A DNA stretch of 41,067 nucleotides, taken from positions 5,337-46,403 of IMG/VR virus record IMGVR_UViG_3300030328_001789, one strand, 5' to 3'. Within the stretch, counting starts at the first letter, position 1. Every line of letters begins with the position of its first letter. Origin of the DNA: a virus. Positions 1 to 41,067 of this stretch are shown here, piece by piece. Made by a program: the position numbers and the translations under genes. A model generated the notes under the pieces. That model did no database searches. It was not told the origin of the DNA and saw nothing but the letters and a program-made list of their open reading frames with translations.

Positions 1-49
1 TCAATCCGGGTAGGAGTTCCTTCATCATTTGTGGGCGTGATATTGCCAT
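1..49 (-). CDS. Partial gene: first 16 codons only, possibly the major capsid gene
   Basis: A minus-strand ATG at 47-49 has an excellent ribosome-binding site just upstream (AGGAGG at 57-62). It opens a frame reading MAISRPQMMKELLPGL that runs off the window edge. By position it follows the scaffold and two small head genes, where tailed phages usually encode the major capsid protein. None is recognised elsewhere in the window, so this is my best candidate, but 16 residues cannot prove it. If base 1 were joined directly to base 41067, the frame would stop two codons later, which argues that the window is not a closed circle. Confidence 0.45.
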   Translation of the reverse strand, partial: MAISRPQMMKELLPGL

Positions 50-68
50 AATATTATCCTCCTAAGGA

Positions 69-647
69 TTAAATTCCGGTTGTATTTAATAATTGATGTC
101 CAACATTGAACATAACAATTACATCTGTATACGAATCACCTACTGTACTATCAGGTCCTTTAACAAACTCAATAAGTTTTACAGGCAAGGTGTTTGTAGT
201 AGCAATAGTAGAAGAATCAAAAGCATTCTTGCTTCTTCCAATAGAAGTACTACCAGCAGTTTGAACCACTGCTGCGTTATTTCCTAATGCTGTCTGAGCT
301 AAGGTTGCATCACCTTGCATTCTCATTTCAACAAAAGGGTCGTTTAAAACATAAGCATCAATATCACTAGCTACTGTCGAAGCTGGGTAATATTGTGAAA
401 ATGTTAATTGATTTGTATTCGGGTCTGTATAAGAACATCCCATGAATACGCCTATTGGAGTTAATGAAGTTGTGCCATTGTCTAGTGTTACTACACCAGC
501 AGATGTCATTTTTACAAAATCTCCATAGAATATTGCGGTACTGTCATTAGACGCAATTTTATAGTGTCTAACTTTTCCTGTATAGGAGCCACTAGCACTT
601 AAAGTTCCGACTGGTTCAGCACCCATTGGTGTCGCTGTTGCTGACAT
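69..647 (-). CDS. Putative head decoration/structural protein
   Basis: A 192-residue protein rich in Ser, Thr, Gly and Ala, without membrane segments or catalytic motifs. Around residues 40-70 it has a segment of the type 'GDFVKM-TSAGVV' followed by 'PIGVFMGC'. This resembles the small beta-rich capsid cement/decoration-like proteins common in marine phages (recalled pattern, not a database match). It lies downstream of the scaffold and the 165-residue head gene and 19 bp before the truncated gene at the window edge, so a capsid-surface or other virion role is likely. It could instead be a divergent coat protein. The ATG at 645-647 follows a weak purine-rich site (AAGGAAATAG). Confidence 0.6.
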   Translation of the reverse strand: MSATATPMGAEPVGTLSASGSYTGKVRHYKIASNDSTAIFYGDFVKMTSAGVVTLDNGTTSLTPIGVFMGCSYTDPNTNQLTFSQYYPASTVASDIDAYVLNDPFVEMRMQGDATLAQTALGNNAAVVQTAGSTSIGRSKNAFDSSTIATTNTLPVKLIEFVKGPDSTVGDSYTDVIVMFNVGHQLLNTTGI

Positions 648-693
648 ATCTATTTCCTTTAAATAAAGTTATATAAAGCAGCTCAAAAAAATA

Positions 694-1191
694 TTATGAT
701 TTAGAGCCACCGCCAAAGGTAGTCCTTGTTTTGCGTTCTGGTTTTAACAGAGGCATACGAGGATCATTCTCTTTTAAGTAGTTATTGTCCACAGCATCCA
801 TTTGGTTCTGGGCTTGCTCTCTAAAGTATTCATCTCTTGCTGCCATAGTCTCTTTTGGAGCCTTACACAACAATAGTCCACCAACTTCTAAATTACCTTT
901 ATCAGCCCATTCTGAGCCATGATCTGAGATCATGTTTAGTTCAGGGTGATCTTCTGCTTTCACAGGTTCCCATCCTTCTCTAAATTTTGCAGATACATTT
1001 ACATTGTTAGGTTGACCTAGAATACTTGTAGCTACCCATCTAAATACCCAGCCTTCTTGGTGATCGGGCTTTGGTAATTTAGATTGTGGTTCCCAACTAG
1101 TTTTTGGTCTAGTTTGAACTTCTCTAGATTCTGCTTCTCTTGCTGCTCTAGTAACTTCTTCAGTTACTTCAATATTTTTTTCTTCAGACAT
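694..1191 (-). CDS. Conserved head-module protein of unknown function
   Basis: A 165-residue hydrophilic protein with a charged N-terminus. Its central block (about residues 45-110) is rich in Trp and Gly, with segments like 'GWVFRWVATS', 'REGWEPV' and 'GGLLLCKAPKE'. I recall this pattern from unnamed proteins encoded beside scaffold genes in marine podophages; no enzymatic motif is visible. The start codon lies inside the end of the scaffold gene (8-bp overlap), so the two are probably translationally coupled. A structural or assembly role is inferred from context only. Confidence 0.55.
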   Translation of the reverse strand: MSEEKNIEVTEEVTRAAREAESREVQTRPKTSWEPQSKLPKPDHQEGWVFRWVATSILGQPNNVNVSAKFREGWEPVKAEDHPELNMISDHGSEWADKGNLEVGGLLLCKAPKETMAARDEYFREQAQNQMDAVDNNYLKENDPRMPLLKPERKTRTTFGGGSKS

Positions 1192-2284
1192 TTCTGCTCT
1201 CCTTTGCTAATTGCTTGGCATATTGCTCTGGTGTTAACCCAAGTCGCCTTGCGAGGTTGACTTGAGTTGCTGTTAACTGCACTTTGCGAGGCATAGCACC
1301 ATTATTTCTGGTTGCTGGTGCTACCACACTCGATGGTTTTTTAGAACTCGCAGTTTCAACAACATCTGTTTCGATGCTATCCTCAGCTTGGTTTTCAGTT
1401 CCAAAAAAATCTGGGAATGCTTTACGCATTCTAATATCTACTTGTTGATAATATTCATCACTTGTAGGAAGAATATTCTCATCTTTAATTAATGTTTCAT
1501 GTAATCCATATGCAAAACCTGTTAAGTCTTTATGCTCTGGATTGCCAAACCATTTATTGTCTTGTAACCACTTTACACCTTTTGGGTCGGGTGGTGCAAA
1601 TTGTTGTGCAACATTTTGCTGTGGTGCTACAGGTTGTTGTGCCTGTATTTCTTTTTGTTGTTCGTAATAATTAATTTTTTCATTTGCTGATTTAAGATCA
1701 ACAGATGAATTTAATATTGTTTCATTCGCAGCTAACATCTTTTCGCTGTTGCCACTCTCATAGGCTTCTTTAAATTCTGCTTTAGCTCTTTCTAATTCAG
1801 ATTGTGCTTTAGCAGATATTTGTCCTAATAAAGCTTCTTCACCTTTATTTATTAAAGCTGATAGTCTTTTATTTTCTTCTTGAATCTTTTGAGCATAAGC
1901 TATAGCTTCTTCTCTAACTTTTTCTGTAGCTTCTTTAGCCCTTCTTTCTTCGTGAAATTCATATTTAAGCCTGTTAATTCTTTTTTTAACTTGCTCATCT
2001 ACGCCTTCAATTTCAGATTCAATATCATCTTTGTCGTCAGAAGTTTTTACTCTTGCAGGTTTTCTATCTTCTGGTGGTCTATCATCAACAACCTCAATTT
2101 CTACTTCGTCAGTTTCTTGAGATTCTTTTGGCGTTTCGACCAATCTATCTTCAGGTGTTTTTCCAATAGTTGTTTTAACACCAAAAAATTTATCTTCATT
2201 TGTAGTTTCTTCTGGTTGAATTGTTTCAGCAACTAATTCATCAGATGTAACTTCTTGATTTGCGGTTTGATTTTGTTCTGTCAT
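1184..2284 (-). CDS. Putative scaffolding protein
   Basis: A 366-residue, strongly charged protein. The first 90 residues are acidic and low in complexity. Residues about 90-215 are Glu/Lys/Ala-rich with a heptad-like pattern predicting a long coiled coil, followed by a Gln/Pro-rich linker (about 215-235) and a basic C-terminal tail. Acidic coiled-coil proteins between portal and coat genes are typically internal scaffolds that guide procapsid assembly and are then removed. The assignment rests on position and composition, not a conserved motif. The start overlaps the stop of the GroES-like gene at base 2284, consistent with co-translation of head-assembly factors. Confidence 0.65.
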   Translation of the reverse strand: MTEQNQTANQEVTSDELVAETIQPEETTNEDKFFGVKTTIGKTPEDRLVETPKESQETDEVEIEVVDDRPPEDRKPARVKTSDDKDDIESEIEGVDEQVKKRINRLKYEFHEERRAKEATEKVREEAIAYAQKIQEENKRLSALINKGEEALLGQISAKAQSELERAKAEFKEAYESGNSEKMLAANETILNSSVDLKSANEKINYYEQQKEIQAQQPVAPQQNVAQQFAPPDPKGVKWLQDNKWFGNPEHKDLTGFAYGLHETLIKDENILPTSDEYYQQVDIRMRKAFPDFFGTENQAEDSIETDVVETASSKKPSSVVAPATRNNGAMPRKVQLTATQVNLARRLGLTPEQYAKQLAKESRNV

Positions 2285-2670
2285 TATACTACCTTAACTA
2301 TGCCTCTTGGGTCTTCAACAACAGCTTCTACGCTATCGTCATTGATTAAACGAAATTCTTTGCCATGCACTTTAAATCTTGTGCCTGAATAAGAACGCAT
2401 AATAATCCAATCTCCTTCTTTGCAATAAGGACCATTTGGAAATCTTTTTTCGTCTTGATAACAGTCTTCACCCATAGTTATAACGAAACCACAAATTGAG
2501 CCTACTTCTTCGACCTTAATTGTTTGACTGGCTTTTATGATGCCACCCTTAGTTGTTTCTTCTATATCTGGTAAAGCTATCAATAGTTTGTACCCTTTAG
2601 GTACAGGTAGTTGTTTTGCTTTGCGAATTTCTTCGTCTTTATTTTTTATTTCTTTTGCAGGTTTTGTCAT
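2284..2670 (-). CDS. GroES-like co-chaperonin
   Basis: 128 residues. After a charged 22-residue N-terminal extension the sequence follows the Cpn10 fold: 'VPKGYKLLI' (first strand), then 'EETTKGGII' equivalent to the GroES mobile loop, then 'GFVITMGED', 'KEGDWIIMRSYSGTRFKVHGKEFRLI' split over the barrel strands, and 'DSVEAVV' near the end. The family caps the GroEL ring during folding of large proteins. Phage versions such as T4 gp31 replace host GroES for capsid protein folding. Its place between portal and scaffold fits that job. The N-terminal extension and the extra loop around residues 65-80 are longer than in bacterial GroES. Confidence 0.8.
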   Translation of the reverse strand: MTKPAKEIKNKDEEIRKAKQLPVPKGYKLLIALPDIEETTKGGIIKASQTIKVEEVGSICGFVITMGEDCYQDEKRFPNGPYCKEGDWIIMRSYSGTRFKVHGKEFRLINDDSVEAVVEDPRGIVKVV

Positions 2671-2712
2671 TTTGTCTCCTTGCTCTAGATAAAGGTCTAG
2701 GTCCTTGCACCA

Positions 2713-2910
2713 TTATTGGCGTGTTGCTATTTCTAATAGATCAAGTATATCTCTTTCTACTAATGCTAATCCAGCCACAATACCTGTCATGTGTCTGTAT
2801 TCTTCAAAATTCTGACAGCCACCTGTACTCAAGTGGTCTGCGTGTTCGTTCATGCGTTCTCTTATTTTTTGTTGTAACGCTTCAACTATATTTTCTTGTG
2901 ATGCACTCAT
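2713..2910 (-). CDS. Small conserved head-operon protein
   Basis: 65 residues, predicted largely helical, with a segment 'YRHMTGIVAGLALVERDIL' near residues 38-56. Small proteins of this type are commonly found between portal and head genes in related phages (recalled, unnamed). Its start overlaps the portal stop (TAATG at 2908-2912), so it is probably translated by re-initiation after portal. There is no catalytic motif. A role in portal or neck assembly is possible but unproven. Confidence 0.55.
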   Translation of the reverse strand: MSASQENIVEALQQKIRERMNEHADHLSTGGCQNFEEYRHMTGIVAGLALVERDILDLLEIATRQ

Positions 2911-5348
2911 TATTTTTTATCATCAAAAAGTGTTTCTACAATTTCTTTTCCTATCTTAACACCTTCTAAAGTTTCTTTGCTAGATAATTTTGCATTATCA
3001 CTTGCAGCATCAAATCCAATTTTTGCACCAGCAATTCTTTCTTGTGATGCAATTCTTTCTTTTTCAATGTCTTGATTTGCTTTTGACTTCTGTAAATCTG
3101 CTGCAATTTTCTCAGCATCTGTTTGCATTTTTCTTTGTACTTCTGATGCTCTTATTTCAAGTTCTTTTTCTCTTTGTTGAATTACAGGGTCTTCTAGTTT
3201 TTCCTGTACTTCTTTCTGTCTTTCTTCAGCTTGACTATCTGCTAATACTCTTTCAGCAGCTTCTGATACCAATTCAGATAAACGCAATTCAATATCTTCT
3301 GGCAATGGTTCATCAGGTGGTGGCAATGGAGCACCCATCTGTTTCTCAATTTCTTTTCTATATTGAAATGCTATATGTTCTGTTACATGAGCAGTAAATG
3401 CTGCAAGTATAGAATTAGCATTTGGGCTTTGCCCTACCATTTCTCTCATCTTCGGATCACTCATAGCAGCCATGTGTACTTTAATATGTGCTTCGTGATC
3501 CTGATACATAAAGGCTTTAACAGGTTTGCTGTTTAGTAAGTTCATGTTTTCTGATACAGGGTCTGTAGGTAATATTTCTGATTTTAATGGAACAATCTTA
3601 TCTGCATCTTTAATACCTAATACATCAAGCATTTGTCTATGTAGTTCTTCCATGTTGTACATCTGTGGTGCTTGTTGTGATAATTGCAATGCAGCTTGAT
3701 ATTGCATAATTCTTTGTGCTTTGGTTGCTGCATTTGGATCAGAAACAGGCACTACATCTATTCTCCCATCAAAGTCTTCTTTAATTAATTCTTTGCCTTT
3801 AATGTTGTATGGATATTCAGTTGGACCATAATCAAAAATTATTCTAGATAATATTCGTAACTCATGTTTCATGGAGTTATGAATCCTTGATTGTACTGAT
3901 CCTATAACCTTTAACGATCTTTCTAATAAAGCAAGTGTAGTTCCAACAGGTGCTTGATTATTCATGTCAGATACTTTCATATCTGCTAATGATGCAAATC
4001 TTCTGCCTTCTTCTACTAGGTTTTGTAGTAACTGATACAAAGTTCCTGATGGTTCTTTGTATGGCAAGAAAGTAATATTATCTTTAATAGCACCACCGGG
4101 TACATCTACATCTCTAAACTCACCGGGCATAATAGGAGTATCATCTCCTTTAATTCTTAATCCTCTAGATTTTAAACCACCGGGTAGATTAGAAAGAGTT
4201 CCTGCATCTACTAACTGTCTTAGTAAACTTGTGGCTGATTTTGCTATGCCACCAATCAAATGCACCAAACCAAATCCATAAAATCCCATTCCGGGCAGGT
4301 ATTGATAGTGTACATAGTGTTGTCTTCTTTTCTTTAAAGGATCATCTTCTAAAAAGTTTCTTCTTATAGATAGAATAGTTCCTGATTGATAATCAAGTGT
4401 AATCACATAAGGTAATGCTATGCCTGTAGGCTCTCCATCTTTTCTATCTTCAAAGCCTTCTAAGTCTAAATCAATTTGCATTTCAAGCAATATATGCCTT
4501 TGATCAAAGTCATAAGACGATCTATCGCCTGTTAATTCATCATACTTGCTTTGTATATTAGAGTAATCTGCAGATGGTGTTTGTAGTTCTACATCTCTGT
4601 AAAAGCCTATAACTTGTAGCTTACGAATATCATTCGTGCTTTTTTTCATTACATGAGTTGATCTATCACAAGTGCTAAGATCAGATGCACCATAGCTAAC
4701 TACAAAATCTTCAGCAGGCACAAACATACTTGCTGGTCTTTCTAATGCTGGATCATAATAAATTTTTCTAAATGCAGAACCAGCCAATGGCAGATTGAAT
4801 AACATCTTTTCAGTTTCTGTTCTGTATTCACTCATCTTGTCTGTAAGCAAGTAGTTTAGGTAATCTTTAACTCTAGAAGATTGATCTTGAGTTTCTTGAT
4901 CTATGTCTGAAACAATTTTAGTATCAACAGGTCCTTTAGCTGGAAACAACTCTGTGATAGTTTCAGCTTGAAACCTTACAACTGATTCAGTTAAAAGAGG
5001 GTGGAATACACCACAAGCACCCTGCCATGGCAAAGTCCTGTCTTCAATCTTTAATCCTAATTGGTCTAAACCTTTTGTATAGGTTTCTTCCCAATCTTTT
5101 CTTGATTCTTTGTCTGAATTGTAATAACCCACAAGTTCATTTGCCAATGATTCAAGGTCTGATTCATCCATGAACTCTGCGATATTATCATCAAAGCTTT
5201 CTGTACCGAACTCAGAACCTTCTTCAAAATCAATAACCATTCCACCATCTTCAGTTAATAGTGCAACCTCATCTGGATTAGTTACTACAACTTCTAAAGG
5301 AGAATCTTCAACAATTTTTTCTGGGGTCTGTAATGGTTTCTCTGCCAT
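2910..5348 (-). CDS. Portal protein (head-to-tail connector)
   Basis: 812 residues, in the size range of large podovirus portals. An acidic N-terminal region is followed by a portal core; a diagnostic stretch is 'LPWQGACGVFHPLLTESVV' at about residues 103-121, then 'RFQAETITELFP'. The last 120 or so residues are Gln/Glu/Lys-rich and helical, resembling the C-terminal barrel of long portals. The protein forms the dodecameric ring through which DNA is packaged and ejected. It lies directly downstream of TerL and one small gene and upstream of the co-chaperonin, the canonical order of a packaging/head operon. The ATG at 5346-5348 follows TTAGGAGATTAA, a good Shine-Dalgarno site. Confidence 0.88.
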   Translation of the reverse strand: MAEKPLQTPEKIVEDSPLEVVVTNPDEVALLTEDGGMVIDFEEGSEFGTESFDDNIAEFMDESDLESLANELVGYYNSDKESRKDWEETYTKGLDQLGLKIEDRTLPWQGACGVFHPLLTESVVRFQAETITELFPAKGPVDTKIVSDIDQETQDQSSRVKDYLNYLLTDKMSEYRTETEKMLFNLPLAGSAFRKIYYDPALERPASMFVPAEDFVVSYGASDLSTCDRSTHVMKKSTNDIRKLQVIGFYRDVELQTPSADYSNIQSKYDELTGDRSSYDFDQRHILLEMQIDLDLEGFEDRKDGEPTGIALPYVITLDYQSGTILSIRRNFLEDDPLKKRRQHYVHYQYLPGMGFYGFGLVHLIGGIAKSATSLLRQLVDAGTLSNLPGGLKSRGLRIKGDDTPIMPGEFRDVDVPGGAIKDNITFLPYKEPSGTLYQLLQNLVEEGRRFASLADMKVSDMNNQAPVGTTLALLERSLKVIGSVQSRIHNSMKHELRILSRIIFDYGPTEYPYNIKGKELIKEDFDGRIDVVPVSDPNAATKAQRIMQYQAALQLSQQAPQMYNMEELHRQMLDVLGIKDADKIVPLKSEILPTDPVSENMNLLNSKPVKAFMYQDHEAHIKVHMAAMSDPKMREMVGQSPNANSILAAFTAHVTEHIAFQYRKEIEKQMGAPLPPPDEPLPEDIELRLSELVSEAAERVLADSQAEERQKEVQEKLEDPVIQQREKELEIRASEVQRKMQTDAEKIAADLQKSKANQDIEKERIASQERIAGAKIGFDAASDNAKLSSKETLEGVKIGKEIVETLFDDKK

Positions 5349-5356
5349 TTAATCTC

Positions 5357-5545
5357 CTAATGTAATATTTTATTATTATCTAAGTCTTTATCTGTGATGT
5401 CTTGTAGTATTTCTGTAAGCTCACCACATACTTTTAGACCCTGTCCTTCTGCCATAATACTAGCAGAATCAAATGAATCAGCATGAATATTTGGTCCTTC
5501 ATATTCTTTGCCATCATGGATAAAAGATGTAATATAAATTTTCAT
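5357..5545 (-). CDS. Small conserved protein between TerL and portal
   Basis: 62 residues. It begins with a hydrophobic strand 'MKIYITSFIHDGKEYEG' and continues with 'SFDSASIMAEGQGLKVCGEL', which looks like a small alpha/beta protein whose Ala/Glu-rich helix precedes a 'V-x-GEL' strand. The start overlaps the TerL stop at 5545 (coupled translation). Small genes of this kind sit between terminase and portal in many marine phages. Function unknown. Confidence 0.55.
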   Translation of the reverse strand: MKIYITSFIHDGKEYEGPNIHADSFDSASIMAEGQGLKVCGELTEILQDITDKDLDNNKILH

Positions 5546-7035
5546 TAATAATAATTTGCTTCTCTTGGTGGAAAATATTCTTCTTCTTCATCTGAGGATA
5601 AAGGTATAAATCCACCTTGTCTAAATCTAATTAAAGCTTGGGTCGCTGAATCAACTAAATCGTCATGCTCACCTGCAGGAAACGCAGCAAATTCTTCTAC
5701 TACTTCTTCTGCAAATCTTCTATCAGGTGCCCAAACAATACCAGATGCAAATAGATCAGCTACAGCATTAACCCTAGCTATCTTATCATTACCTCTGCTT
5801 GGAGTATATTCTGACACAGGTATACCCATTTGTCTTAATTCAAATATCAATGGCATACCTGCAGCTTTACCTTCAACGATAAAAGCATCGGGTTGCCATT
5901 CATTGTACATTTCAAAAGCTTTCTTTTTTAAATCTGGAAACTCTAGTCTTTCTTTGTGAGCATCCAATAATATGACTTGTGGTTGTGTAATGCCATCATC
6001 GTCTGGTTTATAAAAAACACCCCATGTGGTACACGCAGAGAAGTCAGAACGCTGTGTTTTTAAAAATGCAGTATCCCATGACTGTATAATAAAATCGCAC
6101 TCAGGTGGATACTCAGCATCCCATTCTTTCCACCACTCTCGTTTGATAATAGCAGCCCCTTCTGATGTAGGGTCTTGTTGGTATTGGGCAGACCATTTAG
6201 CTACTGGCAGTTCTGCTCTTAGCTTTTCTAATTCTTTTATATCCCAAAACTCTTGCCAAAGGCTTTTACCTGAGGGCAAGATAGCAGGAAACTCTATAAC
6301 TTCCCATTCATCTGACCCATCTCTTTGAGTTGATGATTTAAGAATCTGCCCCGTCAGATCACGTTTGTGCCATCTTGTCATTACGATAATGATCGCACCA
6401 CCGGGCTGCAGACGCTGACGAGGACCAGATGTATAGTATTCATAGACTTTATCAAAAACAGAAGGATCATTGCTTTGTCCTTCTTGCTCTGAGTGAGGAT
6501 CGTCTATGATGAGTAGATCAGCACCTTTACCAGTAACTGCACCACCTATACCGATAGCGAAGTAGTCTCCGCCTTTGTTTGTATTCCAACGACCAGCAGC
6601 TTTACTGTCTGACTGCAGTCCAACATCAGGGAATACCTTTTTATAATCTTCTGAACCTACAAGGTTTCTTACTTTTCTACCAAATCCAACAGCCAACTCT
6701 GCAGTATGGGCTACTTGGATAATTTTTTTATCTGGGAAACAACCTAAGAACCATGCAGGTAATAGGTAAGATGCAAACTCAGACTTGGTATGTCTGGGTG
6801 GCATATTGATAATCAATCGTTTTAACTTACCATCTTTAACTCTGTTAAAAGCATCAGACATAATCTTATGGTGGTAGCCCTCAATAAAGGCAACCCACAT
6901 CTGCTTAACAAAAGATAAGAAATCTTCACCAGCATCTTCTTGGTTCTTTGTTTGTTCGTATTGATGCACAAGATCAAGCAAAGCATCTTGTTGTTCTTTA
7001 GGTAGCTGATCTATTTTGCTTAAGTCAATGTTCAA
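5545..7035 (-). CDS. terL: Terminase large subunit
   Basis: A 496-residue packaging motor with ATPase and nuclease halves. The ATPase shows a variant Walker A 'PPRHTKSE' (about 79-86), Walker B 'DLLIIDDPH' (173-181) and the coupling motif 'VMTRWH' (218-223). The RNase H-like nuclease half has candidate metal ligands Asp321 ('SWDTAF'), Glu388 ('VEGKAAG') and Asp458/459 ('GEHDDLVDS'). It cuts concatemers and drives DNA through the portal. The frame has no upstream ATG, and the best start is a TTG at 7033-7035 preceded only by a weak GGGTG site, so initiation may be modest. The cluster of CTAGTTTAATACTAG repeats at 7120-7195 lies immediately upstream and probably controls it. Confidence 0.93.
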   Translation of the reverse strand: MNIDLSKIDQLPKEQQDALLDLVHQYEQTKNQEDAGEDFLSFVKQMWVAFIEGYHHKIMSDAFNRVKDGKLKRLIINMPPRHTKSEFASYLLPAWFLGCFPDKKIIQVAHTAELAVGFGRKVRNLVGSEDYKKVFPDVGLQSDSKAAGRWNTNKGGDYFAIGIGGAVTGKGADLLIIDDPHSEQEGQSNDPSVFDKVYEYYTSGPRQRLQPGGAIIIVMTRWHKRDLTGQILKSSTQRDGSDEWEVIEFPAILPSGKSLWQEFWDIKELEKLRAELPVAKWSAQYQQDPTSEGAAIIKREWWKEWDAEYPPECDFIIQSWDTAFLKTQRSDFSACTTWGVFYKPDDDGITQPQVILLDAHKERLEFPDLKKKAFEMYNEWQPDAFIVEGKAAGMPLIFELRQMGIPVSEYTPSRGNDKIARVNAVADLFASGIVWAPDRRFAEEVVEEFAAFPAGEHDDLVDSATQALIRFRQGGFIPLSSDEEEEYFPPREANYY

Positions 7036-7224
7036 ATTGTGGCACCCAAAAAATAAACAGAGTATGGAGAACTCTGAATAAGAGTGTAAAGATAAGTTTT
7101 AAGGATGCCACGCAACTCTACTAGTTTAATACTAGGTGATATTAAATAACTAGATATAAAATAAACTAGTTTAATACTAGCTAGTTTTATTCTAGCGATA
7201 GCTCTACCCATTATATGCATACTT
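7036..7224. other. Non-coding leader of terL
   Basis: About 190 bp between the HTH gene and terL. It is very AT-rich and contains the three-copy CTAGTTTAATACTAG cluster. A 62-codon open frame across it is not convincing because it consists largely of the repeats and has a poor ribosome-binding site. Confidence 0.5.
7120..7195. repeat. Three-copy operator-like repeat CTAGTTTAATACTAG in front of terL
   Basis: The 16-mer ACTAGTTTAATACTAG occurs exactly at 7120-7135 and 7165-7180. A variant, CTAGTTTTATTCTAG, follows at 7181-7195. Each copy has CTAG arms seven bases apart, as expected for a dimeric repressor site. The 45-bp interval between the two exact copies is a little over four helical turns. 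The same motif family recurs at 20628-20685 beside the primase gene. Repetition and location suggest operators; the adjacent winged-helix protein (7225-7479) is a candidate ligand, by inference only. Confidence 0.65.
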
Positions 7225-7479
7225 TCACATCTTCACTTGTTCGTCAATAGTATTCTGAAACTTTTTTATTGGGTTATTTCTGGTACTCATTACAGTACGC
7301 CATCTATTCGGTTGCATGGTTACCCAGCCACCTTCTTCTAATCTCTTAATCATTGCATGAACTGTACTCTTTGAAGATAGCCCTAGAGCATCTGCTAATG
7401 AATCTAGTGATGGTCCACAGCTAAATTGATCCCAATGGCTTTCTATTGCTAATAACAGCTTAGATTGTTTTTCTGTCAT
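7225..7479 (-). CDS. LexA-type winged-helix DNA-binding protein
   Basis: 84 residues matching the N-terminal DNA-binding domain of LexA: 'TEKQSKLLLAIESH' (helix 1), 'GPSLDSLADALGLSSKSTVHAMIKRLEE' (positions about 22-49, helix-turn-helix) and 'GWVTMQPNRWRTV' (wing). LexA's serine protease domain is absent, so it cannot self-cleave. It is likely a stand-alone regulator. It sits between terS and terL, directly upstream of an operator-like repeat cluster, so it may regulate terL and perhaps the primase operon, which carries related repeats. The assignment as DNA-binding is secure; the targets are inferred. Confidence 0.8.
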   Translation of the reverse strand: MTEKQSKLLLAIESHWDQFSCGPSLDSLADALGLSSKSTVHAMIKRLEEGGWVTMQPNRWRTVMSTRNNPIKKFQNTIDEQVKM

Positions 7480-7728
7480 AAAATATATACCCCCATGCTA
7501 TATGGTACCTTAAGAACATTATACGAACATTCTATATTAAGACCTAAACAAAAGCTAGTCGAAAAAAAACATACCCCCCCCTATGGATTATGAAAAATTT
7601 GAAATTATTTGCGTAAAACAGTGTGTATACCCACGCCACACGATTTTTTTATTAGCTGGGGTGGGGGTGGGTGGGGTTATTAATAGGGGCTTTCAACGAT
7701 AGTGGGTACTGACTATCATACATTAATG
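7480..7728. other. Non-coding interval between terS and the HTH gene
   Basis: 249 bp without a credible gene. It holds an eight-C run at 7574-7581, an eight-A run at 7562-7569, a seven-T run at 7644-7650 and a guanine-quadruplex motif at 7658-7676. Because it lies beside the terminase genes it could contain the packaging recognition site, though nothing in the sequence proves this. Confidence 0.5.
7658..7676 (+). other. Perfect G-quadruplex motif
   Basis: Four G tracts of 4, 5, 3 and 4 bases separated by single T residues. One-base loops are the pattern expected to give a very stable parallel quadruplex on the plus strand, with the complementary C-rich strand able to form an i-motif. It is striking in so AT-rich a genome and lies 52 bp beyond the stop codon of terS. 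Possible roles are a packaging or replication landmark, or a transcription-blocking structure. Confidence 0.75.
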
Positions 7729-8199
7729 CTAACTGCCAAACATCTGCTGTATCTTTTCCTCTAACTCCAGCTTGATCTCAGCACTCGTCTTATCATTGGT
7801 ACTTGTTTCTACTCTATCAGTAAATAAAGCTACCTCTGAAATCTTGCCTATTAACTCTAAGGCTCTGATGCGTGATGATTCGTTATTGTCTGTATCCTTA
7901 GCCTCTTTAACTAACTGCTCTGTAACCATACGCCTGAGAGAGATAGCTGAAGTTATAGAACTATCCTCTAATCTCTTGTATCCAGCTTTTAACCTTGAGG
8001 TGATCTTGGGGTTGCTCATAAGTACGCTTGATTCTCTATGTATGCTGTTATCTTTCATCTTAGAGCAATCATATGCATTTCTATAAGCATCACTTCCTGA
8101 TAGCCCTGAGAGTATCCCTTGTACAAATTTTTCTTGCTTAGGTGTTAGCCCTGATATGTTTCTTACTTTGTCCTTACTATTGTCTTTGTCTTTGCTCAT
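7729..8199 (-). CDS. terS: Terminase small subunit
   Basis: 156 residues. After a Lys/Asp-rich N-terminus comes a helix-turn-helix-like block typical of TerS: 'LTPKQEKFVQGILSGLSGSDAYRNAY' (about residues 18-43, split here into its two halves around 'GILSG'). Then 'SSVLMSNPKITSRL' and a charged helical C-terminus that would oligomerise. TerS recognises the phage DNA and regulates TerL during packaging. The gene starts the minus-strand packaging operon at 8199 with only a weak ribosome-binding site. A degenerate copy of the ATTAAC palindrome lies 9 bp upstream of the start codon. Confidence 0.8.
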   Translation of the reverse strand: MSKDKDNSKDKVRNISGLTPKQEKFVQGILSGLSGSDAYRNAYDCSKMKDNSIHRESSVLMSNPKITSRLKAGYKRLEDSSITSAISLRRMVTEQLVKEAKDTDNNESSRIRALELIGKISEVALFTDRVETSTNDKTSAEIKLELEEKIQQMFGS

Positions 8200-8207
8200 A
8201 TTTATCT

Positions 8208-8221
8208 ATTAACCTAATAAT
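8208..8221. repeat. Degenerate copy of the ATTAAC palindrome upstream of terS
   Basis: ATTAAC-CT-AATAAT: the weakest member of a six-site family whose consensus is ATTAAC-NN-GTTAAT. It sits directly in front of terS, where a promoter or operator would be expected, and is followed by the same TATTTAA flank seen at 36809-36814. Confidence 0.4.
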
Positions 8222-8315
8222 ATTTAAAATTAATTTTAGTACTGTTCTCTAGGTATATGTGAGTAGGTACTATCTCTTAATGCCTTTCTAGTATTCATTT
8301 TATGTTCACTTCGTT

Positions 8316-8820
8316 CACGACACAAGCAATGGGATAGAACATTGGGGGGAAATTAATATCATTTAATTACTTGCGTTTGTGGGGTATTCCTGTATTGTGT
8401 GTCTTGTGTTTGGGAATTGTCGTTGTTTTTAACCCCTTTCTCGACCACGACCTAGAGAGACATTCAGTTGTTTCCCAAAGTAGCCCTCGCAACGAATGGC
8501 TACGATTTTGATTGCCTTGAGCAGTCAGGGGTATTGGGGTTCAACGCTACGAATACGAGGTAACCTGAAAATCCTCATCTCGCAAAATCCGAGTTTCAAT
8601 ACTTTTGGGCGTTTATTCAGGGCTGTGTTAGTGCTGGTATTGGTCTAAACAAGACTTTTATTCCCCTCTGAGTACAAACCACTAGTTAAAAAAAGACAGC
8701 TAATACTTGCTGGAAAAATGATGTTTTAGATGAGCCTAGCAAACTCATAGTGCTAATTCTCATGGTGTAGTTACTTTTCCTCAGGGGCTAGTTGGGTAGC
8801 GTGTAGTGAGAAAATCCCTA
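8316..8820 (+). ncRNA. Candidate large structured noncoding RNA (approximate ends)
   Basis: About 500 bases without a credible gene on either strand, visibly more GC-rich than the neighbouring coding DNA. Many helices can be drawn: 8319-8326 with 8403-8410; 8327-8331 with 8340-8344; 8351-8356 with 8363-8368; 8411-8416 with 8472-8477; 8419-8423 with 8447-8451; 8480-8485 with 8498-8503; 8531-8536 with 8597-8602, enclosing 8557-8560/8573-8576 and 8579-8582/8590-8593; 8697-8700 with 8709-8712; 8730-8734 with 8744-8748; 8780-8783 with 8807-8810, enclosing 8787-8790/8797-8800. Nested multi-branch architecture of this size recalls the large ornate phage RNAs (GOLLD, ROOL), but I see no diagnostic match. 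The plus strand is assumed because a hammerhead-like element follows on that strand. The ends are guesses, and a low-complexity leader is the alternative. Confidence 0.45.
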
Positions 8821-8835
8821 ACATTGATTTGTTTT

Positions 8836-8893
8836 TTTCTGATAGTTGGATGTGTTATCCAGCCTGAAGATTGCGAAAGCATGAAATCAGAAA
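8836..8893 (+). ncRNA. Type III hammerhead ribozyme candidate
   Basis: All parts of a hammerhead fall in order. Stem III: 8836-8843 with 8886-8893, 8 bp. Cleavage triplet AUA: 8842-8844. Stem I: 8845-8851 with 8857-8863, 7 bp including one U-G pair. Core CUGAAGA at 8864-8870 matches CUGANGA. Stem II: 8872-8874 with 8879-8881, closed by a GAAA tetraloop. Core GAAA: 8883-8886. Predicted cleavage is between 8844 and 8845. One defect is a U-U mismatch (8871/8882) where G10.1-C11.1 is usual. It ends 22 bases before the start codon of the next gene and follows the large structured region, so self-cleavage could separate that RNA from the mRNA. Confidence 0.7.
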
Positions 8894-8915
8894 CAATATA
8901 TTTTAGGAGTGAAAT

Positions 8916-9287
8916 ATGGATATTAAATTTAGTAAATTTTTAGTTGATGGTGAGGTTGTCTTAGGAAAAAAAGTTGAGAAAGCCATAAAGCATATTGATG
9001 CATCATTTAAAAAATGGTGGGATAAAAACAATGAGGATTATGGTTTAAGACCTATTGATTTCTCAAAAAATTCTTATTGTCTTAAAACTTCCTGTTTATC
9101 TACAGGTGAGCAGATGAAAAATCAGGTAACCATTTGTTTTGATGGTGGCTTTGTTTATGACTTCGTGAACAGCACATATTCTGAGTATTATGAGGACACA
9201 GATTATGACTTCTTTGAGGAAGTATTTGGTCTAAAAGGTTATGAGTATGAGGATTATTCCTCATGGGCTATTACTGTTTATCTTTAA
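8916..9287 (+). CDS. Hypothetical protein (123 aa)
   Basis: An unrecognised soluble protein, rich in Asp, Glu, Tyr and Phe. Its C-terminal third is strongly acidic and aromatic ('YSEYYEDTDYDFFEEVFG'). No membrane segment or catalytic motif. An excellent ribosome-binding site (TTTTAGGAGTGAAATATG) follows the hammerhead candidate, and a strong terminator follows at 9304-9329, so it forms a one-gene unit. Its high acidity and small size would suit a DNA mimic or host-inhibitor protein, which is speculation. Confidence 0.7.
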   Translation: MDIKFSKFLVDGEVVLGKKVEKAIKHIDASFKKWWDKNNEDYGLRPIDFSKNSYCLKTSCLSTGEQMKNQVTICFDGGFVYDFVNSTYSEYYEDTDYDFFEEVFGLKGYEYEDYSSWAITVYL

Positions 9288-9303
9288 TACTTAACCTATT
9301 CAT

Positions 9304-9329
9304 AGAGGGGCTTTTTAGCCCCTCTTTTT
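9304..9329 (+). terminator. Rho-independent terminator after the 123-aa gene
   Basis: Stem AGAGGGGCT (9304-9312) pairs with AGCCCCTCT (9317-9325) around a TTTT loop, followed directly by TTTT. The last T of the tract is also the first base of stem III of the next hammerhead-like element. Confidence 0.88.
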
Positions 9330-9390
9330 ATTGTCGCTGAATTAACAGCCTGAATGAGAATCCTAAATTAATGGGGTTCAAGAAACAATA
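9329..9390 (+). ncRNA. Hammerhead-like element, degenerate core
   Basis: Stem III: TATTGT (9329-9334) with ACAATA (9385-9390). Cleavage triplet GUC: 9333-9335. Stem I: GCTG (9336-9339) with CAGC (9346-9349). Core CUGAAUGA (9350-9357) is the hammerhead CUGANGA with one extra base at position 7. Stem II: 9358-9363 with 9374-9379, opening with the canonical G-C pair. Core GAAA: 9382-9385. Two extra A residues lie between stem II and GAAA. With an insertion at each core junction it may be inactive or a variant. It overlaps the preceding T tract and ends 17 bases before the next start codon. Confidence 0.5.
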
Positions 9391-9407
9391 TTTATAGGAG
9401 TGTAAAT

Positions 9408-9635
9408 ATGAAACAAGTAGAAAAATTAGTCAGGGCAATAACCCTGATAAATGATGCTCTTGAGGTTACAAAAACCTTAGGGGATGATATTCAATATCCT
9501 TTATTGGACTGTGAAACAGCTATTTATAAAAAGGCTAAAATCATTGATTTAAAAATAATGAATTTAGATTTAAAAATTGATGTGCTTGAAGATAAAATTA
9601 GCCAACAGCACAAACAAAAAAGTGAGGTCAAATAA
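9408..9635 (+). CDS. Hypothetical small coiled-coil protein (75 aa)
   Basis: Unrecognised. The C-terminal half ('KKAKIIDLKIMNLDLKIDVLED') has regular Ile/Leu spacing and would form an amphipathic helix or coiled coil. A good ribosome-binding site (TATAGGAGTGTAAATATG) follows the hammerhead-like element. Its end, SEVK plus stop, overlaps the next start in the sequence AAGTGAGGTCAAATAATG, which is repeated exactly at the next junction. Confidence 0.6.
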   Translation: MKQVEKLVRAITLINDALEVTKTLGDDIQYPLLDCETAIYKKAKIIDLKIMNLDLKIDVLEDKISQQHKQKSEVK

Positions 9636-9913
9636 TGTATTCAATAACTTTAGAAGATTTAGAGAGGAGAATAAAATTCCTCAATGAGATTACTTTTAAT
9701 CCTACAGATACCTATGAATATGGCAATTTCAAGGTGGGTAATTACCACTTATACAGAGCCTATGGAAAACATTATTTGCATCAAGTAGCCAATGAAAATG
9801 GTGGTGTAACTGATATTTTAGCTGGTGGAAGTAAAAGAGATTTATGCGATAGATTAAACATTTTAATTGATGGCGTAATTCTTGGAAAATCATTAACAAG
9901 TGAGGTCAAATAA
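9635..9913 (+). CDS. Conserved phage hypothetical protein (92 aa)
   Basis: 92 residues with the pattern 'LERRIKFLNEIT' at the N-terminus and 'GNYHLYRAYGKHYLHQVANENGG' in the middle. I recall this from small phage proteins of unknown function found in many hosts. It looks like a compact alpha/beta fold without catalytic residues. Start and stop codons overlap those of its neighbours (TAATG), and the protein ends in SEVK like the preceding one because the same ribosome-binding sequence is reused. Confidence 0.65.
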   Translation: MYSITLEDLERRIKFLNEITFNPTDTYEYGNFKVGNYHLYRAYGKHYLHQVANENGGVTDILAGGSKRDLCDRLNILIDGVILGKSLTSEVK

Positions 9914-10377
9914 TGAGTGCATATCTAGTATCACCTCAACATATTGTTGAGATCGTTAAGTGGGCTAAAAACTCACAACAAGGGGATTTGAGCCATGTAT
10001 ACAATCAGATCACTAAAAAAGAAATTGATTGTGATGCAGAAAGTTTGATTGAAATATTATCTTTAGCGAACATACAGAGCCTTGTAGCAAGGTATGGAGA
10101 ACAAGCTGAGGTTGAATATGAGGGCTATGAAGATAAATGCAAAAGTATCCTCAAGTATTCTACAGATGGCGTTTCTGTGAGTTTGCTTGATGGTATAGGT
10201 AGCTGTGATCTAAATGCAGATGATATTTATAACATGGTGAGATGCCTTAATTATCAATCATGCGAAGTTAGTAATTGGGTAGAAACAGATGCTTATTGGC
10301 TGTTAAATTCAATACAAGATAAAGCTGGTTCAAAAATGTCTAAAGATGCCAATATTCAATGGTATTTTGGGAACTAG
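9913..10377 (+). CDS. Hypothetical protein (154 aa)
   Basis: An unrecognised soluble, mildly acidic protein. It contains the segment 'QHIVEIVKWAKNSQQGD' near the start and several Asp/Tyr-rich stretches. No motif or membrane segment. The start overlaps the upstream stop (TAATG at 9911-9915). It is the last gene of a three-gene coupled unit; a structured untranslated region follows. Confidence 0.6.
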   Translation: MSAYLVSPQHIVEIVKWAKNSQQGDLSHVYNQITKKEIDCDAESLIEILSLANIQSLVARYGEQAEVEYEGYEDKCKSILKYSTDGVSVSLLDGIGSCDLNADDIYNMVRCLNYQSCEVSNWVETDAYWLLNSIQDKAGSKMSKDANIQWYFGN

Positions 10378-10504
10378 TCTGAGTGTTCTGAGGAGTATTT
10401 GAAACAATACGAAATCACTTAATTAGGGGTATCCCTAGCCTTATAAAAATCCCTTTTATGAGGTGTGCATCAACACAAAATTTTCATTATTTTATGGAGT
10501 AATT
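10378..10504 (+). promoter_or_regulatory. Structured leader upstream of a tandem small-gene cluster
   Basis: 127 bp without a gene. It contains three hairpins: TAGGG/CCCTA (10424-10428 with 10433-10437), a 10-bp stem 10439-10448 with 10454-10463 (one G-U pair, loop ATCCC), and TGTG/CACA (10464-10467 with 10474-10477). No T tract follows, so this is not an ordinary terminator. It may stabilise or regulate the mRNA of the following genes. CTGAGGA and GAAAC strings at 10388-10405 recall a hammerhead core, but the flanking stems do not form. Confidence 0.45.
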
Positions 10505-10672
10505 ATGAAAAAAATATACGAATCAAATTCGCTTAAGGTGTATGCGAATAAAAACAAAAAACCTTTAATCGTTTCTAAAAAAGAAACTAACCCAGCCATG
10601 AGGATAGCTTTTGAACAAGCTATAGATAAGGCTATATCTAGCCTAATGGCTAAGGAGTATGCGAATGGATAA
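10505..10672 (+). CDS. Hypothetical small basic protein (55 aa)
   Basis: Unrecognised, Lys-rich: N-terminal 'MKKIYESNSLKVYANKNKKP', then a helical segment. I chose the ATG at 10505 because TATGGAG lies six bases upstream; a longer frame from a GTG at 10463 would run through the leader hairpins. The C-terminus 'KEYANG' is written by the next gene's ribosome-binding site and start codon (GGAGTATGCGAATGGATA). Confidence 0.6.
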   Translation: MKKIYESNSLKVYANKNKKPLIVSKKETNPAMRIAFEQAIDKAISSLMAKEYANG

Positions 10673-10892
10673 AGAATTTAAGTCTCTTTATGAGACTTTT
10701 TCTGAATGGTCTATTGATCGTCTAACTAAACATAAAAATATGTTATTAGAGAATATTAAACAGAGAGAGGATAGAGGAGAAACAATTAATTATGAAAGTG
10801 GTTTTCCTATGCTTAAAAGTTTTAAAACTGTGGTTAATGTTATTGATTATGTCTTAGAAGAAAGGAAATCTAAGGAGAATGCGAATGGATAG
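10665..10892 (+). CDS. Hypothetical small protein (75 aa)
   Basis: Unrecognised. Charged and helical, with 'LYETFSEWSIDRLTKHKNMLLENIKQRED' running from about residue 6 to 34 as a likely amphipathic helix pair. The ATG at 10665 is preferred over 10659 because of its spacing from GGAG at 10652-10655. It overlaps the previous gene by eight bases and ends in 'ENANG', encoded by the next ribosome-binding site, like its upstream neighbour. Confidence 0.6.
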   Translation: MDKEFKSLYETFSEWSIDRLTKHKNMLLENIKQREDRGETINYESGFPMLKSFKTVVNVIDYVLEERKSKENANG

Positions 10893-11013
10893 AGAGGAAT
10901 TTCTTGAATGGTTAAATGAATGTAAATGTGATCATGTGTATGAAAAAGATGATTATGGTTTAATTAATATCACTTTTTTCCCTAAAGAAACAGAGGAGAA
11001 TACTAATGGATAA
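10885..11013 (+). CDS. Hypothetical tiny protein, paralogue of 15018-15158 (42 aa)
   Basis: Encodes 'MDREEFLEWLNECK' and continues with an aromatic beta segment ('GLINITFF'). It shares the plan 'EF-x-x-WL-x-x-CK ... G-x-(I/V)-x-(I/V)-x-FF' with the 46-residue protein at 15018-15158, so the two are probably paralogues. A good ribosome-binding site AAGGAGAATGCGAATG lies at the junction, and the gene overlaps both neighbours by eight bases. Function unknown. Confidence 0.6.
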   Translation: MDREEFLEWLNECKCDHVYEKDDYGLINITFFPKETEENTNG

Positions 11014-11266
11014 ATTTAAAGTTAATGATTATGTAAAAGTAATGACTACAAAAAACAGTAGTGATTATTCAGCACAGCAAGAAAATATGGTTCTTGCTGT
11101 TGGATATGTTGAAAGCATAATTGAAAAAAGTGAAAAGAAAAATCTACATTACATAGATGTTGAATCCATAGCTAATAAAATTGAGGGAGATGGAAAAACT
11201 CACTCATTTAGATATTGGATAAATAGTGATTGGAATACATTTTGGTTTGAGAAAATAGATGTATAA
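11006..11266 (+). CDS. Hypothetical protein (86 aa)
   Basis: Unrecognised. Begins 'MDKFKVNDYVKVMTTK', which resembles a small SH3-like beta-barrel start, and ends with an aromatic 'YWINSDWNTFWFEKIDV'. No catalytic motif. It is the fourth member of the overlapping small-gene chain; its ribosome-binding site lies in the last codons of the preceding gene. Confidence 0.55.
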   Translation: MDKFKVNDYVKVMTTKNSSDYSAQQENMVLAVGYVESIIEKSEKKNLHYIDVESIANKIEGDGKTHSFRYWINSDWNTFWFEKIDV

Positions 11267-11402
11267 ATCTAAAAGAAATGTATGGTGGCGTAGAGCCTTG
11301 AGAGAATGGGAAAAAAATAGTGATTTTTACTTGATTCAATTTTTTCTGATTTTCATTCTTGGTGCATGGATGTACGCAATAGTAGTAATGGGAGTTAAGT
11401 GA
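11259..11402 (+). CDS. Small single-pass membrane protein (47 aa)
   Basis: A basic N-terminus ('MYKSKRNVWWRRALREWEK') is followed by one strongly hydrophobic segment, about residues 24-45 ('YLIQFFLIFILGAWMYAIVV'). This should place the basic end in the cytoplasm (positive-inside rule). It overlaps the upstream stop by eight bases. Its size and topology would suit an inner-membrane effector such as a superinfection or holin-like peptide, but no lysis genes are nearby, so the role is open. Confidence 0.6.
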   Translation: MYKSKRNVWWRRALREWEKNSDFYLIQFFLIFILGAWMYAIVVMGVK

Positions 11403-11403
11403 T

Positions 11404-11649
11404 ATGAAATATTTTATTAAGAGTAAGCGTAAACATGGTAATCCTGAGGATTTCAGATGGTATCGTGGTTATCCTGATCAAGCTGTTATGGGTGTGGTTG
11501 ATGAATCTCATGTAAAAACTAAAGTAGATGCATTCAATGATTTTGCAGAGTGGTATGAAATATCTCAAGATGTAGATTTACCCATCAAAGACTTTGATAT
11601 TCATATTGTTAAAGATGATAAAACTCTTGAATCTTTGATATATGACTAA
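11404..11649 (+). CDS. Hypothetical protein (81 aa)
   Basis: Unrecognised. The first half is basic and aromatic ('YFIKSKRKHGNPEDFRWYRGYPDQ'), the second acidic. No motif. The start is one base after the upstream TGA; the ribosome-binding site GGGAG lies at the end of the membrane-protein gene. It is the last gene of the 10505-11649 chain, followed by hairpins and a T-rich tract. Confidence 0.55.
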   Translation: MKYFIKSKRKHGNPEDFRWYRGYPDQAVMGVVDESHVKTKVDAFNDFAEWYEISQDVDLPIKDFDIHIVKDDKTLESLIYD

Positions 11650-11651
11650 GT

Positions 11652-11665
11652 ATTAACTGATTAAT
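11652..11665. repeat. ATTAAC palindrome copy
   Basis: ATTAAC-TG-ATTAAT, identical to the copy at 15538-15551 including the left T/A context and the right TATT flank. It lies two bases beyond the stop of the 81-aa gene. Confidence 0.55.
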
Positions 11666-11675
11666 ATTCGTGGTT

Positions 11676-11793
11676 TGGCTAGTTTCCACTCATCACTCCT
11701 TTTATAAAACTAGCCACTTCTAACCCCTGATTCTAAAGTAATCTTAAAAATTTTTTTTCAAAGTTTACAGGGGCTTTTTATTTTTTTATTTTT
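11676..11793 (+). terminator. Hairpin pair and T-rich terminator closing the small-gene chain
   Basis: First a perfect 10-bp stem, TGGCTAGTTT (11676-11685) with AAACTAGCCA (11707-11716), loop 21 bases. Then CCCCTG (11724-11729) pairs with CAGGGG (11768-11773) and is followed by C and several T runs up to 11793. The second structure has the architecture of an intrinsic terminator with a long loop; the first may stabilise the mRNA end. Nothing else coding is seen in 11650-11919. Confidence 0.55.
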
Positions 11794-11821
11794 CTGAACC
11801 CTATAGGTGTAAGCCTTAACA

Positions 11822-11878
11822 ATGATTGTCGTATGGAAATGGTATCCATGCTTGAATAAGAAACCTCGAAACAATCAT
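11822..11878 (+). ncRNA. Hammerhead-like element with altered 3-8 pair
   Basis: Stem III: ATGATTGT (11822-11829) with ACAATCAT (11871-11878), 8 bp. Triplet GUC: 11828-11830. Stem I: 11831-11837 with 11845-11851, 7 bp, with the same G-C/U-G opening pairs as the 8836 element. Core region: UUGA-AU-AA at 11852-11859. Stem II is minimal (GA/TC, 11860-11861 with 11866-11867). Core GAAA: 11868-11871. Relative to CUGANGA, C3 is U and G8 is A, so the known C3-G8 contact would become U3-A8; position 7 holds two bases as in the 9329 element. Possibly a variant or decaying ribozyme. It lies in the leader of the MoxR gene. Confidence 0.45.
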
Positions 11879-11919
11879 ATTCAATTTTATTAATGTTTCG
11901 CATATGGAGTGTAAAAAAT

Positions 11920-12903
11920 ATGAAAGCAAAACAGATGATGAAATCGCTTTCCACTCTCATTTCAATATCCCAGCCCAGCTTTGTTTGGGGTGGTGTTGGA
12001 ATTGGTAAATCAGAGATGATTCATTCAGTTGGAGAATCTCTAGGCTATCAAGTGAGAGATGTGAGAGTGGCGTTGCTCGACCCTGTTGACTTGAGAGGCG
12101 TTCCCTCAGTTGAGGATGGAGTAACTAAATGGAATCCACCTGTATTTTTACCTACAGAGGATGAGCCAAAGACTTTATTGTTTTTGGATGAGTTACCACA
12201 TGGTAGCCCTAGCGTTCAAAATGCCTTATTCCAGCTAGTTAAAGATAGAAAACTAGGAGAATACACACTTCCTGATTCTACAGTAATTGTAGGGGCTGGA
12301 AATCGTATTCAAGATAGGGCTGGGGCTAATCGTGTGAATACAGCGTTAGGAGATAGGTTCATTCATTTGAATCTTGATGTTGATGCAGATGAGTGGGTAG
12401 ATTGGGCTAAAGAAAGTGGGCGTGTAATCCCTGAGGTTATCGCATACATTCGTTATCGACCTGAGAATTTGTTTGTGTTTGATACTAAGGCTCAAGTACA
12501 GGCTACGCCTCGATCATGGGAATATGCATCAAGAATAATGGCTACTAGCCCTGATTCAGATATTGAACAGGAACTATTAGCTGGAACTGTTGGTGAGGGT
12601 GTAAGTGCAGAATTGATTGGGTTCTTAAGAACCTGTAGATCATTGCCCTCAGTAGATCAAATTATCAATAACCCTGAGGCTATTGATCTTGATAACGACC
12701 CAGCAGTTATGTACGCAGTATGTAGCATTATCGCTAGGAAAATGACTAAAGATAACATAAAGAAATTTATGAAATTCTTAGATACTTTGCCTGATGAATT
12801 TGCAATTTTGTGTATGAGTGATGCAGTCATTGGTAATCCTGATCTGAAAAAGACTAAGGCTTACATTGACTTTGATGTTAAGCATCAAGAACTCACTCTC
12901 TAA
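11920..12903 (+). CDS. MoxR-family AAA+ ATPase
   Basis: 327 residues from the ATG at 11920 (GGAG ten bases upstream; an ATG at 11893 is the alternative). Walker A 'GGVGIGKS' at about 24-31, 'DPVDLRGVPS' at 54-63 typical of the MoxR/CobS clade, Walker B 'LLFLDE' at 86-91, sensor 1 'GAGNR' at 125-129 and arginine finger 'GDRF' at 144-147. MoxR ATPases remodel or load partners that carry von Willebrand A domains, and the gene is followed two places later by exactly such a protein. CobS-like ATPases occur in marine myophages, but here the partner genes are also present. It is preceded by a hammerhead-like leader and followed by a hairpin. Confidence 0.88.
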   Translation: MKAKQMMKSLSTLISISQPSFVWGGVGIGKSEMIHSVGESLGYQVRDVRVALLDPVDLRGVPSVEDGVTKWNPPVFLPTEDEPKTLLFLDELPHGSPSVQNALFQLVKDRKLGEYTLPDSTVIVGAGNRIQDRAGANRVNTALGDRFIHLNLDVDADEWVDWAKESGRVIPEVIAYIRYRPENLFVFDTKAQVQATPRSWEYASRIMATSPDSDIEQELLAGTVGEGVSAELIGFLRTCRSLPSVDQIINNPEAIDLDNDPAVMYAVCSIIARKMTKDNIKKFMKFLDTLPDEFAILCMSDAVIGNPDLKKTKAYIDFDVKHQELTL

Positions 12904-12906
12904 GGG

Positions 12907-12929
12907 TATAGGGGCTATATGCCCCTATA
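12907..12929 (+). other. Perfect 9-bp hairpin after the MoxR gene
   Basis: TATAGGGGC (12907-12915) pairs with GCCCCTATA (12921-12929), loop TATAT. No T tract follows, so it may be an attenuator, a processing site or an mRNA-stabilising hairpin rather than a full terminator, allowing expression of the following partner genes. Confidence 0.65.
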
Positions 12930-12934
12930 TAAAT

Positions 12935-12948
12935 ATTAACCATTTAAT
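12935..12948. repeat. ATTAAC palindrome copy upstream of the MoxR partner gene
   Basis: ATTAAC-CA-TTTAAT, six bases past the hairpin and 14 bases before the next start codon. Its right arm has one mismatch to the palindrome consensus. Confidence 0.5.
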
Positions 12949-12962
12949 ACATAGGAGTACTT

Positions 12963-13835
12963 ATGGGAAAGTTAAATGAAAAGGCTATGCTTGTGAAAGT
13001 AGAGTTGAAAAAATGGGGTGGTACTAAAACTGATAAGTCTTTAGCAGAAGAAATCAGCGATAACCATTCTACTGATTCAAGCCTCTACTCTGTATCAAAA
13101 AAGCTAACGAAAAATGCCACTTTGAAAGCTATCAAGAAAATTGATGGCTTGATCAGAACTGATTGTATTTATTCAGGGGCTGGATACAGAGGCTTTTGTC
13201 ATGCATGGGATAACAATGGAAACTATCTCTTACCTATTGATGCAAAAGATAGGTTTGAGAAAAGGTTTGCTGAGTACAGGGATGAGAGAGAGGCATTAGT
13301 AAAACAATTCTTATCTGAGTATCCTGATATTATTGATGATGCAAGGGTGCAGTTTGGCTCTACATTCAATGAAAGTGATTTTCCTCATCCTAATGAGATT
13401 GAGGATTGCTTTTCTTGTGAGGTCATAAAGAACCCTGTTCCATCTACAGATGATATTCGTGTAAACCTATCCTCAGATGAGATTGAGGAACTTAAAGCTA
13501 ATGGCAAGGCTCAAGAGGATGCTAAGATCAAAGAGATTACAGGTTCTGTAATTGATAAGGTCAATGGCGTTCTTGGTCATTTCTCAGAGAAAATTAAAGC
13601 TGGAGAAACATTCAGAGATTCTACTTTAGATAAAGTGATTGATCTTTGTGATGTCTTACCAGCCTTAAACATTGATGGAGATTCACAGATTCATCAAGCA
13701 CATCAATCATTGATGGATGTATTTCACAATACAGATGTTGATGCTAAAACTCTAAGAGAAGATAAGGACAAAGCAAAAGAAGTTGCAGATGCCTCAGATA
13801 AAATCTTAGAGGAGTTATCAGGATGGGTGGACTAA
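12963..13835 (+). CDS. Middle protein of the MoxR-VWA module (DUF3150-like)
   Basis: 290 residues, charged, mostly helical. An N-terminal Lys-rich region is followed by 'SGAGYRGFCHAWDNNGNYLLP' near residues 71-91, a long helical stretch 'DRFEKRFAEYRDEREALVKQFL', and a C-terminal half rich in Asp, Glu and Lys. I associate this layout with the DUF3150-type proteins encoded between MoxR ATPases and metallopeptidase-VWA proteins; this is recall, not a search. It may be the substrate adaptor or scaffold of that machine. Good ribosome-binding site (ATAGGAGTACTTATG). Overlaps the next gene by 13 bases. Confidence 0.6.
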   Translation: MGKLNEKAMLVKVELKKWGGTKTDKSLAEEISDNHSTDSSLYSVSKKLTKNATLKAIKKIDGLIRTDCIYSGAGYRGFCHAWDNNGNYLLPIDAKDRFEKRFAEYRDEREALVKQFLSEYPDIIDDARVQFGSTFNESDFPHPNEIEDCFSCEVIKNPVPSTDDIRVNLSSDEIEELKANGKAQEDAKIKEITGSVIDKVNGVLGHFSEKIKAGETFRDSTLDKVIDLCDVLPALNIDGDSQIHQAHQSLMDVFHNTDVDAKTLREDKDKAKEVADASDKILEELSGWVD

Positions 13836-14965
13836 TGGAAATCTATAAACCCATGAAAAAAGCTAGGTCAGAACTACTAATCAAGCATCACTTTTTTGGC
13901 AAACTAGTGATGCATCTTGAGTTAGTGGAAACTGATCAAGTGGATACTATGGCTACAGATGGTTCTAAAATCTATTACAACAAGGATTTTGTGGACACTT
14001 TAACTCATCAAGAAATTGTTGGGGTTCAGGTGCATGAAGTACTCCATGTTGTATTCAAGCATCATCTCAGGCGTGGCAAAAGAGATAAGCACTATTGGAA
14101 TGTTGCTGGAGATTATGTAATCAATGCAGTTGCCAAAGAGGGTGGATTCATTTTACCTGAGGGTGCTTTGTTCAATCCTGATTATGCTGGGATGAGTACA
14201 GAGAAAATTTACAGCCTTATTTACAATGATGCTGAACTCAAAGAGCAACACGCTAACATCTCCTGTGCTGGTGAAGTCATTGATGCTGTTAATGAGCAAA
14301 CAGGCAAAGAATTGACTGAGGTTGAGATCAAGGAACTTGAACAAAAAGTAACCCTTGATGTCATACAGGCAGAGCAGTCAGCTAAAAATGTTGGTCAAGG
14401 TGGAGATGCTTTCAAAAGCATGATCAATTCTGTAAAAACTCAATCTGTAGCATGGAATGAGGTCTTATGTGATCTTGTAGTATCTCAACATACTAATGCA
14501 GATTATAACTTCAACAGGGCTAATCGCAGATTCATATATCAAAATATGTATTTGCCTAGTGTTGAAAATGAGCCTTTACTTACTTTGTGCTGGGGCTGGG
14601 ATGTTTCAGGCTCAGTAGAAGAAGAAGAAAAAGCTGTTTATACAGATATTATCAACACAGTAAATGCCACATTGAATGTAGGCAAAAACATAATTATTTA
14701 TTGTGATAATGCTGTAAGAAAAGTTGATGTCTTTGAGCAAGGTGAAGAAGTAGAACTTGAATACTATCGTGGTGGTGGTACAGACTTTGAGCCTGTATTC
14801 AAATACATAGACAAAGAGTTAGACAATGAGATTGATTCTCTTGTTTATCTCACAGATGGCTATGGATATACAGATGAGAAGTATGAGCCTGATTACCCTG
14901 TATTTTGGGCTACTACAGGCACTTCCCAATACTTCAAGTTTGGAGAGGTGGTTGAGGTTGATTAA
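13823..14965 (+). CDS. Metallopeptidase-like protein with C-terminal VWA domain (DUF2201-like)
   Basis: 380 residues. The N-terminal part has a zinc-peptidase motif 'HEVLH' at 71-75 followed by 'HHLRRG' and 'WNVAGDYVIN' (92-101), the arrangement of DUF2201 putative metallopeptidases. The C-terminal part is VWA-like with a MIDAS: 'DVSGS' (260-264), 'GGGTDF' (317-322) and 'LTDGYG' (343-348). VWA proteins are the usual partners of MoxR ATPases, which here is encoded two genes upstream. The likely product is a MoxR-driven chelatase- or protease-like complex acting on an unknown target. The ATG at 13823 has GAGGAG upstream; 13835 is an alternative. Confidence 0.85.
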   Translation: MGGLMEIYKPMKKARSELLIKHHFFGKLVMHLELVETDQVDTMATDGSKIYYNKDFVDTLTHQEIVGVQVHEVLHVVFKHHLRRGKRDKHYWNVAGDYVINAVAKEGGFILPEGALFNPDYAGMSTEKIYSLIYNDAELKEQHANISCAGEVIDAVNEQTGKELTEVEIKELEQKVTLDVIQAEQSAKNVGQGGDAFKSMINSVKTQSVAWNEVLCDLVVSQHTNADYNFNRANRRFIYQNMYLPSVENEPLLTLCWGWDVSGSVEEEEKAVYTDIINTVNATLNVGKNIIIYCDNAVRKVDVFEQGEEVELEYYRGGGTDFEPVFKYIDKELDNEIDSLVYLTDGYGYTDEKYEPDYPVFWATTGTSQYFKFGEVVEVD

Positions 14966-14971
14966 CAATAG

Positions 14972-15004
14972 TTGCTGGTTTAGAAATAGACCAGCAATTT
15001 TTTT
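14972..15004 (+). terminator. Rho-independent terminator after the VWA gene
   Basis: TTGCTGGT (14972-14979) pairs with ACCAGCAA (14990-14997), ten-base loop, followed by seven T residues (14998-15004). It closes the MoxR-VWA operon. Confidence 0.88.
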
Positions 15005-15017
15005 ATAGGAAAAAATT

Positions 15018-15158
15018 ATGAGTGCAAACATTCAAATAGAAAACATAAAAGAGTTTATTGCATGGTTGGAAACTTGCAAATTCAAGTACGCAATATCATC
15101 AATGAGTGGTGGCTTTGTTCATGTTAAATTTTTTATTGATGATGAAAAGCTAAACTGA
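15018..15158 (+). CDS. Tiny hypothetical protein, paralogue of 10885-11013 (46 aa)
   Basis: Contains 'IKEFIAWLETCKFKYA' and then 'GGFVHVKFFIDDEK', the same plan (EF-x-x-WL-x-x-CK, then a beta strand ending in FF) as the 42-residue protein at 10885-11013. AGGA lies eight bases upstream of the ATG. It has no catalytic residues and could be a small binding module. Too short for usual gene-finding cutoffs but supported by the paralogue. Confidence 0.6.
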   Translation: MSANIQIENIKEFIAWLETCKFKYAISSMSGGFVHVKFFIDDEKLN

Positions 15159-15191
15159 TTTTTTATTTGTATTAGAGGAAGAAAAAGTGAT

Positions 15192-15464
15192 ATGACTAAT
15201 ATAAATAAAAACTCTATCTATAAGATAGAGAGGGGTATTCCAATACCTAGCAACAGAAAGCGTGGAAAGTGGGTAGATTTAGCATCACGAATGAATGATT
15301 ATGATTCAGTCGTAGTTAAAACTCCTAACGAATGTGTGAATATGCGACAAGCAATTATTCGCAAGGGAAAGAAATCGTCTGCTAGATCATTTCTTAATCA
15401 CGAAACAGGTACAAACTTTTATAGAGTTTGGCAATTACCTGTAAAGTGGACAAGTAAAGGTTAA
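15192..15464 (+). CDS. Conserved small protein, paralogue of 21038-21301 (90 aa)
   Basis: 90 residues with N-terminal 'IYKIERGIPIPSNRKRGKW' and C-terminal 'FLNHETGTNFYRVWQL'. The protein at 21038-21301 has the same plan: 'FKIEKNIPIPP', a basic stretch, 'SRVLDALKINESFVVPIPE', then 'REVDGGIRVWRTE'. Such 'KIE-x-x-IPIP ... RVWR' proteins are recurrent in phages and look like small DNA- or protein-binding folds (inference). Followed by a strong terminator. Confidence 0.65.
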   Translation: MTNINKNSIYKIERGIPIPSNRKRGKWVDLASRMNDYDSVVVKTPNECVNMRQAIIRKGKKSSARSFLNHETGTNFYRVWQLPVKWTSKG

Positions 15465-15476
15465 GACGAATCTTAT

Positions 15477-15533
15477 AGCGATAGCTACTGAATACAAACT
15501 TAAAATACTAATACTGTAGCTATCGCTTTTTTT
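15477..15533 (+). terminator. Long-loop intrinsic terminator
   Basis: A perfect 12-bp stem, AGCGATAGCTAC (15477-15488) with GTAGCTATCGCT (15516-15527), a 27-base loop, and a T tract through 15533. Confidence 0.82.
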
Positions 15534-15537
15534 AAAC

Positions 15538-15551
15538 ATTAACTGATTAAT
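15538..15551. repeat. ATTAAC palindrome copy
   Basis: ATTAAC-TG-ATTAAT, identical to 11652-11665 and followed by TATTTAAAGG. It sits between a terminator and the first gene of the next transcription unit, a position where a promoter or operator is expected. Confidence 0.55.
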
Positions 15552-15569
15552 ATTTAAAGGTAAAAAAAT

Positions 15570-15761
15570 ATGAAACAAAAAAAAGTATCTATCCCAAAGA
15601 AATATCCTGAAAAATTTTTACAGGCAATGTTAGTGGGATATTTGAATGGTAAAAATAAACAAAAGAATTTGATTCTACCCAATAACAAAAAGGGAAATAT
15701 CATTTCTTATTTAGCTATGAATAAAATAACTTTTGATAAAAATACAGGAGAAATTAAATGA
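15570..15761 (+). CDS. Small basic hypothetical protein (63 aa)
   Basis: Unrecognised, Lys/Asn-rich ('MKQKKVSIPKKYPEKFLQAML', 'NGKNKQKNLILPNNKKGN'). High positive charge could reflect nucleic-acid binding. The C-terminus 'NTGEIK' coincides with the ribosome-binding site of the next gene (GGAGAAATTAAATG). First gene after a terminator and palindrome element. Confidence 0.55.
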   Translation: MKQKKVSIPKKYPEKFLQAMLVGYLNGKNKQKNLILPNNKKGNIISYLAMNKITFDKNTGEIK

Positions 15762-15937
15762 ACTTAGTTAAAGATGTTAAAGAGAATTTGACTTATGAGG
15801 TCAAGCAAGAAGTAGGCAATGACTACATTGTAGTTATGAGAACCCCTGATTTTGATGTAGCAAAAGATAAAGTCTTAAGGCTTATCAATAAAGGGATTAA
15901 ATCACATATGGTTGGTACGCCAACAGGAGAAAAATAA
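15758..15937 (+). CDS. Small hypothetical protein (59 aa)
   Basis: Below the length of common ORF cutoffs. 'MNLVKDVKENLTYEVKQEVGNDYIVVM' then a helix 'DVAKDKVLRLINKGIKSHMVG'. It looks like a single alpha/beta unit. Start overlaps the upstream stop (ATGA), ribosome-binding site GGAG. The end 'TGEK' is formed by the next gene's GGAGAAAAATAATG. Confidence 0.55.
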   Translation: MNLVKDVKENLTYEVKQEVGNDYIVVMRTPDFDVAKDKVLRLINKGIKSHMVGTPTGEK

Positions 15938-16107
15938 TGGATATTAATTTTGGTGCAGAGGGTGATGGTGATAGCTGGTCTAATTATGGAAAGCCTCATC
16001 AAACAAAATACAAACAGGGCTTTTGTCCTAAATGTGATGAGTATGGATATGTAGAGCAGATAGGTTGCTATTCATGTGAGTACAAATCAGATGAGGGAGA
16101 AAAATAA
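15937..16107 (+). CDS. Small zinc-ribbon protein (56 aa)
   Basis: Two Cys pairs, 'CPKC' (about residues 30-33) and 'CYSC' (44-47), form a rubredoxin-like zinc ribbon in a 56-residue protein with a polar Gly/Asp-rich N-terminus. Such knuckles usually bind nucleic acid or protein. Overlaps both neighbours by one base (TAATG) with GGAG sites at each junction. Confidence 0.6.
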   Translation: MDINFGAEGDGDSWSNYGKPHQTKYKQGFCPKCDEYGYVEQIGCYSCEYKSDEGEK

Positions 16108-16187
16108 TGTGGTGGGTATGGAAATTAATCGAATCGCTATTTATCTTATGGGTAATAGCTTTTTACATTTTAGTTATAAGGAGTTAA
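16107..16187 (+). CDS. Tiny membrane peptide (26 aa)
   Basis: 'MWWVWKLIESLFILWVIAFY' followed by 'ILVIRS': essentially one Trp-rich transmembrane helix. An excellent ribosome-binding site (GGGAGAAAAATAATG) and overlap with the zinc-ribbon gene support translation. Function unknown; the size recalls small phage membrane effectors. Confidence 0.45.
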   Translation: MWWVWKLIESLFILWVIAFYILVIRS

Positions 16188-16190
16188 GCA

Positions 16191-16517
16191 ATGAGTGGTA
16201 GAAATACAGAACTTTTAGAAAGTGCAACAAAGAATATTATTGATATTTGCAATGACATTTACACACAAATAGATAGATCAACAAAAGACTTTGATGATAT
16301 GAGTGATTGTGATGAGCAGTTAGTAAAACTATTTAATAATCTAGTAGATTGGAATCAAAGAAATTTAGATTCTTTGTATCCTGATAGACACGCTGGAGTG
16401 CCTAAGTATTTAAGAATTAAATACTCGTCTGAGATAGAGCCTTTTAATTCAGATGTTAATGGTTTAGATGTTTGGGTTGAAGATACTCATAACAGACATC
16501 ATGTGCATATGTCATAA
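16191..16517 (+). CDS. Hypothetical protein (108 aa)
   Basis: Unrecognised soluble protein. The helical N-terminal half ('LLESATKNIIDICNDIYTQI') is followed by a Tyr/Asn-rich part and a His-rich tail 'DTHNRHHVHMS' that might bind metal. Ribosome-binding site AAGGAG lies in the end of the tiny membrane-peptide gene. Last gene before a structured untranslated region. Confidence 0.55.
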   Translation: MSGRNTELLESATKNIIDICNDIYTQIDRSTKDFDDMSDCDEQLVKLFNNLVDWNQRNLDSLYPDRHAGVPKYLRIKYSSEIEPFNSDVNGLDVWVEDTHNRHHVHMS

Positions 16518-16531
16518 GCTGAGATCGTTTC

Positions 16532-16608
16532 TAAGAGGGGGGTATTTTGGGGTATACATTACCCTTGACTACCTCTTAATCGTTTAATGTGGCTCACTAC
16601 AGAGCCAC
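16532..16608 (+). promoter_or_regulatory. Structured leader with nested hairpins
   Basis: TAAGAGG (16532-16538) pairs with CCTCTTA (16572-16578), enclosing GGGTA/TACCC (16550-16554 with 16560-16564). GTGGCTC (16589-16595) then pairs with GAGCCAC (16602-16608). The last hairpin ends 23 bases before the next start codon. No T tract follows, so regulation or mRNA stability is more likely than termination. Confidence 0.45.
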
Positions 16609-16631
16609 GAAATTTTAAAAATGGAGTACAA

Positions 16632-16817
16632 ATGGACAAAAAACTACAAGTAATGGTAAAAAATGTATATGGCAATGATTTAATTTATCCAGCCTGTGAT
16701 ACATCAAAAATGATTACTGAATTAACAGGTACTAAAACTTTAGTGCCACATCAAATAAAGATTCTCAAGCAGAATGGATACAATCTTGAGGTCGTAACTG
16801 AGAGGACATCCCTATGA
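16632..16817 (+). CDS. Hypothetical protein (61 aa)
   Basis: Starts at the ATG at 16632, which follows ATGGAGTACAA; an earlier ATG at 16587 lies in the hairpin leader and is rejected. 'MDKKLQVMVKNVYGNDLIYPAC' then 'KTLVPHQIKILKQNGYNLEVV': a small alpha/beta protein without catalytic residues, resembling unnamed phage proteins with a 'HQI-x-x-x-K-x-x-GY' end. Overlaps the next start. Confidence 0.58.
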   Translation: MDKKLQVMVKNVYGNDLIYPACDTSKMITELTGTKTLVPHQIKILKQNGYNLEVVTERTSL

Positions 16818-17023
16818 TAAATAAAAACACAAATATATTTTTTATGGATAAAGAAGTGCCTATTGTAGATGGAAAAGATTTAAAAGAATTTTTACCTGAA
16901 AGTCATATGATTGCCATATACGAATCTGAAACAAGTGAAAGATACACTCTAAGAGGCAAAAAGAACTGTGGTTTTTTCTGTGTTAAAAGAAATGATCAAT
17001 CAAATAATTTAGATGGAGAATAA
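16814..17023 (+). CDS. Hypothetical protein (69 aa)
   Basis: Unrecognised. 'MINKNTNIFFMDKEVPIVDGKDL' then 'SERYTLRGKKNCGFFCVKRND', a probable small beta-rich protein. Overlaps the previous stop by four bases (ATGA) with GAGGACATCCCTATG upstream. Confidence 0.5.
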   Translation: MINKNTNIFFMDKEVPIVDGKDLKEFLPESHMIAIYESETSERYTLRGKKNCGFFCVKRNDQSNNLDGE

Positions 17024-17026
17024 ACT

Positions 17027-17647
17027 ATGAGTGTAAACAAAAGAAAAAAAGTTGAATACAAAAATGCTTTTGATACCCATGTAAGTCTAGGCTTTAAAAA
17101 GTATGCAGATTTTTCTCAAGTAAACAGCATGGATTATGATGATAAATGGAATACATTTTGGTACAAGATGCCTCAACAATCTATGGGTGGATGTATAGAT
17201 TTACATACATCTTATGATAGTTTGTATAAAACTTTTGGTGTGCCTATCAAAGTGAATGGCTTAGAGGCGTATCATGGAAATACTCCTATGCCTTTTAGTT
17301 TACTAAGAGGAGATGCTGTAGAGTTTTCTAATATCTATTGGTTTATCTTTTTGAATGATAGATATGTTAAGAGAAAAGCTGTATCTGATTTTGTCGTCAT
17401 AGCTAATTATGGAGATAACGCACAATGTCAAAAAAAATTAGACGAACTTTCCAGCAGTCCTGATTTTAAATACAGATTAGATTCTTTTAAAGATAAGTTG
17501 CCTCAGCCTTTTGCAGTAAACAAGGTTAGTGAAACAATGAATTGGAAAATCTATCATGGTCAACATTGGGATAGCAAAAGTCCTTACTATAGAAGTAGTG
17601 AAAATGTATTAGATACCATTCAATATTATTTAGGAGAAAATAAATGA
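17027..17647 (+). CDS. Hypothetical protein (206 aa)
   Basis: An unrecognised soluble protein, aromatic-rich. Segments include 'DDKWNTFWYKMPQQSMGG' (about residues 38-55), 'YDSLYKTFGVP' and a C-terminal 'NVLDTIQYYLGENK'. No transmembrane helix or clear catalytic motif. The largest unknown in this stretch; ribosome-binding site AGATGGAG is in the previous gene. Confidence 0.58.
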   Translation: MSVNKRKKVEYKNAFDTHVSLGFKKYADFSQVNSMDYDDKWNTFWYKMPQQSMGGCIDLHTSYDSLYKTFGVPIKVNGLEAYHGNTPMPFSLLRGDAVEFSNIYWFIFLNDRYVKRKAVSDFVVIANYGDNAQCQKKLDELSSSPDFKYRLDSFKDKLPQPFAVNKVSETMNWKIYHGQHWDSKSPYYRSSENVLDTIQYYLGENK

Positions 17648-17787
17648 ACCAGCCAATTAAAGTAATAGTAGAAGTAGTCTTTGATAATTACCCTGATGAA
17701 AAAGAAATGAAAAGAACCATCAAGGATTATGTGGATTCAAAAGATTTTAAACCTGAGATGGAGTATGTGCATGAAGAAAAAATGTGA
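17644..17787 (+). CDS. Small hypothetical protein (47 aa)
   Basis: 'MNQPIKVIVEVVFDNYPDEK' then 'MKRTIKDYVDSKDF': an acidic alpha/beta mini-protein. Overlaps both neighbours; GGAGAAAATAAATG is its ribosome-binding site and start. The same GGAGAAA-type junction is used repeatedly in this stretch. Confidence 0.5.
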   Translation: MNQPIKVIVEVVFDNYPDEKEMKRTIKDYVDSKDFKPEMEYVHEEKM

Positions 17788-17995
17788 ACATAGACACTTT
17801 GAATTTACCTCAGTAGAGGACATTGTTTGTGCTGAGTGTGGAGATAAAGTTTCGCTTGAAGTACCTGAGGATGAAAGTCTTGAGGCTTTCTTTGAGATAT
17901 TACACAAAGAGGATGATGGAACTTATACAGCTTTCCATAGAGGATATAGAGAGCAGATGAAGTTGTCCTTAAATTTAGATAGAACAATACATTAG
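17771..17995 (+). CDS. Small zinc-knuckle protein (74 aa)
   Basis: From the ATG at 17771 (GGAG eight bases before) the protein reads 'MKKKCEHRHFEF' and then 'VCAECGDKV', giving a probable zinc site (Cys5, His7 or His9, Cys20, Cys23). Phages often carry such short 'C-x-H ... C-x-x-C' proteins. An acidic helical C-terminus follows. An upstream frame start at 17729 would add residues overlapping the preceding gene and lacks a good ribosome-binding site. Confidence 0.55.
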   Translation: MKKKCEHRHFEFTSVEDIVCAECGDKVSLEVPEDESLEAFFEILHKEDDGTYTAFHRGYREQMKLSLNLDRTIH

Positions 17996-18003
17996 GAGAT
18001 GTT

Positions 18004-18225
18004 ATGAAATTATATATTGCAATAGATGAATCGTATGAAGATGAAAGCACTTGGCTTTTTACTAGCAAAAAGAAAATGTTGAGAGTAGCAAATGAAAAAG
18101 AATTGGTGGTACAAGAACCCATCATATTTAATTTAACCAAAATAGGTGTGCTTAATGCAATAAGACAAGTAGTAAGGCAATGTGGCACAGAAGTATTTAT
18201 TGAAATAGGAGATCAAAATGACTGA
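18004..18225 (+). CDS. Hypothetical protein (73 aa)
   Basis: Unrecognised. 'MKLYIAIDESYEDESTWLFTSKKKM' followed by 'IIFNLTKIGVLNAIRQVVRQCG', a beta-alpha-beta like pattern that might be a small regulatory domain. AGGAG lies upstream. Ends eight bases inside the next gene, a DNA-binding protein. Confidence 0.55.
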   Translation: MKLYIAIDESYEDESTWLFTSKKKMLRVANEKELVVQEPIIFNLTKIGVLNAIRQVVRQCGTEVFIEIGDQND

Positions 18226-18397
18226 TTTTACTTTTAAAGAACCAAAACCAATAAAGAATTATGTAACGACTAGGATGCCTGATGATCTCAGGGCTAAGAT
18301 TCAAGTGGTTGCAGACAAAGAGAGGAGAAGTTTATCCTCTCAAATTGTTTTCATGCTTGAACAACAGATTGAACAGCATGAGAACAGCAATCCTTAG
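18218..18397 (+). CDS. Arc/MetJ-type ribbon-helix-helix DNA-binding protein (59 aa)
   Basis: Encodes 'YVTTRMPDDLRAKIQVVADK' (about residues 16-35) followed by 'ERRSLSSQIVFMLEQQIEQ'. This is the ribbon-helix-helix pattern: a short beta strand with alternating Thr/Arg, then two helices around a 'RSLSS' turn, as in Arc and related repressors. RHH dimers bind operators, so this last gene of the plus-strand run is a likely regulator of phage transcription. It is shorter than common ORF cutoffs. Its 3' end overlaps the convergent gene at 18351-18872 by 47 bases, so the two transcripts would be antisense to each other there. Confidence 0.8.
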   Translation: MTDFTFKEPKPIKNYVTTRMPDDLRAKIQVVADKERRSLSSQIVFMLEQQIEQHENSNP

Positions 18398-18872
18398 AGT
18401 TATTACTCTTTGACTGATACAAGTGATTGGATATTATATCTAGCCCCAATTTTAAGAGGTGTAAATCTGATCGCTTGTTTATCGGTTTTTCAAAACAAAC
18501 AACATCAATTACAAAACTAGAAAGTTTAAACCCCTGCCCCTGCAAATTTTTAAAATATTTTGTTATTTGCTTTAGCATCAAGGCTTTCATAGACTTATGT
18601 GATGCAAAGCTGGGTTGAGAGTTGTTTTGAGGCATGGAACTTAGCTTGATAGATGATGGAAATATTCCTGATCTTGATGCTACTTCCAGCACATATTCAC
18701 TAGCTTGGTATTGATCACTATCTATTAACTTGTTAATAAATAATCTATCAATCAAAAGCTGGGTGTTATTCTTGCACCTTAAGTATCCATTACCTAAGTC
18801 TTGAATTTCACAATCATGTTTATCGTGAAAGTATTTGTTCCCTAAATCTGTAGCGTTAAAATGTCCAATCAT
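18351..18872 (-). CDS. Conserved hypothetical protein downstream of the primase gene (173 aa)
   Basis: From the ATG at 18872 (18887 also possible) the protein begins 'MIGHFNATDLGNKYFHDKH'. Its C-terminal half has 'VIDVVCFEKPINKRSDLHLL' followed by 'KLGLDIISNHL', a 'V-x-x-V-C ... LK-x-GLD-x-I-x-x-H' pattern I recall from the DUF6456-like family of small phage/alphaproteobacterial proteins. This is a tentative link. The start lies inside the last codons of the primase-helicase gene, suggesting coupled expression and a replication-associated role. Confidence 0.55.
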   Translation of the reverse strand: MIGHFNATDLGNKYFHDKHDCEIQDLGNGYLRCKNNTQLLIDRLFINKLIDSDQYQASEYVLEVASRSGIFPSSIKLSSMPQNNSQPSFASHKSMKALMLKQITKYFKNLQGQGFKLSSFVIDVVCFEKPINKRSDLHLLKLGLDIISNHLYQSKSNNSKDCCSHAVQSVVQA

Positions 18873-20595
18873 AATTATCCACATCATCTATAGTCTGTTC
18901 TGAGTATACTCCTGTAGGACAATAATACTCAAGTCTAGCTATCCCATGTTTCCCTATCCACTTAAACCTACATTTCCATACATGAATGTCCACCATTGTT
19001 CCCTCATCTCTTTGAACAGTAATTCCTATATCAGCTTTTGCAAACCATGATGCTGAACCTGAGATTGAATACCCTGTTGGTACAGGTATCTTGCCATTAG
19101 TATCAGGATACATTTTTGTAGGATGGGCTATGAAAAATACATGGATGTCGTGGGCTTTAGCGAACTGAGATACTTTAGTTAGCATATTAGAAATGCTATC
19201 AGTTTCGCTAGTAGACTTATCCATTTCAATATAATTGTATGGGTCAATGACTAATCCCCTTACTCCCATTTGCCTTACAGCACCTATACTTTTCTCAAGT
19301 ATGCTATCTATGGTAGCTGATTCCCCATTGGTGTAATCAATGAACATGAAGTGTTCCTCAATAAATCTTAAGGCGTTATCCCTCTCATCCTCATTCATTC
19401 TTTTTGTAGCCCCTGAAAAGAATGGTTTATCTACATATTTTTCTACCATTTTAGCAATATGAAGATCACATGGATTCTCAAAAGAACATACTGCAAACTT
19501 CCATCCCTCTTTTTTAGCTAGGTTCATCATTATCATATCTATAAATTCAGACTTGCCTGAACTAGCGTGTCCTGTAACTACTGATAATTGTCCACCAGCT
19601 ACAGTAAATAACTCATCTACATTTTTAAACCCTGTTGATGCACCACTCATAAATCCTTTGTCGTATAGATCAATCACAGAGTTTTCGTAGTGTGTACTGT
19701 TATACAAAGCAGACAATGGATAAGGTTCAGCGTTAGCAATACATTCAACAAGAACTTCTTTGCCATGTTCTAGTAAAGTTTGATTGGCATCCTTGCATCC
19801 CTCAGGCAAGTGAGCAATCCAAACTTTATTTTTACCTATGCGTCTTGATAATTCCTCAGTCAATGCAGAGCCTGAACTATCTGAATCGCAACACAATACT
19901 ATCTTTTTAATCTTATCTAACTGATCTGATGCGTTCCATATATACGCAAACTTCTTATCCTCTTGAGGACTTATCTTGTTATTACTTACTTTCATTACAG
20001 CCCCATTAGGAACTGATACAGCACAATCTATTCCAGCCTCAAACAAAGCAAGTGCATCAAATTCTCCCTCAACAATAACTATTAAGTCTTTAATATTTAA
20101 ACTCTCTAATCCAAACAGCGTTCTAGCTGAACCCTCTTGAGTAAAATTCTTACCCTCTACAGTACGCCACTTCACAGCATAAGGTTTACCATCATAGAAG
20201 TATGGAAAGCCTATCGCATCTTGGTATCCAGCCCCATTAAATCCCCTCTTATCAAACATAACCCCATATTTTTCAGCAGTAGCAGTTGATATACCCCTGT
20301 CCTTAAGCATTTGTATTTCAGATTTTTTCTTAGGGATCGGTGATCCTGTTTTGGCGATACTGATTGGCGTTGGTTTTGCTGGTACGCTTTTGGTTGGCAT
20401 AATTTTCTTGTTCATGTTTACTACTCCACTTAGTTGACAATGCCAACATTGATATAAAATACTATCCCCATCTCTTGTCAGAGATAAGGTCTTTTCGTTT
20501 TTCTTTTTTCTATTTTGAGAACAGCTAGGACATACTATTCTTTTATTCTGAGTATCGTCTAGGTATTCAGAATTAATTACATTTTCTATTTGCAT
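18856..20595 (-). CDS. Twinkle/T7 gp4-like primase-helicase
   Basis: 579 residues with the complete layout of a bifunctional replicative enzyme. Zinc-binding Cys pairs at 22/25 and 50/53. Toprim core with Glu176 ('VIVEGEFDAL') and 'CCDSDSSG' giving Asp237 and Asp239. A RecA-like DnaB helicase half has Walker A 'GHASSGKS' (342-349), Walker B 'LVIDPYN' (448-454) and 'IAHPTK' (489-494). It primes and unwinds at the phage fork as a ring. No separate DNA polymerase is in the window. The start codon follows AAGGAGTGGTAAATG, a strong ribosome-binding site. Operator-like repeats lie 33-90 bp upstream. Confidence 0.92.
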   Translation of the reverse strand: MQIENVINSEYLDDTQNKRIVCPSCSQNRKKKNEKTLSLTRDGDSILYQCWHCQLSGVVNMNKKIMPTKSVPAKPTPISIAKTGSPIPKKKSEIQMLKDRGISTATAEKYGVMFDKRGFNGAGYQDAIGFPYFYDGKPYAVKWRTVEGKNFTQEGSARTLFGLESLNIKDLIVIVEGEFDALALFEAGIDCAVSVPNGAVMKVSNNKISPQEDKKFAYIWNASDQLDKIKKIVLCCDSDSSGSALTEELSRRIGKNKVWIAHLPEGCKDANQTLLEHGKEVLVECIANAEPYPLSALYNSTHYENSVIDLYDKGFMSGASTGFKNVDELFTVAGGQLSVVTGHASSGKSEFIDMIMMNLAKKEGWKFAVCSFENPCDLHIAKMVEKYVDKPFFSGATKRMNEDERDNALRFIEEHFMFIDYTNGESATIDSILEKSIGAVRQMGVRGLVIDPYNYIEMDKSTSETDSISNMLTKVSQFAKAHDIHVFFIAHPTKMYPDTNGKIPVPTGYSISGSASWFAKADIGITVQRDEGTMVDIHVWKCRFKWIGKHGIARLEYYCPTGVYSEQTIDDVDNYDWTF

Positions 20596-20627
20596 TTACC
20601 ACTCCTTATCTTTACTATTAATAAACT

Positions 20628-20685
20628 CTAGTTATAAACTAGATAAATACTAAACTAGTTAAATACTATTCTAGTTTAATACTAA
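20628..20685. repeat. Three-copy operator-like repeat beside the primase gene
   Basis: CTAGTTATAAACTAG (20628-20642), CTAGTTAAATACTAT (20655-20669) and CTAGTTTAATACTAA (20671-20685) belong to the same CTAG-TTTAATA-CTAG family as the cluster upstream of terL. The cluster lies upstream of the primase-helicase start on the minus strand and overlaps the end of the 91-aa gene. Shared operators would coordinate replication and packaging genes. Confidence 0.6.
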
Positions 20686-20946
20686 ATCTTTTCCACTTTG
20701 TTTTTGCCAAACAGTACCCCTGATCGCAGAGATCATATCCTCAGATGTTTGTTTAGGATTATCGCTAGATCGTAACTTCAAAAAAGATTCTCTTAAACTA
20801 ATGTGATCTAGCCCAGCCACTTGACATACATTTATAAAATCATTTGAACCAAACCAATCAAAAGCCTTATATACAGTTTTCTCATCATTGCTTACTGCAT
20901 CCCTGATGCCTTGAAATATAACTGAAATATATAAGTCTTTATTCAT
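20671..20946 (-). CDS. Hypothetical protein upstream of primase (91 aa)
   Basis: Unrecognised helical protein ('DLYISVIFQGIRDAVSNDEK', 'CQVAGLDHISLRESFLKL'). The segment 'FINVCQVAGLDHISLRESF' could be a helix-turn-helix, which would make it a candidate regulator, but the match is weak. First gene of the minus-strand replication unit; no clear ribosome-binding site is visible, so translation may be leaderless or weak. Its stop region carries an operator-like repeat. Confidence 0.5.
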   Translation of the reverse strand: MNKDLYISVIFQGIRDAVSNDEKTVYKAFDWFGSNDFINVCQVAGLDHISLRESFLKLRSSDNPKQTSEDMISAIRGTVWQKQSGKDLVLN

Positions 20947-20978
20947 AAAGTTGATAAAATTAATAATATAATTAGTTA

Positions 20979-21006
20979 TTGAATTTAATATTAAAATTCA
21001 TATAAT
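20979..21006 (+). promoter_or_regulatory. Sigma70-like promoter of the recombination operon
   Basis: TTGAAT at 20979-20984, a 16-base spacer, and a perfect TATAAT at 21001-21006. It lies 31 bp before the first start codon of the plus-strand recombination genes and in the divergent gap between the two replication units. Confidence 0.72.
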
Positions 21007-21037
21007 GTAAAGAAGTAAAGATAAAAAAGTGGAGATC

Positions 21038-21301
21038 ATGGATTTCAAAATAGAAAAAAATATACCTATACCACCTGTTGATAGAGGCAAAAGAAGAAAA
21101 CAAAATAGCATTAGTAGAGTATTAGATGCTCTTAAGATTAATGAATCTTTTGTTGTTCCTATTCCTGAGGGTACAAACCCTTTAGCGTTTAGGAATCAAA
21201 TAGGATACGCCAAATCAATTATCAAAAAGAAAAGAGAAGATAATTTTTCAATCACTACAAGAGAAGTAGATGGTGGTATTAGAGTATGGCGAACAGAATA
21301 A
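21038..21301 (+). CDS. Conserved small protein, paralogue of 15192-15464 (87 aa)
   Basis: Starts at the ATG at 21038; a GTG at 21029 is less likely because GTGGAGATC itself supplies the ribosome-binding site. 'MDFKIEKNIPIPPVDRGKRRKQ' then a helix and 'TREVDGGIRVWRTE'. Shares the 'KIE-x-x-IPIP ... RVWR' plan with the protein at 15192-15464. Its strongly basic stretch and first place in the recombination operon suggest nucleic-acid binding or regulation, by inference. Overlaps the next gene by 16 bases. Confidence 0.65.
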   Translation: MDFKIEKNIPIPPVDRGKRRKQNSISRVLDALKINESFVVPIPEGTNPLAFRNQIGYAKSIIKKKREDNFSITTREVDGGIRVWRTE

Positions 21302-22179
21302 CAAACAAACATAACTTACCTCAGACTTTAGTTAATCTTGCAGAGAATAGAGATTACTCAAGAGGTGCAAGTGATAGGTCTATTACTCAGTTAATAGATA
21401 GCCCTCAAGTTTCTGTATTAAGAATGAGAAATGAGAACTACATTCAAGAGGATGTTGTTGATACCTTTTGGGCTAATCTTGGTAGTGCTTTACATTATGT
21501 TACTGAGAGAGGGGCAGATGAGAATCACTTGGTAGAGGAAAGATTATTTACTCAAGTTGGTACTTGGACTGTATCAGGGGCAATAGATGTCCAGCGTGTA
21601 GAAGATGATGATTCAGTTACAGTTATGGACTACAAGTTTACAAGTGTATGGGCTGTAAAAAATCCTAAGCCTGATTGGGAGAAACAATTAAATTGTTATG
21701 CATACTTGGTAGCTAAAGAAAAGAACAGGACAATCAAAGAACTACAGGTCATTACATTTCTCAGAGATTGGAATAGAAACAATGCAAAGAGAGATGAAAG
21801 CTATCCTCAACAACAAATCTTAGTAGTACCTGTAAAGCTGTGGTCTTTTGAAGAACAAGAACAATACATTAAAGATAGGGTTCAGGCTCATCAAGAGGCT
21901 GTGTATGGCTTTCTTAGTGATAAGCCTATGCCTGAGTGTACAGATGAGGAGAGATGGCTTAGAGGGGATTCATATGCAGTCAAAAAGAAAAAGAATAAGA
22001 GAGCATTAAGAGTGTTTGATGTTCAGGCAGATGCTGAGAAGTTTCTGAAAGAAAAAGATAGTGATGAGTATGAGATGGTAGAGAGAAAGGGAGAGCCTAT
22101 CAGATGTACAGGGAACTATTGCAAGGTTAGTGAATGGTGTAATCAATATCAACAATGGAGTAAAGAAAATGAGTTATAA
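21286..22179 (+). CDS. Cas4/RecB-like PD-(D/E)XK exonuclease
   Basis: 297 residues with the RecB-nuclease motif set: His70 ('SALHYVTE'), Asp101 ('SGAIDVQ'), Asp115-x-Lys117 ('VMDYKFTS') and the downstream 'KQLNCYAYL' (133-141, motif Q/Y). Three Cys near the C-terminus (274, 279, 285) recall part of the Fe-S cluster of Cas4-type enzymes, though I do not see a clear fourth ligand. It would resect double-stranded ends for the annealing protein encoded at 22682-23362, like the exonuclease of a Red-type pair. Not CRISPR-associated here: no array or cas genes. Confidence 0.85.
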   Translation: MANRITNKHNLPQTLVNLAENRDYSRGASDRSITQLIDSPQVSVLRMRNENYIQEDVVDTFWANLGSALHYVTERGADENHLVEERLFTQVGTWTVSGAIDVQRVEDDDSVTVMDYKFTSVWAVKNPKPDWEKQLNCYAYLVAKEKNRTIKELQVITFLRDWNRNNAKRDESYPQQQILVVPVKLWSFEEQEQYIKDRVQAHQEAVYGFLSDKPMPECTDEERWLRGDSYAVKKKKNKRALRVFDVQADAEKFLKEKDSDEYEMVERKGEPIRCTGNYCKVSEWCNQYQQWSKENEL

Positions 22180-22441
22180 ATTAACTAAAGATCAAGCAAG
22201 GCAAGTGCTTAAGGTTAGAAATAAAATGATTGATGCAATCAATGGATTGATTGAGTGTGGAGATATAGGGCTTAGAGAAATGCATGATCTCAAAGATAGC
22301 ATTGAGGGATGGGGAGAGAATAGTTTGGATAGCATCTTTGTATTTAGACCACCAAAAGATAGTGAAGATCATCCAAATCATTATGCAGATAAAGTGCTAA
22401 AGGATGATGTCAATGCATATCATTATGAGGAAATGGAATGA
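22169..22441 (+). CDS. Hypothetical protein in the recombination operon (90 aa)
   Basis: Start at the ATG at 22169 (GGAG eight bases upstream) inside the end of the nuclease gene. 'MSYKLTKDQARQVLKVRNKM' predicts helices; the C-terminal half is acidic with His and Tyr residues. Unrecognised. Overlapping junctions on both sides (ATGA at 22438) indicate tight co-expression with recombination proteins. Confidence 0.55.
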   Translation: MSYKLTKDQARQVLKVRNKMIDAINGLIECGDIGLREMHDLKDSIEGWGENSLDSIFVFRPPKDSEDHPNHYADKVLKDDVNAYHYEEME

Positions 22442-22692
22442 GTGATCTAAAAGCTGGAGATTTAAAAGTAACTGATGATGAAGTCATTAGAAAAATAATA
22501 GGAATGATGAGGGTAATTGGAGATGCACAAATACCCTATATCAAATTTGCTTTTGAAGATGATAAACACATTCTCATTCAAGACTTTTCAAGAGTAATTG
22601 TAAGGTCGCATAAATTGACATGGGATGCGTTTGTAACAATGGATGGGAAATTAATATTAGAAATTGTAAGAGGTTTACAAAATGACAAATAA
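22438..22692 (+). CDS. Hypothetical protein in the recombination operon (84 aa)
   Basis: Unrecognised alpha/beta protein ('DDEVIRKIIGMMRVIGDAQI', 'HILIQDFSRVIVRSHK'). Coupled to both neighbours by overlaps; it ends 11 bases inside the annealing-protein gene. No catalytic residues stand out. Confidence 0.5.
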   Translation: MSDLKAGDLKVTDDEVIRKIIGMMRVIGDAQIPYIKFAFEDDKHILIQDFSRVIVRSHKLTWDAFVTMDGKLILEIVRGLQNDK

Positions 22693-23362
22693 AGTAAAGG
22701 TTGAACACACCTATAAAAGTGTATGGGATAAATTAAGCAAGATAGATTTATCAAGTCAGACTGAAAAGAAAATGAATTTGACTTATCTATCGTGGGCTTG
22801 GGCTTGGGGAGTGTTGATGGAGAATTATCCTGAGGCTACTTATAATTTTTATCAGGCAGATGATGGAACTCCTTTTTGTAGATACCCTAATGGAACTGCT
22901 GAGGTTAGATGCAGAGTACAGATAGGAGAACTACAGAGAGAAATGTCATTGGCTGTAATGGATAACAGGAGTAACTCAGTAGCTGAACCATCATCAACAG
23001 ATGTAAACAATGCAAAGATGAGATGCCTTGTTAAATGCTTGGCTATGTTTGGACTAGGACATTACATCTATGCTGGAGAGGACTTGCCTCAAGATACAAA
23101 AGCAGAGCCTAAACCTAAGGCAGAACCTAAAGCTAAGGCAGAACCTAAGACTGAGCCTGAGGAACATGATGAGGGTTGGGCTAATGCTATTGTTGAGGGA
23201 TTAAAAATACCTTTAGCATTGCCTAATACTGTAAAAGAATTGAATGGAATTTTTAAGAGCAACAAAGCATATATTGATGTCTTAGAAGAAAAGCACCCAG
23301 CCAAATACGAAGAAGTGTTGGGATTATTTAAAACTAAAAAAGAGGAAATAGAAAATGTCTGA
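22682..23362 (+). CDS. DUF1071-family single-strand annealing protein
   Basis: 226 residues. The N-terminal two thirds match the DUF1071 pattern: 'LTYLSWAWAWGVLMENYP' (about residues 33-50), 'PNGTAEVRCRVQIG', 'LAVMDNRSNS' and the hallmark 'NAKMRCLVKCLAMFGLGHY' followed by 'IYAGEDLP'. The family belongs to the ERF/Rad52-like annealers, which pair complementary single strands during phage recombination. A Lys/Pro/Glu-rich linker with the repeat 'AEPKAK' (about 139-160) joins a small C-terminal domain. Partner of the upstream nuclease and the downstream SSB-like protein. Confidence 0.85.
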   Translation: MTNKVKVEHTYKSVWDKLSKIDLSSQTEKKMNLTYLSWAWAWGVLMENYPEATYNFYQADDGTPFCRYPNGTAEVRCRVQIGELQREMSLAVMDNRSNSVAEPSSTDVNNAKMRCLVKCLAMFGLGHYIYAGEDLPQDTKAEPKPKAEPKAKAEPKTEPEEHDEGWANAIVEGLKIPLALPNTVKELNGIFKSNKAYIDVLEEKHPAKYEEVLGLFKTKKEEIENV

Positions 23363-23717
23363 TTATAAAAACAAACCTAAAGCAACAGGTAACATATTCA
23401 AGAATGGATACAAGAATAAAGAAACTCATCCTGATTATAAAAGCACCATTACTATTGGGGCTGATCTACTGAGGGAGATGGTTGAGTTTATCAAAACAGA
23501 TACAAGGCATGAGAAAGGAGTTGATCTATCTGTGGCTATGTGGAACAGGATTTCAAAGAACCCTAATCCAAAAACGAATGAACATACGCCTTATCTTTAT
23601 ACAGTCTTGGAGATAGATACTTACAAGAGTGATAAGGAAAAGGCTCAACAAGAGGCAGTTGATAGCGTTGTATCTGAGGCTAGTGTAAAAGTCGAAGATG
23701 ATGATATGCCATTTTAA
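23355..23717 (+). CDS. SSB-like single-stranded DNA-binding protein
   Basis: 120 residues. The N-terminal 'TGNIFKNGYKNKETHPDYKS' segment is typical of small phage ssDNA-binding proteins. The extreme C-terminus 'EDDDMPF' is an SSB-type acidic tip, which in bacterial SSBs recruits replication and repair partners. It overlaps the annealing-protein gene by eight bases, a classical SSAP-SSB pairing. Confidence 0.78.
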   Translation: MSDYKNKPKATGNIFKNGYKNKETHPDYKSTITIGADLLREMVEFIKTDTRHEKGVDLSVAMWNRISKNPNPKTNEHTPYLYTVLEIDTYKSDKEKAQQEAVDSVVSEASVKVEDDDMPF

Positions 23718-23737
23718 ATATTAAGGAGTTAATAATT

Positions 23738-24148
23738 ATGAGCAATGATTGGGAAAATTTAGCAGAACAAGGACATTCGCCAAAGATGATTGAGGCTATT
23801 ATAGATAGCGAAGTACCTGAACATCTCAAAGATGTACCAGCAGATAAGCTGAATGCTTTAAATGAGATTCATAAACCTAGAAACTCTATTGGTTTTGCTG
23901 AGGATTTAGCAGAACTAGTAGAGGAATCTAAACCTAAGGTAAAAACTTTTGTGGTCAATGCTACTGAAACTGTTTGTTATAAGATTAAAGTACAAGCCAT
24001 TGATGATGAACAAGCAAAAGAACTTGTATTGAGTGGATATGATCATAATGACAAGTCTATTGATTGGGATAAATGCAGAGATGATGCTTTTGATTTTCAA
24101 ATAGATTCAGTAGAGGATGGGTACATCACTATTGTTGAACCTGATTAA
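23738..24148 (+). CDS. Hypothetical protein with DpnD/PcfM-like C-terminus (136 aa)
   Basis: The C-terminal 65 residues ('VVNATETVCYKIKVQAIDDE', then 'QAKELVLSGYDH' and 'DFQIDSVEDGY') follow the small beta-alpha-beta plan of DpnD/PcfM-like proteins, a resemblance I rate as weak. The N-terminal half is acidic and helical. Good ribosome-binding site (AAGGAGTTAATAATTATG). Confidence 0.5.
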   Translation: MSNDWENLAEQGHSPKMIEAIIDSEVPEHLKDVPADKLNALNEIHKPRNSIGFAEDLAELVEESKPKVKTFVVNATETVCYKIKVQAIDDEQAKELVLSGYDHNDKSIDWDKCRDDAFDFQIDSVEDGYITIVEPD

Positions 24149-24447
24149 TGGCAAACAAAGTCAAAGTCAGAAGTCAGAAGTACTTAGCCCACATTAGAAA
24201 ACATCCTTGTTTGATATGTGGAACTACAGAGGTTCAGGCTCATCATCTCAGACACGCTGATCATAGAGGCTGGGGAATGAAGAATGGAGATGAATGGGCT
24301 GTTCCTTTATGTGCTGATCATCACATGGACTGCCACAGAACAGGCAAGGAAAATATGTGGTGGGTTATGAATGGCATTGATGCAATGGCTTGGGCTGAAT
24401 TAAGTTATAAAAATTGGATGGAGAAACAGAATGGGCAAAGGTTCTAA
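24148..24447 (+). CDS. HNH-type nuclease (DUF968-like)
   Basis: 99 residues with a treble-clef HNH arrangement: Cys21-x-x-Cys24 ('CLICG'), His32/His33 ('AHHLRHADHRGWG'), Cys55 and His58/His59 ('CADHHMDCHRTG'), His63. This is the layout of DUF968-type phage nucleases linked to recombination (relatives of lambda Orf/Ref-type factors). It could nick branched or single-stranded DNA. The start overlaps the upstream stop (TAATG). Confidence 0.8.
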   Translation: MANKVKVRSQKYLAHIRKHPCLICGTTEVQAHHLRHADHRGWGMKNGDEWAVPLCADHHMDCHRTGKENMWWVMNGIDAMAWAELSYKNWMEKQNGQRF

Positions 24448-24538
24448 TAGAAGAAAGGGAGATAATCAAAAACAATACGCTGAGAATTGGGAAAAAATTT
24501 TTGGTAAAGGTAAGAAAAAAAAGGAGAAGAAAAAGTGA
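24431..24538 (+). CDS. Tiny basic conserved protein (35 aa)
   Basis: 'MGKGSNRRKGDNQKQYAENW' followed by 'EKIFGKGKKKKEKKK'. I recall the 'GKGS-x-R ... Y-x-x-NW-x-x-IFGK' pattern as a widespread very small phage protein downstream of HNH-type genes. Extremely basic, so possibly nucleic-acid binding. Overlaps the HNH gene by 17 bases. Confidence 0.6.
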   Translation: MGKGSNRRKGDNQKQYAENWEKIFGKGKKKKEKKK

Positions 24539-24705
24539 ACATACACATCTTAGAGAAAGAAATACTTAAGGCTATTAAAATAGAAAAAAAAATTCAAAAT
24601 GATGAATCAGAAGTAGAAACTACAGTAGAGACTATTCAAGATTCATTCAATAGTTTAGAAAAGTTTGTAAAAAAATTATTTAACGAATATAGAGAGGGTT
24701 TCTAA
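24535..24705 (+). CDS. Small helical protein with GTG start (56 aa)
   Basis: A GTG at 24535 preceded by AAGGAG at the ideal distance opens 'MNIHILEKEILKAIKIEKKI', a continuous amphipathic helix. It overlaps the stop of the tiny basic gene (GTGA) and the ATG of the next gene (TAATG), so the GTG start is well supported by coupling. Unrecognised; likely coiled coil. Confidence 0.55.
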   Translation: MNIHILEKEILKAIKIEKKIQNDESEVETTVETIQDSFNSLEKFVKKLFNEYREGF

Positions 24706-25172
24706 TGCATGATTATGAAGAACAAATGAAAAGGGCAACAATCAATTTTGAATCAGTCAAGATTGCTATTAGGCAAGATAAGAATGGATACATCCTTACC
24801 CTTGCTGTTCATCCCAATGATATACCTGATAGCCTATTGAGAGATTGGGTAGGCAGTAGGTATCAAGTGGCTATGGTTTTACTCAATGATCAAGATGAGC
24901 CTGTTGTACCTAAGAATAAAACAGATGGAGAGAAAGCAGTTGCTAAAGCTGGACTGCTATGCAGAGAAAGAAGTTTCCAATTATTTATGTTTGATAAACA
25001 TGATAAAGCAGAATGGGAGATTGAGGCGTTTGAAGTAGAAGAAACAGCACAGCTACTTAGATATGATCTCAACATTCAAAGCAGATCAGAATTAATGGAT
25101 AACAAAGATGCTAGAGAAAAGCTGGAAGAAATTATACTTGAGTATGGTAAATCAGAATGGTCGCAGACATAG
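24705..25172 (+). CDS. Conserved phage protein of unknown function (155 aa)
   Basis: Contains 'DKNGYILTLAVHPNDIPDSL' (about residues 24-43), 'LRDWVGSRYQVAMVLL' and 'GEKAVAKAGLLCRERSFQLF'. I recall this pattern from marine phage recombination operons, always unnamed. No nuclease or ATPase motif is evident. It overlaps its neighbours on both sides (16 bases with the next gene). Confidence 0.6.
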   Translation: MHDYEEQMKRATINFESVKIAIRQDKNGYILTLAVHPNDIPDSLLRDWVGSRYQVAMVLLNDQDEPVVPKNKTDGEKAVAKAGLLCRERSFQLFMFDKHDKAEWEIEAFEVEETAQLLRYDLNIQSRSELMDNKDAREKLEEIILEYGKSEWSQT

Positions 25173-25513
25173 ACGAAAAAAAATGCAAATGGTGGGCTTG
25201 GCATAAAAAGAATCCTCAAGTGTGGGTTCTGTTTCAGAAATTTACTTTTGAGGCAATCAGGTCAGGTAGAACTCATTATTCGCATTGGGCTGTAGTTTCA
25301 AGAATTAGATGGGAAACAGATATAATAACAAAAGGTAATGCATTTAAAATATCAAATGATTTTATAGGTTATTATGCAAGGTACTTTATACACTCATACC
25401 CTGAGCATAAAGATTTCTTTGTGATTAAACCATTGAAACATGAGAGGGGAAATAAAGATGGAGAAGAAAATGCTATCAGTAAAGTTGAGAAAATCGAAGA
25501 ACTGTTTGGTTAA
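25157..25513 (+). CDS. Conserved phage protein of unknown function (118 aa)
   Basis: The pattern 'NPQVWVLFQKFTFEAIRSGR' (about residues 19-38), 'HYSHWAVVSRIRWETDI' and 'YYARYFIHSYPEHKDFF' is recurrent in phages and prophages as an unnamed family. The aromatic/basic core could bind nucleic acid, and its location among recombination genes agrees with that. Confidence 0.65.
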   Translation: MVADIDEKKCKWWAWHKKNPQVWVLFQKFTFEAIRSGRTHYSHWAVVSRIRWETDIITKGNAFKISNDFIGYYARYFIHSYPEHKDFFVIKPLKHERGNKDGEENAISKVEKIEELFG

Positions 25514-25576
25514 TTTGCCAATAGGTTTAGAAAAAGAAGAAAACAAAAACACATTAATAAAAAGGATAAAGTCTAA

Positions 25577-25867
25577 ATGGCAAAGTGGGTATCAAAAAGT
25601 AAAGTCAAACAAGTTGTAATCAATCCATTTTTTTACTTTGAGTTTGATCATATCCCTAGTAATGATGAGATCAAACAAGAGATACAGGATTTTATAGATA
25701 CTAAGAATGTCAATTACTCAATTAAAGTTTCTTATCACGAAGAACAAAAAGGAAACTTTTGGGATGCAGAAACACAGCAATTTTATAAATGGGATGAACT
25801 GCAAGAACTTGCAGAAACAAGAAAGGATTACAAACTAATGGAGAACTCTATCAATGACAATACTTAA
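25577..25867 (+). CDS. Hypothetical protein (96 aa)
   Basis: Unrecognised. 'MAKWVSKSKVKQVVINPFFYF' then a helical segment and 'QFYKWDELQELAETRKDYKL'. No motif. AAAAGGATAAAG precedes the ATG. The next gene starts 14 bases before its end. Confidence 0.5.
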   Translation: MAKWVSKSKVKQVVINPFFYFEFDHIPSNDEIKQEIQDFIDTKNVNYSIKVSYHEEQKGNFWDAETQQFYKWDELQELAETRKDYKLMENSINDNT

Positions 25868-26030
25868 ATCGTTAATCATAGAGGGAGAGGATGAGGACTA
25901 TAAGATTGATACGCCTGTAGTTAAGGCTAAGACTTTTGCTGGGGCAGAAAGAAAGTTTAAAGGCAAAGATGTGGTAGGCATGATTAGATTAGATGAGAAT
26001 GAGTTTATGGTTTTTGTTTATGAAGAATAG
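25854..26030 (+). CDS. Small hypothetical protein (58 aa)
   Basis: 'MTILKSLIIEGEDEDYKID' followed by 'KAKTFAGAERKFKGKDVVGM' and 'DENEFMVFVYEE'; a compact alpha/beta fold is likely. GGAG lies ten bases upstream. Overlaps both neighbours, consistent with a real gene in this tightly packed operon. Confidence 0.5.
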   Translation: MTILKSLIIEGEDEDYKIDTPVVKAKTFAGAERKFKGKDVVGMIRLDENEFMVFVYEE

Positions 26031-26550
26031 GATTCCTGAAATAGAAGTAAGAACAATAAAAATTCCAACATATGCTGGAAAATCCTCAAATACATACACT
26101 ATAACTACAGCTAATGGTTGCATAGTTTCATCAACAGCACCTATTAGTTTTGATAAAAGTCATGCTACCTCAGGAATTGCTTTAGGTGATACAGGGTATA
26201 AACCTACAAAAAATAAACATGGAGAAACACAACAAGATATTAAAGAAAACCTATTAGGTATTAAATATTCCAATAGACCTGTAGTAAATTATCAAGGCAG
26301 TAAAGTTATGAATCTTTGTTTGTCAGGAGTGTATTTATTATTTTGCGATAAAGAAATAGTTTATATAGGAGAAAGCAAAAATCCCAATCAAAGAATTGGT
26401 TGTCATGTAAAAGACAAAGTGTTTGATGGTTATAGGATATTGCCTACAAACAGGAGAAAGTATTGGGAGAAAATTTTAATTAATAAATACCAGCCTAAAT
26501 ATAATAGAAGTATTAAAGGAAATAACTTAATATTAAAGGTATTAAAATAA
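26020..26550 (+). CDS. GIY-YIG nuclease
   Basis: 176 residues from the ATG at 26020; a longer frame to 25993 would overlap the previous gene. The C-terminal 75 residues hold the GIY-YIG domain: 'GVYLLFCDKEIVYIGESKNP' (GVY ... VYIG), 'NQRIGCH', 'YRILPTNRRKYWEKILINKY' with the catalytic Glu, and 'PKYN'. The N-terminal 90 residues are unrecognised and may bind DNA. Stand-alone GIY-YIG enzymes are homing endonucleases or repair/recombination nucleases; tight embedding in the operon favours a recombination or host-DNA-degradation role. Confidence 0.8.
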   Translation: MKNRIPEIEVRTIKIPTYAGKSSNTYTITTANGCIVSSTAPISFDKSHATSGIALGDTGYKPTKNKHGETQQDIKENLLGIKYSNRPVVNYQGSKVMNLCLSGVYLLFCDKEIVYIGESKNPNQRIGCHVKDKVFDGYRILPTNRRKYWEKILINKYQPKYNRSIKGNNLILKVLK

Positions 26551-26879
26551 AAACATCAAGTGCTAAAGCTAAAGGTCGCAAACTCCAGCAATGGTTTACT
26601 AATCTATTAGTAGAGGTTTTATCTTTGGATAAAGAGGACTTGGAATCAAGACCTATGGGAAGTCAGGGAGAGGACATTATCATGGGTAAGCAATCAAGAG
26701 ATCAATTCCCTTACTCAATCGAATGTAAGAATCAAGAGGCAGTCAATGTATGGAAAGCATACGAACAGGCTGAATCAAACTGCAAGGACTATGAGCCTTT
26801 AGTTGTTATCAAAAGAAACAGGAGTAAGCCTCTAGTCTTAGTAGATGCAGAGCATTTTGTTTCACTCCACAAAAAATAA
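26541..26879 (+). CDS. PD-(D/E)XK nuclease with no canonical start codon
   Basis: In this frame the sequence reads I/M-K-I-K-T-S-S-A-K-A-K-G-R-K-L-Q-Q from base 41 of the 26500s, then 'RPMGSQGEDIIMG', 'FPYSIECKNQEAVNVW' and 'KPLVLVDAEHF'. GED plus E-x-K form a VRR-NUC/Hjc-like catalytic centre. Homologues as I remember them start M-K-I-K-T-S-S, which puts an ATT codon at 26541-26543 where ATG is expected. The open frame begins at 26526 and has no ATG, GTG or TTG before a TTG at 26625 that would delete the conserved N-terminus. ATT initiation or a -1 shift from the GIY-YIG gene are possible. Confidence 0.68.
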   Translation: MKIKTSSAKAKGRKLQQWFTNLLVEVLSLDKEDLESRPMGSQGEDIIMGKQSRDQFPYSIECKNQEAVNVWKAYEQAESNCKDYEPLVVIKRNRSKPLVLVDAEHFVSLHKK

Positions 26880-27022
26880 TTCGTTCCCCGAAACCCCCCC
26901 CAGAAGCGAAGCACTATTTTTTATTTTTCAAAAGCCTATAGCTATAAGCTCTAGCTCAAGCTCAGAGAAAAAAAATCTGTGAAGGATAGATCATATAAGT
27001 ATTAACAGGTTAATGTTTAATA
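26880..27022. other. Convergent intergenic region
   Basis: About 140 bp between the end of the plus-strand recombination operon and the stop of the minus-strand giant gene. It contains an eight-C run (26894-26901), an imperfect palindrome around TATAGCTATA (26938-26947) and the ATTAAC palindrome at 27001-27014. No clear intrinsic terminator was found for either side. Confidence 0.45.
27001..27014. repeat. Perfect ATTAAC palindrome copy
   Basis: ATTAAC-AG-GTTAAT with perfect inverted arms, followed by TTTAATACTAG (27016-27026), a half copy of the operator-like CTAG repeat. It lies just beyond the stop codon of the giant gene. Confidence 0.55.
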
Positions 27023-30000
27023 CTAGTTGCTTAAATCTAAGTTGCTTGATCTAGCTTGGGGTTCTATCTCTCGATAATAGAATTTTCTTAAGTCTGGTAC
27101 ACTTGCCAAAACATCATTTCTATTTTCTTTAATCTGTAGCAGTAACTCAGCTTTTTGCTGTGAGTTAAAATTAGGACTGTTTCTTACTTGGGTTTCTAAC
27201 TCTCGTAACTCAGCTAACTCCTCAGCGTATTCACCTAGAGTTGAATCTATCTCTTTCAAAGCATCAGCCATTCCTAAATTATATTCATCTGTAAAACCTA
27301 AAGCACCAACATCACCCTCGTCAACTAATTTTTTTTCTAATATTCCAAAAGCCCTTCGCAAATCTGCTGCATTTCTATAAAGGTCATAAAATAAATTTTG
27401 TTTTTGAGTTCCTTCTGGGCTTGCAACAAATGAACTTATAACTGGTAATTCATATAATTGTTTTTCAGGTGCTGGTACATCGGAAAAATTATCTTTATAT
27501 ATTTGATCTGCAATACTAATAGCATACCCACCTAATGTTCCGCCATATCCTCTTACAGTATTCTCTACATACAAAGGACTTGTATCCCACCAATCACCTG
27601 CAGCTTTAAACATTTCAGGAGTCGTTGCTCTATAAATTAACTGACCATCTTTATCTGCCATTGTTTCTAAATAGCTAGGAATAATTTTATTGCCTGTATA
27701 AAAATCATAGTTCAACCAATTTTCTGCGATTGGTTCTATAGCAGAAACTTGCAATGGATTAATGGCAATAGTTGACATAGATATTTTTTTAAATGCATTA
27801 ATAGAATCTCTGCCTTCATCCGTACCATCCATATATCTAAGCATTCTTTCTGGAAAAGTTACAGCCAATGCACCAACTTCAAAAGCTTTTGGTATTTTAA
27901 ATGTATATCCAGTAGGGTTCATACTGCCGGGTATAATAATATTATTATTGATAATATCATCATCCATTTCTTCGTATTCTTCAGAATCTCTTACTAGCAT
28001 ATAGTAGTATGTAGCACCAGCCATAACAGCTAATACTCTACTCCACACACCTGCCATTCTTGGTGCTCTACTTAAAGTTTTTCCAATACCATATCTGCCA
28101 ACTAATCCTCTACCAAAAACATCTACACCTTGTATTCTTGGATTTAAAAACATAGTCCAACTAGCTAAGTTTTGCATTAAAGGATTGTTTCCTTTTTTAG
28201 TAAAGTTTAATACTTCTAATGCTTGAAAGTTAGCCTCTGCTAAATTACCTGTTCTATTAATTGTATCTTCCCAAACAGCCATCCTACCTGCAGCATCAAT
28301 AGCTGGGTTAACTTCACCAAACAATTCCCAAAGCTTTACGAAAGCGTCAAATGGTAATGTTGTAATTTTTCTAATAGTTGAACGAGATTGTTTTATTTCT
28401 TTGTTATATAATTTTTTAACTAATTCTTCGGTGTCTGTAACTGTAGAAACAACATTGTCATATCCTGTTACTATTCCTGCTCGTCTTAATTCAAGATAGC
28501 TTTCTGGTAAATTACCTGTAAGTTTGCCAGTTAAAACTTTAGCAAAGTTTTTAAACTGTGAAACAAAAGGTATTTGTTTATTTAATCTTGCACCAGATAA
28601 AGCAGTAACTGAAAAAGTTTCTCTCATAAAAGCAGCAATCCAAAAGCTAGGCGACAATGTAATAAGCTGTGATCTTATTGATTTAACTGATTTAAAAAAT
28701 CTATCAACAATAGAACCTGCAGAATTTTCTATAACATAATCTCCATTTAAAAATATAGTAGCTGCTTGGTATCGTGAAGGATCAACAACTTGAAAAGTTT
28801 TTGTTTCTCCTTCTACTCTAATTCTTACATGACCAACTTTAGGTCTTGGACCTTTAGTTCCTTTAACTTGTTTGGCAGTACCCTCTAAAACAAAGTTACG
28901 CATTGCTCTATTCATAGCAACATTCTTCATTCCCATTGTAATAGCTGCTCTTAAATTTCTAGATATACCTGTAATTGGATCAACAATATCTTTAGTTTCA
29001 CTACCTTTAGCTACTTTAAATGGATTAATTGATAGCCCACCAAATATTTGTGGACCTTTAAATCCTGTTTCCATTCCTTCTAATGGTCTAAAGAATGGTA
29101 TGTAATCACTATTAGCTGTCCATATGTTTGCTGTTTTTTCTGTAAGCATTCCAGTATCTACAAGAAACTGCACGATATGTTTATTCCAAAACTGATATTG
29201 ATCAGCCATTACCTGTAACTCTGGATAATCTTTTAATGCTTGGGCTGCTTGTTTTCTGTGGGCATCTGTAACTTTTACTGCTCTACCTTCTTTATCAAAT
29301 CTAGTTTCTCTTTGTACACGCATGACTGCCTGCCATAACATTAATTTATTACCATCATTATTTCTAAGTATGCCTTCAAATATTTTAGCTGGTGGTATTA
29401 CTTCTTGTCCTTCAAAACCTTTTAAGTTAGATGCACTTCTTACAGTAGTTAATCCTTGTTCTTTGTCATAGATTGGAAACCCATGTTGAAAAGATTGCAT
29501 AAATATCTCGCCTGATCTATCAGCAAAAAATGCAGCAGCAGCAGCAGAATTACTAGCAAGTAAAATCTTATCTCCTATTTCTGGATTTTTTCTACCAACA
29601 GAATAATCAGAAGCAACAAGCCCTGAGTATCTATCTATAATTTCTTCTCTTAATTTACTTGGAGCAAAAGTATTTTCAAACTCATATTTACCTTTAAGCA
29701 ATAAACTGATGGTGCTTTCTTTACCATTTATTTCATCATATACAGTAAGGTCGCTAATTAAATCCATTGCATTATTATTTAATGGCTTACTATTTTTTAA
29801 TGAGTATTTAATTCTATTTGGATTACTGATAGACGAATCAATAACATCGTTAGGATTAGGATCGGAAGGAGTATTCTTGCTTAATTTAAGTTGTTCGAGT
29901 ACAGCATACTGTGCTTCAGGAGAAGCCTTGCTACTTACAAGAGAGGTATAATTTCCTGCTCTTGCTTTGTCTTCTTGGGCTTTGACTTCAATGACTGCTT

Positions 30001-33000
30001 CTTCAATAGCTTCAGATAGTCTTGTTCGTTCTGCATAGCTTTGTCGAACATCTCCGATTCCAATTTGTCTTGGACTTCCGAACTGGCGAAATAGTTGGGT
30101 ATTGTCTTCTTCAACTGTCTGTTGCCCCTGTGCAAAGTTATTATTTAAGAACGCAAAGTTAGTTACTAAGCCTGTTCTCTTTAATTCATTATAGGTATCT
30201 CTTGGCGTATTATCAACATCAACAAAATAATCTGTAGCTATAAGCCTTCCGCTATCTACAAATCTATTTAACATTCTAATTAAAGCATGGTTAAAGTCTG
30301 TATCAATAAGACCAACACTTACTTTATAGCCTTTATCTTGTAGCATTTTTATTTTCTTTTCTATGCTCTGATACTTTCTACTACTACCAACACTAGGAAT
30401 AATAATGTTACTACCATTATCGCTTAATGTTTTTAATACTATATTGCTATATTCACTTGACATAGGTGCGACTGAGTTAGCACCTAGTCCACTACCAAAT
30501 CCCGGCAAGATTCTTTTAGCATCATCTGAATCTATAATGGCTGCTTGTTGTTCTATTGCTAGTTGTTCTGCATAAAATGATTTACCTGATGCTGGTAAAC
30601 CAATTAAAATTGTAGCTTTCTTACCTTGTTCTACAGTATTACCTGCATAACTATTAGCTTTATTAATTAAATCTAATACAGTTTGTGTTTGTATTTCTTC
30701 TTCGTATATAGGAATGCTAAACATTCTTTGTTCAGCTTCGACTAATGAAGGATGATTAAGTAATTCTAATAACTGCTCTTGATTAATAGATGAAAGATCA
30801 ATGTCATTAATTAATTGTTTTAATTTATTTTGTTCATTGGCAAACTCTCTATCATCCATTGTTCTAAGAATAGGTTCATTTAATCCACCTAATCCTAATA
30901 GTTCTTGCTGTATAAACTCTCTAGTATTTTCTTCGCCTTTGAATTTTTCTTTTTGTATTCTTTCATGAATTTTTTTAACTTCTATTTCAGGCACTCTATC
31001 TATACCAGATATTTCTAAGTCTTCTCTATTAACAAGCAACTCCATTTCATCAGCATAACTATATTCTTGTAAAGAAGTTTGACTTTGTATAGGAGAAAAA
31101 TTAATTTGACTTTTTGGTATCATTAATGCGTTCATATTAGCAAGAACTTTTGATTTAGGAATTAAAAATTCTTGAACAACTACTGGTTGTGGATCAACTC
31201 TATCTTTTGCAGTTCCTACATATTGTGATGCAAAAATATTTGCTGCTTCTTTATTTGTTGTAACAGGAATAACATTGTATTGATCTTTAATATTTCCGCC
31301 TCTATATACAACAATATATTCAGGAAAATTTTCTAATGATGCATCTGTAATTTCTTTAATTATTTCTTGTGCATTTGGAATTTGATTAATAGTTTCTGTG
31401 TTGTCTAATCCATAATCATTAATTTGATTAGAATAACCTTCAGTTATAGTATTTAAATCATTTTCTAAAGTAGCAGCTATAAAATCAGAGCCTTTTCTTT
31501 TAGATATTTCAATTAAAAATGGTAATAAATTATTACTTGAAGATGCAATATTATTAATTGCATCTTTTAAAGATGTTATATTAAGATCAGTATCAGTTTT
31601 AACATAAGTTTCTAAATTATTATAATTAGCTTCTTCCATTAACTCTTGAACTGTAGCGTTATCTAATCTACCTGCTGTTCTTTTAAGACTATATTTTGTT
31701 CTAGGTGATTGACCTATTAGTGGTTCAATGTTTTCTTCTGATACTTTATTTAAAGGAATGCTGCTAGATTCTATGCCAAATAATTGTTCTCCTTGTTTGT
31801 TATAAGGATTAGACATGGTGGCATCACCTGCATTATATATTCTAGGATGAAAGCCTACTGCCCTAAGAGGAACATTAACTGTGGTTACTTTAGTTTTATT
31901 ACCTAATGGTGTGTAATATAAATGACCTTGTAGCTGTGCAGTTCTTATAGCATCAGCCTTGCTTCTATGCATAGTAGTAAATGTACTTCTAGAAACATCT
32001 CCTACTAAATACATGGGAGTTGTATTGTCTGGGTTTACTTCAATTAATCCTTTTTTAATATCAGTTTGTAAAGCTATTTGAGATAACATTCCAGTTACTG
32101 ACATAAAATTTCTTAATTCTTTTGGATTGTTTAAATCTTGCTTCCTTCTTTTAATAAGAAAGTTAGATAGTATTTCATCTTTGTTTTCAGAAACATTTGT
32201 AAACACATCCATTTGATCTGTAAATTGATTGTGCTTTAATCCAAAAAGAAACTCTCTTGTTAATGGACTTGCTCCTGATTTAGTTAAAGAATATTTTAGT
32301 TGTGGTGCATCAGACATTCTTGAATAGAATGAATCTTCTACTTCTTCAGTATCAATCCCAGCAGCTTTAGCTGTTTGTATAATGTTTTCAAAACCAGAAT
32401 TAACTCTGTCTAGTTCTAATGTAGTTCTAACTATGCCTGTTTCTCTGTTGCTTATATTTCCTTTTTGAATTTTGTTAAATATATCTGTAGCATTTTGAAA
32501 ACCATTATCTTGAAATGCATTGCTAGTTTTTTCAAAAAAGTTAGAAACTTTATTAAATATTTGTTGCGGTTTACCTGTAATACTTTTTTTATTTTTTGCA
32601 AAATCTTCAAAGGCTCTAGCAATAGCTTCTTCTACTACAGTTGCCTCATCTGTTACTCTTTTATCTGCACTTGCTTCAACAACATTTTCTCTTATAGATT
32701 GTTCGTAATAAGTTTCTTTTGATCCTTTAGGTTTTTTATTTAATACATAGTTTTTGAGTGTTGTATATTCAGATTCATTTATTACATCAGCTTGTCTTAA
32801 TGCGTGCCAATTTTCATGTACTAAAGTTACTGCTAATTCTGATAAATATTTTTCAGGATTATTTTTATAATCTTGTCCTGCCCTATCTATAGGAATTATT
32901 ATTTGATCAAATACAGGATTATAAATACCTGCTGCATCACTTACTATTTGTCCTTGTGTATCTGTTAAATAATCTACAAATTTAATACCTGTACTTTCTA

Positions 33001-35554
33001 AACCAATTTTTTTAAATTGTTCTAACAAAGAAGATTTAATTTTTTCTAATCTTTGATTATCATTTACTTCGCCTTCAAGTTTTAAACTTCCATCAAAGTT
33101 ATACTTTTGATTGCCTGTTCCAACAAATTTATATCTACCATTTGTTTCTTTAACATAACCAGCAGTTACTAAATCTTCTCTTAGTCTTTTTGCTTCTTCG
33201 GCATTTAATGATGTGTTGTCTTGGATTGTTTTTAAACTTGGATTGTTTAATTTAATGATAGCTTCTAGTGCTTTAGAGTAGTCATTGAGATTGTATGTGC
33301 GTGTAGAAAAATCAGGCAATGGTATTGTCTGAGATGATTGTGGTAATTCATTAATAGCTGCGTATAAAATTCTGCGTTGAGCAGCACTCATGCTATCTAT
33401 ATTAGTTTCACCAGTTAGTTGTAAAGCTAATCTTTTAAAAGCATTACCATTAAAATCTACATCAATATTTTTTTGTTTAAATAATTTTTTTAATTTAGGA
33501 ATAGAAATATTATCTAACTTAGAAATTGTAATTAATTCTTCATAAGTTGGATCAGCTTTAAAATCTTCTGCTCTTTGATTTATTATTTTGTCAAACTGAG
33601 ATTTAGATAAAATATTTTTTAATTCACTTATAGAGATAGAATTTTTTGAACCTGTAGCATTTTTAATTAACTCTAATGTCTGTGCATTTATATCTAATTC
33701 TTCAAGTTCTTGTATGCTTATACCATCATAGTATGGGTTGTTTAATATTCTGCCTAAACTTTTTATAGTTGGATTATCTTTATCAGCATTTTGCATTAAC
33801 AATATATCTTGAGTTGTATCTATTGCATATTGTATTTGGCTAATAGAACTTAATTCTCTTTGTATCTTTAATGCTTGTTGTTGTGATTGATAAGTATAAG
33901 TTTGGTTTGTTTTAGGGTTTACTAATGGATTACCTGTAACATCATAAATAGTAAATGTTCCATCTTCATTTGTTTTAACTGTAAATGCATTTGGATATTG
34001 ACCTGTTTCATTACTTACAACTGTAGGAAAGTTTTCAGGACTTCTTGAGCTATCTGTAAAATCTTCGTATATTTCAAATGCTATTTTAAATTCTGGAGAT
34101 GCATCTATAAATTCATCAATAGCTTGTGAATATGCTTCTTCTGGAGTTTGATTAACATCTTCTAATATTTTTGCTCTTGCTTTTACTTGTTGTTTAAGAC
34201 TTTCAGATTTTTGTCCATCTATTTCTTTTGCTCTATTTATAGTATCTTCAAATTGAATTTGTTTTCTTAGATGATTTTCTTGTGCTACATTTTTAGCTCT
34301 TACATATTCATTTCTACCTGCTGATAGCTGTGCAAATGTAACTTCTACAGGGGCAAATGCAAATTCACCTATTGCTTCAAAAGCTATGTCAGCATAGTTT
34401 AGGTTTTCTCCTTCTTCTAAGTTAAAGTATTGAGCTAAAGCCTCACCAGTAGCTCCTAGTGTTGCTTGTATAGGTGATTGTGCTGATGAGTTAATAGCTG
34501 CTCTAGCCATCCAATTTTGTACTTTAGCTGGTGCTAATACTTTAGTTCCTATTCCAAAAGATATAGCGTCTAAAGAACCAATAGCAATTCCACGCTTAGT
34601 TGAATATAATTCTGCTGCTTCTATTAATTCTTCATTACGATAGGCAGCATCTAAAGATACTGGGTCTGTAACATCTACACCTTTTTTAGTTAAGTATTCA
34701 AAGAAAGACCGATTTGCATCTATTACTCCTGAGGTAGTACCTGCTGCTGCTGCACCTGCAAATGGACCGCCAATTACAGTAGCCATTGCTCCAGCAGCTA
34801 AAGACTGAACCATAGGTACTGAACTTAATCCTAAAATGTCTCCAACTATATCAATTTTTTGAGATAGTGTTGTGCCTTGTGTAAGATTGTATAAAACATT
34901 TTCTTTATTAGGATATTGACTGGTTATCTTTAACGCATCAGATTGTAGTATCTCATTTGCTTTGGCTTGTTCTTTACTTGTCTGTTCAGTTAACTCAGTT
35001 TTATAAGCATATAAACCAACTTCAGTTGCTCTATCTTTTTTTTCTAATTGCTGTTGAGCCATAAACCCAAAGTTTGGTGCTCCAAAACCTGTAGGCATTG
35101 TAAGAGTAGGTAGCTCATCTCTTTGTTTATCAACTTGTGTACCATTTAAAATTAAATTTAGTCTATCTATTTCTTCTTGATTGCCTTCTGCAGTAGCTAT
35201 TTCTAATTGTTTTTCTATTTCTTGTACTTGAGAATCTATACTTCTATATTCTTTTTGCAGTTTATTAATTTGAGTTTCGAGTAAACTTTGCTCTACTTGT
35301 TTACCAAAAGAATTGCCTTCTTGATACAAACCATACTCTTGTAGTTCTGCTGGAGATACATAGTCTGGATCGTCAGGTCTTGTGCCACCTAAACCTGTTA
35401 ATGCATCTAAACCAAAACCTGCTGCAGTTGCTCCTTGTGTACGCAAATAAATTTGTGAGTCATCTTGTGGAGTAAAATCTGGCTCAGAGTCTTCTAATGA
35501 TTCATTATATAAACCATATTTTTTTAGTTCTTCATCAGAAAAATTAATAGCCAT
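27023..35554 (-). CDS. Giant polyvalent virion protein (2843 aa) with LPD38-like C-terminal region
   Basis: Multi-domain protein. Gly/Ala-rich hydrophobic stretches lie near residues 235-400. Residues 913-917 are 'HENWH', a zincin-type site. YRGG at 1417-1420, a TT pair some 12 residues later and EME at 1503-1505 fit an R-S-E type ADP-ribosyltransferase. 'GLPASGKS' at 1652-1659 starts a zeta-toxin/kinase-like P-loop. From about 2285, 'LSPSFWIAAFMRE' (2300-2312) marks a large-polyvalent-protein domain of the LPD38 type, with a possible membrane helix near 2503-2522. Polyvalent proteins are packaged in virions and injected to neutralise host defences and remodel host factors. It is the last gene of the minus-strand structural block, consistent with an internal virion protein. 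Confidence 0.75.
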   Translation of the reverse strand: MAINFSDEELKKYGLYNESLEDSEPDFTPQDDSQIYLRTQGATAAGFGLDALTGLGGTRPDDPDYVSPAELQEYGLYQEGNSFGKQVEQSLLETQINKLQKEYRSIDSQVQEIEKQLEIATAEGNQEEIDRLNLILNGTQVDKQRDELPTLTMPTGFGAPNFGFMAQQQLEKKDRATEVGLYAYKTELTEQTSKEQAKANEILQSDALKITSQYPNKENVLYNLTQGTTLSQKIDIVGDILGLSSVPMVQSLAAGAMATVIGGPFAGAAAAGTTSGVIDANRSFFEYLTKKGVDVTDPVSLDAAYRNEELIEAAELYSTKRGIAIGSLDAISFGIGTKVLAPAKVQNWMARAAINSSAQSPIQATLGATGEALAQYFNLEEGENLNYADIAFEAIGEFAFAPVEVTFAQLSAGRNEYVRAKNVAQENHLRKQIQFEDTINRAKEIDGQKSESLKQQVKARAKILEDVNQTPEEAYSQAIDEFIDASPEFKIAFEIYEDFTDSSRSPENFPTVVSNETGQYPNAFTVKTNEDGTFTIYDVTGNPLVNPKTNQTYTYQSQQQALKIQRELSSISQIQYAIDTTQDILLMQNADKDNPTIKSLGRILNNPYYDGISIQELEELDINAQTLELIKNATGSKNSISISELKNILSKSQFDKIINQRAEDFKADPTYEELITISKLDNISIPKLKKLFKQKNIDVDFNGNAFKRLALQLTGETNIDSMSAAQRRILYAAINELPQSSQTIPLPDFSTRTYNLNDYSKALEAIIKLNNPSLKTIQDNTSLNAEEAKRLREDLVTAGYVKETNGRYKFVGTGNQKYNFDGSLKLEGEVNDNQRLEKIKSSLLEQFKKIGLESTGIKFVDYLTDTQGQIVSDAAGIYNPVFDQIIIPIDRAGQDYKNNPEKYLSELAVTLVHENWHALRQADVINESEYTTLKNYVLNKKPKGSKETYYEQSIRENVVEASADKRVTDEATVVEEAIARAFEDFAKNKKSITGKPQQIFNKVSNFFEKTSNAFQDNGFQNATDIFNKIQKGNISNRETGIVRTTLELDRVNSGFENIIQTAKAAGIDTEEVEDSFYSRMSDAPQLKYSLTKSGASPLTREFLFGLKHNQFTDQMDVFTNVSENKDEILSNFLIKRRKQDLNNPKELRNFMSVTGMLSQIALQTDIKKGLIEVNPDNTTPMYLVGDVSRSTFTTMHRSKADAIRTAQLQGHLYYTPLGNKTKVTTVNVPLRAVGFHPRIYNAGDATMSNPYNKQGEQLFGIESSSIPLNKVSEENIEPLIGQSPRTKYSLKRTAGRLDNATVQELMEEANYNNLETYVKTDTDLNITSLKDAINNIASSSNNLLPFLIEISKRKGSDFIAATLENDLNTITEGYSNQINDYGLDNTETINQIPNAQEIIKEITDASLENFPEYIVVYRGGNIKDQYNVIPVTTNKEAANIFASQYVGTAKDRVDPQPVVVQEFLIPKSKVLANMNALMIPKSQINFSPIQSQTSLQEYSYADEMELLVNREDLEISGIDRVPEIEVKKIHERIQKEKFKGEENTREFIQQELLGLGGLNEPILRTMDDREFANEQNKLKQLINDIDLSSINQEQLLELLNHPSLVEAEQRMFSIPIYEEEIQTQTVLDLINKANSYAGNTVEQGKKATILIGLPASGKSFYAEQLAIEQQAAIIDSDDAKRILPGFGSGLGANSVAPMSSEYSNIVLKTLSDNGSNIIIPSVGSSRKYQSIEKKIKMLQDKGYKVSVGLIDTDFNHALIRMLNRFVDSGRLIATDYFVDVDNTPRDTYNELKRTGLVTNFAFLNNNFAQGQQTVEEDNTQLFRQFGSPRQIGIGDVRQSYAERTRLSEAIEEAVIEVKAQEDKARAGNYTSLVSSKASPEAQYAVLEQLKLSKNTPSDPNPNDVIDSSISNPNRIKYSLKNSKPLNNNAMDLISDLTVYDEINGKESTISLLLKGKYEFENTFAPSKLREEIIDRYSGLVASDYSVGRKNPEIGDKILLASNSAAAAAFFADRSGEIFMQSFQHGFPIYDKEQGLTTVRSASNLKGFEGQEVIPPAKIFEGILRNNDGNKLMLWQAVMRVQRETRFDKEGRAVKVTDAHRKQAAQALKDYPELQVMADQYQFWNKHIVQFLVDTGMLTEKTANIWTANSDYIPFFRPLEGMETGFKGPQIFGGLSINPFKVAKGSETKDIVDPITGISRNLRAAITMGMKNVAMNRAMRNFVLEGTAKQVKGTKGPRPKVGHVRIRVEGETKTFQVVDPSRYQAATIFLNGDYVIENSAGSIVDRFFKSVKSIRSQLITLSPSFWIAAFMRETFSVTALSGARLNKQIPFVSQFKNFAKVLTGKLTGNLPESYLELRRAGIVTGYDNVVSTVTDTEELVKKLYNKEIKQSRSTIRKITTLPFDAFVKLWELFGEVNPAIDAAGRMAVWEDTINRTGNLAEANFQALEVLNFTKKGNNPLMQNLASWTMFLNPRIQGVDVFGRGLVGRYGIGKTLSRAPRMAGVWSRVLAVMAGATYYYMLVRDSEEYEEMDDDIINNNIIIPGSMNPTGYTFKIPKAFEVGALAVTFPERMLRYMDGTDEGRDSINAFKKISMSTIAINPLQVSAIEPIAENWLNYDFYTGNKIIPSYLETMADKDGQLIYRATTPEMFKAAGDWWDTSPLYVENTVRGYGGTLGGYAISIADQIYKDNFSDVPAPEKQLYELPVISSFVASPEGTQKQNLFYDLYRNAADLRRAFGILEKKLVDEGDVGALGFTDEYNLGMADALKEIDSTLGEYAEELAELRELETQVRNSPNFNSQQKAELLLQIKENRNDVLASVPDLRKFYYREIEPQARSSNLDLSN

Positions 35555-35556
35555 GA

Positions 35557-36792
35557 TTAACTACTAGGTATTGGCTCTAATCCTGCTTGTTGTCTTGCTA
35601 GTGCTGAAGCTTTTGCTTTTTGTTCTAGAGTTAATGCTTCCCATGCAGCATTCATTTCTTCTGCAGATTTTTTTGGATTTGCTTTCTTCCATTGCACTTG
35701 CCAAGTTAATTTATCAATACCTGTAGGCTCTAGCTCAGTTGCAAATTCTGTTTGCTGTCTTATTGTTTGACCATATATACTACTTGCAGCAATTCTCTGA
35801 CTTGCCATGTTGTTTAGTTTATTGTAATCAATTTCTCCTACTACTGTATTGCCACTTGGATCAGCCATTGCTTCTTCTTCAGTAAAGTAAATAGGTAATG
35901 TTTTGGCTTTATCTTTTTCAGTAAGATTTAATATGCCAACTATCTCTTGTTCTGTTTTACTCATCTGATCAAATTTAGCTTTATCTTTTGCATTCTGAGT
36001 AAGGTTAGTATAATAATTTTCCATCATTCTGTTGTAATCACTTTTCTGCAATATTCCCACATCAGCAGCCCTTTGTGTTCTTTCTTTTCCTTCTTGTGCA
36101 GCTTTTAATGTAGCTTGTTCAAGTTGTAATTTTTGCATATTGCTTTCTTTCTTATCTATTTGTTCATTAGTTTTAGCAATACTGTCTATTGTGCTTGATA
36201 GATTCTTGTTTAAATCTTGTGGAGTGGCAGATGTACCTACAGCTAATCCAGCTTTAAGAAGATTTAATCCACCTAAAAATTTCTTTTCTTCTGCAATTTT
36301 TTTAGGCATAAGTTTATTCATAGATTCATAATACTCACGAATAAGTTTTTCTGATGCAGATTCTTCTCTATCTTTTGCAGTTCCATAATTTATGTAATCA
36401 AAATACCCTTGTGTTTTAGGGTCTATACCTTCATACAAATCAGGAACTTGTGTTCCGGGTGACATCATTACAGGTTGATTGCTCATCATAGGTTGTGCTG
36501 GTTGGGCTTGTGGTTTTGGTTGTAATAAACTACCAATACCCTGTTGCATTGCATTAGGTTGTGGTTGAGCCTGTGCTACCTGCATAGCCATTTCTTCACG
36601 CATTGAAGGTCTAGGTGGGGTTTTAGCATTTGCAGCCATACGCCCCTCGTAGTCAGTACGCATTTCTTGTCTGCGTTGTATCTCTGACATAACTAAATAT
36701 TGTGGAAACATTCCAGATGGATTAGTCATTTCATTTGAAAGACTATCGTCTGGAACTGATTTTAATTTATCTTCTACTTCAATTATATTCAT
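35557..36792 (-). CDS. Putative internal virion protein (411 aa)
   Basis: Unrecognised. A low-complexity Gln/Pro/Met-rich segment (about residues 74-114) precedes a helical region with a probable coiled coil around residues 195-240 ('IDKKESNMQKLQLEQATLKA'). No catalytic motif. It lies 2 bp upstream of the giant gene and downstream of other large structural proteins, so it is probably an ejected or internal virion component. A perfect ATTAAC palindrome occupies its ribosome-binding region and there is no good Shine-Dalgarno site. Confidence 0.6.
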   Translation of the reverse strand: MNIIEVEDKLKSVPDDSLSNEMTNPSGMFPQYLVMSEIQRRQEMRTDYEGRMAANAKTPPRPSMREEMAMQVAQAQPQPNAMQQGIGSLLQPKPQAQPAQPMMSNQPVMMSPGTQVPDLYEGIDPKTQGYFDYINYGTAKDREESASEKLIREYYESMNKLMPKKIAEEKKFLGGLNLLKAGLAVGTSATPQDLNKNLSSTIDSIAKTNEQIDKKESNMQKLQLEQATLKAAQEGKERTQRAADVGILQKSDYNRMMENYYTNLTQNAKDKAKFDQMSKTEQEIVGILNLTEKDKAKTLPIYFTEEEAMADPSGNTVVGEIDYNKLNNMASQRIAASSIYGQTIRQQTEFATELEPTGIDKLTWQVQWKKANPKKSAEEMNAAWEALTLEQKAKASALARQQAGLEPIPSS

Positions 36793-36794
36793 GT

Positions 36795-36808
36795 ATTAAC
36801 CCGTTAAT
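36795..36808. repeat. Perfect ATTAAC palindrome copy
   Basis: ATTAAC-CC-GTTAAT, perfect arms, two bases upstream of the minus-strand start codon at 36792 and overlapping where the ribosome-binding site would be. Binding of a protein or formation of a hairpin here could control the 411-aa and giant-protein genes. Confidence 0.6.
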
Positions 36809-36810
36809 AT

Positions 36811-38166
36811 TTAACCGCCACCTAAGGCTCTTTGTAATCCTAATGCACCTAACCCAAGACCTAGTAACTGTGATGTTCCACTAGCCTGTGGTTGATAAGA
36901 TGATACTTGTGTACCCGGAGTTACAGGTAAACCTTGTAATATCTGACTTTGGAAACCAAGTTGCTGTCTTGGATAAGCTAACTGATTTAGATAATCTTGA
37001 TAGCCCATATCTAATCCTGCTTGTTGGAAGTTTCTTGCAATTTCTTGTGCTTGTTGTGCTTGATCTAATCTATCAAAAGCTAACTGCTGTTGCATAGGTG
37101 CTTGTGCTGCAAGTAACTGTGCTGATGCTAATCTTTGTTGTTGAGTAGCTTGATCTGCACCTAAACCTGCAAGACCTAATTGCCTTGATCTAATATTAGC
37201 ATCTATATCAGCTTGTTGTGCTGCTAACCTTTGACGATCTGCAAATTGAGCAGCAGCATCTCTTGCTTGTTGTTCAGCAAATGTTTGACTTGCATCAAAT
37301 TGTCTAGACCTATCTGACATTTCTTGTGCAGTTAAGCCAAACTGTGCAGCTTGTCTTCTTTGTTGTTCAGCAAATTGATCAGCAGATAAACCCATTTGTT
37401 CCATTGCTTGTCGTTGTTGTTCTCCAAAACCAGCAGCACCAAACCTTGAGGCTCTATCTCTTTCAAACTGATCTTGTGCTTGTGCAAAAGCATCTCTTGA
37501 TCCTCTAGCTTGTATATCTCCTAGCTGTTGACCTAAGTTTCTTTCTCTTTCTGCTTGAACAATAGCTTCACGATAACCACCTAATCCACCTTGTTGAGTT
37601 GCAGCATCACCTATACCTTTGCCCATAATATCTGATGATCTAGTAGCTTCTCTTTTTTCTATATCTGTAACCATTTGTTGAAATGGATTCATATATCTTT
37701 GAGCTACATTTGTATCAAAATCTTGTGATTGATATTGTTGTGCTGGAATAAATCCAGTAAATCTTTTTGTTCCATAATTAGCTTCAAAATTAGTTGGATC
37801 ATATCCACTATCAAAAGCACCAGTCTGATAAGTAGATGTAATATCAGCAGGATCATATGTTGCTATGTCTTGACCTGCAGTTGCACTACCAGCAGATGCT
37901 ACACCTCTAGCAATATCAGATGCTTGATTCATTTCTGCTGGACCACTACTTAAACCTAAAGCAGTTTGTCTAGCTAAAGCTCTTTGTGCTGCAGGACTTT
38001 GTTGTGCTAATCGTTGACCAGTATAAGGTCTATAAGGCTGTAATGATTCAGCCTCACTTCTCTGCATAAGCCTAGTGAAATAAGGCTCTGCATATTCAGG
38101 TAAATTAGTTTGTGTTACTGTTGATTCTGTTGTTTGAGGACCACCGCCTCCGCCACCTTTACTCAT
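36811..38166 (-). CDS. Gln/Ala-rich structural protein (451 aa)
   Basis: The ATG at 38166 is preferred over 38184 because AAAGGAG lies between the two at the right distance. The protein starts with a Gly run ('MSKGGGGGGPQTTEST'), then 'TNLPEYAEPYFTRLMQRSEA' and long Gln/Ala/Arg-rich helical stretches ('AEQQRRQAAQFGLTAQEMSD') across about residues 150-400. The 'LPEYAEPYF' start recurs in marine podophage virion proteins (recalled). Probably an internal or tail-associated virion protein with extended helices. Overlaps the upstream gene by eight bases. Confidence 0.6.
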   Translation of the reverse strand: MSKGGGGGGPQTTESTVTQTNLPEYAEPYFTRLMQRSEAESLQPYRPYTGQRLAQQSPAAQRALARQTALGLSSGPAEMNQASDIARGVASAGSATAGQDIATYDPADITSTYQTGAFDSGYDPTNFEANYGTKRFTGFIPAQQYQSQDFDTNVAQRYMNPFQQMVTDIEKREATRSSDIMGKGIGDAATQQGGLGGYREAIVQAERERNLGQQLGDIQARGSRDAFAQAQDQFERDRASRFGAAGFGEQQRQAMEQMGLSADQFAEQQRRQAAQFGLTAQEMSDRSRQFDASQTFAEQQARDAAAQFADRQRLAAQQADIDANIRSRQLGLAGLGADQATQQQRLASAQLLAAQAPMQQQLAFDRLDQAQQAQEIARNFQQAGLDMGYQDYLNQLAYPRQQLGFQSQILQGLPVTPGTQVSSYQPQASGTSQLLGLGLGALGLQRALGGG

Positions 38167-38662
38167 TGTCAAATCTCCTTTCAAATACTGTGTATGCTTT
38201 ATCCCATCCAGACTTTCCTAACCATTTCCAAAATCCAAATCTTGCGGTACATTCTATACCATCACATTTGTTATCTTTTGCCCAAGCCTCAGCTTTCTTT
38301 AAAAAGAGCCAAGCCCAATTTTCTAAATCTTTTCCACCTAAATATTGTATTGCACATCTTTTACTTTGTGGATAATGTACAAATTCAGTTGTTGCCACTC
38401 CTCTAACTGTATTATCTTCTGTAAAAATAACCCATAGTTCTTGTCGCTGTTGTATGCAAGATGTTTTTAAAGCTTCTAAATTCCATCTACCATTTGATCT
38501 ATCAACAGCTTTTTTTAAATATGGTTCTACATCATTCCATAAAGTATGCACATAATTTCCGGGTACTAAAGTAACTATGTACTCAATATCACTTTTATAA
38601 TTAACTTTATTTATATCTTCTTGATATTCTTCTTTATTAAGATTAATTACTTTAGAGTTCAT
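38159..38662 (-). CDS. GNAT-like small virion/assembly protein (167 aa)
   Basis: 'ELWVIFTEDNTVRGVATTEF' (about residues 74-93), 'CAIQYLGG' and 'LKKAEAWAKDNKCDGIECTA' then 'WLGKSGWDKAYTVFERRF' follow the strand-helix-strand order of a GNAT acetyltransferase-like fold, although a clear acetyl-CoA loop is not evident. Phages such as T7 have a GNAT-like small protein among their internal virion genes (gp13), which matches the position here. It may be a structural chaperone rather than an active enzyme. Confidence 0.6.
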   Translation of the reverse strand: MNSKVINLNKEEYQEDINKVNYKSDIEYIVTLVPGNYVHTLWNDVEPYLKKAVDRSNGRWNLEALKTSCIQQRQELWVIFTEDNTVRGVATTEFVHYPQSKRCAIQYLGGKDLENWAWLFLKKAEAWAKDNKCDGIECTARFGFWKWLGKSGWDKAYTVFERRFDNE

Positions 38663-40725
38663 GCTGGTAATATTCCTCCAGCATTAGCTAATTTAGGTGC
38701 TTGTTTAGTTGTACCTGTTCTTTCTTGCCTTACTCTATCTAACATATCATCAAGCTCTACAGCACCAGCATCAGATGATCCATCACCAATACCTGATACA
38801 ACATCAGCAGGTACAATATATTCTCCGGGTGATACAGCAACAGGTCTTTGATTTCCTATCATGCCCATTACTTCATCATCCATTCCACCGCCTTGACCTT
38901 CAATCATTCCTTGTGTTTGTGCTTCTTGTGTAGGATTTAATATTGATTCTCGTATTTGCATAAATATTTCATTGCCATACTTTTCAATAAACATATCTAT
39001 TACCGCATCTCCATTTGGAATACTACCTGTAATAGCCATAGTAAGTTGTTTAATTTCTTCTGGTTGAGGCATCATTCCACCTGTTTGAAAATTTAAAGTA
39101 GTTAATCCACCACCAGCTAAATCTCCACCACCTTGTTCTCTAGATTCTTGATTTTTTAAATATTCTAAATAATCTGCAGATGCTGCACCTATATCATCTC
39201 TTAATAATAAAGAAGAATCCCCACTTAAATATGGATTAGATGCATATGGGTTAGATGTAAGATATTGATTTACTCCAGCCATAAAATCATTTTTTACATT
39301 ACCCATAATAGGACTGCCATCAGACATAGTTGCATTTGGACTATATGATTGATTGTATTCATTTGCACCACGACCAGTAGTATCGCCATATAAATATTGA
39401 TTTATAAATCCACCTAATGGACCACCATATCCTGCATTTGCAAGATAATTTTGATTGTATGTAGCTGGTCTATTGCTTAATGGAAAATAATTAAACTCAG
39501 CGTCAATACCGGGTCTATAACTACTAGGTGGTTTGAATTGACCTGTGCCTTCCATCTCACCTGTGAGTTGATTTTCAACCATAACTTCAGTTCCTTTAGG
39601 GTCTTCAAATCTACTAATTCTAGGTTCTGGTGGTGGCATATACATATAGTCTTGTGCACCAGCCATAGCTGCTTCAAAGCTATTATCTACTTGAGGCATA
39701 GGCATAGGTTGAATTATAGGTTGAGGTAATCTAATAGGAGCATCTGGCATAACTGGAGTTTTTAATGCATCTCGAATACTTTTTCCTTCTGCTAAAGAAA
39801 CTATTCCACCACTAGCCCCATAAAAAGGAGAACTAAATGGTATTTGTTCTGGGTTATCAGCATATAGTTGTTCTCGTTTTTTTATTTTGTCTAGTTCAAA
39901 CTGAGCCATGTCTCTTTCAAATTGTTCTTGTGCTTCCATTACACCTCTTTGCCCTTCGCCCATAGCTATAGGCAAGTAAGCAGATGGTTGAGACAAAGCA
40001 GTTAATGTATCTCCACTAAATAAATTTTTATTCATAGCAGCAAATCTATCACCTGCTGTTGCAGCAAAATTTGGATTTACACTTTTAATTAAACTAGATG
40101 CATTAGGGTCTGTTGCTAAAGCTTCAAAATATTCTGGAGTTCCTGTTTTTAATCCTGATAATATATTACTTCCACCTGCTGCTGCATTTTGTTGCATTAC
40201 ATTTTGAGCTAATTCAGGATTATTTTGCAAAATAGATGCTGCATCACCAGAAAAATTAGCCATTGCTGCATCTGATGCTGCAGTTGAAGCTGCATCTCCT
40301 GCTACTTGTGTAGTTAAAGCATTAGCATCTGGCATTCCTTTTACTGTTTCTGCAAATGCTTCTTTACCTGCTGCATCTGCACCTGATCCTACTTGACCCA
40401 ATACTTTACCAAGACCAAATCCTGTTATACCAGCCATAATTCCTTTTTTAAGATCGCCTTCTGCTATAGCTGTAGCTAGTCCTGAGCCAATAGCTCCTGC
40501 TGCTGCACTACCTAATGTACCACCAAGTAAGCCTACTCCAGCATAACTACCTAGTAATGGTGCTAAAAATGGTAAGAATGCTTCAGGTTGTCCTGTTTGT
40601 GGATTTTGTGTTAAAGGCATCATGGATGCTAAACCTTGCACTTCTGCTGGATTAACATGAATTAACATAGAATCGCCATAACGACCTTGATTAGCTACAT
40701 TTTGTGTTTGTTGCTTTATATCCAT
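38659..40725 (-). CDS. Large virion protein with glycine-rich hydrophobic N-terminal region (688 aa)
   Basis: The N-terminus contains 'GDSMLIHVNPAEVQGLASMM' (about residues 17-36), followed by a Gly/Ala-rich hydrophobic region (about 50-110) that could insert into membranes. The C-terminus has 'VSPGEYIVPADVVSGIGDGS' then 'SDAGAVELDDML', a phage pattern I recall from tail or internal virion proteins. No enzymatic motif. Probably part of the DNA-ejection apparatus. It overlaps the GNAT-like gene by four bases and lies 3 bp from the next upstream gene. Confidence 0.6.
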   Translation of the reverse strand: MDIKQQTQNVANQGRYGDSMLIHVNPAEVQGLASMMPLTQNPQTGQPEAFLPFLAPLLGSYAGVGLLGGTLGSAAAGAIGSGLATAIAEGDLKKGIMAGITGFGLGKVLGQVGSGADAAGKEAFAETVKGMPDANALTTQVAGDAASTAASDAAMANFSGDAASILQNNPELAQNVMQQNAAAGGSNILSGLKTGTPEYFEALATDPNASSLIKSVNPNFAATAGDRFAAMNKNLFSGDTLTALSQPSAYLPIAMGEGQRGVMEAQEQFERDMAQFELDKIKKREQLYADNPEQIPFSSPFYGASGGIVSLAEGKSIRDALKTPVMPDAPIRLPQPIIQPMPMPQVDNSFEAAMAGAQDYMYMPPPEPRISRFEDPKGTEVMVENQLTGEMEGTGQFKPPSSYRPGIDAEFNYFPLSNRPATYNQNYLANAGYGGPLGGFINQYLYGDTTGRGANEYNQSYSPNATMSDGSPIMGNVKNDFMAGVNQYLTSNPYASNPYLSGDSSLLLRDDIGAASADYLEYLKNQESREQGGGDLAGGGLTTLNFQTGGMMPQPEEIKQLTMAITGSIPNGDAVIDMFIEKYGNEIFMQIRESILNPTQEAQTQGMIEGQGGGMDDEVMGMIGNQRPVAVSPGEYIVPADVVSGIGDGSSDAGAVELDDMLDRVRQERTGTTKQAPKLANAGGILPA

Positions 40726-40728
40726 TCT

Positions 40729-41067
40729 TTATCTTTCCTCTTTGGTTTCACAGCCAAACATATTAAAACTCATGTCAACTGCACTTGTGTAAACTTTGAT
40801 AACATCAGTTTGATTTAATGTTATACCTAAAACGATTGCTAGGGAATCATTAGCTCCTACTGATTTATCATAATATAAGTATTGTTTATCATCAGCACCT
40901 GCTCCAGCTACATGAACGCTTAGTCTAAAAGTGATAGCAGAACCTGTGCGATTTGCTGCAACAATAGAACTAACTGTTGTTTGTGTCATGTCTGGCACTG
41001 TGTATAACACAGTAGTTGTGGTAGCTGCTGGGTCTAACTGTCCTAATACTTTAAGATTATCAGCCAT
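40729..41067 (-). CDS. Small beta-rich structural protein (112 aa)
   Basis: 'MADNLKVLGQLDPAATTTTV' then 'LYTVPDMTQTTVSSIVAANR', 'ITFRLSVHVAG', 'YLYYDKSVGANDSLAIVLGI' and 'VIKVYTSAVDMSFNMFGCE'. This all-beta pattern is very common as a small virion protein in marine phages (recalled, unnamed). The start codon coincides with the last three bases of the window, so its ribosome-binding site is not visible, but the protein appears complete. Confidence 0.65.
   Translation of the reverse strand: MADNLKVLGQLDPAATTTTVLYTVPDMTQTTVSSIVAANRTGSAITFRLSVHVAGAGADDKQYLYYDKSVGANDSLAIVLGITLNQTDVIKVYTSAVDMSFNMFGCETKEER

Follow-up and report, generated by a model that had tools for sequence, protein, structure and literature searches.

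The stretch at positions 8836-8893 of an uncultured phage sequence raises two questions: whether it encodes a genuine hammerhead ribozyme, and what such an element would do in the leader of a phage mRNA. The window, meaning the whole stretch of DNA analysed here, covers 41,067 of the 46,403 bases of an IMG/VR virus record, and its coding content is that of a tailed phage, including terminase, portal, primase-helicase and Sak single-strand annealing protein genes.

Architecture of hammerhead 1

A first-pass annotation had read this stretch as a type III hammerhead with predicted cleavage at 8844/8845, placed in the leader of a 123-aa gene. All the hammerhead elements that it listed are present in 8836-8893, the cleavage position it predicted follows from the hammerhead architecture, and the leader placement holds as well, with the 123-aa gene starting at 8916. 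The components are as follows, where families A, B and C refer to the alignments described below.

8836-8893, plus strand: hammerhead 1, type III, family A, cleavage triplet AUA, U10.1-U11.1 mismatch, in the leader of the gene at 8916
8836-8843 (TTTCTGAT) with 8886-8893 (ATCAGAAA), plus strand: stem III, 8 bp
8845-8851 (GTTGGAT) with 8857-8863 (ATCCAGC), plus strand: stem I, 7 bp
8864-8870 (CUGAAGA) and 8883-8886 (GAAA), plus strand: core strands
8871-8882, plus strand: stem II, UGC(GAAA)GCA inside U10.1 (8871) and U11.1 (8882)
8844/8845, plus strand: cleavage site predicted from the architecture, between A17 (8844) and G1.1
8916-9287, plus strand: gene after hammerhead 1, 123 aa; a different gene, of 111 aa, occupies this place in L003

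The core positions C3 U4 G5 A6 N7 G8 A9 are provided by CTGAAGA (8864-8870) and G12 A13 A14 by GAA (8883-8885), the A15.1-U16.1 pair is formed by A8886 and U8843, and an unpaired H17 (A8844) precedes the cut. Stem II, for which closure by G-C or by U-U, known as an active natural variant, is expected, is closed by U8871·U8882. The minimum free energy fold of 8831-8900 consists of the hammerhead 1 stems (-16.6 kcal/mol, z -2.8), and only 1 of 200 shuffles folded as well. A descriptor scan built without knowledge of the relatives and run over the two strands of the whole window returned three matches, each of them on the plus strand in a gene leader. In twenty Markov-shuffled versions of the window there were six matches in total (about 0.3 per window), none with more than 13 bp in stems I and III together, compared to 15-16 bp in hammerhead 1.

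For the 123-aa gene, searches found no family match, and no protein homologue among the cultured phages searched. In the close relative L003, a 111-aa gene (L003 4109-4444) lies directly behind hammerhead 1 and before the 123-aa gene, so that the gene following the hammerhead is exchangeable.

Further hammerheads in the window

The first-pass annotation had also mentioned degenerate copies nearby. These turned out to be three further, distinct hammerheads, one of them of type I:

9329-9390, plus strand: hammerhead 2, type III, family B, GUC triplet, loop I AAUUAA, cleavage predicted at 9335/9336, in the leader of the gene at 9408; core variants are two bases (AU) at position 7 and an AA insert before G12
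9304-9325, plus strand: terminator-like hairpin, whose U tract runs into the stem III 5' arm of hammerhead 2
10383-10476, plus strand: hammerhead 3, type I, AUC triplet, cleavage predicted at 10471/10472, in the leader of the gene at 10506; stem I GTGTT/AACAC, CUGAGGA, 5-bp stem II, stem III with one bulged C
11822-11878, plus strand: hammerhead 4, type III, family C, GUC triplet, cleavage predicted at 11830/11831, in the leader of the ATPase gene at 11920; variants are two bases at position 7, U3-A8 for C3-G8, a one-pair stem II and a loop I-loop II pseudoknot
11920-12903, plus strand: MoxR-like ATPase gene (phrog_1297), with relatives that carry a type I, II or III hammerhead in the leader

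Hammerhead 3 came from a scan for the core plus stem II; we assign it to type I, with stems I and III read by eye, and it is conserved in L003. The close relatives L003 and L004 both keep hammerheads 1 and 2, and L003, whose contig reaches further, also keeps hammerheads 3 and 4.

The four hammerheads occupy untranslated gaps between tightly packed early-gene blocks on one strand. The genes between them overlap or abut, and the hammerheads therefore mark gene-block boundaries. Between 8916 and 15464, with gene starts chosen by us among the available ORF starts, each inter-block gap of at least 120 nt contains a hammerhead; shorter gaps, such as 12904-12962, and the 105-nt gap at 15465-15569 contain none. 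The latter gap instead holds a terminator-like arrangement, in which a T run comes after a long hairpin (AGCGATAGCTAC...GTAGCTATCGCT).

Relatives and covariation

Searches with blastn matched the hammerhead 1 region to phage contigs that are otherwise different (for instance L082, 85% over 60 nt, E 2e-10), and the pattern of hammerhead 2 led to 51 viral contigs, in which numerous further family A and family B hammerheads came to light. By our reading of the IMG sample codes, we take these contigs to be largely marine. In the collection of cultured phages searched, a family B element gave short chance matches only.

Because the alignments were assembled from descriptor hits, the 90.8% of cells found paired in family A (24 sequences, including hammerhead 1) is partly built in for stems I and III, but the kinds of changing pairs are not, and 14 of the 19 pairs changed on both sides. 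Family A reached a covariation score of 0.665, whereas slid pairings stayed at or below 0.14, with the caveat that related sequences inflate the shuffle control of covariation; all three stems covary, as a three-helix junction demands. The corresponding scores were 0.340 against at most 0.05 for family B (28 sequences) and 0.488 against at most 0.11 for family C (11 sequences), in which hammerhead 4 is represented by its L003 copy, identical to the window over that stretch. The A15.1-U16.1 pair is invariant in the three alignments. Core invariance in family A stems in part from selection, since the core letters were set in its descriptor; the initial collection of families B and C allowed looser cores.

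The first-pass annotation had called the U-U at 10.1-11.1 the only defect of hammerhead 1. The mismatch is real, but it is conserved across the family and should not be seen as a defect: 18 of the 24 family A sequences lack a standard pair in this column, the aligned rows having U·U. Loop I of family A is nearly always GUGU-like and loop II is A-rich, a pattern that fits a loop contact without showing one. In family C, loop I (GGUA or AGUA) forms a covarying pseudoknot with the loop of stem II (UACC or UACU), and in the sequence of hammerhead 4 U3-A8 replaces C3-G8, both sides having changed together. The unusual cores of hammerheads 2 and 4 are conserved or covarying in relatives. A model built from family C only (11 sequences, including the L003 copy of hammerhead 4) returned as its top three in the window hammerhead 4, hammerhead 2 (E 4e-5) and hammerhead 1 (E 0.046).

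A search with the ATPase identified about twenty further contigs. Those with 60-78% protein identity have a family C type III element with covarying stems in the leader; at about 50% identity, a type I hammerhead was read by eye in the leaders of L026, L027, L030, L032, L034 and L037, with an A9-to-U change and with stem III changing in step across the set; and at 33% identity (L036), the leader carries a type II hammerhead scoring 40.1 bits with Rfam RF02276, above gathering. No hammerhead was found by eye or scan in L029, which has the same ATPase gene, and none was seen in the ATPase leaders of the more distant L039, L040 and L042.

Taken together, the covariation and the many homologous elements in other phage contigs strongly support a genuine type III hammerhead architecture at 8836-8893.

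Performance of the Rfam model

The covariance-model search suggested by the first-pass annotation was run and came back empty: RF00008 (Hammerhead_3, gathering score 48.5 bits) reported nothing at 8836-8893 even at E<=10, and no Rfam family reached its gathering score anywhere in the window. Matches to L20, rimP, Moco and STnc50 lay far below gathering and were treated as chance. The same RF00008 model scored hammerhead 3 at 19.7 bits (E 0.035) and a G-C-closed phage relative in L063 at 37.3 bits (E 2.5e-7), below gathering, and it missed both the canonical-core relative at L100 3981-4037 and the U·U relative in L044. The absence of an Rfam match is therefore no evidence against hammerhead 1, and the lack of a covariance-model hit, which had been offered as grounds for refutation, is a weak test, since even a fully canonical core did not suffice for one relative to be reported. 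As a standard RNA library misses nearly all the elements described here, ribozymes of this kind are probably under-counted in phage genomes.

Hammerhead arrays in related phages

Related phages carry up to six hammerheads each, often one per gene, with three to six in a row on one strand. When models R1 and R3 were run on 20 whole records, G001 presented five family A matches and one family B match in a row, and G003, G009, G010 and G013 presented four or five places each, some of them matched by two models. The order in L100, which is part of G009, is as follows:

L100: hammerhead, 120-aa gene, type I hammerhead (read by eye), ATPase gene, hammerhead, DUF3150 gene, hammerhead, DUF2201 gene, hammerhead, 290-aa gene, hammerhead, 81-aa gene

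In the window, the cassette at 11920-14965 comprises the ATPase gene, a 290-aa gene and a DUF2201 metallopeptidase/VWA gene; L100 has its ATPase, DUF3150 and DUF2201 genes in the same order as this cassette, with a hammerhead before each.

A Shine-Dalgarno site and start codon lie 59-103 nt past the cleavage site in 73 of 75 distinct elements, compared to 21% of random window positions. The 50 nt preceding the elements are also more structured than shuffles, with mean z values of -3.1 (family A), -1.9 (family B) and -2.3 (family C). The intergenic regions of L099 and L100 contain an inverted repeat, TATTTACYAGTAAATA, within a long AT-rich hairpin before several hammerheads (for example L100 3945-3985). 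In the family B leaders of L044-L093, a hairpin GACNN-CUCCA-NNGUC ends precisely where cleavage is predicted; because the same nucleotides serve as its 3' arm and as the 5' arm of stem III, the two folds are mutually exclusive.

Proposed transcript self-cleavage and its alternatives

The position of four hammerheads at the breaks between early-gene blocks suggests that the phage probably cuts its own long mRNA into gene-sized pieces, and we consider it likely, judging from sequence, that these elements divide the early polycistronic transcript into block-length mRNAs without recourse to host RNases. The repeated succession of hairpin, ribozyme, ribosome-binding site and gene on the coding strand fits self-cleavage of a long transcript, and the same suggestion was made for clustered prophage hammerheads, for which cleavage was shown (Perreault et al. 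2011, PMC3088659). The architecture, its covarying conservation, its placement before gene blocks, and the upstream hairpins and repetition in related phages are all directly seen.

During synthesis of the polycistronic RNA, each of the four hammerheads would fold and cut itself, hammerhead 1 at 8844/8845. From general hammerhead chemistry, we infer that the upstream RNA would then carry a 2',3'-cyclic phosphate at its end, in most cases preceded by a hairpin, and that the downstream mRNA would begin with a 5'-OH and a leader of about 35-90 nt (71 nt for hammerhead 1). This leader would retain the 3' part of the ribozyme, the Shine-Dalgarno site and the start codon. The presumed benefit to the phage of splitting its transcript into block-length mRNAs in the cell would be independent stability and translation of each block.

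Three observations count against this proposal. Hammerhead 1 is its weak point, since it precedes the first gene of the operon, with no upstream gene on its strand, and would only trim the leader. Families B and C have core insertions, and low activity has been reported for a natural insertion that follows A6 (PMC3088659). Finally, the gene gaps at 12904-12962 and 15465-15569 are free of hammerheads.

The departure of families B and C from the consensus core, together with the slow cleavage reported for the A6a insertion (PMC3088659), also lends itself to an alternative explanation, namely that these leaders contain a hammerhead-derived fold that does not cleave and acts as an mRNA stabiliser or protein-binding site, catalysis having decayed at least in the variant-core members. 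A position before the ribosome-binding site would suit such a leader element. We nonetheless regard this explanation as unlikely. C3 U4 G5 A6, G8 A9, G12 A13 A14, A15.1-U16.1 and H17 are kept as the stems vary freely (in family A partly by selection), C3-G8 changes only jointly, to U3-A8, and the cut triplets vary among AUA, GUC, GUA and AUC yet remain NUH. Moreover, the occurrence of all three circular permutations before the same gene is not predicted by a purely structural role.

Still less probable is that the hammerheads serve mainly to gate translation, with an upstream anti-Shine-Dalgarno loop holding the ribosome-binding site until cleavage frees it. A CUCC sequence complementary to the downstream UGGAGG is found just upstream in 28 of 39 distinct family B elements, in many cases within the hairpin GACNN..NNGUC that ends at the cleavage site, but this loop is absent from all the elements of the window. 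Cleavage is predicted to make the site more accessible in 11 of the 21 elements that have CUCC, and likewise in 25 of the 42 family A elements that lack it, so that the loop makes no visible difference.

A selfish or retrotransposon-like role, in which the hammerheads would produce circular RNAs or RNAs of unit length like those of retrozymes and satellites, is known for hammerheads elsewhere (PMC4918200) and may be envisaged. We give it very little credence, because each element here precedes a different protein gene with its own ribosome-binding site, and because the elements belong to different families and permutations instead of being copies of one unit. Chance resemblance to a hammerhead, to which the lack of an Rfam match even at E<=10 might point, is already refuted by the covariation, and the shuffle control, the dozens of homologous elements and the failure of Rfam to report a canonical relative or to score L063 above gathering (37.3 bits, E 2.5e-7) leave it a negligible probability.

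Self-cleavage of the transcript, the reading that we favor, bears on a long-standing problem, the role of phage hammerheads having been obscure since their discovery. Their recurrence gene after gene with covariation, the narrow distance to the start codon and the upstream hairpin in relatives make transcript cutting directly testable in a defined operon. A broader proposition has three parts: that an uncultured phage lineage uses hammerheads as general intercistronic punctuation (hairpin, ribozyme and Shine-Dalgarno site, about one per gene or block, with permutations freely exchanged at the same boundary), that families B and C represent natural, active hammerheads whose core is enlarged (position 7 holds two bases, and AA may precede G12), and that many family B cleavages free the ribosome-binding site from an anti-Shine-Dalgarno loop. 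Taken jointly, we put these forward as a tentative and rather doubtful possibility. The conservation of the enlarged cores suggests that natural hammerheads may tolerate insertions considered damaging.

Comparison with known systems

The type III elements described here share with RF00008 the strand order, the CUGANGA and GAAA core, the A15.1-U16.1 pair, the NUH cut triplet and an open stem III. They differ in scoring below gathering or going unreported, in the U·U at 10.1-11.1 of family A, in the additional base that families B and C have at position 7 and in the AA before G12 of family B. Natural U10.1-U11.1 variants have been described, U-U reportedly allowing more cleavage than the other mispairs, as have natural U3-A8 and A6a variants (the latter of low activity) and loop pseudoknots (PMC3088659).

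The prophage clusters of Perreault et al. 2011 (PMC3088659) likewise have several hammerheads flanking single genes or short blocks, as do the four of the window; here, in contrast, some uncultured phages carry about one per gene, enlarged cores are conserved, and all three permutations occur in the leader of one ATPase gene. The L036 element shares type II with RF02276 and sits in the leader of a distant (33%) ATPase relative, differing from the window element in circular permutation and in phage. Theta ribozymes of gut phages (PMC10879173) are also phage-encoded self-cleaving RNAs that process phage transcripts, but they have an HDV-like fold and lie mostly beside tRNAs, not in mRNA leaders.

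Phage hammerheads and their clusters have been published, as have closure by U·U, the U3-A8 pair and loop pseudoknots; what is new here lies in the density, the core variants and the interchangeable types. In the accessible literature, we found no report of the hammerheads of this phage group, nor of a density approaching one per gene, the enlarged family B and C cores or the exchange of three permutations before one gene; some of the elements may already be listed in the dataset of Perreault et al. 2011.

The leader upstream of hammerhead 1

The first-pass annotation had described hammerhead 1 as joined to a large structured RNA, a claim that the sequences do not bear out. The leader at 8240-8915 folds like its shuffles (z 0.09) and was not taken as a structural RNA, and a functional unit of the two finds no support either, as L010 and L014 keep parts of the leader with no hammerhead seen before the first gene. 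Within the collection of cultured phages searched, the leader had no DNA match. Parts of the leader further upstream are common to L009 and L010, and one stretch directly upstream of the operon's first hammerhead is conserved more widely:

8749-8818 (AGGGGCTA...GTGTAGTGAGAAAATCCC), plus strand: conserved leader stretch (82%, E 8e-10), about 80% conserved in L022-L025, L043 and L059

Elsewhere in the window, positions 27023-35554 on the minus strand are taken up by a single ORF of 2843 aa.
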